From positions 66,787,897 to 66,851,896 of the forward strand of contig CP136063.1 of the NCBI GenBank assembly GCA_032622095.1: DNA of 64,000 nucleotides, written 5' to 3'. Made by a program: the position numbers and the translations under genes. The notes beneath the pieces were generated by a model. That model had not been told where the DNA came from. It worked only from the letters and a program-made list of their open reading frames with translations, and did no database searches. Below are positions 1 to 64,000 of the stretch, piece after piece (position 1 is the stretch's first letter; every line of letters begins with the position of its first letter). The stretch is from Siphonodentalium dalli (taxonomy: Eukaryota; Mollusca; Scaphopoda; Gadilida; Siphonodentaliidae).

Positions 1-274
1 TTAAAGAATGTAAGAAAAAATTGTAAAAAGTGTTAAAAAAAGATTTTTTTAGGCCAATGCATTCTCTTATATATGCGAGGCGACCTATGGTCGACTCGCA
101 TATATAAGAGAATGCATTGGCACAGGGCATAACTGTAACTATCACAATGTGGTCAAGGAGCCGGTTCCAATGATATCCATATTTGTATGGTTCTATTGAG
201 ACAGACCGAAGATATTTTAGGCTGTTGAACCTTTATTTGGCCGGTTTTGGCCGGTTTGTTGGGTAAAGGGTTAA
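1..274. mobile_element. Family A (TTAA) element, left end outside window
   Basis: Holds a nearly perfect 66-bp hairpin at 55-121 (GCCAATGCATTCTCTTATAT...) and the right arm ending TGTTGGGTAAAGGGTTAA. Confidence 0.7.
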
Positions 275-427
275 AGGTCGCTTGTAATTAAATAAATCTG
301 CGGGTTGGCGGATATTTCTCCCACAGTTGCCCTTAGATATTTGGGAATTCCCATTCTAAGAGTGCTACCGGTATTCCTGGAATTCACAGGTTACGGATTG
401 AACATGTTAATCAAATGTTATTACTGT
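275..427. repeat. 153-bp direct duplication, copy 1 (copy 2 at 828-981)
   Basis: Starting AGGTCGCTTGTAATTAAATA, it recurs after the MITE at 828-981 with one substitution seen (GTGCTACC versus GTACTACC). The pair brackets a complete family A element. Confidence 0.85.
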
Positions 428-827
428 TTAACCCTTTACCCAACAAACCGGCCAAAACCGGCCAAATAAAGCTTCAACAGCCTAAAATATCTTCGGTCTG
501 TCTCAATAGAACCATACAAATATGGATATCATTGGAACCGGCTCCTTGACCACATTGTGATAGTTACAGTTATGCCCTGTGCCAATGCATTCTCTTATAT
601 ATGCGAGTCGACCATAGGTCGCCTCGCATATATAAGAGAATGCATTGGCCTAAAAAAAATCTTTTTTTAACACTTTTTACCATTTTTTCTTACATTCTTT
701 AACAATTTTATAATTTTTAATGTGTTAAGCCAATGCATTCTCTTATATATGCGAGGCGACCTATGGTCGACTCGCATATATAAGAGAATGCATTGGCACA
801 GGGCCCTTCTGTTGGGTAGAGGGTTAA
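428..827. mobile_element. Family A (TTAA) element, complete, two hairpins
   Basis: Bounded by TTAACCCTTTACCCAACA and its inverse, with TTAA at both ends as in piggyBac-type insertion. Two 66-bp hairpins (about 587-650 and 728-796) are separated by an AT-rich spacer. Confidence 0.75.
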
Positions 828-3150
828 AGGTCGCTTGTAATTAAATAAATCTGCGGGTTGGCGGATATTTCTCCCACAGTTGCCCTTAGATATTTGGGAA
901 TTCCCATTCTAAGAGTACTACCGGTATTCCTGGAATTCACAGGTTACGGATTGAACATGTTAATCAAATGTTATTACTGTTTAAAACCATTTTGGCTCAG
1001 TTACATGCCGCGTACTAGCCGTATATAGCCAAACAATAACCAAAAAATCAGAACATGTGAAAAGTGAGCCACCAGTATAATTATATAGGCACCCATCACT
1101 ATTATTTATTTTCCTGAAGGGGTCACTCACTACCTGTGTTAGGCAGGACATGGCTGTATATCATCAAGTTTGTGTTTGGTAACACTTTCTTCATGTTTAC
1201 TGGTCATTTATTCAACAAAACATCATATTTAACACAGTTTATTGAAGAAAAACAAGCATCTGATTATTATTTAGATTATCAGAAATGCCAATGTTGAAAC
1301 ACAAGTGCCGATTGTCATCCGATGGACCATAATTGGCCGATTCTGATTGTCATTTCTGATCATCGGCTCATCACTAAGTGACCCCTTCAGCATAAAAACT
1401 ATTACTAGGCAGGTGAGAGAACACAACGAAATCAGGTAGTCAAAATACTAAAAGTGAAATGCTCCAAAGTAAATGATCACTCTTTTTTATTTACCGTTAT
1501 CTAAATTTGGAAGCCAACGACTATTGGGGGCCTTTTTCACATTTATTCCTTAATATTAGGAGTTACCAGACCGTTACCCAGCATATATCATGCTTATCAT
1601 TTTCTTATCTAGTCTCTAAAAACAATTGTGTCTAACACTATACAATCCATACTGTACAATATTCAGCAGACACCAGAAGCGGATTCGAATTGCAACATTT
1701 GTGAACGAATAAGTTCAATAACCAGATCATAGGCCTTCCAAGTCCGTAGCCAGCCACTAGCAAAGACAGTTCGTCATATATAATGAGGGCATTGGACACG
1801 ATATATGAAGCGACGAGAGAAGGTGTCCCCTATCGCATTGAGGGGGGGGTCAGGGTTTTTTTCGGCGTAATTTAGATCTGCCCTGACAAAAAAAGTTGAG
1901 CTTTGATTTTTGTCTCACAGACCTGGACTTGAATGGTTTCTATATACATTGTAGCCTAGCTATTCTGAATGAACCATTGTCTTGTGTGGGAGTAACAGAA
2001 TCCACTGGGCCCATCAATTCATGGTTCGAACCAGTATCAGACAAGTGTGTGACCTGAACCTGAAAACTGCTAAATCTACAGTAGTCTATCTGCAGGGAAT
2101 TTCCCCTGATTTGTTTTTCTGAAGTTAATTAAAAGTTTCTAACTGACCATATGGGAGGGACCAGGACACACTAGGCTGACCATGGTTCGGCCCAGTGTGA
2201 GAAATTTCCAACTGCTGGTCATTTTGGTCCAAAAGTAGGAAAATATGCAAATGATGGTATAAAACAAAATATTCCCCACTAATAGATTGTTGGAAAATCG
2301 ATCTACGACAACGATTTCAATCTATTGTTTCATGTGAAATTTCCAACAATTTTTGTGTCGGGCATGATATTTCGAACAGTTGAAAAATTTGACCAAGGTT
2401 GTTACAGAGAGTTTAATTGGCTCTCTGAAGTATTTGCATGTACGGGTCTCTGCCCCGGCTATAGGCTGATATGATATTTGCCGGACGTTCGAAGGGATGT
2501 GCTTTACACGACACCCTTTCGCTGTATGCATGGGTCTTTATATCCAGTGATTCCATCAGGCTACTTTTAGCTGGGTTATGTTGTTGAACCATTACATGTC
2601 GAATCCGGAGACTTAATCTGCTTTCATAGACCTGCCAATACATGGGGATATCGGATGTTTCAAACCATGCATATCACTGGGGTTGTGGCTGACGCAGTTA
2701 ATATAACACATCCAATTTAACAAATATATGCTTAACTGCGTCAGCCCAGTAATACATGGTTTGAAACGTTGCGCAATTACCGGTATAACCCGATAGCCGC
2801 ATGCATCAGCAGCATGTCTGTGAAAATCAGCTTTATACCGACATGAGCTGGAGGTCTATATTTATTGAATTTGTGTGCACAAGTCTCTACCGGTATCCAA
2901 ACTAAGCCCGAATGTAGTATATATATGACTATACATATACCGTATACATCGTTCATTCGAAGGGAGGTCCCGCTCAGCAATTGCCGTTTTGTCAACTGCT
3001 GCACATGAAACGTGCGCCCGAACGACGAAAGGTAACCACCACCACCGGGCAGAAAAAGGGCTGTTCGTTCGAAGGGTACGAACCCCCTTGGCTACGGGCT
3101 TGCCTTCTAAACAGTGACTGAGATCTAAGACATCTATTCTCTATAACCAC
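828..3150. other. Copy 2 of the 153-bp duplication, then noncoding DNA
   Basis: After 981 I see no exon, RNA gene or clear transposon end. A short inverted match flanks 2,655-2,770 (GGTTTGAAAC / GTTTCAAACC type words around CTGACGCAGTTAA), possibly a decayed small element. Confidence 0.5.
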
Positions 3151-3151
3151 A

Positions 3152-3306
3152 GTTACTGGACACAAAGTCCCAAAAATAAGATTTTAATCGAGTTTATAAA
3201 TCGGTCTCCCTATATAGAAGGCTATATATATAGCTTTCTATATAGGGATACCGATTTATAAACTCGATTAAAACCTTATTTTTGGGACTTTATGTCCAGT
3301 AACTGT
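3152..3306. repeat. 155-bp near-perfect palindrome (MITE)
   Basis: Arms GTTACTGGACA...AAAGTCCCAAAAATAAG and inverse fold into a hairpin with centre GCTATATATATAGC. No coding content. Confidence 0.75.
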
Positions 3307-3803
3307 TCCATAACTTAGTATAAGAAAGTCCATTTGTTAAGGTAAATTGGACTAATTACTTCAAAAATATGTAATATCACTCAATTATCACTGTTTAGAT
3401 TAGAAGGCCTGTGAACCCGAATCAGATTCAGAACTCAAATTACTTACAGTAGAAGATTCGCAAATGGAATTTATCCAGAAGAAAAAAAATATATGATTGG
3501 CGGCCCAAAAATGGGTAGGGTAGGGTATGGTAACCTGAAAGAAGGGGGTTTTTTTTGTTGACATAAGGCCCCTCAAAAAAGATTACTTGTTTATCATAGG
3601 CGCCCGCCCTTAAAATTTCTCCCGTGCGTATTATATTTTGTTTTTAATATTATCTTCAGAACACCAATATATGCTTTACGCGGAGCTCAATATCGGTCAA
3701 AGAACGACTACACTATATCCAGGAAGTCACATTACGCAAAGTATAAACATCGGTACACCGATCGATCACACCTACCGGAAACGCGTACACCTACCGGAAA
3801 CAT

Positions 3804-4119
3804 GGTTGGCAATTATCGCAATACGATAGGGCAACACTTTGACGTTCATACTCATATTTCACCAATTGTTGTACCTGGCTTGCCTGTCCTAAGTTTCACG
3901 GGAAAATGGCTAATTTGATTCTATTTGTCGTTATTTACATATTTATCACCCCATTTATTATTCATTTTCATAAAAATAAAATAAAAGAAGCCGAAGATGA
4001 CGTGTTTAAAATGTTTGAAGCATGAATTTGGCGATAAGTTGTTATCAGAGTACGTTATACTTGTGATAGTTACGTTACGCACACGGTGTTCCCCTATCGT
4101 ATTGCGATAATCGCCAACC
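3804..4119. mobile_element. Nested inverted-repeat element, about 316 bp
   Basis: Ends GTTGGC...ATTATCGCAATACGATAGGG form about 30 bp of inverted repeat with one or two mismatches. Flanks CCGGAAACATG and CCGGAAACACG may be a 9-11 bp target duplication (Mutator-like), but the same CCGGAAAC word also occurs just upstream, so this is uncertain. It contains the small frame at 3,906-4,025. Confidence 0.55.
3906..4025 (+). CDS. 39-residue ORF with one membrane-like segment
   Basis: ATG GCT AAT start, encoding MANLILFVVIYIFITPFIIH followed by a charged tail ending FKMFEA. The first half is one hydrophobic helix. It lies within the nested inverted-repeat element and has no recognised relatives. It may be chance. 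Confidence 0.15.
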   Translation: MANLILFVVIYIFITPFIIHFHKNKIKEAEDDVFKMFEA

Positions 4120-4200
4120 CGGAAACACGTGTTTCTGTGTATAGTTTCAAGCCGTGCATTTTATAAAATTAAAGTATTTGTCTGTTACGCGTTATAGACT

Positions 4201-4389
4201 ATGGGATTTGTGATTATACAAATCACCGATGGGCCGAAGGTTCTTAAGCCCTTTTATGGGACAACACTCCCAGAGCATACCAGTCTCATCCAAGTGTATG
4301 AAATGTTCAGGGGTGGTGCCTTGGACAGTTCGCAACCCCTCCACGACCAATACGACAATGCAATTGTTAAAGTAAAAGTGTCAAACTGA
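4201..4389 (+). CDS. 62-residue hypothetical ORF in the Harbinger-like element
   Basis: Encodes MGFVIIQITDGPKVLKPFYG and continues to YDNAIVKVKVSN. The composition is protein-like and not low-complexity, but I recognise no domain. It is followed 80 bp later by a second small frame on the same strand, so the two may be exons or cistrons of one transcript. Confidence 0.35.
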   Translation: MGFVIIQITDGPKVLKPFYGTTLPEHTSLIQVYEMFRGGALDSSQPLHDQYDNAIVKVKVSN

Positions 4390-4469
4390 CTATCCACCCG
4401 TCTATATTAAGGGACATCTATCTTGCCAAGACAAGATAGAATTGCCTTGGACTTGGTATAGTGCGGGTA

Positions 4470-4619
4470 ATGATAGAATATCATTATGTAATATGTATAC
4501 ATTGTGGAACAGAAGACGACCTGGAACCATTGGATGAAAGATCTTACCCAATATGCACAGCTTGCAGAGCGAGAGGACTGCCTGTTGAAAAGAAGAGAAC
4601 TAGATTTGTGCCGAAATAG
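4470..4619 (+). CDS. 49-residue zinc-ribbon ORF
   Basis: ATG ATA GAA start and TAG stop. The protein has C-x2-C (CIHCG), a 17-residue spacer with DDLEPLDERSYP, then C-x2-C (CTAC) and a basic end (KKRTRFVPK). Two C-x2-C pairs at this spacing suggest a zinc ribbon able to bind nucleic acid. Its place inside a TIR-bounded element suggests a transposon-encoded accessory DNA-binding protein. Too short to assign a family. Confidence 0.4.
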   Translation: MIEYHYVICIHCGTEDDLEPLDERSYPICTACRARGLPVEKKRTRFVPK

Positions 4620-4777
4620 ATTGAAATAAAACATGAGTTTTGTGAAAACATAGTTATATATTACGTTTTCCCCGATAACTTACCTTATCGGATCCCAAAA
4701 CAAAAAACAAATGTCCCTCCCGCGCCTACCCTGGAAAAAAAAACCTATGATAAACAAGTAATCTTTTTTGAGGGGCC

Positions 4778-6120
4778 TAATCAAATGAATCATTTGTTGT
4801 TGCATCATCCATGCGAACCAATTCAGCCCTTGGCTTCACTGACACAGTGACATTTGTCATTTTTTCAGAATTTTCCCCTGAAATTTCACTTCATAATTTC
4901 ATTACTACATAATAGGCTTAGCGCCGATAGTCGATACTGCGATAGTGAAGGCAATTCTTACGTTCGATACTTCTTTGTTGTTACTTCGTTTGTTCCAGAT
5001 AATACTCCCAACAACACGTTTTCGTTTCTTGCCTAACATAACTTATTTGTCCAAGAAAACCATATTCTGACTTCTTTCGTCAACAAATCATACTTATCAC
5101 TAACAGGAAGTAGAAGTGTCATACGATTTTGTGGTGTGTTCGTTTATTTACTCGGAATTCGTGTGATTAAAAACCGACCGGAACAGCTTGAAATCAACCG
5201 GATCTGAACACAAGTATAGACTTACAAGACACATTTTTACATCGCATATAGGCTTAACGTACTTGTACATATAACAAAATCTAAATCAATATATTTATAT
5301 ATGATATATCCATTCATAATTGCCAAGAATTGAACTTTGAAGCCAATTTTAAAAATTCTAAAACCTGCCCACAATAACAAACATCTGGACTGTGTTATAT
5401 AAACCCCAATTAATACAATTCCTTGTCAGAAAAAGGCAGCCTGTTAATTTGCATACCAGTTGTATATATCACATTCAAACATAACACTTCATCACCATAG
5501 AGTTATTGTTCTTCTGCGCCGACGATATTACTTTGACAACATTCGAAAGTCAAAATTAATCAAAAATCCATTCGTGCACAAAATGCAGATAGTTGCGTCC
5601 ACAGTATATATTACGTATATATACTACGTTTTATTTACAGCGAAAACAAATATTTTATTATATGTTTGCGTATATATCGGAGTTTAATTTCGAACAATGT
5701 TGTACTGGGCAGCTGTAAATGCCTGTACAATTGTTACCGCGACAAAAGCCATGTGCAATTGCCACTCACACGAATTGCCACTCACACTCATTTATCATCT
5801 GTATACATCAATGTAATTTCGCGCTCCACGTGTATAATGTTTCGCTGATTCTTGGTAAACATGGGCCATGGGCGTTTTATTTATAGAAATGGGAATTTTT
5901 GGGACGATATTAAAAGTGGAACTGCGACCCGGATGCCGAGTCCGGTAAACGGTGTAGTTGGGAATTCTGGTGAGATGCATGAGAAACCTTCAGTGATAAG
6001 CCGTATATAATTGTTGTAATAATTTGAAAGATTAGTTGTTTTAACGAAATTATGAGTTGGTCATTAATTTTGTAAAAGCAAAATAGTTTATATTCTATAA
6101 TTACAATCATAATATATAAT
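4778..6120. other. Noncoding stretch
   Basis: No gene supported. Short frames here lack splice context or family motifs. Confidence 0.5.
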
Positions 6121-6500
6121 ATACTAGCCGATGAGCCCGACGTTGTCCGGGCTATTCAAAAACCAAATTTCAAGTCGATAGCTCCACCCGTTTCCGAGAT
6201 CTGGTCTGCGCATGCGCGAAGCTGGCGTCGCACGGGCTCGGCGACCCGATAAAATTCGTATCCGGGGCAAGATACATTCACATAGCATATTTCAAGTCGA
6301 TAGCTCCACCCGTTTCCGAGATCTCGTCTGCGCATGCGCTGCACGGGCGTCGCACCGGCTCGCCAATACGACAAGGACGACCGCCTGGTCAAACTACACA
6401 CACGTACCAAGTTTCATCCCGATCGGTCGAGAATTGTAGATTTGTATAAATGACAGACATACAGACAGACAGACAGACAATCAGAGGTCTTCAAAATATA
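6121..6500. repeat. Dispersed repeat with internal duplication and ACAG microsatellite tail
   Basis: The phrase TTTCAAGTCGATAGCTCCAC plus CCGTTTCCGAGATCT occurs twice (about 6,168 and 6,289). The 3' part AAGTTTCATCCCGATCGGTC followed by an (ACAG)n run is typical of LINE/SINE-like tails in molluscs. GC-richer than its surroundings. Confidence 0.55.
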
Positions 6501-7029
6501 TATGAGATGATCATGAGCGTGTTACCATTTCTGACATTGATTTTCTTGTTTCTCCTTGTATATTATAAAACTGTGTTTTAAGTCGGTTAATGGACTCGTT
6601 ACTTGGCATTCGTAAATTAAGTGATATTGGGCTACGCCTTCGACCATCTAGTTTACGAAGGTCCAGTAGCTCGTCCATTAACCATGACTTATAACACGCG
6701 CCATTTGCTACGAATACTCCCAAACCGTATATAGTAAACGATCCTTATTTTTGTACGTAACGTATTTGTCCATATGTTAGGGAAAAACTAGATTATTAAA
6801 TTTTGAATATCTTTGCAAATACAATTCTATTATATGTATAATGTATACTTGTTCTGTTGACCATTCCCCAATTATGAAGTAACGTACATTAGTTTGATTT
6901 TGCAAATACGACGTAGTTTATTCAGTAACTTTATGAGACTGATTACATCAGCCAAACAATGCGTGTGAAATTGTTTGTGTGAATAAATTAAAGTGATTTA
7001 ACAGAAAGCTATTGATTGGTCAAGCAACT

Positions 7030-10000
7030 ACTCTAGTAGCTCATGGTGGTTTTGTATGCACTTGTATGTCCAGAGCAAAACTCTTCATGAATCCACTAAT
7101 TGAAGGTACACAAACAATATTTGGTTGGTGACACATTTCCCATTGAGGGCGAAATGGGTCAAATGGCCACGCCCCTTTTTGCGCGAAGTACTACCACCGC
7201 AGTGACTATATCTCCAGAACCGTTAGACATAGGGGGTCGTGTGACCACTCAAAATGTGCGGAATGGCCACATTATGGGGGAGTCAGTAATACATTTTCAT
7301 ATCCAAAAGTCAATGGTTTTGAAGATAATTGCCAAAAACCAAAAACAATCCATTTTAAGGGCCCAATTTTGGGGTTCAGCACTTTTATCTCAAAGCTGAG
7401 CCCCCAATTATAATTTTATTGACATATATCCATCGGTGCCACATACAGGTATCATTTCTGATATTTTCTGTACCATTATCGGATGGGATTGACCTTCAAG
7501 GAGCTCTTGACCCTGAAAATAAAGTTTTTGGATGGAATATATTGGTCGTAGAATGAAAAACAGACATTTTCCCAATAACAAAGATGTTGAGGAAATCATC
7601 AATTATGGGGTATTTGATCAGTAACCTAAAACTCCTACAAAAAGGTTACCTGGTGATATAATTTGAATGTAGTTCATCTTTTGTTATCTAGATTTCATGG
7701 CCTTTGATGTGAGATGGCTGCCAAAATGGTTATCAATGGAATGACATATATCACATTAGCAATATACTTGTAAATGAGTTCAATGTGTTATTTTCTTTAA
7801 ACTTATGGGAGAACAGGGTGTTTTTATGGTATTCTGCCCACAAGTAGGTTTAGTAAACGTTGAGTTACTACAATTTGATCAATCAGTATGATTCGGTAGT
7901 CGAGCAGGTTGTGTCTTTATCAGACCCACATCAATTTTGATTGGCTGCATCACCATTTTGTATAAAGGTTCTACAATTTCCTTAACACGTACATTATTTT
8001 AGAACAAATAATGGCTAGCCTGGCATGATTGCCTATATTTATATCCTGATATATGTATACGTACACGTAGATGTATATTTGCCCTAAATTGTTTCTGGAT
8101 CAAATTTGGGAGTTTGTAAGAAAATAAGTCATAAGAAAGATGCAGTTGCAGTAATATTAAAATATATTGTCCTGTTCAAAACTAACAAATACATGTCCAG
8201 TTATAATAAATCCACACATTAAAAATATAGGGCTTCCATAAATACAGAATATTTTCCAACTTGACAATCGTTCCTTGTGTTCAACTGAGTGAGTTCATGT
8301 GAGGTTCATGGAAATTTATTTGGCAAGCTTGATTCTAAAGTGTCTAGCTTTATGGGCTTGAAATTCCGAATGCAATCCTGTTGCGTTGTGAGCTCAGAGA
8401 GAGTTAGAAGAAAAATACAAGCATCAGTTGATATGCAGATATAAATACATACAAATCTACATTCTGCAGGTAGCCATGCTATGCCATCCTCCCTCATGTT
8501 TCAACTTATCAAGGATAAATGATCACATTACCATGATAGTCAGATGATTTTGTAGATTTTGTAGATTTGTGGATGTTGTAGATTTTGTAGATTTCTGGAT
8601 GTTGTAATGCAATATAGATCTCCATTATAGTTGCACAAATTTATTTTTCATTTCGTCCCTTTAAATTGACTTTTATTTTTTATGTATGTATATGTGCCAC
8701 TCCAAAAATGTCAGTAAAAGTACTGTAAACCGTTTGGTTTGATGTTATAGGCACAGGAGATATATATATATATACTTTACATGTCAAATATTGTGAACCA
8801 TGCAGGTACGTGTATGTGTGTCAGTCGCCTTATGTGTGTGATGTACATACAGTAACTACATGTATATTCTAGTGAAATTTATGGTCTGCACTCTGCAGTA
8901 TTTCAAAAACATGCTATGGCCATGCCTACGTATACGTATGTACACTGATTCTAACACAATGATTGTCAGGTTATAATCTATGTTTGAGGAAAGTTACTAT
9001 GTATTTTTCATTTGTGTTGCATTTGTCAATATTAATGGGTCCCAGGAGCCCAGATGTTACTAGTGCAGAGCCCATTTAATTTTCATGAGACTGGTGGACT
9101 TCATGTCTATACTCCTAAATAAACATGACTCTGAGTCTTATCAGACCAAGACGGTATGGTGTAGGTTTTACTAGAATTATATTTAGAAAAGACTCAACCA
9201 TTATTTTTCCCCTGCCCTATATATGACAATATATTCATTTGGCAGTATTCATCCCAAGTTTAGTGGTGATGCTAATAAATTTGGTATGATATTCAGGTAG
9301 AGCAAAGCGATCTGAACAAACCGAGGATAAGCCACTATGTGTAGAAAACATTAAAAAAACATGTATATTGTGAAATATTTCAATAATGGCTGCTGGTTTT
9401 TACAAACTGGCCATGATTGAGATGACTATTCCTGTTGTTTACCAAACATCAGCGTACACATTATATATTTTGAAGTATATATGTTCTTGAATGTTTCATA
9501 CAGACACTGACTTTTGCACAAATTGCTCGGATTAGCCAAACAATGCAAAAATAACCAACTTTAGGTAAAATGATGGTACTTAACAGAATCGCTTTGACCT
9601 ACAAACATCATAGAAATCCAGCAGTACCCATCAGCATAATATAAAATTAGCAGGACCACTTAACCTGGGGTGGTATTGAAAATGAAAATATCTTTAAAAT
9701 GGTAAGTTATGAGGGCTATTACCTATTATGAAGAATTATGTTAGTGAAATTATAGACCCTCATCTTCTCCAACCTGCTAGTGCTGCAACTATCATGGCCA
9801 ATCAAAACTAATTCCATCATTTCCTAAAACTTTTTGTGAGATGAGGTGTCCTTTTGGAAGAATTGATTACTTCTGAAATATATACTGGTATATATGGTCA
9901 TCTCTCATCTGATTACCACATGTTTTTACTATGCCCAGATGCAATACCCATTTTAGGATCGCAACATGTGGCTGCTGCATGAAGCAACCAGCTGATCATT

Positions 10001-10922
10001 CCATTTAGTAAAAGTGTTTAGCATGTTTCATAGCTTGGTCACTTAAATCAGATCAGCTGTTAAATGTTGATAACAAATTTTGAAAACCTGTTTTGTTCAA
10101 TCTGTACATTTCTGTTGATTAGAGCACAATTGTTACCTGATTTTTGGTAAAGCACACCAGTTTCCAAGGTATGTTCAGTCGTGAAGAGCTCATGTTGTGT
10201 GTCGGGGTCAACACATCCTCAGCAGCAATTTCCAGCTAATCCCATTGTGTGTGGTCAATTGTGCTCTTAAATCGATCAGAGAATTCGGATAGTTCTTTAA
10301 AAAGTGTCATACATATGCTGTGGCCTTGGTGGTATTGTATACTTGTGGTGCGTAACATGCTGAAATCGGTTTTTGGCAATTATCTTAAAAACCATTGACT
10401 TTTGGACATGAAAATGTATTACTGACCCCCCATAATATGGATTTTCAGGGTCAAGAGCTCCTTGAAGGTCAATCCCATCCGATAATGGTATAGAAAATAT
10501 ACCTATATGTCGTACCGATGGATATAGATCAATAAAATTCGAATTGGGGGCTCAGCTTTGAGATAAAAGTGCTGAAACCCAAAATTGGGCCCTTAAAAAT
10601 GGATTTATTTTGGTTTTTGGCAATTATCTTAAAAACCATTGAGTTTTGGATATGAAAATGTATTACTGACTCCCCATAATGTGGCCATTCCGCACATTTT
10701 GAGTGGTCACACGACCCCCTATGTCTAACGGTTCTGGAGATATAGTCACGGCGGGTGGTAGTACTTCGCGCAAAAAGGGGCGTGGCCATTTGACCCATTT
10801 CGCCCTCAATGGGAAATGTGTCACCAACCAAATATTGTTTGTGTACCTTCAATTAGTGGATTCATGAAGAGTTTTGCTCTGGACATACAAGTGCATACAA
10901 AACCACCATGATCTACTAGAGT
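7030..10922. mobile_element. 3.9 kb element with about 490-bp terminal inverted repeats
   Basis: Sequence 7,030-7,520 returns inverted at 10,440-10,922 (ends ACTCTAGTAGCTCATGGTGG and inverse with one mismatch). Matching frames starting MKVHKQYLVGDTFPIEGEMG at 7,100 and 10,852 are only the two copies of the repeat. A 78-bp piece of the inner arm is repeated at about 10,362-10,440. The 2.8 kb interior has no transposase-like frame, so the element seems non-autonomous. Confidence 0.75.
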
Positions 10923-11336
10923 AAACGCATCTTTCGATGCGCAAGTAATTTCATTGGCGTTATTCCTCCCGTTTGAAATAATTTCGTACATGGAAGTCGC
11001 TACTCGCTAGACCTAGATGTTGATTGTAATGAAACCATTGTCTAGTTTGAACGAGACTGTACTCAATGATGAGTAGTTCCCATAAAGAATTGTTTAGATA
11101 TAAATTATAAGTTCAACAAACGACCATATGTCGTGTGCTGAATTTATTATCTGAATATTTCCCCCAGTGAATAGTAATCCTTCTGCACTACTATGCTATC
11201 TTTTCGTCTGTCTGTCCTTTTTCCTGAACACACCTCCAAATGAATGATAGCCCATGCATTCCAAATTCCAATGTTTGTTTAGGCCTTATGATTTAGTGGG
11301 GAAATCCGGGGAATTTCAAAACGAGCATTTCCTTGT
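10923..11336. other. Noncoding stretch
   Basis: Nothing recognised between the 3.9 kb element and the next family A element. Confidence 0.5.
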
Positions 11337-11790
11337 TTAACCATTTCAGTGCCAGGGGCCTATGAGATCGGCCCTAATTTACGGTCTGTAAAATCGGCCC
11401 TAAAAATATTTATAAAAAATTTTTTAAAAAAATTTGTTTTTAAAGATTTTTTTGGGTTAAATCTTTTTTGGGTATGCTTAAGCATGCTATAGCGAATTTA
11501 AAAACAAACTGCATAAAACCTTAGGGGCATGTTATAACTAAAAACTATCACCAAGTATTCAAAGTAATAATTTTGATGCCCATGAAAAACGTATAATTCT
11601 CTGGCACTAAACCTACAAAATAAGTCTGTTAAAGAATATAAGAAAAAATTATTAAAATAGTAAAAAATTGTAAAATATAATAACAAATGATGAAAAATTG
11701 TTAGGCCAATGCATTCTCTTATATATGCGAGGCGACCTATGGTCGACTCGCATATATAAGAGAATGCATTGGCACAGGGTATATGAAAAT
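11337..11790. mobile_element. Family A variant (TTAACCATTTCAGTGCCA end), right end truncated
   Basis: Matches, in inverse, the complete copy at 57,037-57,516, including the GATCGGCCCTAATTTACGG part and one 66-bp hairpin (11,703-11,772). It lacks its distal TTAA arm. Confidence 0.65.
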
Positions 11791-12052
11791 TAATTTTTCA
11801 GGGGGAAAAAAAACTCAATGTAATGTATCCTGATGTATCTTGGAAAAGTTTTCTGTTCTGCATTCAGGATTGTGTACTCTACAAAATGGATATGTAAATG
11901 GAAGGCCTTGTGAAATAACTTTTATAATTAGTTTTACATTCTTGAAAAGCCATAAATTGAGAATAAAAAAAAAATTAAAATCTTTTTAACAATTCATCAA
12001 TTTCGCCTTTCTTGATTCTTTTAGATTTTTAGTATGTTGTTTGTGATGGGTT

Positions 12053-12100
12053 AACCCTTTCATAACGGGAGCTGCGCTGGTGCAGCATTTAAGATCCAGT
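12053..12100. mobile_element. Family A2 MITE arm at the left base of the giant palindrome
   Basis: TTAACCCTTTCATAACGGGA and the following GTGCCAGTGCAT match the terminal arm of intact A2 copies (for example 49,401-49,664). The hairpin stem then departs into the palindrome; the other side of the same element resumes at 19,420. Confidence 0.65.
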
Positions 12101-14297
12101 GCCAGTGCATTATTACGCCACCTAGTGTGGTGTTTCTAGCATTTGTTTTTTTTATATCGCATGGAGTACAGGGCGAATGTATTCTTGGAGATTGTTTGTA
12201 CCTTACTCAATCGTACCGATATAATCACGTAGATGCCGAAATTGTAAAGTTAACGCCAGCGGTGTATAATACGTTTATGAAAATATGATAAATCCTATCG
12301 ATAGAGTCAGGACAGGCTCAAATTGTAAACTTAAAGTCACCGGTGTTATAATATGTTGTTGAAAATATAAATAATCTGATAGCCTGAAAATATTGTATAA
12401 CCTATTGGGAGCCCATAATAAATGGGAATAACCTATTGGGAGCCCCTGCATGTAGTGAACTGAATTGTGGGTATTTTATGGAGATTGTTTGTACCTTACT
12501 GAATCGTACCGATATAATCACGTAGATGCCGAAGTTGTAAAGTTAACGCCACTGGTGTATAATATGTTTATGATAAATCGTATCGATAGAGTGAGGACAG
12601 GCTCAAATTGTAAACTTAAAGTCGAAAATATAAATAATCTGATAGCCTGAAAATATTGTATAACCTGTTGGGAGCCCCTGGTGTAGTGAACTGAATTATG
12701 GGTAATTTTAATTGGAGTGCGCATGTCTGTTTTTTTTGTAGTAACGGCCATCTTTTATTTTCTGTAATTATGGTAAGAGTTTATGGTTTAATTTATTTAT
12801 TATTTAAGTTTGTTTCAATTTTTGAATGGTTTTATGTTAACCCGATAATTTGTATTTTGTAAAGAATAAAATTGTTTGAAGAAAAATGGCGAATTTCCAA
12901 ATTTCCGGCTTCGGATGCTGTTCTGAGTGTCAGCTCGATAGTGAGACTGAGACTGTGACGGTGTGAGTGACTGAGAGTCTCAAGTTAGTTTATTTACAGT
13001 TGTATTCCGAGTATTTTTTGTAGTCAAATATTAATGAAATACGCTTTGTTTATATATACTAATTTGCTTATTTATAGAAACGTGTAATATTAATTTGAAA
13101 GTTAATTCGATAGACTATTTGTTTTTAGTTGAAGATAAAACAAATTTGGAAAACAAATATTATAACCCATTGTGAGCCTCGTGAAGTGTATTGTGGGTAT
13201 TTTAATATAATTGCGCATGCGCAGTCTATATGCGTTCTTTTGGGGAAATTCGCTATTTTGGTTAAGTGAAACAATGGTATGAGTTCAATGTTTGTTTGTA
13301 TATAAGAAAGTATATTGAATTTTGGAGGCCGACAATTGTATCTATTTGAAGATTAAAAGTTGCTTGTGTGTATTTAGCTGTGCATGGTTCGTTAATTAGG
13401 CCAGCCTATTGTCATATTAGAACGTCTCCAATAACATACAACCTCTCTGCAGTTAACATTGTGAATTTGGCAACAGTCCAAGCAGGCCCTCTAATGGAGC
13501 ACTGTGAATTTGGCAACAGTCCAAGACACGTGGGGTATAATAACTGAACACCTGTGGCCAACTTGATCTCCAGAATGTTTTTAAGTGGAAGGGACAGTGT
13601 AGTGGGGTGGGGGTGGAAGTTAGATTTTGAGTGTGTATGATTCACAACTTTTGTAAAAAAAAGTTAATGCACATGTAGTTGGAAATTTCATACATTATTA
13701 CACTACAACATAAAGGTTAAAATACATGGTTACCATTGCCTGGTATCCCAACTAGTAATTATTGTCCCCATTATGATGGGGACGGGGATCGAATGATGGA
13801 GGTATTTTGAGGGGGTGGGAGTCACAACTGTTATAAAGAATTTTAACAGTTGGAAATTTCATACATGATTACACTAACTTTTTGTCCCCATTTATTTTAC
13901 TGCTGTCTTGTTTGTTACTGTATTCCTGATATGGAAATAATAAAGAGCATTTATTACGCCACCTGTGGTGTATCTAGCTGCTGAGATTTTGATATTGCGT
14001 GGTGGACAGGGCGAATGCATTGTGGGGCTTTTATTTATAGAGTTGGAAATTCCGTTTATTTAAAAGTCGGAACTACGCGACCAGTAGGCCAAGTCCAGTA
14101 AAACGGTTCGTTATAGGTGCTGGTTGTTATTGTTATTTTAACGGAATTCTGAGTTGGTCATTCGCGAAACCAATATATTTTATATTCTATAATTAAAACC
14201 GTGGGTATATAATATATGATCCTCTTTATGGATATTGTAGGAAGGTAAATTTAGCTAAAGCGGTGGGATATCTTGCAAGACAACACATTTCGGTTTG

Positions 14298-15003
14298 CGC
14301 TATAACTGCTCAATGTTTTAAGGTGTTACACAACGTCTGATAAAAAGAGTTCTATCGGGAATATTCACACTATTTTTTCAGAGAACATGCATAGAGTAAA
14401 CATAGTCCTATCGGACTATCGTAAAGTAGTTCCGTTTAATTCGGGATTAATTAACCCTCAGACTGCCGAAACTGCCGACAATAAATTCGCTTGTTCGTGT
14501 CCGCCGAAAATCAAACTTGCCTGTTTAGAGGTCCCATTTTCGTGGCTAATGGTGATAGAATCACAATTTTTCAGTCAAGTTTATGGATAAATTACATTAC
14601 ACTTAATCGGCTTATGTCCGCGGCCATAAACCTGCGTTTTGATAACAATTTATTTGAGACAAACTGTTGCGCGGGTATCAGTCGGCGCTTATCGGTTGAA
14701 GTTATTATGATCGTGCAGCCTGCGCGTGCAACAAGTGTTCAAATACAACAGAAGAAAAAAATACTATGTCAAATAAATAACGTCATCAATGGACAGACAA
14801 GTTTCATTTCCGCGGGACACGAAAAAGCGAATTTAATGTCGTCAGTTTCGGCAGTCTGAGGGGTTTAATTAATCTCCTTTACGATATCCCGATAGGACTA
14901 TATTTACACTATGTTCTCTGAAAAAAAATGGTGTGAATATTCCCGATAGAACTATTTTTATCAGACGTTTTGTAACACATTAAAACATTGAGCAGTTAGC
15001 GCA
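14298..15003. mobile_element. Inverted-repeat element inside the left arm (mirrored at 16,066-16,773)
   Basis: Ends TGCTCAATGTTTTAA...GATAGAACT are inverted about 150-200 bp deep. The interior carries a 122-codon frame (MFVSAENQTCLFRGPIFVAN...) with no recognised domain. It is present in both arms, so it inserted before the arms were copied. Confidence 0.6.
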
Positions 15004-17535
15004 ATTTTCTGGAATTTCGGACTATTTCGTCTATAAAAATACGATGAGCAACTGAAAATGTTTTTCAACATTCTGGAAGGGGTAGATGTCCAGGTATATA
15101 TGTTTAAAATTTCACGCATAAACTATGACAGATAACAAAGTTATAATTAGTTTTATAGGCCCACCATAAATCCCCTATAATAAACGCATGCCTCCGTAAG
15201 CACATGGCTTTGCTGTGGATGCTTTCGTTCCCAGCATGCATCATTCTCGCTATCTGTAAAATGTCTATGAACAATGGCTGTGCCACGCACTCTTAGCTTT
15301 GATCCGCATTTAGAAGCATTCTGGTGTGGCGAATGAGAAACCTGCAGTAATTTATAAGCCGTAGTTCATTGTAATAATTTGAAGAATTACTTATCTTAAC
15401 GGAATTATGAGGCGGTCCATTCATGTAACCAATATATTTTATATTATGATTTATATTTTATGGCTAATAATACGATCTTGGTGGCGTTACCATTTCTGAC
15501 TATGGTTTTCTTGTCTTATATATGCGAGTGTCCCATAGGGAGCCTCACCTACATTATACAAGAAAACCATAGTCAGAAATGGTAACGCCACCAAGATCGT
15601 ATTATTAGCCATAAATATAAATCATAATATAAAATATATTGGTTACATGAATGGACCGCCTCAGAATTCCGTTAAGATAAGTAATTCTTCAAATTATTAC
15701 AATGAACTACGGCTTATAAATTACTGCAGGTTTCTCATTCGCCACACCAGAATGCTTCTAAATGCGGATCAAAGCTAAGAGTGCGTGGCACAGCCATTGT
15801 TCATAGACATTTTACAGATAGCGAGAATGATGCATGCTGGGAACGAAAGCATCCACAACAAAGCCATGTGCTTACGGGGGCATGCGTTTATTATAGGGGA
15901 TTTATGGTGGGCCTATAAAACTAATTATAACTTTGTTATCTGTCATAGTTTATGCGTGAAATTTTAAACATATATACCTGGACATCTACCCCTTCCAGAA
16001 TGTTGAAAAACATTTTCAGTTGCTCATCGTATTTTTATAGACGAAATAGTCCGAAATTCCAGAAAATTGCGCTAACTGCTCAATGTTTTAATGTGTTACA
16101 AAACGTCTGATAAAAATAGTTCTATCGGGAATATTCACACCATTTTTTTCAGAGAACATAGTGTAAATATAGTCCTATCGGGATATCGTAAAGGAGATTA
16201 ATTAAACCCCTCAGACTGCCGAAACTGACGACATTAAATTCGCTTTTTCGTGTCCCGCGGAAATGAAACTTGTCTGTCCATTGATGACGTTATTTATTTG
16301 ACATAGTATTTTTTTCTTCTGTTGTATTTGAACACTTGTTGCACGCGCAGGCTGCACGATCATAATAACTTCAACCGATAAGCGCCGACTGATACCCGCG
16401 CAACAGTTTGTCTCAAATAAATTGTTATCAAAACGCAGGTTTATGGCCGCGGACATAAGCCGATTAAGTGTAATGTAATTTATCCATGAATTTGACTGAA
16501 AAATTGTGATTCTATCACCATTAGCCACGAAAATGGGACCTCTAAACAGGCAAGTTTGATTTTCGGCGGACACGAACAAGCGAATTTATTGTCGGCAGTT
16601 TCGGCAGTCTGAGGGTTAATTAATCCCGAATTAAACGGAACTACTTTACGATAGTCCGATAGGACTATGTTTACTCTATGCATGTTCTCTGAAAAAATAG
16701 TGTGAATATTCCCGATAGAACTCTTTTTATCAGACGTTGTGTAACACCTTAAAACATTGAGCGGTTATAGCGCAAACCGAAATGTGTTGTCTTGCAAGAT
16801 ATCCCACCGCTTTAGCTAAATTTACCTTCCTACAATATCCATAAAGAGGATCATATATTATATACCCACGGTTTTAATTATAGAATATAAAATATATTGG
16901 TTTCGCGAATGACCAACTCAGAATTCCGTTAAAATAACAATAACAACCAGCACCTATAACGAACCGTTTTACTGGACTTGGCCTACTGGTCGCGTAGTTC
17001 CGACTTTTAAATAAACGGAATTTCCAACTCTATAAATAAAAGCCCCACAATGCATTCGCCCTGTCCACCACGCAATATCAAAATCTCAGCAGCTAGATAC
17101 ACCACAGGTGGCGTAATAAATGCTCTTTATTATTTCCATATCAGGAATACAGTAACAAACAAGACAGCAGTAAAATAAATGGGGACAAAAAGTTAGTGTA
17201 ATCATGTATGAAATTTCCAACTGTTAAAATTCTTTATAACAGTTGTGACTCCCACCCCCTCAAAATACCTCCATCATTCGATCCCCGTCCCCATCATAAT
17301 GGGGACAATAATTACTAGTTGGGATACCAGGCAATGGTAACCATGTATTTTAACCTTTATGTTGTAGTGTAATAATGTATGAAATTTCCAACTACATGTG
17401 CATTAACTTTTTTTTACAAAAGTTGTGAATCATACACACTCAAAATCTAACTTCCACCCCCACCCCACTACACTGTCCCTTCCACTTAAAAACATTCTGG
17501 AGATCAAGTTGGCCACAGGTGTTCAGTTATTTTAT

Positions 17536-18459
17536 ACCATGACTCCCTATTGTACTGTGTACAAACATGCTATATAATATATTTGTGCTGTACACCCTAC
17601 TGTGTGTGAACAGGAGTCCGACCGTGGGTAACACGTTTCTACTGTGGGTAACACGTTTTAATGGCATTTCAATGGTTAAAGTTTATACCCATAGTAGAAC
17701 TACATCCGAGTTGACCTTTCATTAACCTTCCATGACCTCGATCAAAATCACTCTATTTTTAAAATGTAGCGCCTCGCGATGAAAACAATTTGATACTTTC
17801 GATTCAATTGAATATTATACTCACTAATGCGATAAAAACGAACAGTTATTTCCGTGGAAATCACATCCAGATCAACAAATTGAACATATATTTCAAGAAA
17901 TAGACGTAAAAAACTCGAACAACAAACGGTGGATTTCAAAATGACTTTCGTGGTTTCCTGTTCACTGTACGGCGGAGAAAAAAAAGTTCCCGCAATGTGT
18001 TATATTTATATTCATTAAATTCGTATTCCCATATATATATTCATGTTGTTTATTTATGGCGGTTTCATCATGATTACAGTTTATTGTGAATTGGCTACAA
18101 TGATACCATATTCGTACAATTGAATGTTGACCTAATTCAATGTATCAATACGCCTGATCAGCTGTGATAGTGTACGTCGATGTACGGCCAAGTGTGGGGA
18201 ACACAACGGGGATGATTGTGAATGGTGCGACAGAATCATCTTAATTTAAGTGGGTTTATTTCGATTTCATAGCAGTTGTTGCTCCTGTACCGGTCATGGT
18301 ATAAACAAAATACACACGTAGTGTTTCTGAATACCAAATTTACACCACTCGTGGGATTGATGATTTACCACACTCGCTAAAGCTCGTGTGGTAAACCATC
18401 AATCCCACTCGTGGTGTAAATTTGGTATTCAGAAACACTACGTGTGTATTCTATATATA
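17536..18459. mobile_element. One-sided insertion in the right palindrome arm
   Basis: This roughly 920-bp block interrupts the arm between GTTCAGTTAT and TACCCCACGTG, which are contiguous in the left arm near 13,530. It has inverted words ATACCATGAC / GTCATGGTAT at 17,536 and 18,292 and a palindrome at 18,326-18,445 (ACACTACGTGTG region). No gene recognised. Confidence 0.6.
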
Positions 18460-19499
18460 CCCCACGTGTCTTGGACTGTTGCCAAATTCACAGTGCTCCA
18501 TTAGAGGGCCTGCTTGGACTGTTGCCAAATTCACAATGTTAACTGCAGAGAGGTTGTATGTTATTGGAGACGTTCTAATATGACAATAGGCTGGCCTAAT
18601 TAACGAACCATGCACAGCTAAATACACACAAGCAACTTTTAATCTTCAAATAGATACAATTGTCGGCCTCCAAAATTCAATATACTTTCTTATATACAAA
18701 CAAACATTGAACTCATACCATTGTTTCACTTAACCAAAATAGCGAATTTCCCCAAAAGAACGCATATAGACTGCGCATGCAGAAAATAAAAGATGGCCGT
18801 TACTACAAAAAAAACAGACATGCGCACTCCAATTAAAATTACCCATAATTCAGTTCACTACACCAGGGGGCTCCCAACAGGTTATACAATGTTTTCAGGC
18901 TATCAGATTATTTATATTTTCGACTTTAAGTTTACAATTTGAGCCTGTCCTCACTCTATCGATACGATTTATCATAAACATATTATACACCAGTGGCGTT
19001 AACTTTACAACTTCGGCATCTACGTGATTATATCGGTACGATTCAGTAAGGTACAAACAATCTCCATAAAATACAGAAGGGGCTCCCAATAGGTTATTCC
19101 CATTTATTATGGGCTCCCAATAGGTTATACAATATTTTCAGGCTATCAGATTATTTATATTTTCAACAACATATTATTACACCGGTGACTTTAAGTTTAC
19201 AATTTGAGCCTGTCCTGACTCTATCGATAGGATTTATCATATTTTCATAAACGTATTATACACCGCTGGCGTTAACTTTACAATTTCGGCATCTACGTGA
19301 TTATATCGGTACGATTGAGTAAGGTACAAACAATCTCCAAGAATACATTCGCCCTGTACTCCATGCGATATAAAAAAACCAAATGCAAGTAACACCACAC
19401 TAGGTGGCGTAATAAGAGAATGCACTGGCTTACAAGGCCAATGTAAATACTGTTAGGCCAATGCATTACAAGAAAACTAAGATGCATGCATCAGGTCGG

Positions 19500-20170
19500 C
19501 CGTGAACTATCTACCATAGAATTGTTGTAGCTATCGATTATACATTTTGGAACACCTGTCTGTATGTATGTGTGTATGCATGAATGCATGTGTGTATGTG
19601 TTATAGACTCTAACACTGCTCGACTGATCCGACTCGGATTTGGTATTTAACGTGTCAACTTGACCTCGCTCATAGGCATGTTTCTGGACCTTGACCGATC
19701 CGACTAAAAATTTGTGTGTAGGACTACTTCGATCCCGGGAGCAATATTGACGGGTCCAATTTCACGTGGGACCATGTTCTCGAACGTGCTGATGTAGGCA
19801 TGTTTCTGGACTATTTGGACGGGTCAAATCTTGATCCCGACCTGACTTTGACATTCAAAAAGATCAATTCAAGGTCAAATCTGGTAAAACGAAGTATTTC
19901 AACGAAATATAATACCTACTGTTACTTTTGTCCCAGGAGTGTTTCGGGTGGGTCACATTATGACCCTGACCTGATCTTGACATTCAAAATTGTCAAATCG
20001 GGTAAAGCCGGGCGGATTTCGACGGGTACTTTTGTCGTGACTTTTGTCCGGGGAGTGTTTTGGGCGGGTCAAATCGTGACCCGACATGACGTTCACCTTT
20101 AAAATGGTCAATTCAAGGTTAAATCGCGCAATTCTCCGAAAATCAGAGGGGAACATCCCGGACGAAGTAG
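19500..20170. repeat. Degenerate tandem repeat and TG/ATG microsatellite
   Basis: A (TGTATG)n-like run at about 19,560-19,600 is followed by several diverged units of about 120-240 bp sharing GGGTCAAATC-TGACCCGACCTGA and TTGACATTCAAAA. No coding support. Confidence 0.5.
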
Positions 20171-20429
20171 GGTCCACCAGCTACTATTATATATTTCTAG
20201 ATTTAGTTACAAACTAAATACCTGTATATTGTACAAAGAAATGTTTGACAAATATATCTGTATCAATATTACCATACGGGTCATTAAAATAGATACGACG
20301 AAACAAATTTTGAAGGGTGCATGGTATCAGGTAAATTTTTATATTTCAAATGATGACAGGAATGCGGAAAGTTGAAGTACCTACGTAATACTGGCTATCC
20401 GAATGAAGAGATATACATGTATATAAAAA

Positions 20430-21010
20430 CCAAAATAGAAGATGACTGCTGGCGACAATGTTTTCCAAAAAAATTCAAAGCATTCGATAGCTCCCATCTA
20501 GTTGTCAGCCCGAAGATCAATATAAAGTGTGGTGACTATCAGATGAGGGATATGACTGTACAGTTGCTAAACAATTCAGTCACGCAAAAGAGGATCAAAC
20601 AGTAAGATACCAAATTGCTGCCTGTGGTAATGTTTTTTAACGAAATTCGGGAAAATTAGATTACTCTCTCCCTGGTTATCCAGAAGATCATTGTGGAATC
20701 TGGTGACGATCGGACAAGGGGTGTCGTCTGTAGGATCAACCAAATTATTTAGCCATAAAAATAGTAAAATTCAAGATCACCGCTGGCAGTGATGTCTTCA
20801 CAAGGACAGCTTGAGAACAAAACATGGCTCACATCTAGCGGTGACCCCAAACTATCCACATGAGAAAAAGTTCTCCAATAAAAGCTGGCTGCAGGGTGCG
20901 CCAATTGATTCAAATTCGAAATTTAACAGGGTGTACTGCTTGTGGCCTCATTCTGCAAACGAAACACTATTTGCAGGCTTGGAAACAAAAGCTAATAGCT
21001 TGTGAATGTG
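20430..21010. repeat. Diverged mollusc-type repeat (CCAAGATGGCTGCTGG unit)
   Basis: Units of about 150-170 bp with CTCCCATCTAGAGGTCACC, GATGATCGGATGAGGGATGTG and AAGATGGCTGCTGGCGGCCA. Related blocks: 34,530-35,115, 44,870-45,080, 47,160-47,800, 53,820-54,010 and 62,700-62,820. Confidence 0.6.
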
Positions 21011-21036
21011 ACTGCTCCCACAGCAGTTGAGGCCTA

Positions 21037-21436
21037 TTAACCCTTTACCCAACAGAATGGCCCTGTGCCAATGCATTCTCTTATATATGCAAGTCGACCA
21101 TAGGTCGCCTCGCATATATAAGAGAATGCATTGGCTTAACACATTAAAAATTATAAAATTGTTAAAGAATGTAAGAAAAAATGGTAAAAAGTGTTAAAAA
21201 AAAGATTTTTTTTAGGCCAATGCATTCTCTTATATATGCGAGGCGACCTATGGTCGACTCGCATATATAAGAGAATGCACTGGCACAGGGCATAACTGTA
21301 ACTATCACAATGTGGTCAAGGAGCCGGTTCCAATGATATCCATATTTGTATGGTTCTATTGAGACAGACCGAAGATATTTTAGGCTGTTGAAGCTTTATT
21401 TGGCCGGTTTTGGCCGGTTTGTTGGGTAAAGGGTTA
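21037..21436. mobile_element. Family A (TTAA) element, complete, two hairpins
   Basis: TTAACCCTTTACCCAACAGA to TTGGGTAAAGGGTTAA, hairpins at about 21,065-21,134 and 21,214-21,283. Confidence 0.75.
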
Positions 21437-21587
21437 AGCAGAATGACGTTCCCAAGAGGGTGAACTTGGTGATGAGTGCACGCCATGCAGGATAGCGTCA
21501 ATCAATTCAACCGCAGGGGACCTTATTCTGAAAATGACAGACACACTATATGCAGGCTTGATGGAGCTAACATTTCTAGGTACAACC

Positions 21588-21800
21588 TACAGCAATGCCC
21601 TAAATAATTGACACTTAACCACAGCAGAATTGTGGATAACTTTTCAGGATTTAGACGGAAATATGGCTTGTTGACATTCATCAGAAAGCTCTGAGAGCTT
21701 TCCAATGAAATGCAACAAGCCATATTTCCGACTAAGTCCTGACAAGTTACCCATAATTTTGCTTTGGTTAAGGAGTCAATTATTTAGGGCATTACAGTAT
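21588..21800. mobile_element. Family B (TA, mariner-like) MITE, diverged
   Basis: ACAGCAATGCCCTAAATAAT to ...GGGCATTACAGTA, palindrome centre altered. Confidence 0.65.
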
Positions 21801-22287
21801 AAAACCAATTTTAATTTCACACCCTGTCACACCTGGAATACAGTTTCCGTGAAACAGAAGTCGAAACAAAATATTTCTGAGGAAAGTAATGTCACATGGT
21901 GCCACCACTTTAGTTTTGTTGATCCCGTTTCAACTTATCACAATCCCAGTAACCCAGGGACTATTTGCCCCCCCCCCCACTTATGCTACTATTATGTCAC
22001 TGGGAGCCACAAACCAAAGGAATATTTCATGTAACTCAACGTATACAAATTGGTAGCTTTATTGGTCAAGAATATCCAATTTACATTTTAAGCATTTACA
22101 AAATTGAAAAATAGAATGCAAAATGACTAGCATAGTGAATATTTTTGGCAAATGTTTATTGACAAATATTTTTGGGTTAAATTTAAAACAATATTTACAC
22201 CTTTTTTTAAAGATAACAGTATCTCTTCCGGGCCAAAATTACAATTTCAACAACATAATTAAAAAAAAACCTGATTTCAAGACCACC

Positions 22288-22504
22288 TACAGTAATGCCC
22301 TAAATAATCGACTCCTTAACCACAAGCAGAATTATGGGTAACTTTTCAGGATTTAGTCGGAAATATGGTTTGTTGCCTTTCATTGGAAAGCTCTCACTGA
22401 GAGCTTTCTGATGAATGGCAACAAGCCATATTTCTGACTAAATCCTAAAAAGTTACCCAAAATTCTGCTGTGATTAAGGAGTGATTATTTAGGGCATTAC
22501 TGTA
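22288..22504. mobile_element. Family B MITE
   Basis: TACAGTAATGCCC ends in inverted orientation with the GGAAATATGG/CCATATTT stem. Confidence 0.75.
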
Positions 22505-23059
22505 TAGCATTTTTTGTGAATAAAACAGACAAACTGAAGATTGCGTCAATTATTTTCTATAAGGGCATAATAGACTTTATCTCAATCTCTGAATAATAGA
22601 TGTAGATGGGGAAATCTCTTCGATTTGAAATTAATTTGGCCTTTATGGAGGGTGCTAACAAGATAGAGTTGTGGTCTTGCTACGCAAAGACATAAAACTG
22701 TCCCAAACGGTTGTGTGTATTATACCCGAAAAATCGAAATAGATATTAATTTATGGAAGTAATTCCAGACAGATGTCTTTGAGTCTATTATTTTATACCC
22801 GGAAACTATATAAGACTTGTAAGGAAGAGATACAGTATCTTTAAACAAAAAGATCTTGGTTTGACATTTTCCAGCAAAGAATATTAGAAGCTTGAATTAA
22901 CGCCCCTAAATTACTATTCATTTGGCTTCGGGGGCAAAAAATATTTGATTCGAGTCGAGGAACCCACCCATCAAAGCTCAAAGTGATCAGATATTGATTT
23001 TTGAAGTTTGATATTTCTCGAGATGTGCAATTATTTGTGGTCCAGAAACACGCCGTCTC

Positions 23060-23440
23060 AGAAAAATTGCGGATGAAGATGGATAACTCTAAAATAAAGT
23101 CCTAATATTGCGGATGAAGATGGATAACTCTAAAATCAAGTGGTTATATGGCAAAATTTTGTGATACTCACACTGATACTCAAGTGATAATACGGCAATA
23201 TTTCGTTGAACAAAATGTTGATAAATAACATTTTTTGGGAAATTTGATACCATAGTTGACAATGGTTAGCATTATTTTGTAGCAATTAATCGATTCTGAT
23301 AACTAAAACGTATTTTGAAGAAATGTTTTTGTTGTTGTATCTTGATATGGGGACCCTCTGGTCGGATTGAGTATCTTTAAACAAAAAGATCTTGGCTTGA
23401 CATTTTGCAGCAAAGAATATTAGAAGCTTGAGCATTTAAC
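23060..23440. repeat. Interspersed repeat of about 450 bp, inverse copy
   Basis: Contains AATCGATTCTGATAACT and AGTTATCCATCTTCATC words. Other copies: 38,370-38,810, 45,500-45,810, 48,945-49,400, 52,945-53,150 and 54,857-55,260. SINE-like in size, but no promoter boxes recognised. Confidence 0.55.
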
Positions 23441-23757
23441 TTATGATTCTGACTCATAGATCATGTTTCCTTGGTAACAATGTACATCTGGGAAAATTCG
23501 AAGGCATTTCTCATTGTGGAATAGCTAGCTGCCATGTTATGTAAATTAATCAAATTGATGAATATCTACTTTTAACTACAAGATAGCCCATCAAAAATGA
23601 CAGGTGAAAGTATTGTAAAATTTGTTTATTCCATTACAAACTGAACAATGGGTGACTGAAAATGTAATAGCCATGCTCTGATCATATGTTGTATCACACT
23701 GAATAAGAATGACAGATAAAACTGTTTAGGAGTGTTATTTCATATACTATGCTGAAC

Positions 23758-23987
23758 TACAGTAATGTCATTAATAATCTATCCCCAAACCACAACAGAA
23801 TTATGGGAAAGTTTTTCAGGATTTAGTGAGAAATATGGTTTGCTGCCATTCATCGGAAAGCTCTCGGTGAGAGATATCCGATGAATGGCAGCAAGCCATA
23901 TTTCCGACTAAATCATTAAATGTTTTTCCCATAATTCTGTTGTAGTTGATGGGTAGATTATTTAATTTATTTAGGACATTATTGTAT
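23758..23987. mobile_element. Family B MITE, diverged
   Basis: ACAGTAATGTCATTAATAAT to GGACATTATTGTA. Confidence 0.65.
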
Positions 23988-24341
23988 ATTAGTGATGCAA
24001 GTAGAATAACTCTATCTTGTAGTTCACTTATAAATGTATTGCAGGTTGAAAACACACATTAACGAAGAGTTTGAAAATCGAATAGCAATCTCAATAGGGG
24101 AATGAATGAAAGTACATGTGTAGCAGCAATCCTAGCGCAGCTAAAATTTATAATAGATTTGTAACTCATAAAATACTGCATTTTGAAATATAAATAACAT
24201 GCACATGGAATGTAATAATATATACATATCAGATATTATAAATATCTTATTGAAGAAATGTTTGTCAATTAAAATTTGTCTTAATTATATTGTTTGATCC
24301 ATCATATTGATCAGTCTTGCCTGAAAAGAGATCAAAGATAC

Positions 24342-24547
24342 TTAACCCTTTCAGTGCCAAGTCCGATTTTTTTATCAACCCATATTTCCTTGATCATTTT
24401 TCAAATTTATTGATTATAATAATGTGATACATTGATGGAAAGAGCTCTTTCCATCAGTGCATCACATTATTATAATCAATAAATTTGAAAAATGATCAAG
24501 GAAATATGGGTTGATACAAAAATCGGACTTGGCACTGAAAGGGTTAA
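24342..24547. mobile_element. Compact TTAA MITE, 206 bp, near-perfect palindrome
   Basis: TTAACCCTTTCAGTGCCAAG... to ...GGCACTGAAAGGGTTAA with centre GGAAAGAGCTCTTTCC. Half of a relative, cut at this centre, sits at 36,197-36,301. Confidence 0.8.
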
Positions 24548-24727
24548 GAGTCTTACTTAATATCATGACTTCGTCAAAAAGTTTATAATTTCAATCAGTA
24601 CATGACTCATCTTGGCAAAAAAATTCAAACATCCCATGGACGTCTGTTCGGCCTAGTACACCTACACATCTCTGGTTGTCGGTAAAGTATACATTTTGCC
24701 TCCCTATTTTTATCCCAAAATCCTAAC

Positions 24728-25000
24728 TAACCCTTCCAAGACTGGAGCTTCCTGAAATTTTGTGAAAACCCTGTGCCAATGCATTCTCGTATATATGCAA
24801 GTCTCCCATAGGGAGACTTGCATATATAAGAGAATACATTGGCCTAATAATATTTAATTACCCCATAGGGAGCCTCACATATACCTAACAGAATACATTG
24901 GCCTAACAATATTTACCTTGACTTTGTAAGCCAGTGCATTCTTTTATATATGTGATGCTCCATATGAGAGACTCGCATATATAAGAGAATGCATTGGCAC
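24728..25000. mobile_element. Family A2 MITE, truncated right end
   Basis: CTAACCCTTCCAAGACTGGA start, two A2 hairpins, then loss of the distal arm. Confidence 0.55.
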
Positions 25001-25584
25001 AAGATACATACCTTGTTCTTGTGTTTAAATGTGTCAAATGTGTTAAAGGCCCAGTTAATTTTCGAACTCCCAGATTACTTTATATAAAATATATATGCCA
25101 TATTATATATGATTTGAAAGAGGAAGCTCCAAAACATTGAATTATCAACTTATGCAGTGTAATAAACTGTGAACATGTTGTTTTTGTTGAGGTACCTATG
25201 CTTAAGTTTCATATGAACTGTACTGCAAAGTCTATTTTTTTCAATGGAATGGGAATAACTCTATATCGATCTTTGTTTGAATTGTGTTGCGAAAAGAGGG
25301 AAATATTTCTATGATTTTAACCATTTTCTATTACTCTATGGGCACCTGAGACACAGACTTTCTAAATGGTGATGTATATTAGTATTTTAATCATATTTTG
25401 TCATAGATTGTTATTAAAACCATATATCAAGGCACTATAAAAAAATAATCGGTGACTCTAAAATTAAATGGGCCTTTAAGCAAAATCAATGACACATGAA
25501 AACCCATGAAGAAATTTCCCAACAACAGTGCACACGTCACAAGTTCAGTGAATTATGACCTAAGAACACCAATTGAAAACAGCT

Positions 25585-25745
25585 ACAGTAATGCCCCAAA
25601 TAATTGACTCCTTAACCACAGCAGAATTATGGGTAATTTTTCAGGTATTAGTCGGAAATATGGCTTGTTGCCATTCATCGAATGAATGGCAACAAGCCAT
25701 ATTTCCGACTAAACCCTGAAAAATTACCCATAATTCTGATGTGTA
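25585..25745. mobile_element. Family B MITE, truncated at right
   Basis: Complete left arm and centre; the right arm breaks after CATAATTCTGATGTG. Confidence 0.65.
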
Positions 25746-25994
25746 ATAAACTGTGTGTAATTACTGTAATTAAACAATGGAAGTATGCACAGGTTATCCA
25801 GATTAGTGTGACCAAAGATGGCAGCAATGGAGCGGTCCAGTCACTGATGGGTAGAATATATCTGCTAATAATTATTTGATTGACATCGGTGGATATATCC
25901 ATTGATCATTCATCATCTCGGATTGATGGTTCGGATGACACTCAGTATAAAACTGTCAATGTTACTCTTTATCAGAGGGTAAAACAGTGTGACC

Positions 25995-26209
25995 TCAATT
26001 CTTCATACGTCGAGGTGGATTCCGTCTCTTATGTTCTTGACGATTCTTCTTGGACTTTTTTTTTCTTCGGCAAACTTTGCGTATGGTCCTGAATGCAGTC
26101 TTTTCCCATAATCGATTAAATGGCAGCACTGTGACTGAGCTATCCATGGTGAACACCTTGTTCTTTCTGTCGAGGGCCTCAGTGGGGCTGAGAATCATGA
26201 TTTTGAGTT
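25995..26209 (-). CDS. Exon 18: last coding exon, end of NTR domain and basic tail
   Basis: 215 nt from acceptor TTTCCATTACAG to a TGA stop at 25,995-25,997. Phase 1 start gives E-L-K-I-M-I-L-S-P, then KVFTMDSSVTVLPFNRLWEK and TAFRTIRKVC. This aligns well with the end of netrin's NTR (KYLLLG...VADKSSLVIQW...LRKF...C) and supplies the sixth cysteine. The last about 20 residues are strongly basic (RRKKKSKK, HKRRNPPRR), as in netrin and other heparin-binding NTR proteins, so heparan-sulphate or matrix binding is plausible. A family B MITE ends 37 bp upstream of the acceptor. Confidence 0.85.
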
Positions 26210-26245
26210 CTGTAATGGAAATGAATGTGAATTTAACTGTAGACA

Positions 26246-26451
26246 TACAGTAATGCCCTAATTAATCAACCCCCTTGACCACAGCAGAATTATGGGTAAC
26301 TTTTCAGGATTTAGTTGGAAATATGGCTTGTTGCCATTCATCGGAGAGCTTTCCGATGAATGGCAACAAGCCATATTTCCGACTAAATCCTGAAAAGTTA
26401 CCCATAATTCTGCTGTGGTCAAGGGGGTTGATTAATTAGGGCATTACTGTA
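26246..26451. mobile_element. Family B MITE 37 bp upstream of the last coding exon
   Basis: Intact TACAGTAATGCCC ends; likely overlaps the branch-point region of the last intron. Confidence 0.75.
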
Positions 26452-26588
26452 CACAAGGCTGCAAATAGTGTCTGTCATTTGTAGATTGAGGTTCCCAGAG
26501 GGTGAATTTAGTGACACTATACTGCACAGTGGGCTAGCATCACCAAATTCACCCTCGGAGGACATCATTCTCTATGGGAGACCTAGAA

Positions 26589-26927
26589 TCAGATTGAAGT
26601 TCCCCAGTTGAAGTCGGTGATGTCACCTCGATTATGCATTTTATTTTCAGCAAATTTAGATATAGAAACTGAAGAGAAGGGAAAAAGTAACTTTCTTAAT
26701 TGAATATCACTATTAGAAATCACTCCTTGCTCTAATACCCTGGATAAAGCTCTATAAGGGCTGCTAAGTGATAAGTTTCTCAAATAATTGCCGGATGAGC
26801 ATAGGATCATTTGTTTAGCTATAAATAAATTCCAATTCCAATATATGAATGACTCCAGAGAAGACACACATGCAGCTACCAGTATAACGACAGTAACTGT
26901 TTTCAATTGTTCTACTCTTACTCGCAT
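26589..26927 (-). CDS. Weak intronic ORF with signal-peptide-like start
   Basis: A 112-codon frame inside the last intron of the thioester gene, same strand. It starts MRVRVEQLKTVTVVILVAAC, which looks like a cleavable signal peptide. CTATAAATA lies about 25-30 bp upstream, too close to leave a normal 5' leader. The C-terminal third runs into a family C repeat remnant. I do not recognise the protein; chance is a real possibility. Confidence 0.2.
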   Translation of the reverse strand: MRVRVEQLKTVTVVILVAACVSSLESFIYWNWNLFIAKQMILCSSGNYLRNLSLSSPYRALSRVLEQGVISNSDIQLRKLLFPFSSVSISKFAENKMHNRGDITDFNWGTSI

Positions 26928-27059
26928 GTCATGTGCATTAGTTCAGTGGTATTTATAGATTAATTTAGCAGACAATCAGAGTCAGCACAATCGTTCCTGT
27001 AACAGAGTTGACAAGAGCATCGCTAGGGCATGGCAAAATATGCCCTTTAGCCATTTTGA

Positions 27060-27540
27060 ACTGTTCTACTGCAAAATAAAATAATACTTGAGCTTATATT
27101 TGAAGAATATCTGATATACCCCTAATTTCAATGCCAAAAAGCGGTCAAATTCTAAGTCGAAAAATGGCCGTAACTCATATGAAAATAACTAGACAGAACC
27201 TATATTCAAACTTGGCCTGTAGGTTTAGCTCGGAAATACACATACCAGCTTTGGTTTAAATCAAATAATAAAAACTGGAGTTATTGGTCGGAAACCAAAA
27301 ATGTTAACAGATGGTCAAATTCTGTCGAAAAAAGGGCTGTAACTCATTTAAAAATAATTGGACGGAACCCATATTCGAACTTGGTCTGTATCTTTAGCTG
27401 GGAAATACACATACCAAATTTGGTTCAGATCAAATAATCCAAATTGGAGTTATCGATCAGAAACCAAAAATGTTAATGGACAGACAGACAGACAGATGGA
27501 CAGACTGATTACATAATATGACCTTTTTCAAAAGGGCATA
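27060..27540. repeat. Dispersed repeat with GACA tail (GGGCTGTAACTCAT type)
   Basis: Two diverged tandem units (GGTCAAATTCTGTCGAAAAA..., CATATTCGAACTTGGTCTGT) followed by (ACAG)n. I know this style of repeat from bivalve genomes; it is the main hint for a mollusc. Confidence 0.55.
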
Positions 27541-27739
27541 TAAAAATTGTTGAGCCGTTTGACACCCTTGGATGAGATTGCCCTTGGATAAGCTGATGGG
27601 TGAGGAAGAAGTAGACTCAAAGATAACTTTTGTCAAGTTTTTTTTCCCCTAAAAGATTGAATTTGTCAGAAATAAATTGGTTGGGATTTATTTTGATATA
27701 TTGTTGAGGAACAGGAATCGGTTGATGTTCGTTATGTTA

Positions 27740-28060
27740 TCTTGCTTATGGTCTTAAAGTGATGTGAAACACTCTGGTTGGGTGATCAAATAGAAATGGA
27801 GAAAAATCTTGCTCAAAGTAGTTATTTTTACGAATATTAATTCCAAATATACAGCACACACTGGCATTCTTATATATTAATTAAATGCAATGACTCTTGA
27901 TGGCAAACTGATTTGCGTTAGTTTATCGCCGATTGTAGTATTCCGAATTGAGATGTAAATATTTACAATTAAGTATAGTTCAGATGATGATTTCTATATG
28001 GAGTGGTATGGTCGATTTCTTTGAGATTTTCGGCGATGTTATTAGAATGCTACATTCATG
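27740..28060. repeat. Dispersed repeat, direct copy of 39,120-39,445
   Basis: Shares AAAGTGATGTGA-ACACTC and GAATGCTACATTCAT with the later copy. The copies diverge abruptly at 28,060 and rejoin at about 29,625, suggesting a 1.56-kb insertion here. Confidence 0.5.
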
Positions 28061-28092
28061 GGCGTAGGCGAACCCGCCCTTGAAGGCAGAGG

Positions 28093-28230
28093 TGCCCTCA
28101 TCGCCTGACTTCCAGGGTTCGACAGGTCGTTGGCTGGGTCAATTTTTGGGGTTTGTTAAGTTAATGCATGCCCCCCGAAGTTGCCCGAGGCATCTAACCG
28201 TCGAACCCTGGAAGTCATGCGACGAGGGCA
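28093..28230. repeat. Imperfect inverted repeat (GAGGTGCCCTCATCGCCTGA arms)
   Basis: Arms end in TTCCAGGGTTCGAC / GTCGAACCCTGGAA. The GTTCGA word recalls a tRNA B-box, but no tRNA cloverleaf is seen. Confidence 0.5.
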
Positions 28231-28239
28231 CTTAAGCAG

Positions 28240-29960
28240 TCGGCAAACGCAGGATCGGCCTATACTGGATTTTAATGTCAGTATAGTCCCACGACAAGTC
28301 GGCATATGACGTTGCTAGTCTAAAGTGGACAGCATTGTGTTCAGTTTCAATTAAAGTCATGCTATATACGTGCATGTCAAACTTGTTTTCACAGTCATTG
28401 GCAATTATGAACGAATAGACACAATGTATGCAAACACTACATGTACATGTATATATAGGGTACATTTTTGGGTGTCAAGTTGTGTTCCCGTGTGGCCACG
28501 TAGTATATCGAGGACGATGCGTACAATGCTAGGGTTTGAACACAGTTTCTTGACATGAATTTCCCCCAAAAACAGGGTTTTAGTCCCACTCCTATCAACC
28601 AAAAAGGAGCACGCTATTATAGTTGGTGGGTGGGATGTCAATTAAAACCTTGTTGTATGGGACTGTGCATGCCTAATAACTTTTCGATAGGTCCGATATA
28701 TAGCCCCAGGGTGAGAACAGCACGTTAGTCCGATAGTTCGACTACATTACGGGGTACAGCGTGCTAGTCCGAGCCACTCCCATGGTTTAATAGTCAAAGG
28801 GTTCATTGGTCCGAGGGTTCAATAGTCCGATAATAGAACGATAAGCCGAGGGTGCGACATTCCGAGGTTTTAATATCCCGAGTGTCCATTTGCGGGACGT
28901 GGTGACGGGGATTTGCAGGTCTCCCCCAACTTTGTTACAAATTCCAGTCGGCATGCAATAGGTCAGGGTTATAGATTTCATGTATATAGAATAAGTCATA
29001 TACGGTTTGTTCATGTATATTGTATAGGAAAATAAATACGCAGGACATTCCAAGCTTTACATATCATGTTCTACGTGCATATAGATCTAACGATAATGGA
29101 CTGAGTATGCAATGAGTGAGTAACTGTCGTTCAATTTCATATATTATATAGCCCACTTCAGCCAATAAGAATTTTTTTTTTAGTGCGGGCCTATTCATAA
29201 CTTCATAAGATCGCAAAGGGATATAATACGCAGTTATATCTGGGGATGGTTGGGTTTTATCATCGTTCTTTAGTATCCGAGTCGATACTACACGCGGTCA
29301 CGGTCCCATACATGGAGAAAACATTAGTACATAAAACTTTATCAAGTATGAAGACAAACACTGCTGAGTCATACATTCTCACATAATCGGTTGATAAAAT
29401 CCAAAACATTATTATCTCTCTAACATACAAATATTACATAAATAATCGTCAAATATGCTCCAGATTCGCGCTCGATGGGTTCAATTTAAAAAAAATCTGG
29501 GGTATGCCCCTCGGACCCCCACACGCGGGAAAGGGACACCCCGCGGTCGGAGCTTTTCACCTCGGTCCTGTGCCCCTCAAGTTAATATTCGAACCCGACT
29601 TTTAAAAACGCTGGCTACATTCCCACAGTTGCCATGGTGCCTGAGTACGACCTTATCAGTTTCAGGCACCTGAATAAGTTCATAATATGTCTTTCAAATT
29701 GCTTTACAAACAGAGGGCCCTACCTCAGGTAGAAGAACATTGGACAATCCTGGTTTTCGATCCCCATCAAGATATTGTTATGAAAGACCCATATATATTG
29801 AATCGGTTGATGTTTGTTCAAGTTATGATAATAGCCATAAATTTTCTCTAAATAGAATAAGGGCCATAACTTTGGTAAGAGGTCAAGGGGTCGAGGGTGT
29901 GACTTTCGAACATCTCAGCAATAGCACCCCCCCCCCCCACTCCCCAAACAACCAATTCTG
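28240..29960. other. Intronic stretch without supported features
   Basis: Runs of C (about 29,928) and short frames only; several nearby 'GTCCGAGGGTT'-like phrases at 28,730-28,890 look like a decayed low-order repeat. Confidence 0.4.
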
Positions 29961-30013
29961 TACTTTGGTAATAAAGTCACATCATAAGTCAAGTTTAAAA
30001 AAAAGAATTAAAC

Positions 30014-30256
30014 TTAACCCTTTGAGTTAAGGGTCAGGTCGATTTTTGTATCAACCCATATACCCTGTGCCAATGCATTCTCTTATATATGCGAGTCGAC
30101 CATAGGTCGCCTCGCATATATAAGAGAATGCATTGGCCTAACAAATTTTTTTTTACAATTTTTTACAATTTTAATAATTTATTCTTATATTCTTTAACAT
30201 ACTTATTTTGTAGGTTTAGGGCCGATGAGATCGGCCCCTGGCACTCAAAGGGTTAA
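30014..30256. mobile_element. Family A variant, complete, one hairpin, 13 bp from exon 17 donor
   Basis: TTAACCCTTTGAGTTAAGGG to GGCACTCAAAGGGTTAA, hairpin 30,067-30,137. Confidence 0.7.
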
Positions 30257-30268
30257 GTAATAAGATAC

Positions 30269-30418
30269 CTTTTGTTGAGTTTGTCCCCAAAGATTCACAT
30301 GAACACTTAGAGTCCATCTTTAAATCCGCAAAAACATTCATTTTCTTTTTCTTTCTCGTTATATCAGCCTTGATCTTCATTGGGAATCTGCCCCGTCTGT
30401 TAGACACACCTTTGTATA
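30269..30418 (-). CDS. Exon 17: NTR domain, central part
   Basis: 150 nt, acceptor AATTTATTTCAG, donor AAAG|GTATCT, phase 1 to 1. It encodes VYKGVSNRRGRFPMKIKADI, a very basic TRKKKKMNVFADLKMDS, then KCSCESLGTNSTK. VYKG and the later C-x-C match netrin (ISVYKQG ... ACKCP) in order and spacing. The C-x-C gives NTR cysteines 4 and 5. A TTAA MITE ends 13 bp into the downstream intron. Confidence 0.8.
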
Positions 30419-31033
30419 CTGAAATAAATTATCAATACTGTAAATACATACTTGAAAATGCCGAGTTATACAGAGAATATGGTATATCTGTATATGGCAC
30501 ATTTATGTACAGCTGTCATCAAAACGTATACAGCTGGCATCAACAGGAGAAATAAGAAACACATGACCCAGCGATTTTTGTCAACAAAACACTCTAGTTT
30601 CCAGTGGATGGAGCAACTAAAGTAAATGTGCAGATCCAAATAAGCAACATGCAGGGCGGAAATATTCGATCAAATTAATAAATGTGCACCAGAGTGTATA
30701 TCCTCTGCTAAAGCTTTGTTTGTAGGGGATAAATTAATGATGATGTCATGATAATTTGAGATTTATCAAAATGACAAATTGCAATTCATAGATTCCTGCT
30801 GGAGGGTAATCATTTTTTACAATTACTCTGTTGAATTTCACATTGAAACTTAAACTTAAGTGTCTCCCAACACGATGTTTCTGCAACTTAAAAAAATTAT
30901 GAGGCAGTAACCACTTCATATTTTACAGAACTTTATCCTAAAATATTAAAAAGAATAGGTCTTCCCTCCACTTAACATAATTATCAGCCATCAAACTAGG
31001 TTTGTAACACTGGTCAGCTGAGTGACTCAGCAC

Positions 31034-31078
31034 CTTTCATTGAATTGCAAACAGACCTGACATAATAAATATTCCCAG
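31034..31078 (-). CDS. Exon 16 candidate: NTR middle segment, boundaries uncertain
   Basis: Between exons 15 and 17 the NTR fold needs a phase 1-1 segment of about 20-30 residues. The best candidate ends at AAAG|GTGCTG (weak donor) and, from acceptor GATGTTGTAG, encodes GNIYYVRSVCNSMK, joining on as V-Y-K-G. The same frame stays open back to another acceptor (CCCTGTAG) at 31,156, which would give 40 codons instead of 14. An extra cysteine and the weak donor argue for caution. Confidence 0.35.
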
Positions 31079-31364
31079 CTACAACATCAAATTCGTGGGT
31101 CAGAAAAAAAACCCTTGTGTGAGGAAATCTGCGATCAATGCCAATGTGAACTCCATCTACAGGGCAAGGTGTTGATCCTCATCTTAGAATTAATATTCAT
31201 AAATATTGTTTATAATTATATAACAAATCAATTCTTCCTGATATGATCAAATGAATTGTGTATGAAAACGAACAACTTTATAACTGTATTTTGATCAAGG
31301 GTTTTTAAACAAGGGAATTTGCAACTGGCTGAGACTGAGCCAATACCAATAGTGACCACTTCAC

Positions 31365-31795
31365 TCAAGCCTGCAAACACTCAAGCCTGCAAAATGAGGT
31401 CCCCAGAGCGTGAATTTAGTGATGTTATCCCGCACAGTAGGCTAGCATTACCAAATTCACCCTCTGGAGACCTCATTCTGCTTAGGCCTCAAATAGTCTC
31501 AAATTAACATTGTTTTAGTTACGTTTTCCCTTCTGGGAAGTTTGTATATCCCCTAATTTGCAGAAGATAAAATGCATAATCGAGGTACCCAATAGGTGAA
31601 CATCACCAACTTCAACTGGGGAACTTAATCTGATCCTGGGTCTCCCATAGTAGTTGAGGGCCTAAGCAGAATGAGGTTGCCAGAGGGTGAATTTGGTGAT
31701 GCTAGCCCGCTGTGTGGATTAGCGTCACTAAATTCACCCTCTGGGGGACCTCAATCTGCAAATGGCAGAAATATTATTTGCAGGCTTGACTTCAC
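31365..31795. mobile_element. Family C (hAT-like) MITE pair with 8-bp target duplication
   Basis: CAAGCC...GGCTTG ends flanked by ACTTCACT on both sides. Contains AATGAGGTCCCCAGAG hairpins and a central GCATAATCGAGGTACCC block. Confidence 0.7.
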
Positions 31796-31879
31796 TGTGT
31801 CTTCATGACACCCAAACACCAATCATTCATGACTGGCTTTATGTACTAAACAAGCTTCACTCACAGCACTAAATAAATA

Positions 31880-32208
31880 TTAACCCCTACCTTGACTAGC
31901 TTCCTGAAATTTTGCGAAAACCCTTTGCCAATGCATTCTCATATATATTCTAGTCGCCCACAGGGAGCCTCGCATATATAAGAGAATACATTGGCCTAAC
32001 AATATTTACCTTGACCTAATATATCAACGAAGAACAAAATTATTACTGTGTTTTTCCCCCGATTGAAACTTGATCGAAATATAATGGACAGCAGAAATGC
32101 ACCACCAGTGCATTCTCTTATATATGTGAGGCTCCCTATGGGAGATTCGCATATATAAGAGAATAAACTGGCGCAGGATCATTAATGCTCCCGTATTGAA
32201 AGGGTTAA
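31880..32208. mobile_element. Family A2 MITE, complete
   Basis: TTAACCCCTACCTTGACTAG to TTGAAAGGGTTAA with two hairpins (GAGTCTCCCATAGGG type loops). Confidence 0.65.
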
Positions 32209-32264
32209 CCCGTATTCGGCAAGACTTATTTATTTTGGTATTGCTACGAAATGTGAAAAGCTAT

Positions 32265-32662
32265 TACAGTAATGCCCTAAATACTCGACTCCTTAAACAC
32301 AGCAAAATTATGGGTAATTTTTCAGGATTTAGTCGAAAAATGGCTTGTTGCCATTCATCAGAAAGCTCTGTGAGAGCTTTCCGATGAATGGCAACAAGCT
32401 TTCCGATGAATGGCAACAAGCCATATTACCTTGACCTAATATATCAACGAAGTTATCTGCGAGTCTCCCATAGGGAGCCTCACATATATAAGAGAATGCA
32501 CTGGTGGGAGTGGGAAATATGGCTTGTTGCCATTCATTGGAAAGCTCTCAGTGAGAGCTTTCCGACGAATGGCAACAAGCCTGTATATTTCCGACTAAAT
32601 CCTGAAAAATTACCCATAATTCTGCTGTGGTTAAGGAGTCGATTATTTAGGGCATTACTGTA
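32265..32662. mobile_element. Chimeric family B MITE carrying an A2 hairpin fragment
   Basis: Family B ends and stems surround 32,423-32,520, which matches A2 (CCTTGACCTAATATATCAAC, CATATATAAGAGAATGCACT). The B stem is partly triplicated. Its right end lies at +7 of the duplicated exon 15 donor. Confidence 0.65.
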
Positions 32663-32711
32663 ACTTACCTGGCGTAACATTGCATATAAGCTTTATTCTG
32701 TTATAACTCAC

Positions 32712-32787
32712 CTGACGTGGCGTTGCATATAAGCTTTATATACTCCTTTTTCTCTGGTGGAGTGGTCAAGCAATTTGGACAATCTGG
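32712..32787 (-). CDS. Exon 15: start of NTR domain
   Basis: 76 nt, acceptor CTGTTCACAG, donor G|GTGAGT, phase 0 to 1. Translation PDCPNCLTTPPEKKEYIKLI then CNATS. C-x2-C followed about 14 residues later by a Cys resembles the start of netrin-like (NTR) domains, for example PCOLCE CPKQC...FCAS. It gives the first three of the six NTR cysteines; the others are in exons 17 and 18. The donor and 3' exon end are duplicated 43 bp downstream. Confidence 0.75.
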
Positions 32788-32867
32788 CTGTGAACAGAAT
32801 TTATAATGCAGTTCAATAACTCGTATAAGCTCCTATATAACAAGTGCCAAGAATGAATGTAAACAAC

Positions 32868-33072
32868 TACAGTAATGCCCTAAGTAATTCACTCCTTAAC
32901 CACAGCAGAATTATGGGTAACTTTTCAGGATTTAGTCGGAAATATGGCTTGTTGCCATTCATCGGATCGGAGAGCTTTCCGATGAATGGCAACAAGCCAT
33001 ATTTCAAACTAAATCCGGAAAAGTTACCCATAATTCTGATGTGGTTAAGGAGTGAATTAGGGCATTACTGTA
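32868..33072. mobile_element. Family B MITE
   Basis: TACAGTAATGCCCTAAGTAA to GGGCATTACTGTA; directly followed by a donor-like GTAAGA on the minus strand. Confidence 0.7.
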
Positions 33073-33359
33073 TCTTACCTCCCAACCACAAAATTATTGG
33101 TTGGGGAAAAGGGAAATCTTTTAAAGATAAACATAAAAACCCCAGCAGTACGCCTGCTAAACCAGAAAATAATTAGAACCTGCTCATGAGCCCATTAGTC
33201 TGAGAGTTTAATGGACATATGGACAAAAGAGCAAGTTTTAGCACATGTTGAAGTTTTGTCAGGTGAGCAAAAATTCTAATGATCGTCTCTGATAAAAGAG
33301 CTTCCATCCTTTTGTTTCTCCAAAGCTTTATATAAAAAAAATTCTAAAAATATTTGTAT

Positions 33360-33444
33360 TTATTTTTTTATTTTTTTTTAGGGCCGATTTTACACACCGT
33401 GAATTAGGGCCGATGAGATCGGCCCGTGGCACTCAAAGGGTTAA
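33360..33444. mobile_element. Family A variant remnant next to exon 14 donor
   Basis: Only the terminal GATCGGCCC-TGGCACTCAAAGGGTTAA arm remains; TTAA is at +13 of the donor. Confidence 0.6.
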
Positions 33445-33456
33445 GGATGGCCTTAC

Positions 33457-33626
33457 CTTATATTCTGGTGGAGAGGTCGACATGGGTGATCCTACTTCTT
33501 GCTTCTTTCCAAGCGTTCTATTAAAGACTGTGTCATTATCCATGGTATCATTTAATCCAGTGATGGTATCGTTTAATCCAGTGATGGTATCGTTTAATAT
33601 AGTGATGTGTATTGTGGCATTATCAC
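33457..33626 (-). CDS. Exon 14: N-glycosylation-rich repeat segment
   Basis: 170 nt, acceptor GATATTTTAG, donor AAG|GTAAGG, phase 1 to 0, which fits both neighbours. The 56 codons include two exact NDTITGL repeats from a 21-nt tandem repeat, then NDT, NDT and NRT. With N-A-S at the upstream junction and N-A-T at the start there are about seven N-x-S/T sequons within some 40 residues. The end, GSPMSTSPPEYK, is Ser/Pro rich. It looks like a flexible, heavily glycosylated spacer. The call rests on splice sites, phase and composition, not homology. Confidence 0.65.
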
Positions 33627-34173
33627 CTAAAATATCAAAGGAGGCTGTTTTAACATTTATTTTTTATTTTTATTTATGCTAAAAGGCCTTCGAAGTGGGT
33701 TCATGCAAAATAACATAAAAGTAAAGTCTGTAAACAACTATAAACATCAACAAGTAATATATACATCGACTTTGTTCTTATTTTCATTATTAACCCTTTG
33801 GAGAGTATCTGTAACGTCATATACATGACGTCATGAGTAAATTTAACGTCAACGTCATATCAATAATTATTAACAAGTTCGGTCAAAAGGGCCCAATAAT
33901 TTGTTTCAATTTATGTGCATTTTTTGTTTACGTGTGTTATCATAATCATTTGCACTTATACATTTGGGACAATACATTAATAAAAATAACTCCTATACAA
34001 ATCATTTATAAATCAGATGATTTATTGAAGTTATGTGTACATAAAATAACACTTCCTGAAACGACATATATGTCGTTCTACTCCTCAACCAATATACAAC
34101 ATATGTGTCGTTCTACTCGCCAAAGGGTTAATAACTATAATCCAATTATGAGATTTTGCATTTCAAAACTTAA

Positions 34174-34259
34174 TTATGTAAACATTACTGTTACAGTGGA
34201 ATTATGTAAACATTACTGTTACAGTGGAATTATGTAAACATTACTGTTACAGTGGAATT
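34174..34259. repeat. 28-bp tandem repeat, three copies
   Basis: Unit AATTATGTAAACATTACTGT plus TACAGTGG; a single related unit lies at about 39,573. Confidence 0.8.
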
Positions 34260-34529
34260 ACCGATAAAAGTCCAATTAGTCCAATAACATACCAAAAGTT
34301 TAATAAAAACTCAATAAGCGATGTTTGTTGACAAATCACTTTAAAAGTTTTTCTCACATATTAAATGAAAGTGTCAATGACACTGAAGCTCAACTTGGAG
34401 CCAAAAGTTACCGTTATTGGAGCGATAAGGAATGTGGAAAGTTGGTACATCTATGTAATACTAAATATCAACATGAAGAGATATAGGAAGTTTGGGGTTT
34501 CAGAAAGATTCGCTTGGTGGGCCGATGGA

Positions 34530-35115
34530 TTCAAACGTGAAATCAAAGATGGCTGCTGGTGGCCATGTTTTTCAATAGAATTTGGAAAGGAAGTAAGCCC
34601 TCATCTAGAGGTCACCCCAAGGATCCATATGAAGCTTGGTGACGATTGGATGAAGGATGTAGCCTGGAGGAAGTGCCAAAGGATTTAGTCATACAAAGAA
34701 TAAAATACAAGATAGAAGCCATGTTTTTTAACAGAAATTGGAAAAAATAGTAAGCTCACATCTAGAGGTTACCCCAATGAAGTTTGGTGATGATCGGATG
34801 AGAGATGTGACCTGTAGGGTGTGCTAAAGGATTTAGTCATACAAAGAGTAAAATACAAGATGGAGGCCATGTTTTTTAACAGAATTCGGAAAAAATGGTA
34901 AGCTGCCCATCTAGAGGTCACCCGTAGATCCATATGAAGTTTGCTGGCGATTGGATGAGGGATGTGGACTGTAGCCTAGAGGGATTGCCAAAGGAATTAG
35001 TCATACAAAGAGTAAAATCCAAGATAGACACTGGCAGCCATGCTTTTTAACAGATTTTGGGAACAAATGGTAAGCTCCCATTTAGAGGTCATCCCGTAGA
35101 TCCATATGAAGTTTG
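34530..35115. repeat. Second block of the CCAAGATGGCTGCTGG repeat
   Basis: About four diverged units in the intron between exons 13 and 14. Confidence 0.6.
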
Positions 35116-35133
35116 ATGATGTATGACTGGAGT

Positions 35134-35540
35134 CAATAATTCATTTTCATTATAATTACCATGTGTTCCCCTAAGGGAGATTCGCATATATAAGAGAATG
35201 CACTGGCACAGGATGTTTAAAGGGGGACTGTACACTAAATCCGGCCATGAATGGGACAATCTCCTATTATACTTAACAGAATATATGCAACAAATAAATT
35301 AATTTGAGCCATGGGCGAGTGCAAAATACACTTGTGCGCTCAATAATGGATGTAAAATAAATGGTAATTATAATGAAAATGAATTAATGTCTCGAATTTT
35401 CATTGTAATTACCATGTTGTTCGCATCAATCATAGAGCACACAAGTGTATTTTGCCCTAATCCATGGCTCAAATTAATTAAATTGTTGCATATAAGGAGA
35501 TGGTCCCATAAATGGCCGGATTTAGTGTACAGTTCCCCTT
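35134..35540. repeat. Inverted-repeat element, interrupted
   Basis: Two nested inverted pairs: AATTCATTTTCATTATAATTACCAT (35,134 / 35,360) and AAAGGGGGACTGTACACTAAATCCGGCC type (35,218 / 35,500-35,542). Probably one foldback element with internal shuffling. Confidence 0.55.
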
Positions 35541-35993
35541 TAACCCTTTACCCAACAGAACGGCCCTGTGCCAATGCATTCTCTTATATATGCGAGTCGA
35601 CCATAGGTCGCCTCGCATATATAAGAGAATGCATTGGCCTAACAATATTTTACAATTTTAATAATTTTTTCTTGTATTCTTTAACAATTTTTTAATTTCA
35701 CCCAAACAGAGCCCCAGACAAACATGAGCAGACGACACTCTTCTATATGCTTCTATATATGTGTGGGGCTCCCTGCAGGGTAATGGATGTTTTTTATTTG
35801 ATGTCCTAAAAATTGTAAGAAACTTTTGTTTAAAAAAAATGATAAAAAATTGTTAGGCCAATGCATTCTCTTATATATGCGAGGCGACCTATGGTCGACT
35901 CGCATATATAAGAGAATGCATTGGCACAGGGTATTTTAGGCTGTTGAAGCTTTATTTGGCCGGTTTTGGCCGGTTTGTTGGGTAAAGGGTTAA
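35540..35993. mobile_element. Family A (TTAA) element, complete, two hairpins
   Basis: Hairpins at about 35,571-35,640 and 35,854-35,926; TTAA at both ends. Confidence 0.7.
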
Positions 35994-36196
35994 CAAATGG
36001 TTTTGATATGCGAAATCTCATTATTTGAGAGTTATTACAGATGTTCTATCTCTTTGTAAACATGTGCTATATAGTTACCGGGTATAAAATATTAGATTTG
36101 AATTGAAGACTCGCGTTCGGAAATGCTTCTATCGATTAATATTCATTATATTTCAAATATTTTCTTGTCTAAAAATGTGTGGTTGTTTAGCTAACG

Positions 36197-36301
36197 AGCT
36201 CTTTCCATCAATGTATCACATTATTATAATCAATAAATTTGAAAAATGATCAAGGAAATATGGGTTGATACAAAAATCGGACTTGGCACTGAAAGGGTTA
36301 A
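36197..36301. mobile_element. Half of a compact TTAA MITE, broken at the palindrome centre
   Basis: Begins GAGCTCTTTCC, exactly the centre of the element at 24,342-24,547, and runs to GGGTTAA. Ends 19 bp from the exon 13 donor. Confidence 0.7.
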
Positions 36302-36319
36302 ATATACAACCATACATAC

Positions 36320-36463
36320 TGGCGTTGTTGATTGATGGCATAGGTGGAGCGCGGAAGAATCCAATATCTGCGTAGTATGCTCGATGGTAGTGTGGGAGAA
36401 CACCTGCTGTGAGATTTATACCACATGTTGTCTCAATCTTGTATTCTTTATTGACAAATAATT
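36320..36463 (-). CDS. Exon 13: unrecognised C-terminal linker
   Basis: 144 nt with acceptor TTATATTCCAG and donor A|GTATGT, phase 1 to 1. Joined to exon 12 it reads YDYYENE-LFVNKEYKIETTC, comparable to the A2M end (YDYYETDEFAIAEYNAPC), and then extends about 35 residues further: GINLTAGVLPHYHRAYYADI and GFFRAPPMPSINNA. I do not recognise that extension. It has one NLT sequon, and a second (N-A-S) is created at the next junction. The intron before it is the longest here and carries many repeats. Half of a TTAA MITE starts 19 bp past the donor. Confidence 0.72.
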
Positions 36464-36654
36464 CTGGAATATAAAAGTCCTTTAGTAGAACATCTAAAGA
36501 CATATATGACACTAATTATCCCTTCCTGAAAATTTACAAAAACCCTGTGCCAACGCATTCTCGTATATAATGCAAGGCTCCTAATGGAATGCATTGGCCT
36601 AACATTATTTACCTTGACATTGTAAGCCAGCGCATTTTCTTATATACAATAATG

Positions 36655-36821
36655 CCCTAAATAATCGACTCCTTAACCACAGTAGAATTATGGGTATTTT
36701 TTCAGGATTTACTGAGAGCTTTCCGATGAATGGCAACAAGCCATATTTCCGACTAAATCCTGAACAGTTACCCATAATTCTGCTGTGATTAAGTAGTCGA
36801 TTATTTAGGGCATTACTATAC
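36655..36821. mobile_element. Family B MITE with shortened left stem
   Basis: TACAATAATGCCC to GGGCATTACTATA. Confidence 0.6.
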
Positions 36822-37940
36822 TTCAGTGGTTAACATAACTTTTATTAGAGCTGAAAATAGATCAGGTTTTCCCAGCGACATTCAACGTCACAACATCTTG
36901 CCCAATCAAAGTGTGTTTCATATAATAAAAGAGTTATCACATTGTTTCTTGGTTGACACGAGGAATTGTCAGCCCTTGGAAGTCAATATTCACCTCCGCC
37001 TAAAGCCTTGGTGAATATTGACTTCCTCGGGTTGACAACAACCTCCAAACAATGCAATAATTGTATAATATTGTGCTACAATAACAGCAATGCACTCGGA
37101 CATTAACTATAAGGCCACTATTTTGAAGATGGTTGGGTAATTGTACACATGTTGAGTAGTGGCCTGGAAACAGTCCCCAAAATAACCAAGAATTTATATG
37201 ACAGTGATTTGAGTGAATTAGATTTAAGCAAGCCTGCAAATAATTTCATAAATTTCCCCGGAGTGTGCCTGTCATATCAAGTTCAGTACCTGTCATGGAT
37301 TTTAATTGTAAACCGAGCTTCATTTACACTTTCAAAACCCCTGCATGATTTCAGTAGTATTACCCTCTGTTATGGTTTATCTGTGACCTTGTTTATGCTT
37401 GTTCAGTATTGTACAACCTGATCAAAGCAATCACTCAGTAAGGAAACAACCAGAAATTTCTTAGTTAATGTGAAGTTTTATAAGCAACAAATACAGGTAA
37501 TAATAAAAGTATGTAATGGCGTCATGTGACAGTTGATACTTGCAAAATTTAATTACAAAAATAACTAACCACACATGTATTACTAGTTTGAAACCATGCA
37601 CGTTTTTAAAAACAAGCTGTCACACAAACGCTGCCTGCCAAGATGACACGCACAAACAGATTTGTACCAGACATTTGGGTGTTTTGCGTCAGTCAATGAC
37701 CATGTCTGACCTGTTGTTTGCAGGCTTGGATTTAAGTATACAGTATTATCTACATATATAATAACCATAATAATAAAATAGCATAGCTGGGTTGTAAGTA
37801 TACATCTGTGGGAATTCACCTCTATATATCCTATTTGTGAACCAATGACATGATTAACATGATTGACTATCGGGGGTGGGGGGGATTTTATAATTGACAA
37901 ATATATTCTCTTTGGTTTTCGTGACCATCCATTTTCCATC

Positions 37941-38210
37941 TACAGTAATGCTCTAAGTAATCAACTTCTTTATAACCACAGCCGAATTATGGGTAACTTT
38001 TCAGGATTTAGTCGGAAATATGGCTTGTTGCCATTCATCGGAAAGCTCTTGGGGATTTAGTTGGAAATATGGCTTGTTGCCATTCATCGGAAAGCTCTCG
38101 GGGAGAGCTTTCCGATGAATGGCAACAAGCCATATTTCCGACCAAATCCTGAAAAATTACCCATAATTCTGCTGTGGTTAAGAAGTCGATTACATAGAGC
38201 ATTACTGTAT
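37941..38210. mobile_element. Family B MITE with duplicated stem segment
   Basis: GGAAATATGGCTTGTTGCCA occurs twice in the left arm, once in the right. Confidence 0.7.
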
Positions 38211-38904
38211 GACTCTCGATGTTTGAGAGATATCTAATCTGCAACATTATCTTCCATGGAAATGGTTACCCATGTTAGACATATTTGTTGGAGCCCTCAA
38301 GCTGTGCCCCTGTTCTCTAGTGGACAGACACATATTCGCAAATATAGACAAGATTAGATTTAAGTTTAAAGGTGCTCAATCCGATTCGATGGTCCCCATA
38401 TAATCAGATTCCAACAGCAAAATGTTTAGAAATGCCACTTCAGTTATCAGAATCGATTAATTGCCCAAAATATTCTAACCACTGTCAACTATAGTATAAA
38501 ATTGCCTGAAATGTGTTAATTGTCAAAATGTTGTTTGACGAAATTTGGCCTTATTATCAATACAAAGCCTCTTGATTTTAGAGTTATCCATCTTCATCTT
38601 CAATTTGGTCCAAGAACATCGGCTCGCCAACTTTTTCTGGGCCACTAATAAGTCTCAATGGTGAAAAATAATAGATTTCAAAAATCGATATCTAATAACT
38701 CTGAGCTTTGATAAGTGGGTTCCTCGACTCAAATCAAATATTTTTTACCCCCGAATCCAAAATAAATAATAATTGAGGGGCGATCAGTCGGATTTTGCAT
38801 CTTTAACAGATGCAAGGCCTTCAAAGTGGGTTCATGTGAAAAAACATAAACATCTCACAGTCAAACACTAGTACCATCAAAAAGTACATGAAAAAATACA
38901 CATG

Positions 38905-39121
38905 TACAGTAATGCTCTAAATAATGGACTCCTTAACCACAGCAGAATTATGGGTAATTTTTCAGGATTTAGTCGGAAATATGGCTTGTTGCCATTCATT
39001 GGAAAACTCTCGCCGAGAGCTTTCCGATGAATGGCAACAAGCCATATTTCCGACTAAATCCTGAAAAATTACCAATAATTCTGCGGTGGTTAAGGAGTCA
39101 ATTATTTAGGGCATTACTGTA
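38905..39121. mobile_element. Family B MITE
   Basis: Near-perfect palindrome with TACAGTAATGC ends. Confidence 0.75.
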
Positions 39122-39947
39122 GATTTGACTTTGTTCTTATTTTAAAGTGATGTGATACACTCAGATAGAGTGATCACATATAGAATGGAGACTAATCTTG
39201 CTGAAAGTAGTTATTTTACAAGTATTGTATCCAAATTGACAACACACACCATCATTCTTATATATTGATTACATGCAGAGACTCTCGATGGCGAAATCAT
39301 TTTCGTTCGTTTATTGGCGATAGTTGCATCCCGAATCGAGAAGTAAATATTTACAATTGAGCATAGTTCAGGCGATGTTTTCGATGGAGTGGTACAGTCG
39401 ATTTGCTTGATATTTTTGTCGATGTTAGTAGAATGCTACATTCATCCAGTTGGCATACCACCTGAATACTAACTTATCAGTTTCACGCACCCGAACAAGT
39501 CCATAATATGTCTTTAATTATTATAAATTTCCAATAATGAGATTTTGCATATCAAAACCATTGTTATGTAAATATTACTGTTACTGTGGGATTACCGATA
39601 AGGGTACAGTTAGTCCAATAAGACTAACATATTTTAACATATTACGTAACAAGCAATACTACATGATTAGCGATGTTTGTTGACAAATCACTGTTTTGTT
39701 TACATTGTTTTAACACTTGAATTTTTTTTCAATAAAGTATCAATAATGAATATAAGAACAAAGTTTATCACATAATTTGCCCATAAAAGTAGTTTCATAA
39801 TTATCGATAAGAGACACGTTTAATATCAGCGCGTGCGATGACGTCACATCGTTCTTCAAATGACTTGCGATCGCTGCGGTTTTTATCGTTGTTTTCGATG
39901 GATATTTCGCATTGCTTCGCGTTTATTTGATCATGTGATAAAAAGTA

Positions 39948-40085
39948 TCTCACACTCGTCCTATTTTATACGTAATTTATCAACCTTGTCCACTAAATTC
40001 TATTTGAGCCTCGGTAAACCTTGGCTCAAATCGAATTTAGTGAACTCGGTTGATAAATTCCGTATAAAATAGAAACTCATGTGAG
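39948..40085. repeat. 138-bp imperfect palindrome
   Basis: CCTATTTTATACG-AATTTATCAAC arms and inverse, centre GAGCCTCGGTAAACCTTGGCTC. Confidence 0.65.
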
Positions 40086-40539
40086 ATCCTCTATTTATCT
40101 GCTTATTCCACACCCATTGACAAGGCACATGTTGTTAACGGAATCCCAGCCATTGATTACATATTATTGTATAGTGGAATACAAGCCCAAACTATTTTTG
40201 TTGACGTTGTCGCCAAGAAAGTTGATGTACATTACGTCAATGATCTGCTTCGGGTGATGCCCCGATCATTTCTGATTATTCATCAGACTTAAATCACAAT
40301 AAACGGTCGCTATAGTATAAATGAAGGTGACCATCATGGATTGAACTTATCTGACACAACCAAGTAGAATGAATACACAACACAACTTGCATCATAATCT
40401 AAAATATTTTATTGAATTCGTTGCAGACGGAGCATAATAAGGTAGCAATACACGATTTCCAGCAATTTTGCCAACCTGGGAGGGGGTACTGTATTTCAAA
40501 TCAATGCTGAGCCATTATCTTTGGCATAGGTCCCATCCA

Positions 40540-41773
40540 CAGGTCCCCAGAACAAAAATTGACCCCACCCCCAATAATACTTAATCCTATAGAAAGGTAT
40601 CCAACTTGGCCCGGCCTAATTTTTTATTAGTTTTACAATGTCCACAATCAGGTTAAAATACACCAAAATAATTTTTGTAACATAAATGCCTTATATATAG
40701 TTAGAAAGATATGTTATTACTCTTCAATTTGATGCATCCCCTGTAAAATTTGGTTAAGAAAAACTCTGGTTATGAGCACAGGTCTGACGCAAACCGACTG
40801 TAAAATTTCACTCGTTCGACATTGTGTCCGCTAAACTCGGTAAAAAAGTGTGATTTTTACACCGACTTGGGCTTCAAAAACACAATCGACGGTTAGTAGA
40901 ATATATATATTATACATCATTAGCAGCGGAATTGTTTACTGACCCACCCAAACCAATCACGCTACATTACGGCATCGTATCTCTCGTATTTATTGAAAAA
41001 TTCAGTTTCATAAACCCGGAAGGAAAGTGAATTTTTCCAAAGGCAGCCATTGCATTATGTGTACTCGCTATAGTTCATACCCAACACAATATATAGTTAA
41101 ATAAATACACAAAGACTGAATTAACACGAATGCCGATTTGAAAACATACATATGGACAGAAATATGACTCCATAAATATTTAGAGCATATATACAGTAGT
41201 ATACACTACTTCTTCGTTATATATTATGTTGGGTATGAACTATAGAGAGTACACATAATGCAATGGCTGCCTTTGGAAAAATTCACTTTCCTTCCGGGTT
41301 TATGAAACTGAATTTTTCAATAAATACGAGATATACGATGCCGTGATGTAGCGTGATTGGTTTGGGTGGGTCAGTAAACAATTCCGCTGCTAATGATGTA
41401 TAATATATATATTCTACTAACCGTCGATTGTGTTTTTGAAGCCCAAGTCGGTGTAAAAATCGCACTTTTTTACCGAGTTTAGCGGACATCATGTCGAACG
41501 AGTGAAATTTTACAGTCGGTTTGCGTCAGACCTGTGCTCATAACCAGAGTTTTTCTTAACCAATTTTTACAGGGGATGCATCAAATTGAAGAGTAATAAC
41601 ATATCTTTCTAACTATATATGAGGCATTTATGTTACAAAAATTATTTTGGTGTATTTTAACCTGATTGTGGACATTGTAAAACTAATAAAAAATTAGGCC
41701 GGGCCAAGTTGGATACCTTTCTATAGGATTATGTATTATTGGGGGTGGGGTCAATTTTTGTTCTGGGGACCTG
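40540..41773. repeat. 1.2 kb palindrome, arms about 550 bp, spacer about 130 bp
   Basis: Left arm from CAGGTCCCCAGAACAAAAAT, right arm ends ATTTTTGTTCTGGGGACCTG; few mismatches by eye. The frame at 41,283-41,492 (-) lies in the right arm and is mirrored in the left, so it is not called a gene. Confidence 0.75.
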
Positions 41774-42564
41774 TTGTCCCATCAAGCATGTTTTAATATC
41801 GACAGAAATTTTAGGCGTAATCATTTGTCTGCACTTTAGCTTCTTCGTACAATTGTCATTGAGTTATGCCAAGGCTTTGCACACACAAAACACTCAATTT
41901 TACCAATTTTTTTACTCAAATTGGCCATTTTAAATCCAAAAACAGACCATGATAGAGCGAATTTCAGTAAATAAGCTTCTTCCACCTGATAGAGCTATGT
42001 TAGAGCTGAGAAATATTTGAAATAGAAAAAAAGTTATCGTATCAATTTGAAAAAAATGTCTTGCGAGCCCAGATGACAGAATTCAGGGGAGAGAAATCGG
42101 GCTATTTTCCTGTAATCAATAACACAGAGTTGGCCTTCACTGAATACGAAAACCCTGTTGCGTATCCAAATTTTTCACTTTTTTGAGAACTTTCCCAGTT
42201 TTGTAAAATAAATAAACTTTCAAACCAGTAATGACACAGTTAACACAGGCTAACTGGCTGTTATGCCCCCCTCCCCCCCCCCCCCCCCAGATACTTATTT
42301 TTCTATTTTTCAGACCCCCTACAACCCGTGAAATCGTGTACTGCTACCTTACATTACAAATATACCCTTACACCATTTGCAACTCATTCATTAAAAGATT
42401 CTTGATTAAAGATGCGAGTTTAAAGATGCGCATTGTGTTCTGTCTGTATCTTCATGTTCTTCTACTGATGATGTTTTTGCAGACTTTCATGTTTTTTGCA
42501 CATTTACCCCTCTTGCCTCGACTGCAAGTGCCTTGGGTTCCTTTAAAAGTACATAAAAACTTAC

Positions 42565-42667
42565 CATTCTCATAGTAATCATATACTTTAACATAAGCCG
42601 GCTTTACATCTTCTACTTCCAATGTTTGTTCTACATCAAAGTAAAAGCATCTACCAATGGCATCAAA
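42565..42667 (-). CDS. Exon 12: end of receptor-binding domain (KVYDYYE)
   Basis: 103 nt, acceptor TTTTTTCAG, donor G|GTAAGT, phase 0 to 1. It encodes FDAIGRCFYFDVEQTLEVED then [14 protein letters not shown]. This matches A2M [26 protein letters not shown]. In most A2M proteins the chain ends about 15-20 residues later; here the next exon, 6 kb away, continues in phase. Confidence 0.95.
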
Positions 42668-42839
42668 CTGAAAAAATTGAAGCAGGGTTGGTAGGTTATG
42701 ACATATACTGATGTGTGGTTAACAAAGTGATGTCTGCTGGCATACCCCCCACAGTGCCAAATTTAAATATGGACAGGACGAAACACAATTGTAAAATAAA
42801 CAAAGAAGGATAACTCTGGAACTGAAAATATAAACATTA

Positions 42840-43375
42840 AAGATGGGATTATCTCTTTAAATAACAAATTTGAAATAGTTGCGTGGGTATAAAATAATAA
42901 ATATGAACTGAAGACCCCTGTCCGGAAAGGCTTCTATCAATTAATATTGATTTTATTTCGAATATTTTTATATTGGGACACTTTATTTGTCTATTTTTAG
43001 AATAGACCATTCGGGTGATACCATATAGCAATAGAGAGCATTAGGCTGTTCCTATGGCTACGTGCCGAACGTCAAATGTCCCAGATTGATTGGTTATATT
43101 GTTTTATTCCATAGTTATAAGCAATAATGAGTATAATTAATGTTTATTTGTGACAAATTTACACAATAAAATTTCTGGTCTCTGTTAACAGTAACCACTA
43201 TTGTCGTTAGCTAAACAACCACACCTTTTAGACCAGAAAATATTTGAAATAAAATCAATATTAATCGATAGAAGCAATTCCAGACAGGAGTCTTCGATTC
43301 AGATATAATAATTTATACCCCGGGTAACTATATAATACATGTTTACAAAGAGATAATCCTCCTTTAATTATCAAA
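42840..43375. repeat. Inverted-repeat element (about 530 bp)
   Basis: Arms with CTTCTATCAATTAATATTGA / TCAATATTAATCGATAGAAG and ATAATTTATACCC; partial relatives at 22,710-22,860 and 36,030-36,190. Confidence 0.6.
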
Positions 43376-43451
43376 ACAGGCCTTCAAATGAATAAAAGAC
43401 CATTCAAATTTATACTTCTATAATTGAATAAGAGAGTTATATTATACTTAC

Positions 43452-43526
43452 TTCATCAAAGTAGAACGCTACAAAGTTATTCTCGACCTCGTATTTCTGG
43501 AGGTCAAGTGTCGGGTGTTCCTTCAG
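43452..43526 (-). CDS. Exon 11: receptor-binding domain
   Basis: A small 75-nt exon (25 codons), acceptor TTTTATTCCAG and perfect donor GAA|GTAAGT, phase 0 to 0. Sequence LKEHPTLDLQKYEVENNFV then AFYFDE. It occupies the place of the A2M stretch with V-R-E and H-VLIYLD, ending in a strand rich in aromatic residues. Confidence 0.88.
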
Positions 43527-43734
43527 CTGGAATAAAAATTAAATTCTGTTATCGTAAAATCAAATTTGTGGGGGACTATTATCTTGAGTCTTTATTTCTA
43601 TTTATTTCTCGCTATTCATTCAGTTTGTAATTTTCACAAAGTCTACATTTAAAGATACGCAATGTCTTCATGGCAACATTTCCATCAACAGCAAATTGTG
43701 TGTCTGTCATTTGATCGTCAACAAGTGTGTCTGT

Positions 43735-44130
43735 CATTTGCAGAATGAGGTCCCCAAAGGTCAATTTAGTGAAGCTATCCCGCATAGTGGGCTAGCATCA
43801 CCAAATTCACCATCTGAGGACCTCAATCTATTTAAGCCTCATCTTCTGGGAAGTATCTATAGTCTTAAATTAACGTTGTTTTAGTTACTTTTTCCCTTCT
43901 AGGATGATTCGATATCCCCTAAATTACAAAGATAATATTCATAATTGATGTGACTAATGGGTGAACATCACCAACTTCAACTGGGGAAACTCAATCTGAT
44001 CCTAAGCAGAATGAGGTTGCAAGCGGGTGAAGTTGCTGATGCCAGCCCACCATGCAGAGTAACATCACTAAATTCACCCTCTGGGGACCTCGTTCAGCAA
44101 ATGACAGACACACTATTTCAAGGCTTGTAC
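43735..44130. mobile_element. Family C MITE pair, diverged
   Basis: AATGAGGTCCCCA-AGG hairpins with the central CATCACCAACTTCAACTGGG block. Confidence 0.6.
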
Positions 44131-44229
44131 TGATATCGAGACTGATTGTCCAATATTATCCCCCGTTCAAGCGGGTTTTTAATATGTGACCCGCCATAGC
44201 AAATCCAGTCGTAAGTCGGGATTTTTTTA

Positions 44230-44560
44230 CCCTGTGCCAATGCATTCTCTTATATATGCGAGTCGACCATATGTCGCCTCGCATATATAAGAGAATGCAT
44301 TGGCCTAACAATTTTTTATCATTTTTTTTAAATAAATGTTTCTTACAATTTTTAGGACATAAAATAAAAAAACATCCATTACCCTGCATGGGTGAAATTA
44401 TAAAATTGTTAAAGAATACAAGAAAAAATTATTAAAATTGTAAAAAATTGTTAGGCCAATGCATTCTCTTATATATGCGAGGCGACCTATGGTCGACTCG
44501 CATATATAAGAGAATGCATTGGCACAGGGTATATGGGTTGATACAAAAATCGGACTTGGC
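44230..44560. mobile_element. Family A element with two hairpins, ends rearranged
   Basis: Hairpins at about 44,237-44,308 and 44,453-44,523; terminal TTAA arms not seen. Confidence 0.6.
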
Positions 44561-44590
44561 ACAGGTTTGGCAGATTGATTCATTACTCAC

Positions 44591-44681
44591 TTTCCTCAAT
44601 GTCGACTTAATTGGTATCCAACCAGATACCATCTTGACCTCTACTATAGCCATGTTAGATATACCATCTTTTCCCATATAC
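44591..44681 (-). CDS. Exon 10: receptor-binding domain, core strands
   Basis: 91 nt, acceptor TTACTTCCAG, donor AAA|GTGAGT, phase 2 to 0. It encodes YMGKDGISNMAIVEVKMVSG then WIPIKSTLRK. SNMAIVEVKMVSG-IP-K is almost identical to A2M ([20 protein letters not shown]), a signature of the receptor-binding domain. A family C MITE is inserted 38 bp upstream of the acceptor. Confidence 0.95.
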
Positions 44682-44718
44682 CTGGAAGTAAGCAGTATAT
44701 ACAGAGCATATCCCTCAT

Positions 44719-44858
44719 CCAAGCCTTGAAATAGGGTGTCTGTCATTTGCAGAATGAGGTCCCCAGAGGGTGAATTTAGTTATGCTACCCTGCATCACAA
44801 AATTCACCCTCTGGGAACCTCATTCTTCAAATGACAGACACACTATTTTAAGGCTTGC
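44719..44858. mobile_element. Family C MITE, short form, 8-bp target duplication
   Basis: CAAGCCTTGAAATAG to TTAAGGCTTG flanked by CCCTCATC on both sides. Confidence 0.75.
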
Positions 44859-45239
44859 CCTCATCCGATCATTACCAAACTTCATATGGTAAGCACCCAT
44901 CTAGAGGTCACACCGCGGATCCATATGATGATTGGATGAGGGATATGCTGTAGATCTGTACAGTGTGTTAAAGGATTAATCGACACAAAGAGTAAAATCC
45001 AAGATGGCTGGTGGCAGCCGTGTTTTCATGGAAAATTGTTCAAATTGGACAGCTCCCATCTAGAGGTGATCATAGACTCATATACTGAATATCGTAGAAA
45101 TCAGTCCAAGTTTGTTTGAGTTATCGCGCTAACAGTTGTGAACAAAATCGTTAAAAATAGACAAACATAACTCTTGTATAAAAGATTGGACAAACCTGAT
45201 TTTTGAACTTGAGCTAGTTACTGTTGCAACAGATCCATA

Positions 45240-45420
45240 TACAGTAATGCTCTAAATAATCGACTCCTTAACCACAGCAGAATTATGGATAATTTTTCAG
45301 GATTTAGTCAGAAGTATGGCTTTCCAATGAATGGCAAAAGCCATTTTTCCAACTAAATCCTGAAAAATTACCCATAATTCTGCTGTGGTTAAGTAGTCGA
45401 TTAATTAGGATATTGCTGTA
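45240..45420. mobile_element. Family B MITE with reduced centre
   Basis: TACAGTAATGCTCTAAATAA to GATATTGCTGTA. Confidence 0.7.
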
Positions 45421-45855
45421 TCAACTAAATCGGTTAAAGTGTATATGAGTTATCATGATAACGGTCTCGTGCCCGTCCGGACGCCCACCCACCTACCGAT
45501 CTCGCCAAAGCATCAAAGCTCAGAATAATCAGATATCGATTTTCTAAATTTGTTATTTCTCGAAATGTATAATTATTTGTGACCCAGAAAAAGTTGTCAA
45601 ACCCACGGTCTCGAACAAAATTGTGGATGAAGATGGATAACTCTAAAATCAAGTAGCAATACGGCCATATTTCGTTGAACAACATGTTGATAAATAACAT
45701 GTTTTGGAAAATTTTATACCATAGTTGACAGTGGTTAGCATTATTTTGTTGTAATTAATCGATTCTGATAACTAAAGCATATTTTGAAGAAATGTTTACT
45801 TGCAGTCTTGACATTTTCGATCCATTTCCGGCAAACCTTTCACTCTCCATAATCA

Positions 45856-46114
45856 AGCCTTGAAATAGTGTGTCTGTCATTTGCAGAAGGAGGTCCCCAG
45901 AGGGTGAATTTAGTGATGCTGCCCCGCATAGCGGGCTAGCATCACCAAATTCACCCTCTGGGGACCTCATTCTGCTTACACCTCAGAGGGTGAATTTGGT
46001 TCCCAGAGGGTGAATTTGGTGATGCTAGCCCGCTATGCAGGGTAGCATCACTAAATTCACACTCTGGGACCTCATTCTGCAAATGACAGACATGCACCTT
46101 ATTTCAAGGCTTGT
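45856..46114. mobile_element. Family C MITE, double hairpin, 8-bp target duplication
   Basis: CAAGCCTTGAAATAGTG to TTTCAAGGCTTG flanked by TCCATAAT on both sides. Confidence 0.75.
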
Positions 46115-46356
46115 CCATAATCAAAATTTTTAGAAACTGATGAGTGAATGCATGAACGCCCAATTACAGCACAGTCCTATTCTTGTATTTGACACTTTAA
46201 TAACGACAAATTGAGGGGAGAGAAATCAGGATTTTTCCATAGGAAAACACATGGAATTGCCATGCAATTAATACAAAAATCATTTTACACGTTGAATTTA
46301 CAATCTGTGTGAACTTTCACATCTTTGTAAAATAATTAAACCAGTTTAGCCAGATA

Positions 46357-46567
46357 CATTTATGCTCTAAATAATAGCCTCCTTAACCACAGCAGAATTA
46401 TGGGTAATTTTTCAGGATTTAGTTGGAAATATGTTGCCATTCATCGGAAAGCTCTCAGTGAGAGCATTCTGATGAATGGCAACAAACCATATTTCCGACT
46501 AAATCATGAAAAGTTACCCATAATTCTGCTGTCATTAAGGAGTCGATTATTTAGAGAATTACTGTAT
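46357..46567. mobile_element. Family B MITE, diverged ends
   Basis: TTATGCTCTAAATAATAG to GAGAATTACTGTA. Confidence 0.65.
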
Positions 46568-46982
46568 ATAACACAGGCTACCCTGGCTGTTATGTCTGAT
46601 TTTTCAGTCCTCCTATAACCTGATAAATAGATAGAGCCTCAAAGTTGTGGGACGGGAAAGCACAATCACACACGAGCGTTTCGCGGAAGGATACCCCAAG
46701 AGCCAAAGCAAAACGCTCAATTGCTATAATCACCTACTCATCGCAAAACTATGTGGCTCCATTTTTATTACATACCCCAATCACAAATGAAATTGTTAAT
46801 TATGAGAATTTTTTTTGATGATAAATCTTTATTTTGCAACAATGTTGGCATCACAAAAATAAAACATTCTTGTTACGTCGTCTGTAGCAACATCATGCCG
46901 TCGCTTGCCACAACAAAATGTCAGGATTATTCTAATAAATCCAATAATACATTTTGCACAGTTACCTTGATAATACACTAAC

Positions 46983-47107
46983 CTTGTACACACTTTAATT
47001 GAGCGTTGTGCGCAGTCATTCACATCATGTTGGGCGCGATATACGTTAACTTCTGTTTCAAATGCTGGCTCTGTCTCCTTATTGGGAATATTATAGCGGA
47101 CTGTGGC
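46983..47107 (-). CDS. Exon 9: CUB to receptor-binding domain link
   Basis: 125 nt, acceptor ACATTTTCAG, donor AG|GTTAGT, phase 0 to 2. Translation ATVRYNIPNKETEPAFETEV then NVYRAQHDVNDCAQRSIKVC. It corresponds to A2M LKYNILPEKEEFPFALGV..., where the chain leaves the thioester domain for the C-terminal receptor-binding (MG8) domain. The two cysteines sit near the A2M TCDEPK region. The split codon AG|G gives Arg with exon 10. Confidence 0.93.
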
Positions 47108-47159
47108 CTGAAAATGTTCATTTGCAAAGAGTTAAAGACATATTATTTACTTTTATTTA

Positions 47160-47880
47160 GTCATGCAAAGAGTCAAATTCAAGATGGCTGCTGGCGGCCA
47201 TGTTTTTCATTGAAAATCGGTCAATATAGGAGGCTCCCATCTAGAGGTCACCCCAAAAATCCACATGATGTTTAGTGATGATCGGATGAGAGATGTGGCC
47301 TGTAGAGTGTGCCAAAGTATTTAGTCATACAAAGAGTCAATTCCAAGATGAACGCTGGTGATCATGTTTTTAAACGAATTTCGGTCAACATAGCAGGCTC
47401 CCATCTAGAGGTCACCCCGAAGATCTATATAAAGTTTGGTGATGATCAGATGAGGGATGTGGTCTGTAGGGTGCGCCAAATGATTTAGTCATCCAAAGAG
47501 TAAAATATAAGATGGCTGCTGGCATCTACGTTTTTTGTTGAATATCCTTCAAATTTGATAGCTCGTCACCTAGAGGTGATCCTAAACATGTCTGTAAAGT
47601 TTCACAACAATTCTCCAATAAATGCGGTATGCAGGGTGTGCCAATGGATTCAAATTTGAAATCCAAAATGGCTGATGGTGGCCATGTTTTTTAAACAAAT
47701 TTCGGTCAAAATAGGAGGCTCCCATCTAAAGGTCACCCAAAGATCCATATGAAGTTTGGTGAAGATTGGATGAGACATGTGACCTCTAAGGTGTGCTAAG
47801 TGTTTACAGACAAATTTGCAGACAGACAGACAATGGACGCCCACCAATGCCAATAGCTCAAACTTGACTTTGTCAAATTG
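47160..47880. repeat. Third block of the CCAAGATGGCTGCTGG repeat
   Basis: About four to five units just upstream of exon 9, ending in an ACAGACAGACA run. Confidence 0.6.
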
Positions 47881-48683
47881 AGCTAAAAATGGCATTTAGT
47901 TGATTCTTCTCTCTATAAACAGGTATTGTTTATGTCACATATGGTTTTCACCTTTTTATTTGCAGAGGAACATTTGAAAGCAAAAAACTGGGCTGAATTA
48001 GATTTTGTGTGTTCTGAATACATCGTTAATCATCGAATAACAAATTTCATCCATCAGCTATTCACTAATCACATGTCAGAATATTTTTTAATCTGAGATA
48101 TGCTCTAAAATTCAAGGGTCGCTATTTCTCTATTTAATAAATATTTATAACCTCTAATAGCAACCAAATTCACGCATTGGTGCTTATACCTTAGATGCAG
48201 GTTAATGATGATGTCATATATTTTTTTATATATTTTCTACAGCGATGAGCCAAATTCTGGTGGTGTGTACATTTTTGTGTGAAATTTACATGTGATTTCC
48301 GGTTAACAACAGTCTTGGGATTTGTTAAATTGAGGAATCGGCAGTGGACCAACGAGACGAAAATAAAATTGTCAACTTCACAACTTCTGAAGAATTCCCA
48401 TGTGATTTAGGCATATTAGTTTCATTTATACCAGAGAAGATGTCATGGCAGGGTTCATGACGTCATTTAGATCATGTTGGCTTCGTGGGCCAGAATCGAG
48501 ACAAGACTGCACAATCCATGACAATACTTGTCATGACGTCTCCGCCGGGGCCATTGCATGCTGTGACATAAATTATTCTTAGCATTTAATATGCAAATTC
48601 GAGGCACAGCGTGTGTGGTTGCTCCACTATGTGTCACGTATGATTCATATTATTACAATCAGAAACAATCACCAGAAGATTAC

Positions 48684-48896
48684 CTGAATGATGGCACATC
48701 CATAACCTTTGACCTCTGCAGTCACTTTATTGGGGATGGCAGTTAACATATCGGACTGGAGAATCAGTGAATTGTGCTTGTCAACCATGTAGTCCTGTTT
48801 GAAATCCTTTGCAGATACTGCTATATTCAGGTGAGTGGAGCCAGAGTGGCTATATGATCCAAATTGAGCCAAAGCCTGAAGACCCAACACTGTGTC
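48684..48896 (-). CDS. Exon 8: end of thioester domain and second half of CUB
   Basis: 213 nt (71 codons), phase 0 to 0, acceptor CTGTACAG, donor CAG|GTAATC. It encodes DTVLGLQALAQFGSYSHSG, a beta-rich stretch with DKHNSLILQSD, then VTAEVKGYGCAIIQ. The order DTV..LQAL..FG ... N-LLQ ... V-G-GC---Q follows A2M closely; the GYGC cysteine matches A2M EGC. The surrounding introns hold unique sequence and a diverged roughly 450-bp interspersed repeat. Confidence 0.95.
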
Positions 48897-49400
48897 CTGT
48901 ACAGATGAAGACAACATATTAGTTTTTTCTATGACAGTGGGCCATTAAAGGTACTCAATCTGATTTGATGGTACCCATATCATCAGATTCCAACAACAAC
49001 ATTTTTTTAATGCCGCTTCAGTTATTGGAATCGATTAATTGCCCAAAAATAATGCTAACCACAGTCAACTATAGTATAAAATTGCCCAAAACCTGTTGTT
49101 TATCAGCCCAAAACCTGTTCTTTATCAACATTTTGTTCAACGAAATTTTGTCGATTTGTCAAATATCTGACTCAAAAAAGCCAATTGATTTTAGTTATCC
49201 ATTTGGTCCGAGACCATCTTCTTCTCGACTGTTTACTGAGCCACTAAAAATTATTGGTGGTGAAAAATAATAGATTTCAAAAATTTATATCTGATCACTC
49301 TGAGCGTTGATGGGTGGTTACTTGACTCGAATCAAATATGTTTTACCCACGAAGCCAAGGAAATAATAATTTGCAAGCGTTAATTCGGATTATGCATCTT

Positions 49401-49664
49401 TAACCTTTCCATGACTGGAGCTTCACCTAATTTTGTTAAAACCCTGTGCCAATGCATTCTCTTATTATTGTAAGTCTCCCATAGGGAGCCTCGCATATAT
49501 TAGAGAAAACATTGGCCTAACAATAGTTATCTGGACCTTGTAAGCCAGTGCATTCTCTTATATATGTGAGGCTGCCTATGGAAAACTCCCATATATAACA
49601 GAATATGTGCTGGCACAGGATCTTCAATGCTGCACCAGCACAACTCCCATCATGAAAAGGTTAA
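49401..49664. mobile_element. Family A2 MITE, complete
   Basis: TTAACCTTTCCATGACTGGA to CATCATGAAAAGGTTAA. Confidence 0.65.
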
Positions 49665-49823
49665 AACTCTTCCACATGAAGAATGAAATATACAAATTGT
49701 GCAGATCTGTCAAATTAGAACAGATATAGCACAATTAGAGCTTGAAGACTTTGAATAAACTGCGTAATTTGCCAAAAACGAACCTGCCTACTGGGCGCCC
49801 CCAAGTAATTTATGAGTGCTAAC

Positions 49824-50029
49824 CTGTGTTGATCTGAATCCACCAAATGAACTTCTCTGTTTGGTTAGCCACAACACATAGCTCCGCCCATCAATAATTA
49901 TGGTCGATGGGTTCATCACCGCCAGCAGAGCGTAGGCCGTCATCTCTATCTCGGCAGATGGGGCCTGGTACCAGAAGTGACTGTGGGTCTTCTCCGTTAC
50001 AGATTTATCTGGGACATGCCTTTGTCCAT
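49824..50029 (-). CDS. Exon 7: thioester domain
   Basis: 206 nt, acceptor TTGTCCAG, donor CAG|GTTAGC, phase 1 to 0. It encodes [20 protein letters not shown], then a loop and [34 protein letters not shown] and WLTKQ....GGF-STQ are invariant landmarks of the A2M thioester domain, here in the expected order and spacing. The next exon starts DTVLGLQAL, completing the conserved STQDT. Confidence 0.95.
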
Positions 50030-50975
50030 CTGGACAAGAGAAAATTAACATATATTGTCAGGGGGGGGGGGGGGGTCGGTCAAAAGTAAAAACATATCAC
50101 GCTGAAAATGGCCTTAGTTACCCTTGGACTACACAAAAAACCAAAAAGAATGGGGGAAAAAAAAATTGGAATTTAATTTTGCAAATTTTTTCCATTTTTA
50201 GCCCACTAAAATGAAAACAGAAATAATGAGTTTCAAAGCAAATAAAACCAATAACTTATACCTATTATGTTCTTAAGTGGCCACTGAAGACATAGCAAAA
50301 CTCAAATTTCTTGTATCGGTGAAAAAAATGACAAAAAGTGGATTTTAAAAAAATGGTCCGGCTGCGGGGGGACCGACCCCCCCCCCCCCCATAGGCCCTA
50401 TATGTTGCAATTTTTTTCCGACCCCCCTGTGTATTGTATGGAATTTTGAGAACTAGCCAAAAGACAGTCATTGTGTGATTACGGTTTATTGGGGTTTTAC
50501 ATCGTTTTTGGGGGGGTGGGGTGGGGAGGCCAGAATAAGGTTACATGTTTATTGGAAAGAAGGTTGCAACATTTAAGACAATTATAATCATAAGTGTTAA
50601 ATGTGTAACCGATTTCTTTAACAAATTTGATGATCGTATGAGCATGAAGTATACGAATAAGCCTGCAAATAAAACAGTTTATTTGTCTGTCATTTGCAGA
50701 ATGAGGTCCCCAGAGGGTGCATTTAGTGACACTACCCCACACTGTGGGCTAGCATCACCAAATTCATTCTCTGTGAACCTCATTCTGTTTAGGCCTCAAC
50801 TGCTATGGGTTACCTAGGATCAAATTGAATTTCCAGGTGAAGTTGGTGTATGTTCTTTCAAGAGAGGAAGTTTTTAATTCTTGTCAGCTTAAAAAAAAGC
50901 CCAATGATTGCGATGAGAATAGGACTTCGGTCATTTTAATCACAATCGGGAGGGCTATCTGATTGTGTTTGGTGG

Positions 50976-51229
50976 CAAGCCTTGAAATAGGGTGTCTGTC
51001 ATTTGCAGAATGAGGTCCCCAGAGGGTGAATTTAGTGATGCTACCCCGCATAGCGGGCTAGCATCACCAAATTCACCCTCTGGGAACCTCATTCTGCTGA
51101 GGTGTAAGCGGAATGAGGTCCCCAGAGGGTGAATTTGGTGATGCTAGCCCACTATGTGGGGTAGCATCACTAAATTCACCCTCTGGGGACCTCATTCTGC
51201 AAATGACAGACACCCTATTTCAAGGCTTG
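50976..51229. mobile_element. Family C MITE, intact double hairpin, 8-bp target duplication
   Basis: CAAGCCTTGAAATAGGGTGT to ACCCTATTTCAAGGCTTG with TTTGGTGG on both sides; the cleanest copy of the family. Confidence 0.85.
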
Positions 51230-51295
51230 TTTGGTGGTTTCTAGACCTTTTTTATAATCGTTTGACAATGAAATTTCCAACCGACTAATTGATAC

Positions 51296-51464
51296 CTTTT
51301 TCCTCGACTCTGTTCATCAGCTGAATCATAACCTCTTTACGAACAGGGTGGTCATTTTCTTTAAACTTGTAGGCATAAGCTAGAAGTGCCAGTGTGTAAG
51401 AATCAGCTTCCTCGACCACGGTGGAATTCTCAAGGCATTCAAAGGCTCTGATTATCTCCTCATT
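51296..51464 (-). CDS. Exon 6: thioester domain
   Basis: This 169-nt exon was missed as a long ORF but lies between a good acceptor (TATTTGTTAG) and donor (AAG|GTATCA), phase 0 to 1. It encodes NEEIIRAFECLENSTVVEEA, then DSYTLALLAYAYKFKENDHP and VRKEVMIQLMNRVEEK. YTLALLAYA and the following helix match A2M (YTKALLAYAFALAG...). NST is a possible N-glycosylation site. A 62-bp tandem array begins 47 bp upstream of the acceptor. Confidence 0.93.
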
Positions 51465-51510
51465 CTAACAAATAGAAAATATTAACCCTATATTATGACA
51501 CCAAATATAT

Positions 51511-52101
51511 CATACTCACCGACGGATGGAGCCGATTTCTATATAACAAGCAGCCATATTATCTGAACATTTCATACTCACCGACGGATGGAGCCGATTT
51601 CTATATAACAAGCAGCCATATTATCTGAACATTTCATACTCACCGATGAATGGAGCCGATTTCTATATAACAAGCAGCCATATAATCTGAACATTTCATA
51701 CTCACCGACGGATGGAGCCGATTTCTATATAACAAGCAGCCATATTATCGGAACATTTCATACTCACCGACGGATGGAGCCGATTTCTATATAACAAGCA
51801 GCCATATTATCGGAACATTTCATACTCACCGACGGATGGAGCCGATTTATATATAACAAGCAGCCATATTATCGGAACATTTCATACTCACCGACGGATG
51901 GAGCCGATTTCTATATAACAAGCAGCCATATTATCTGAACATTTCATACTCACCGACGGATGGAGCCGATTTCTATATAACAAGCAGCCATATTATCGGA
52001 ACATTTCATACTCACCGACGGATGGAGCCGATTTCTATATAACAAGCAGCCATATTATCGGAACATTTCATACTCACCGACGGATGGAGCCGATTTCTAT
52101 A
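51511..52101. repeat. 62-bp tandem array, nine full units plus a partial
   Basis: Unit starts CATACTCACCGACGGATGGA; starts fall every 62 bp from 51,511 to 52,069. On the gene strand each unit carries TCG|GTGAGTATG, a strong splice-donor match. Confidence 0.9.
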
Positions 52102-52251
52102 CCAATGAATATTAATACTTCTGCTCTTGTATTATTTATTTTTCTGTCTGTCGTCTGCTTTTATTACCTGAACATCCCTCCAAATGAATAATAGACCGTT
52201 CAAATGTATACGTTTATAACTGAATATGAGAATCCTTTCAGAATAGAAAGA

Positions 52252-52510
52252 TACAGTAATGCCCTAAATAATCAACTCCTTAACCACAGCAGAATTATGG
52301 GTAACTTTTCAGGATTTAGTCGGAAATATGGCTTGTTGCCATTCATCGGAAAGCTCTCCCTGAGATATGGCTTGTTGCCATTCATCAGAAAGCTCTCACT
52401 GAGAGCTTTCCGATGAATGGCAACAAGCCATATTTCCAACTAAATCCTGAAAAGTTACCCATAATTCTTCTGCTGTGGTAAAGGAGTCGATTATTGAGGG
52501 CATTACTGTA
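52252..52510. mobile_element. Family B MITE at intron position +7 of exon 5 donor
   Basis: TACAGTAATGCCC ends; the left stem is partly duplicated. Confidence 0.75.
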
Positions 52511-52516
52511 GTTTAC

Positions 52517-52854
52517 CTTAACACTCATGCCGGCTTCCAGTAAGCTAGCCACGATATATGCAGTCATTCCAACATTCCGTTCTTCCTCAGACTTTACATT
52601 ACTCAATCCCCCTTTGAGGGATCGACTGTGGACCATTCCAACTCTTCGGAAACATCCATTGTCCATCTGATTCCGCAGGATGAAGTTCATGCTTTTGGCT
52701 AACTGTTCTTCATCAACGAAAATATATTCTGATGCCTGAGCAAAAGAGCGGACAACAAACGCTGTGAGCCATATGGATCCATTTTCTCTGCCACCGGGTC
52801 CGAATGCACTAAAGGAATAGTCCTTGTGCATATACTTCAGCTCCCTCTGGTAGC
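52517..52854 (-). CDS. Exon 5: thioester domain, central part
   Basis: A 338-nt exon (acceptor CTACAG, donor AAG|GTAAAC) encoding YQRELKYMHKDYSFSAFG, then GSIWLTAFVVRSFAQASEYI, a DNGCF segment, MVHSRSLKGGL and GMTAYIVASLLEAG. This is the alpha-alpha barrel of the thioester domain. The Cys in DNGCF is the A2M-type disulphide cysteine. Aligned from the GG, the family's catalytic His/Asn position (five residues before GG) is Ser, with His one residue earlier, so the reactivity class is uncertain. A family B MITE begins at intron position +7 after the donor. Confidence 0.95.
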
Positions 52855-53689
52855 CTGTAGATTATAAAGGGAAACAACCATTCTATTAAGATGATGAATA
52901 TTCATTACAAGGCTTTATAAATGTCCAGATTCTGAGTCAACTATTAAAGGTACTCAATCCGATTCAATGGTCCCCATATCATCAGATTCCAACAACAACA
53001 ACAACATTTTTTGAAATGCTGCTTCAGTTATCAAAATCGATTAATTGCCCAAAAATAATGCTAACCCCAGTCAACTATTATAAGTATAAAATTGCCCAAA
53101 ACGTGTTATTTATCAACATTTTATCAACGAATTTCGGCCGGATTTTTAGGTAAACAAAGCAGGAATTTTTCTAACCTTTTTGGAAAAAGGTCCTGGGCCC
53201 ATTCTATTCAAAAATTGGCACCACAGATGCTTAAAATTGGGACTCAATAGAAATTGTAGGTCATTGGCATTGTAACAAAAATATGAACAAATCGATTGAA
53301 CACTCAATTGATTGCCATCATAATAGTTGACATCCATACCAAATTTCATTGATATCCGTCAACCGGTGATGGAGATACGGACAAAAAAACAAGAATTCCA
53401 AATCTACAAAGATGAATAAATCCAGAACGGAAAAAAATCAGTTGAACACTCAATAAAATGATTGAACACTCAATTCATTGCCCTCATGTAGTGAACATCC
53501 ATACCAAATTTCATTGAGATTTGTCAACCGGTGGCAGAGATATCTGCTTGGACAGACAAAAAAACTTAATTTTCAGATAAACAAAGATGAATAACTCTAG
53601 AATAGAAAATCCGGAAAAAACAATTGAATGCCCTCAGTGTAGTGAACATCCATACCAAATTTCATTGAGATTTGTGACTATTGTTGATC

Positions 53690-53825
53690 AAGCCTTGAAA
53701 TAGTATGTCTGTCATTTTCAGAATGAGGTTCCCAGAGGGTGAATTTAGTGATGCTACCCCGCATAGCGGGCTAGCATCACCAAATTCACCCTCTGGCAAC
53801 CTCATTCTGCTGAGGTGTAAGCACA
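53690..53825. mobile_element. Family C MITE, truncated after first hairpin
   Basis: CAAGCCTTGAAATAGTATG start, one hairpin, then unrelated repeat. Confidence 0.6.
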
Positions 53826-54235
53826 CATGATTCATATGAAGTTGGATGGCGATTAGATGAGAAATGTGGTCTGTTAAAGGATTTAGTCATGCAAAGATTA
53901 AAATTCAAGATTGTGTTTCATTGAAATCGATCAAACTTGATATGATAGCTCCCATCTAAGAGGTAATCCTAAACATACCTGTAAATTTTCAAACATTTCT
54001 CCAATAATGGAGAAAGAGTATATCATTTTATGCATCCAATTTTCAAATTTGTGAACTTTCAGTTGTAAAATACTTAAAACCATCAACCATTAAAGCGACA
54101 TTTAACCTAGGCTATACACTGGCAGTTTCTGTACCCCAGATACTTATTTCCCTAATGTTCAGCACTCCTACAACCTATTGAATTGTGTACAGGTACCAGA
54201 TTTCATTTAGAAATCCATAAGAGTAATGTACTCAC

Positions 54236-54412
54236 CTATTTTCATATATTCGATCGCCTTCGCCTCGAAAGATTGCGTAAGTTGCTTGGTGCTTTCAAGA
54301 TACTTCAGAACAAAGATATTGGGAACAAATTTCATCATATTCTGTTCCCCGCATCCGGTGGGCATACGTAACAACTGGTCGATGTTATTCAGTGCCGGCC
54401 CCATTATATCTC
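54236..54412 (-). CDS. Exon 4: thioester site (GCGEQ)
   Basis: The 177-nt exon encodes GDIMGPALNNIDQLLRMPTG followed by CGEQNMMKFVPNIFVLKYL and then an AKAIEYMKIG helix. GCGEQ is the intramolecular thioester between Cys and Gln. MPTGCGEQNM..FVPNI is closest in style to CD109/TEP proteins, while the rest of the domain is A2M-like. Acceptor is TTTTAG|GA, donor G|GTGAGT, phase 1 to 1. The next exon continues G-Y-Q-R-E-L-K-Y, as in all family members. A TTAA-flanked MITE pair lies 46 bp upstream of the acceptor. Confidence 0.95.
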
Positions 54413-54457
54413 CTAAAATGATCATAGAATATTATTTACACTGCCTTTCAGTAGATA

Positions 54458-54856
54458 TTAACCCTTTACCCAACAGAACGGCCCTGTGCCAATGCATTCT
54501 CTTATATATGCGAGTCGACCATAGGTCGCCTCGCATATATAAGAGAATGCATTGGCTTAACACAAATTAAAAATGATAAAATTGTCAAAGAATGTAGAAA
54601 AATATTATAAAAATTGTTAAAGAATTTTGTTTAGGCCAATGCATTCTCTTATATATGCGAGGCGACCTATGGTCGACTCGCATATATAAGAGAATGCATT
54701 GGCACAGGGTATAACTGTAACTATCACAATGTGGGCAATGAGCCGGTTCCAATGATATCCATATTTGTATGGTTTTATTGAGACAGACCCAAGATAATTT
54801 AGGCTGTTGAAGCTTCATTTGGGCGTTTCTGGGCGTTCTGTTGGGTAAAGGGTTAA
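54458..54856. mobile_element. Family A (TTAA) element, complete, 46 bp upstream of exon 4
   Basis: Hairpins about 54,489-54,554 and 54,636-54,705. Confidence 0.75.
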
Positions 54857-55265
54857 AGGTACTCAATCCGATTCGATGGTCCCCATATCATCAGATTCAA
54901 ACAACAACAACAAATTTTTTTGAAATGCCACTTCAGTTATCAGAATCGATTAATTGCCCAAAAATAATGCTAACCATAGTCCACTATAGTATAAAATCGC
55001 CCAAAATGTGTTATTTATCAACATTTTGTGCAATGAAATTTTGCCGGTTTGTCAAATATCTGACACAAAAAAGCCACTTGATTTTAGAGTTATCCATCTG
55101 CATCCGCTATTTGGTCTTCTCATTGACTTTTACTGGGCCACTAAATATTCCAGGTGGTGAAAAATAAAAGATTGATGGATGGGTTCCTCGACACGAATCA
55201 AATATTTTTCACCCCCGAATCCAAATAAATAGTAATTGATGGGTGCTTAATCAGATTGAGTACCT

Positions 55266-55530
55266 TCAACCCTTTCATGAGTGGAGCTTCCTGAAATTTT
55301 GTGAAAACCCTATGCCAATGCATTCTCTGATATATGCGAGTCTCCCATAGGGAGCCTCGCATATATAAGAGAATGCATATTGGCCTAACAATATTTACCT
55401 TGACCTTGTAAGCCAGTGCATTCTCTTATATATGCAAGGATATATATGGGAGACTTGCATATATAAGAGAATGCACTGGCACAGGGTTTTTAATGTTGCA
55501 CCAGTGCAGCTCCTATCATGAAAGAGTTAA
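55266..55530. mobile_element. Family A2 MITE
   Basis: CAACCCTTTCATGAGTGGAG to ATCATGAAAGAGTTAA with two hairpins. Confidence 0.65.
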
Positions 55531-55649
55531 TAAGTCTGCTGTATCGATCTTTTTTGGATTGTCTGATAGAACCGCATTAATAACTAAGTTTGAACAAATC
55601 ATAAACATCATGCAAAGACCCAGGGTTTAGGCCTAAAATCCCTGTCAAA

Positions 55650-55864
55650 TACAGTAATGCCCTAAATAATCGACTCCTTAACCACAGCAGAATTATGGGT
55701 AACTTTTCAGGATTTAGTCAGAAATATGGCTTGTTGCCATTCATCGGAAAGCTCTCAGTGAGAGCTTTCCAATTAATGGCAACAAGCCATATTTCTGACT
55801 AAATCCTGAAAAATTACCCATTATTCTGCTGTGGTTAAGGAGTCCATTATATAGGGCATTACTG
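55650..55864. mobile_element. Family B MITE
   Basis: TACAGTAATGCCC to GGGCATTACTGT. Confidence 0.75.
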
Positions 55865-56287
55865 TTTGTGCACCCATAAGTATAATTATGACCTTTTGTT
55901 TTTTACACAGTATCTCGAACATAGTTAACAAAATTCTGGCATGCGATATATATATATAATATTTCAAATTAATTTAAAAATTCAAGAAATATAATACCCA
56001 CGACATGTTAAAATGTGGGGTTTCCTTAGTTTGAAATTCATTCGTGTCCTAATAATGGCGGGAGATTGTGGTTGGGTATTGGCTTTTGTCAGCCTTTCAA
56101 ATTTTGTGCAAAAAGTAGGGTTGTGTGGAAAGCGTATACTGAAAAGTTGAAAAAGGCAAGGCTAGGAAAGTACTCCTACATGGCAAAATAAGTTGGAGGC
56201 TTGGTTTTTACAAACTTATGCATTGTGCTCTTTAGAAATGGCAAATTTAGCTCAGGCGTGGCCGAATGTTAACATTGTGGCCCATAG

Positions 56288-56849
56288 CTCAGTGAGACCT
56301 TTCCGATGAATGGCAACAAGCCATATTTCCGACTAAATCCTGAAAAATTGCCCATAATTCTGCTGTGGTTAACCCTTTACCCAACAGAACGGCCCTGTGC
56401 CAATGCATTCTCTTATATATGCGAGTCGACCATAGGTCGCCTCGCATATATAAGAGAATGCATTGGCTTAAAACATATTAAAAATGATAAAATTGTCAAA
56501 GAATGTAGAAAAATATTATAAAAATTGTTAAAAAATGTAAGAAAAAATTATAAAATTGTTAAAGAATGTAAGAAAAAATGGTAAAAAGTGTTTTTTTAGG
56601 CCAATGCATTCTCTTATATATGCGAGGCGACATATGGTCGACTCGCATATATAAGAGAATGCATTGGCACAGGGCATATCTGTAACCATCACAATGTGAT
56701 CAATGAACCGGTTCCAATGGTATCCATATTTGTATGGTGTTATTGAGACAGACGGAAGATATTTTAGGCTGTTGAAGCTTTATTTGGGCGTTTTTGGCCG
56801 TTTTGTTGGGTAAAGGGTTAAAGAGTTGATTATTTAGGGTATTACTGTA
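56288..56849. mobile_element. Family B MITE split by a complete family A element
   Basis: The right arm of B is interrupted at GTGGTTAA by 56,369-56,821 and resumes TTAAAGAGTTGATTATTTAG. The intact B sequence at this point is GTGGTTAAGGAGTCG, so TTAA is the duplicated target. The left arm of B is missing. Confidence 0.8.
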
Positions 56850-56879
56850 TGCCACTATTGGAAATGTTTTTCAATTAAA

Positions 56880-57550
56880 TTAACTCTTCCATGACGGGAG
56901 CTTCCAGAAATTTCGCAAAAACCCTGTGCCAATGCATTCTCTTATATATGCGAGTCTCCCATAGAGAGCCTCGCATATATAAGAAAATACATTGGCCTAA
57001 TAATATTTACATTGACCTTGTAAGCCACTGCATTCTTTAACCCTTTCAGTGCCAGGTCCTATTTTTGTGTCAACTCATATACCCTGTGCCAATGCATTCT
57101 CTTATATATGCGAGTCGACCATAGGTCGCCTCGCATATATAAGAGAATGCATTGGCCTAACAATTTTTCATCATTTGTTATTATTTTTTACAATTTTAAT
57201 AATCTTTTCTTATATTCTTTAACAGACTTATTTTGTAGGTTTAGTGCCAGGGAATCTTACATTTTTCATGGGCATCAAAATTATTACTATGAATACTTGG
57301 TGATAGTTTTGAGTTATAACATGCTCCTAAGGTTTTATCCAGTTTTATTTTTAAATTCGCTATAGCATGCTTAAGCATACCCAAAACAAATTAAACCAAC
57401 AAAAAAAAAAATAATTCTAAAAAAAAAAAAAAAAAAAAAAATTTTAATTTTAGGGCCGATTTTACATACCGTAAATTAGGGCCGATAAGATCGGCCCCTG
57501 GCACTGAAAGGGTTAATGCTGAACCTGCGCAGCTCCCATCATAAAAGGGC
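56880..57550. mobile_element. A2 MITE interrupted by a second TTAA element (57,037-57,516)
   Basis: TTAACTCTTCCATGACGGGA start, remainder TGCTGAACCTGCGCAGCTCC after the inner element; part of the A2 hairpin was lost. The inner element is the longest A variant (GATCGGCCC ends) with a poly-A/T run at about 57,400-57,445. Confidence 0.65.
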
Positions 57551-57571
57551 TAAGAATAAAATGGAACTTAC

Positions 57572-57667
57572 CAATGACGGAGAAAAATCCTCTAGCTGAA
57601 TCAGGAATTATCTCGGATGGTAATTCCAAATCAAGGTTCTCAGTTATCATAGTAACGGGTGGTTCAA
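57572..57667 (-). CDS. Exon 3: start of CUB / pre-thioester segment
   Basis: The encoded segment VEPPVTM...ELPSEIIPDSAR-GFFSVIG matches the alpha-2-macroglobulin stretch VE...ELPPNVV..SAR..VSVLG just before the thioester domain. Here the proximal acceptor TTTCTTTCCAG is used; a duplicated copy 48 bp upstream offers a second in-frame start at 57,715. The donor G|GTAAGT leaves phase 1, and exon 4 completes GGA then D-I-M-G-P-A. In human A2M the corresponding exon also starts at VE, so the join to TB falls at a normal family exon boundary. The exon is short: the usual residues between VE and ELP are partly missing. Confidence 0.85.
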
Positions 57668-57715
57668 CTGGAAAGAAATCAAGGTTCTCAGTTAACATTG
57701 TAACAGGTGGTTCAA
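57668..57715 (-). CDS. Optional 48-nt extension of exon 3 from a duplicated acceptor
   Basis: A tandem duplication copied the polypyrimidine-AG acceptor together with the first 48 nt of the exon. The upstream copy reads VEPPVTMLTENLDFFP in frame (16 residues), followed by the proximal copy. Both acceptors are TTCTTTCCAG. Use of the distal site would add 16 residues without a frameshift. Which one is used cannot be told from DNA. Confidence 0.5.
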
Positions 57716-57736
57716 CTGGAAAGAAGACATGCAGAG

Positions 57737-58171
57737 CAAGCCTGTCATTTGCAGAATGAGGTCCCCAGAGGGTGAATTTAGTGATGCTATCCCGCATATT
57801 GGCTAGCATCACTAAATTCACCCTCTGGGGACCTTATTCTGCTTAGGCCTCATCTTCTCTGGAAAGTTTCTTTATTATCAAATTTCTATAGAAACTTCTT
57901 CACATAGATTCTATTTCTTTTTTAGTTTAGTTTCTCTATATCCCCAAATTGGCAGATGACACATTGCATAATCGAGGTTCCCAATGGGTGTACATCACAA
58001 TATTCACCATTTGGGAACTTAATTCTGAGTCTATGTCTCCCATAGCAGATGAAGCCATGCAGAATGAGGTGCCCAGAGGGTGAATTTAGTGATGCTAGCC
58101 CACTGTGCGGGATAGCGTCACTAAATTAACCCGCTGGGGGCCTTATTCTGCAAATGACAGGCACACTAAAC
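57737..58171. mobile_element. Family C MITE pair 21 bp upstream of exon 3 distal acceptor
   Basis: CAAGCCTGTC to CTCAGGCTTG; flanks ATGCAGAG and ATGCAGTG, a target duplication with one mismatch. Confidence 0.7.
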
Positions 58172-58454
58172 TCAGGCTTGATGCAGTGATGTAAAAATGG
58201 AAAAGAAATAAGACATATATAGAAATGTGATAAAAATATGCCTAAGCTTGATACGAGGTGAGAGACATCTCGATGTGTCATTCTGATCGATTCATGGCCA
58301 TTTTGATAATAAATCTTTATTTATTGATCAATATTTTTTTATATGAATTATGAGATATTTCTATAACCAGATAACCAGATGCAACTGATATGAGCATAAA
58401 CAAATATCCATATGTGCTGGCCGCATATTACTGTCAGTATCTGTTCAAATTATT

Positions 58455-58663
58455 TACAGTAATGCCCTAAATAATCGACTTCTTAACCACAGCAGAATTA
58501 TGGGTAATTTTTCAGGATTTAGTCGGAAATATGGATTGTTGCCATTCATCGAACAGTGAGAGCTTTCCGATGAATGGCAACAAGCCATATTTCCAACTAA
58601 ATCCTGAAAAATACCCATAATTCTGCTATGGTTAAGGAGTCGATTATTTAGGGCATTACTGTA
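58455..58663. mobile_element. Family B MITE
   Basis: TACAGTAATGCCC to GGGCATTACTGTA, shortened centre. Confidence 0.75.
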
Positions 58664-59058
58664 CATGGAAAAAAGTAAGAAAATGGTCAGGTGTTTCAAT
58701 ACCAAACGGACTGAAACTCAATACAATGACAGAGAAATTTCGCCTTGGTTTATATGAAATATTTATTAAACTGATTTGAGAACTCAAAATAGTGTGCTCG
58801 AATGTTAAACTTGGCACTCAGTGCTAGAATTATATAATCACATCCATGGTTATCTGAAATTAAAAATAAAGTCCTGCCTCCATCATTGATTCAGAAAAAA
58901 AAATGACTTAGTATATACATGTAAATATAAGTAAAAACAGCGGATTCAACATGGTCATGGGTTATTTCTCGCGTCCAAAATCTGATAACCACATTGAACC
59001 GCAGTTCATTTCTTATATAAAACATCAATCATTCTGCAGCAATACCTATGTTACATAC

Positions 59059-59277
59059 CTTCTCCAAAAACTGCAACAGGTTCAGTGCATAGCTTTTCAT
59101 AATCAGGAGTATTTTCTGATGGGCATAGATCGCAGTTTTCTCCCCATGCCTTTCCCGGATTTCCATCTAAATGCCCTATGCAGCAACAATCAGATTTTAT
59201 AAGACCTGTCCCATTATAGTCATGGCAATTTCCTTCATCGAAATGCATGTTTTCCATAAAGCATAACTCGCGTTTTT
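59059..59277 (-). CDS. Exon 2: TB (TGF-beta-binding-protein-like) 8-cysteine module
   Basis: The 219-nt exon has acceptor TTGATTTCAG and donor G|GTATGT, phase 1 to phase 1. It encodes about 73 residues with eight cysteines, including the diagnostic triple Cys (SDCCC), an AWG motif, then GENC, CDLCP and EKLC. These are hallmarks of the TB fold of fibrillins and LTBPs, an extracellular-matrix module. It starts E-K-R-E-L-C right after the cbEGF, the spacing seen in fibrillin-like proteins. It ends ...VFGE and can splice in phase to exon 3 (V-E-P-P-V). No TB domain is known to me in the alpha-2-macroglobulin family, so this is either a true chimera or the last exon seen of a neighbouring fibrillin-like gene. 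Confidence 0.85.
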
Positions 59278-59364
59278 CTGAAATCAACAAAAAAAATGGA
59301 AATGTTAAGTCTGAAAAATTGCCATTGTTTTTCAATCAGGAAATAAATGTGCACACCAACGTTA

Positions 59365-59518
59365 TACAGTAATGCCCTAAATAATCGACTCATCAACCAC
59401 AGCAAAATTCAGTGAGGGCTTTTCGATGAATGGCAGCAAGCCATATTTCCAACTAAATCCTGAAAAATTACCCATAATTCTGCTGTGGTTAAGGAGCAGA
59501 TTATTTAGGGCATTACTA
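59365..59518. mobile_element. Family B MITE with deleted left stem
   Basis: Left arm keeps only the terminal about 45 bp; right arm complete. Confidence 0.65.
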
Positions 59519-60129
59519 GACTGTACTGTATGATAAGCAGAGTTTGCGCTTGCCAAATTTGCCAATGACAAAAATAGTTTCATTTGGCAAAAAAAAAAAT
59601 TAATTTGGCACGAATTTCGGCAAGTAGATTTTCCAACTATATGTGCCGACTTACTGCACATAGGGAATACAATACAAAGGGAAACCTGAACAACAAATCT
59701 ATCAACCTAGTGGTCAGCAGTGATTTGTCGAAAGTGATACAAATGTATGTAATCTTCTATATTATAGTTTACATAAACATATATTACACAAGCTTAATGC
59801 AGTATAATTGTTTCGGCTTCCATCAATAAAAGTGAAGTATGTTGAAACATTGGTGCATTATTGAACGTCAACATGTCAAATGAGAAGCATGTAAACAATC
59901 TGAGGAATGTTCGAAGGATTTGAAAGTATTTAATTAATACTGTCAGCAACGAAATCAATCATTCAATCTTTAGTCAGCAGTAAGTTGGATATATGAATGG
60001 ATATTTATTCAAAATTTATACTGACACATCGAGGAGAAAACTGTAAACGGTTCAGACACCTGCTGCAAGTGAGCACAGAAATTAATCTGGTGATGTGTGA
60101 TTTACATTGGCTAACTGTCCGTTACCGAA

Positions 60130-60584
60130 TTAACCCTTTACCCCAAAAAACGGCCATAAACGCCCAAATAAAGCTTCAACAGCCTAAAATATCTTTGGTC
60201 TGTCTCAATAACACCATACAAATATGGATATCATAGGAACCGGTTCATTGACCACATTGTGATGGTTACAGTTATGCCCTGTGCCAATGCATTCTCTTAT
60301 ATATGCGAGTCGACCATAGGTCGCCTCGCATATATAAGAGAATGCATTGGCCTAAAAAAACACTTTTTACCATTTTTTCTTGCATTCTTTAACAATTTTT
60401 GAATTTTTTCTTACATTTATAAACAATTTTTATAATATTTTTCTACATTCTTTGACAATTTTATCATTTTTAATATGTGTTAAGCCAATGCATTCTCTTA
60501 TATATGCGAGGCGACCTATGGTCGACTCGCATATATAAGAGAATGCATTGGCACAGGGCCGTTCTGTTGGGTAAAGGGTTAAAT
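60130..60584. mobile_element. Family A (TTAA) element, complete, two hairpins
   Basis: TTAACCCTTTACCCCAAAAA to GTTGGGTAAAGGGTTAA. Confidence 0.75.
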
Positions 60585-60882
60585 TCAAAATACTTCTACT
60601 GACATTTCGAGCTCTCGATGGAACAGCTAGTGCCTGTTTATATCCAGGAGTTGGTGAGCTTTAACCGACAAGGCCATAATATGCAGAAAAATCATGATGG
60701 GGAAAAATCTTCTCTCACTTTTGAAATCTGACCATCCTACTTTAGGAGACCAGAGCCTTTCACATCACTAACTCTAACAGTCTTCCGGACTAACTGAGGT
60801 TATCATGCATCCCTTTAGAATTCCCGAAACTTTTGAACAAATTGCGTACAGATCGACTCACATGAATAACTGTTTTACTGTA

Positions 60883-61348
60883 TTAACCCTTTACCCAACA
60901 GAACTGCCCTGTGCCAATGCATTCTCTTATATATGCGAGTCGACCATAGGTCGCCTCGCATATATAAGAGAATGCATTGGCTTAACAAATATTAAAAATG
61001 ATAAAATTGTCGAAGAATGTAGGAAAATATTATAAAAATTGTTAAAAAATGTAAGAAAAAATTATAAAATTGTTAAAGAATGTAAGAAAATATGGTAAAA
61101 AGTGTTAAAAAAAAGAATTTTTTTAGGCTAATGCATTCTCTTATATATGTGAGGCGACCTATGGTCGACTCGCATATATAAGAGAATGCATTGGCACAGG
61201 GCATAACTGTAACCATCACAATGTGGTCAATGAACCGGTTCCAATGATATCCATATTTGTGTGGTGTTATTGAGACAGACCGAAGATATTTTAGGCTGTT
61301 GAAGCTATATTTGGGCGTTTTTGGCCGTTTTGTTTGGTAAAGGGTTAA
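60883..61348. mobile_element. Family A (TTAA) element, complete, two hairpins
   Basis: TTAACCCTTTACCCAACAGA to TTTGGTAAAGGGTTAA, inverse orientation to the copy at 60,130. Confidence 0.75.
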
Positions 61349-61860
61349 TGGAGCTACTAATTGAACCTACCTTTGTTATAAAGCGCCTATGAACACAATA
61401 ACCTGCACTTTGAAGGATGGACGGATGAAGGTTTCACACTATACACCCCCCTGAATTCTCAATTCACAAATTTCCAAGTCAAACAAGGGCCATGGATGAA
61501 GTCCGCAGTATGTGGATATCATTTCCCCCAATCTGTGTTATCACCAAAGAACAATGGACAATGAAATCCAACAATAAAGACATCCACAACATAATGTTTG
61601 TTATGGACGTGTTTTACAGCAAATGATCATAACTCTGTGTGGACAAAACCTGCACTATGTGGAGATCCTTTCCACAATGCTGGTCTACCACATACCAAAG
61701 GACATCCAAATTGGACTATCGATAATTAAGCTGTGTTGTGAAATGTTTTTACGGATGGCGGGAGGACAGATGAAGGACTCCACTATATACCCCCGAATCC
61801 TGCTTCGGAGGGTCGGGGGCTTTATTATAATAATAAAATTATTATTAGAATTAAGTTTAC

Positions 61861-61986
61861 CATGACACGATTTTTGCTCTGGTCCTGACTCGTATCTGGC
61901 ATCACATTCACATCGGAAGCTTCCTTCAGTGTTCACACAACGACCGTTGCGACACAGATTCTCATTCTCCACACACTCATCTACAT
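61861..61986 (-). CDS. Exon 1 (in window): calcium-binding EGF-like module
   Basis: This 126-nt exon lies between an acceptor (TTGACAG) and a donor (G|GTAAAC) and is phase 1 at both ends, as usual for extracellular modules. It encodes about 42 residues beginning D-V-D-E-C with six cysteines in EGF order. The D-x-D-E, the Asn in CRNGRC and the N-T-x-G-S-F segment match the calcium-binding EGF consensus of fibrillins, including the expected hydroxylation-type Asn position. Its last cysteine is followed by His, and phase 1 joins it to exon 2 as ...KSC-H-E-KREL.... No earlier exon was recognised between here and the right edge. A family C MITE starts 28 bp upstream of the acceptor. Confidence 0.85.
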
Positions 61987-62013
61987 CTGTCAATGTCAAT
62001 ATCAGGATTATTC

Positions 62014-62450
62014 AAGCCCGCAAATAGTGTGTCTATCATTTGCAGAATGAGTTTCCCAGAGGGTGAATTTAATGACACTATCCCGCATTGTGGGCTAGCA
62101 TCACCAAATTCACCCTCTGTGAACCTCATTCTGCTTCGGCCTCAACTGCTATGGGAGACCTAAGATCAGATTGAAGTTCCCCAGTTGAAGTTTGTAAAGT
62201 TCACCCATTAGTCACCTCGATTATTCATTTTATCTTCTGCAAATTAGGGGATATAGAAAATGAATAGAAGGGAAAAAGTAACTAAAAACAATGTTAATTT
62301 GAGACTATAGATACTTCCGAGAAGATGAGGTCTAAGCAGAATGAGGTCCCCAGAGGGTGAATTTTGTGAGGCTAGACCAGTGTGCAGAATAGCGTCACTA
62401 AATTCATCCTATGGGGACCTCACTCTGCAAATGACAGACATACTATTCCC
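62014..62450. mobile_element. Family C MITE pair 28 bp upstream of exon 1
   Basis: CAAGCCCGCAAATAGTG start, two hairpins; the right end is lost beside an A2 fragment (62,460-62,550). Confidence 0.6.
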
Positions 62451-62550
62451 ATAAGGGGTCTCACATATATAAGAGAATGCACTGACTTACATGGTCAAGA
62501 TAAATATTGTTAGGCCAATGTTTTCTCTTATATTTGCAAGGCTCCCAGAG

Positions 62551-63386
62551 TTTTCGCAAAATTTTCGGGCACGTATGCCGGGGTGGGTGGGTGGTCGATA
62601 GGACCAACAAAAAAAAAATTCCGCAACTCAAAAATATTTTTCCTGCAAGTCTTTTTGACTGTTTTTGCAACGAGTTTGGCTTAAAACACATCTATATGTC
62701 AATATTAACATAAATGACAAATTTCATGATGATCAGACAAACAGTATAGCCTGTAGCCCATGCTAATGGATTGAATTTTGAAATCCAAGATGGCTGCTGG
62801 CAGCCATGTTTTTTTTGACCGAATGACCCCAAAATGACTTGTTCCTATTTACATGTCAATGTTAACATCCATGACTAATAGAGTGCACAGAAATTCATAT
62901 ACAGCTGTTTACAGTGAATTTCCCCCCGCAAATCTCTGTTTTAGTGTTAAAAGGGGGGTGGGTGTCCAAAAATGATCGGAAAAAACTGCCGAAAACGGAA
63001 CAAAAAATTGGACGCGGGGGTGGGTGGTTTCCCAACAAGGGTCGAAAGTAAAAAATCAGCATACGTGCCTGCAAATTTTTTCCGACTCCTCCCTGGCGTG
63101 GGAGGAAATATTCAATCATTACCTATGCGAATTCCATCTATTGGGCAGAGGTTTTATAATGCTCATTCCCGGGGTTTAAATAGACATCATCCCAACATGA
63201 CATCATCCAATAGATAGTTATCAGCGGTAGACACATGAACAATAAAATATGTAGCAACTATTGAGACATTGGAAGGATTGCTGCGGTCATTGAATGGGGG
63301 TCAACAATGCACATGCCAATTGATACACAGGTCAAGGACACACATAGTTTGTAATTAGGCCGCTCTGTTTGCAGTTGTTCATGACC
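62551..63386. other. Noncoding stretch at the 5' side of exon 1
   Basis: Contains a unit of the CCAAGATGGCTGCTGG repeat (62,780) and G-rich GGGGTGGGTGG phrases. No further EGF, TB or MG exon recognised. Confidence 0.5.
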
Positions 63387-63603
63387 TACAGTAATGCCCT
63401 AAATAATCGACTCCTTAACCACAGCAGAATTATGGGTAATTTTTCAGGATTTAGTTGGAAATATGGCTTGTTGCCATTCATCGGAAAGGTCTCACTGAGA
63501 ACTTTCCGATGAATGGCAACAAGCCATATTTCCGACTAAATCCTGAAAAATTACCCATAATTCTGCTGTGGTTAAGGAGTCGATTATTTAGGGCATTACT
63601 GTA
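63387..63603. mobile_element. Family B MITE; a further copy starts at 63,991
   Basis: Textbook copy with both arms intact; the next TACAGTAATGC begins ten bases before the window end. Confidence 0.75.
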
Positions 63604-64000
63604 CTCTTGAAAGTTGAGTTCTCATATACTAATACATGTATATATTTTATTATAAATATGTTAAAATATTTGGGACATGGAATAAAATAAAAACACAGTG
63701 TGTTTATTTCTTTATACCACATTTTATTTTTCATCTTATCACGTTAGAGTTTGCATGATCAAAGATCCTCTGTCTCATTAGCTTACTCGTGGTTGCCGTT
63801 TATTCCTAAAAATTCTGTTGAAAAAATGCCCCTCATTGATGTACAAGTCACAGTGAGATTTTTATAGGGAAAATTAGGTAAAACAGTTCCAACTTATCCA
63901 CCGATCGCTATAGTAGCCATTAAATAACCACAAACATATATAATTACCATCGGATAAATGTTATTCTGACTTATAAATTCATATTTATTTACAGTAATGC

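What the first reader, a model, noticed from the sequence alone, without database searches (positions are those of the whole stretch)
57572..61986. Fibrillin-type cbEGF and TB modules spliced onto an alpha-2-macroglobulin thioester protein
Exons for a calcium-binding EGF and an eight-cysteine TB module lie directly upstream, on the same strand and in matching phase 1, of the exon that starts the CUB/thioester region. The join falls at the normal A2M exon boundary (VE...). No MG-domain exon is visible between them. I know of no TEP, CD109, A2M or complement protein with a TB domain. If real, it would be a matrix-anchored thioester protein.
Basis: partly seen in the sequence, partly recalled or inferred. 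Interest (0 to 1): 0.92.

Follow-up and report, generated by a model that had tools for sequence, protein, structure and literature searches.

The report
Fibrillin modules inside a macroglobulin gene
In this animal genome a gene for an alpha-2-macroglobulin-type protein (a protease trap) carries two small modules copied from the animal's own fibrillin-like gene (a connective-tissue fibre protein), placed inside the domain that moves when the trap springs, which could hold the trap in tissue matrix.

Summary
The cbEGF and TB exons are real, at the stated places and in phase 1. They are not the start of a short fusion protein. Beyond the window's end the same strand continues with alpha-2-macroglobulin (A2M) exons (MG2, MG3, MG4, BRD, MG6/7), and a 52-nt exon directly upstream of the cbEGF encodes the first CUB strand. 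The fibrillin pair is therefore an insertion within CUB, two residues after the cysteine aligned with human A2M Cys921. Fifteen exons from MG7 to a stop read as one open frame (783 aa) with GT..AG introns. The pair was copied from the genome's own fibrillin-like gene: the best-matching cbEGF and TB there are neighbouring exons, also 126 and 219 nt long, and of nine TB domains compared only that one shares the longer loop. All 14 cysteines survive although synonymous sites are far diverged. A paralogue on C9 has a phase-1 intron in the same loop without a cassette; three other paralogues have this exon unsplit. TB domains are described as unique to fibrillins and LTBPs. Most likely: a protease trap with a matrix-binding, possibly splice-optional cassette beside the thioester domain. 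There is no transcript and no second species; matrix binding is inferred.

The parts
61861..61986 (-). cbEGF exon, 126 nt, phase 1-1, 6 cysteines; calcium-type start DVDEC
   Evidence: EGF_CA 42.9 bits; splice ends and frame; closest relative in the genome C3:277702410, 51%
59059..59277 (-). TB exon, 219 nt, phase 1-1, 8 cysteines
   Evidence: TB 40.2 bits; PDB matches are fibrillin and LTBP1; closest relative C3:277700062, 40%
57572..57715 (-). Exon B: second part of the first CUB segment; a 48-bp tandem duplication gives two acceptors (57715 and 57667), both in frame
54236..54412 (-). Thioester-domain exon 1 with GCGEQN
   Evidence: TED_complement 74.3 bits
52517..52854 (-). Thioester-domain exon 2
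   Evidence: TED_complement 111.8 bits
51296..51464 (-). Thioester-domain exon 3
49824..50029 (-). Thioester-domain exon 4
   Evidence: TED_complement 48.2 bits
48684..48896 (-). End of thioester domain and returning CUB strands (with the cysteine aligned to the GEGC cysteine of A2M)
46983..47107 (-). CUB/RBD linker exon, frame-fitting; no convincing Pfam match of its own
44591..44681 (-). Receptor-binding domain exon 1
   Evidence: A2M_recep 23.6 bits on its ORF
43452..43526 (-). Receptor-binding domain exon 2
42452..42667 (-). Receptor-binding domain exon 3 with stop codon; an inner GT could also serve as a donor
   Evidence: A2M_recep 37.6 bits

Best explanation
The window holds the 3' half of an alpha-2-macroglobulin-type gene on the minus strand; its MG exons lie beyond the window's right end. 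A pair of neighbouring exons, one cbEGF and one TB module, was copied from the same genome's fibrillin-like gene into a phase-1 intron that splits the first CUB segment, and has been kept as coding sequence. The protein reads MG2-MG7, first CUB strand, cbEGF, TB, rest of CUB, thioester domain, CUB, receptor-binding domain. Shown: exons, phases, open frame, origin of the pair, coding constraint. Inferred: the protein works like an A2M protease trap (bait cleaved, CUB and thioester domain swing, protease captured), and the cbEGF-TB pair projects from CUB beside the thioester domain and binds matrix, most simply fibrillin-type microfibrils, so the trap stays in tissue. Both cassette exons are symmetric, so skipping them would give a plain A2M. 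My odds: in-frame insertion about 0.93; matrix retention as its role about 0.5; splice-optional use about 0.4. The confidence given is for the anatomy and origin.
For: Domains. Frame: 15 exons MG7b to stop, 14 GT..AG introns, one stop at the end. Exon A: first of 165 candidates in place, above all 6,043 control candidates. Human A2M aligns in two pieces, 759-922 and 927-1331 (6tav_A), with only the cassette and linkers left over, and in one piece when the cassette is left out. Origin: best TB and best cbEGF relatives are neighbouring fibrillin exons with the same lengths and phases; 11-residue CCC-WG loop shared with that TB and with none of 8 others. Constraint: 14 of 14 cysteines, pS 0.69, pN 0.36, 0 of 5,000 neutral runs keep frame and cysteines with half the distance on this branch. 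Site: phase-1 intron in the same loop without cassette on C9; unsplit exon in three paralogues.
Against: No transcript and no second species. Joining A directly to B is in frame too. MG1, signal peptide and some N-terminal exons were not located, and several MG exon matches are weak one by one. The TB tree is unresolved, 0 of 7 inner branches supported. Matrix binding, calcium binding and protease trapping are untested.
Confidence: 0.85

Rival explanations
1. The cbEGF and TB exons are cassette exons used rarely or in a minor tissue; the main product is an ordinary A2M made by joining exon A directly to exon B.
For: A-B is in frame and aligns with human A2M in one piece, domain score 424.7 bits with 7voo_A. 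Both cassette exons are 3n long, phase 1-1.
Against: Coding constraint on the cassette has been strong, which means regular use in some setting. Splice ends of both exons look ordinary.
Confidence: 0.35
2. The cassette acts at the hinge rather than in the matrix: placed where CUB and thioester domain dock after bait cleavage, it slows, speeds or blocks the conformational change, or alters oligomerisation, perhaps under calcium control.
For: The insertion point follows the aligned CUB cysteine by two residues; PMC9156758 places a CUB cysteine pair and neighbouring residues in the CUB-thioester interface of cleaved A2ML1 (passages).
Against: Fibrillin-type cbEGF-TB pairs are known as structural and ligand-binding matrix modules (recalled), and no structure of the product was made.
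Confidence: 0.3
3. The cassette exons are a separate small fibrillin-like gene or pseudogene nested in an A2M intron.
For: Only that no transcript is at hand.
Against: No other EGF or TB pattern on the minus strand of 174 kb; the exons fit the A2M frame on both sides; 14 of 14 cysteines kept.
Confidence: 0.03
4. Assembly artefact that joins two loci.
For: The locus is rich in repeats, and other A2M-family loci appear twice in this assembly.
Against: No N in 174 kb; parts of one CUB domain lie on both sides in matching phases; the fibrillin-like gene keeps its own intact pair, only 40% (TB) and 51% (cbEGF) identical.
Confidence: 0.03

Closest known systems
Alpha-2-macroglobulin and A2ML1 (A2M family protease inhibitors)
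   Same: MG, BRD, CUB, thioester (GCGEQN) and receptor-binding domains in the same order; human A2M and A2ML1 are the best PDB matches, ahead of CD109, TEP1 and C3-C5. Residue aligned with His1084 of A2ML1 is serine, as expected for an amine-reactive, inhibitor-type thioester (PMC7864068, passages).
   Different: About 115 residues of cbEGF and TB inserted in the first CUB segment; none of the aligned A2M-family chains shown has anything there.
Fibrillins
   Same: The cbEGF-TB exon pair, its lengths, phases, cysteines and the long CCC-WG loop match one pair of the genome's own fibrillin-like gene.
   Different: One cbEGF and one TB only, inside a thioester protein.
[quoted passage not shown]
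   Same: TB and cbEGF modules; LTBP1 chains match the TB exon.
   Different: Lacks the two extra residues between Cys6 and Cys7 that PMC3306419 calls critical for binding the latency peptide (passages; alignment with 1ksq).
Other A2M-family proteins with extra modules: MCR (LDL-receptor module), complement C3-C5 (ANATO, C345C), CPAMD8 (Kazal)
   Same: Precedent that the family takes up foreign modules (PMC7016707 and PMC9363628, passages).
   Different: The LDL module sits where the bait or anaphylatoxin region is; the C-terminal place of C345C and Kazal is recalled. None is described as TB or EGF in the passages seen, and none as lying in CUB.

Membership tests
A2M family (thioester proteins) | MG domain series | tested here: met
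   MG2, MG3, MG4, BRD and A2M profiles over their cut-offs on joined exon translations; MG1 and signal peptide not located
A2M family (thioester proteins) | Thioester domain with GCGEQ, nested in CUB | tested here: met
   TED 195.6 and 103.3 bits; PTGCGEQNM in exon 54412-54236
A2M family (thioester proteins) | Receptor-binding domain | tested here: met
   A2M_recep 80.6 bits on joined exons
A2M protease inhibitors | Bait region cleaved by proteases, protease captured | not testable with these tools
   BRD matches; bait function needs an assay
Complement C3/C4/C5 | ANATO and C-terminal C345C domains | tested here: inconclusive
   Neither appears in the Pfam scan of the exons found and a stop follows the RBD, but not every exon was found and no separate search for these two families was made
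Fibrillins / LTBPs | Arrays of cbEGF with several TB domains | tested here: not met
   One EGF and one TB pattern on the minus strand of 174 kb
LTBPs | Two-residue insertion between Cys6 and Cys7 of the TB that binds the latency peptide | tested here: not met
   C-DL-C here; the alignment with LTBP1 1ksq shows a two-residue gap at that place (feature as stated in PMC3306419)
TB domain | Eight cysteines with a CCC triplet | tested here: met
Calcium-binding EGF | EGF_CA profile and acidic start before Cys1 | tested here: met
   EGF_CA 42.9 bits, DVDEC; calcium binding itself untested

The most novel reading that the evidence does not exclude
A splice-switchable, matrix-tethered protease trap: exon shuffling put a fibrillin cbEGF-TB pair into the moving CUB domain of an A2M, so that matrix or calcium binding and the bait-triggered swing of the thioester domain are mechanically coupled, and skipping the symmetric cassette yields the soluble trap.
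Probability: 0.3. Interest if true: 0.88.

Novelty: new variant of a known kind. Interest (0 to 1): 0.72.

Why it matters
TB domains have been described as unique to fibrillins and LTBPs (PMC3306419, passages). Here one sits inside a thioester protein, and donor exons, insertion site and a cassette-free paralogous intron can be pointed to in one genome: a clear case of exon shuffling between a matrix gene and a protease-control gene. If expressed, it makes a question testable: can an A2M-type trap be stationed in the matrix, or regulated, by modules placed at its hinge?

Tried and rejected
Looked for the organism's phylum with mollusc haemocyanin and annelid linker families: nothing rang anywhere, controls included, so nothing follows. 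A search for genome notes with nine pseudomolecules showed no genome of this size among the 25 listed. The TB tree was unresolved and is not used.

Considered and rejected: nested fibrillin-like gene; recent copy (only 40-51% identity); LTBP-type binding of the TGF-beta latency peptide. No scan of viral, metagenome or bacterial contig collections was made.

Literature searches: searches returned no paper; the others were seen as listings (15 of 131). No listing or passage seen describes a TB or EGF module in an A2M-family protein. This covers open-access papers only; protein databases, where unstudied predicted homologues may exist, could not be searched.

A correction made on re-checking: PMC9156758 prints the A2ML1 CUB cysteine pair as Cys916-Cys1307. 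Counting along 7q1y_A with His1084 and Cys1307 as fixed points, the cysteine aligned with ours would be 919, not 916; the paper has no 'Cys919'.
Full report
WHAT WAS READ. The window is C3:66787897-66851896 of a 2.23-Gb, nine-contig animal genome. The finding lies on the minus strand near the window's right end, so I read on: L001-L011 continue to C3:66961896. 'Extended' positions count on from window 64000 (extended x = C3:66787896+x). The 174 kb contain no N.

THE EXONS ARE REAL. The cbEGF ORF scores 42.9 bits against EGF_CA and the TB ORF 40.2 bits against TB, profile positions 2-44 of 44. In the PDB the TB exon matches four distinct sequences at E up to 1, all fibrillin or LTBP1; the cbEGF matches fibrillin-1 best. 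A genome-wide TB search found 12 places: this one and 11 at C3:277.60-277.72 Mb (150 of 419 candidates scored). With 21 of the 33 cbEGF matches at C3:277.58-277.72 Mb (150 of 978 candidates scored), I take that cluster as the genome's fibrillin-like gene; this name is my inference.

THE GENE CONTINUES UPSTREAM. Profiles for A2M_BRD, A2M and MG2 match on the same strand at C3:66884802, 66862724 and 66928724 (the MG2 match is below its cut-off on a single exon). A tblastn with recalled human A2M found further MG exons between extended 141 and 71.7 kb, several of them weak taken alone. Joined translations pass the Pfam cut-offs for MG2, MG3, MG4, BRD and A2M, and downstream for TED and A2M_recep. 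MG1, the signal peptide and some N-terminal exons were not located.

WHERE THE CASSETTE SITS. From MG7 to the thioester domain the exons are MG7b (71930-71781), X (67257-67159), A (64650-64599), cbEGF (61986-61861), TB (59277-59059), B (57715 or 57667 to 57572) and TED1 (54412-54236). Their ends are AG and GT and their phases fit; without exon A the frame is lost. From MG7b to the stop, 15 exons with 14 GT..AG introns give 783 aa in one frame. Exon A (AEGIEKEYTISSYVCNK) is short, so it was tested: among AG..GT stretches with the right phases between X and B it ranks first of 165 (26.0; next 10.75), none of 6,043 control stretches reaches it (best 16.5), and it is the only one of 139,871 open windows at that score (profile of human A2M, recalled, plus three paralogues of this genome). 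Human A2M (6tav_A) aligns with the product in two pieces, 759-922 and 927-1331, with only the cassette and its linkers left over; with the cassette left out 7voo_A aligns in one piece at 424.7 bits. The insertion is two residues after the cysteine aligned with Cys921; its pairing with Cys1321 in A2M is recalled. The partner cysteine (GYGC) is present. PMC9156758 describes a CUB cysteine pair, printed Cys916-Cys1307, with neighbouring residues in the CUB-thioester interface of cleaved A2ML1 (passages); by my count the aligned cysteine would be 919, so identity with the printed residue is an inference.

THE SITE WITHOUT CASSETTE. In three paralogues (C5, C4, C2) this stretch of CUB is one unbroken exon. 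In the A2M-family paralogue on C9 it is split by a phase-1 intron in the same loop (exons of 97 and 102 nt, intron 1,043 nt), for which neither the TB nor the cbEGF search reported a match (within their candidate limits). The simplest order is intron first, then the fibrillin pair entering it in the C3 gene. That the two introns are the same one is an inference, because the loop aligns poorly.

THE DONOR. Searched separately, the best relative of the TB exon is C3:277700062 (40%; 5 of 5 candidates scored, no other match at E 0.01) and that of the cbEGF exon C3:277702410 (51%, E 1.1e-9, next 1.1e-7). These are neighbouring exons on one strand, 2,129 nt apart, in the same order, 126 and 219 nt long, exactly as here. 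The TB shares with this donor an 11-residue CCC-WG loop, against 5-6 residues in the 8 other fibrillin TB-like domains compared (two partial, near-identical ones were left out), and the highest pairwise score, 98 against 56-78. In one search only these two matches run to the profile's last position. A tree of the 10 TB sequences is unresolved, 0 of 7 inner branches supported.

CONSTRAINT. Over 112 aligned codons (indel columns dropped) 47 residues are identical and 14 of 14 cysteines are shared; pS is 0.69 and pN 0.36. Mutating the fibrillin exons without selection, the frame stayed open in 54, 195 and 685 of 5,000 runs with all, half and a quarter of the distance on this branch, and frame plus all cysteines in 0, 0 and 1 (substitutions only, starting from today's fibrillin exons). 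The cassette has therefore been under coding selection for long. The only open, in-phase setting found for it is this gene.

HOW IT MOST LIKELY WORKS. Shown: anatomy, origin, constraint. From the family: after bait cleavage CUB and thioester domain rotate and the protease is held (PMC9156758, passages). The residue aligned with the hydroxyl-reactivity histidine of A2ML1 (His1084) is serine here (PMC7864068, passages), so an amine-reactive, inhibitor-type thioester is expected. Inferred: the cbEGF-TB pair leaves CUB next to the thioester domain and binds calcium and a matrix partner, most simply fibrillin microfibrils. LTBP-type binding of the latency peptide is unlikely, since the Cys6-Cys7 insertion is absent. 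The 48-bp duplication at the start of exon B offers a longer return linker in frame. Symmetric phases allow one or both modules to be skipped.

AGAINST THIS READING. There is no transcript and no second species. The A-to-B join is in frame. The role of the modules is not shown, and a regulatory role at the hinge is nearly as plausible as tethering.

RELATION TO KNOWN FAMILIES. By sequence and domain order it is a member of the A2M family; it is not a fibrillin or LTBP. [quoted passage not shown] The main texts of two snail thioester-protein papers hold no mention of EGF, TB domain or fibrillin (term counts and passages), and a 2026 A2M review none of EGF or fibrillin. Searches for the combination in open-access papers returned nothing.

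Noticed in passing
L002:1-865, continuing into the end of L001 (extended about 73860-74865): 45-bp minisatellite, 19.3 copies in L002, made from the end of the MG7a exon and its intron start; each unit carries a donor-like GTAAGG and a CAG, and the array reads in frame with the exon.
   Followed up: partly
57628-57725: 48-bp tandem duplication of the acceptor and first codons of exon B, giving two in-frame splice acceptors.
   Followed up: yes
12110-19415: Near-perfect inverted repeat (arm pieces 99-100% complementary, up to 1,397 nt each, 154 nt between the innermost arms): a foldback element, recent duplication or assembly fold.
   Followed up: no
51510-52101: 62-bp tandem array, 9.5 copies, in the intron between thioester exons 2 and 3.
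   Followed up: no
L003:95-2908 (extended 84095-86908): 938-aa open frame in an intron that looks like a non-LTR retrotransposon endonuclease/reverse transcriptase; judged by eye only.
   Followed up: no
L004:2858-3259 (extended 96858-97259): The BRD exon carries a charged insert with a furin-like RHKRSS, which might be cut in secretion.
   Followed up: no
C5:7.72 and 12.57 Mb; C2:225.67 and 225.98 Mb: A2M-family genes appear in pairs with near-identical scores, inverted on C5 and in tandem on C2: recent duplications or assembly duplicates.
   Followed up: no
introns, e.g. 57100-57160, 60480-60560, 63390-63600: Two families of short palindromic, MITE-like elements recur in the introns, one around GCCAATGCATTCTCTTATATATGCGAG, one around CAGTAATGCCCTAAATAATCGACTCC.
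   Followed up: no
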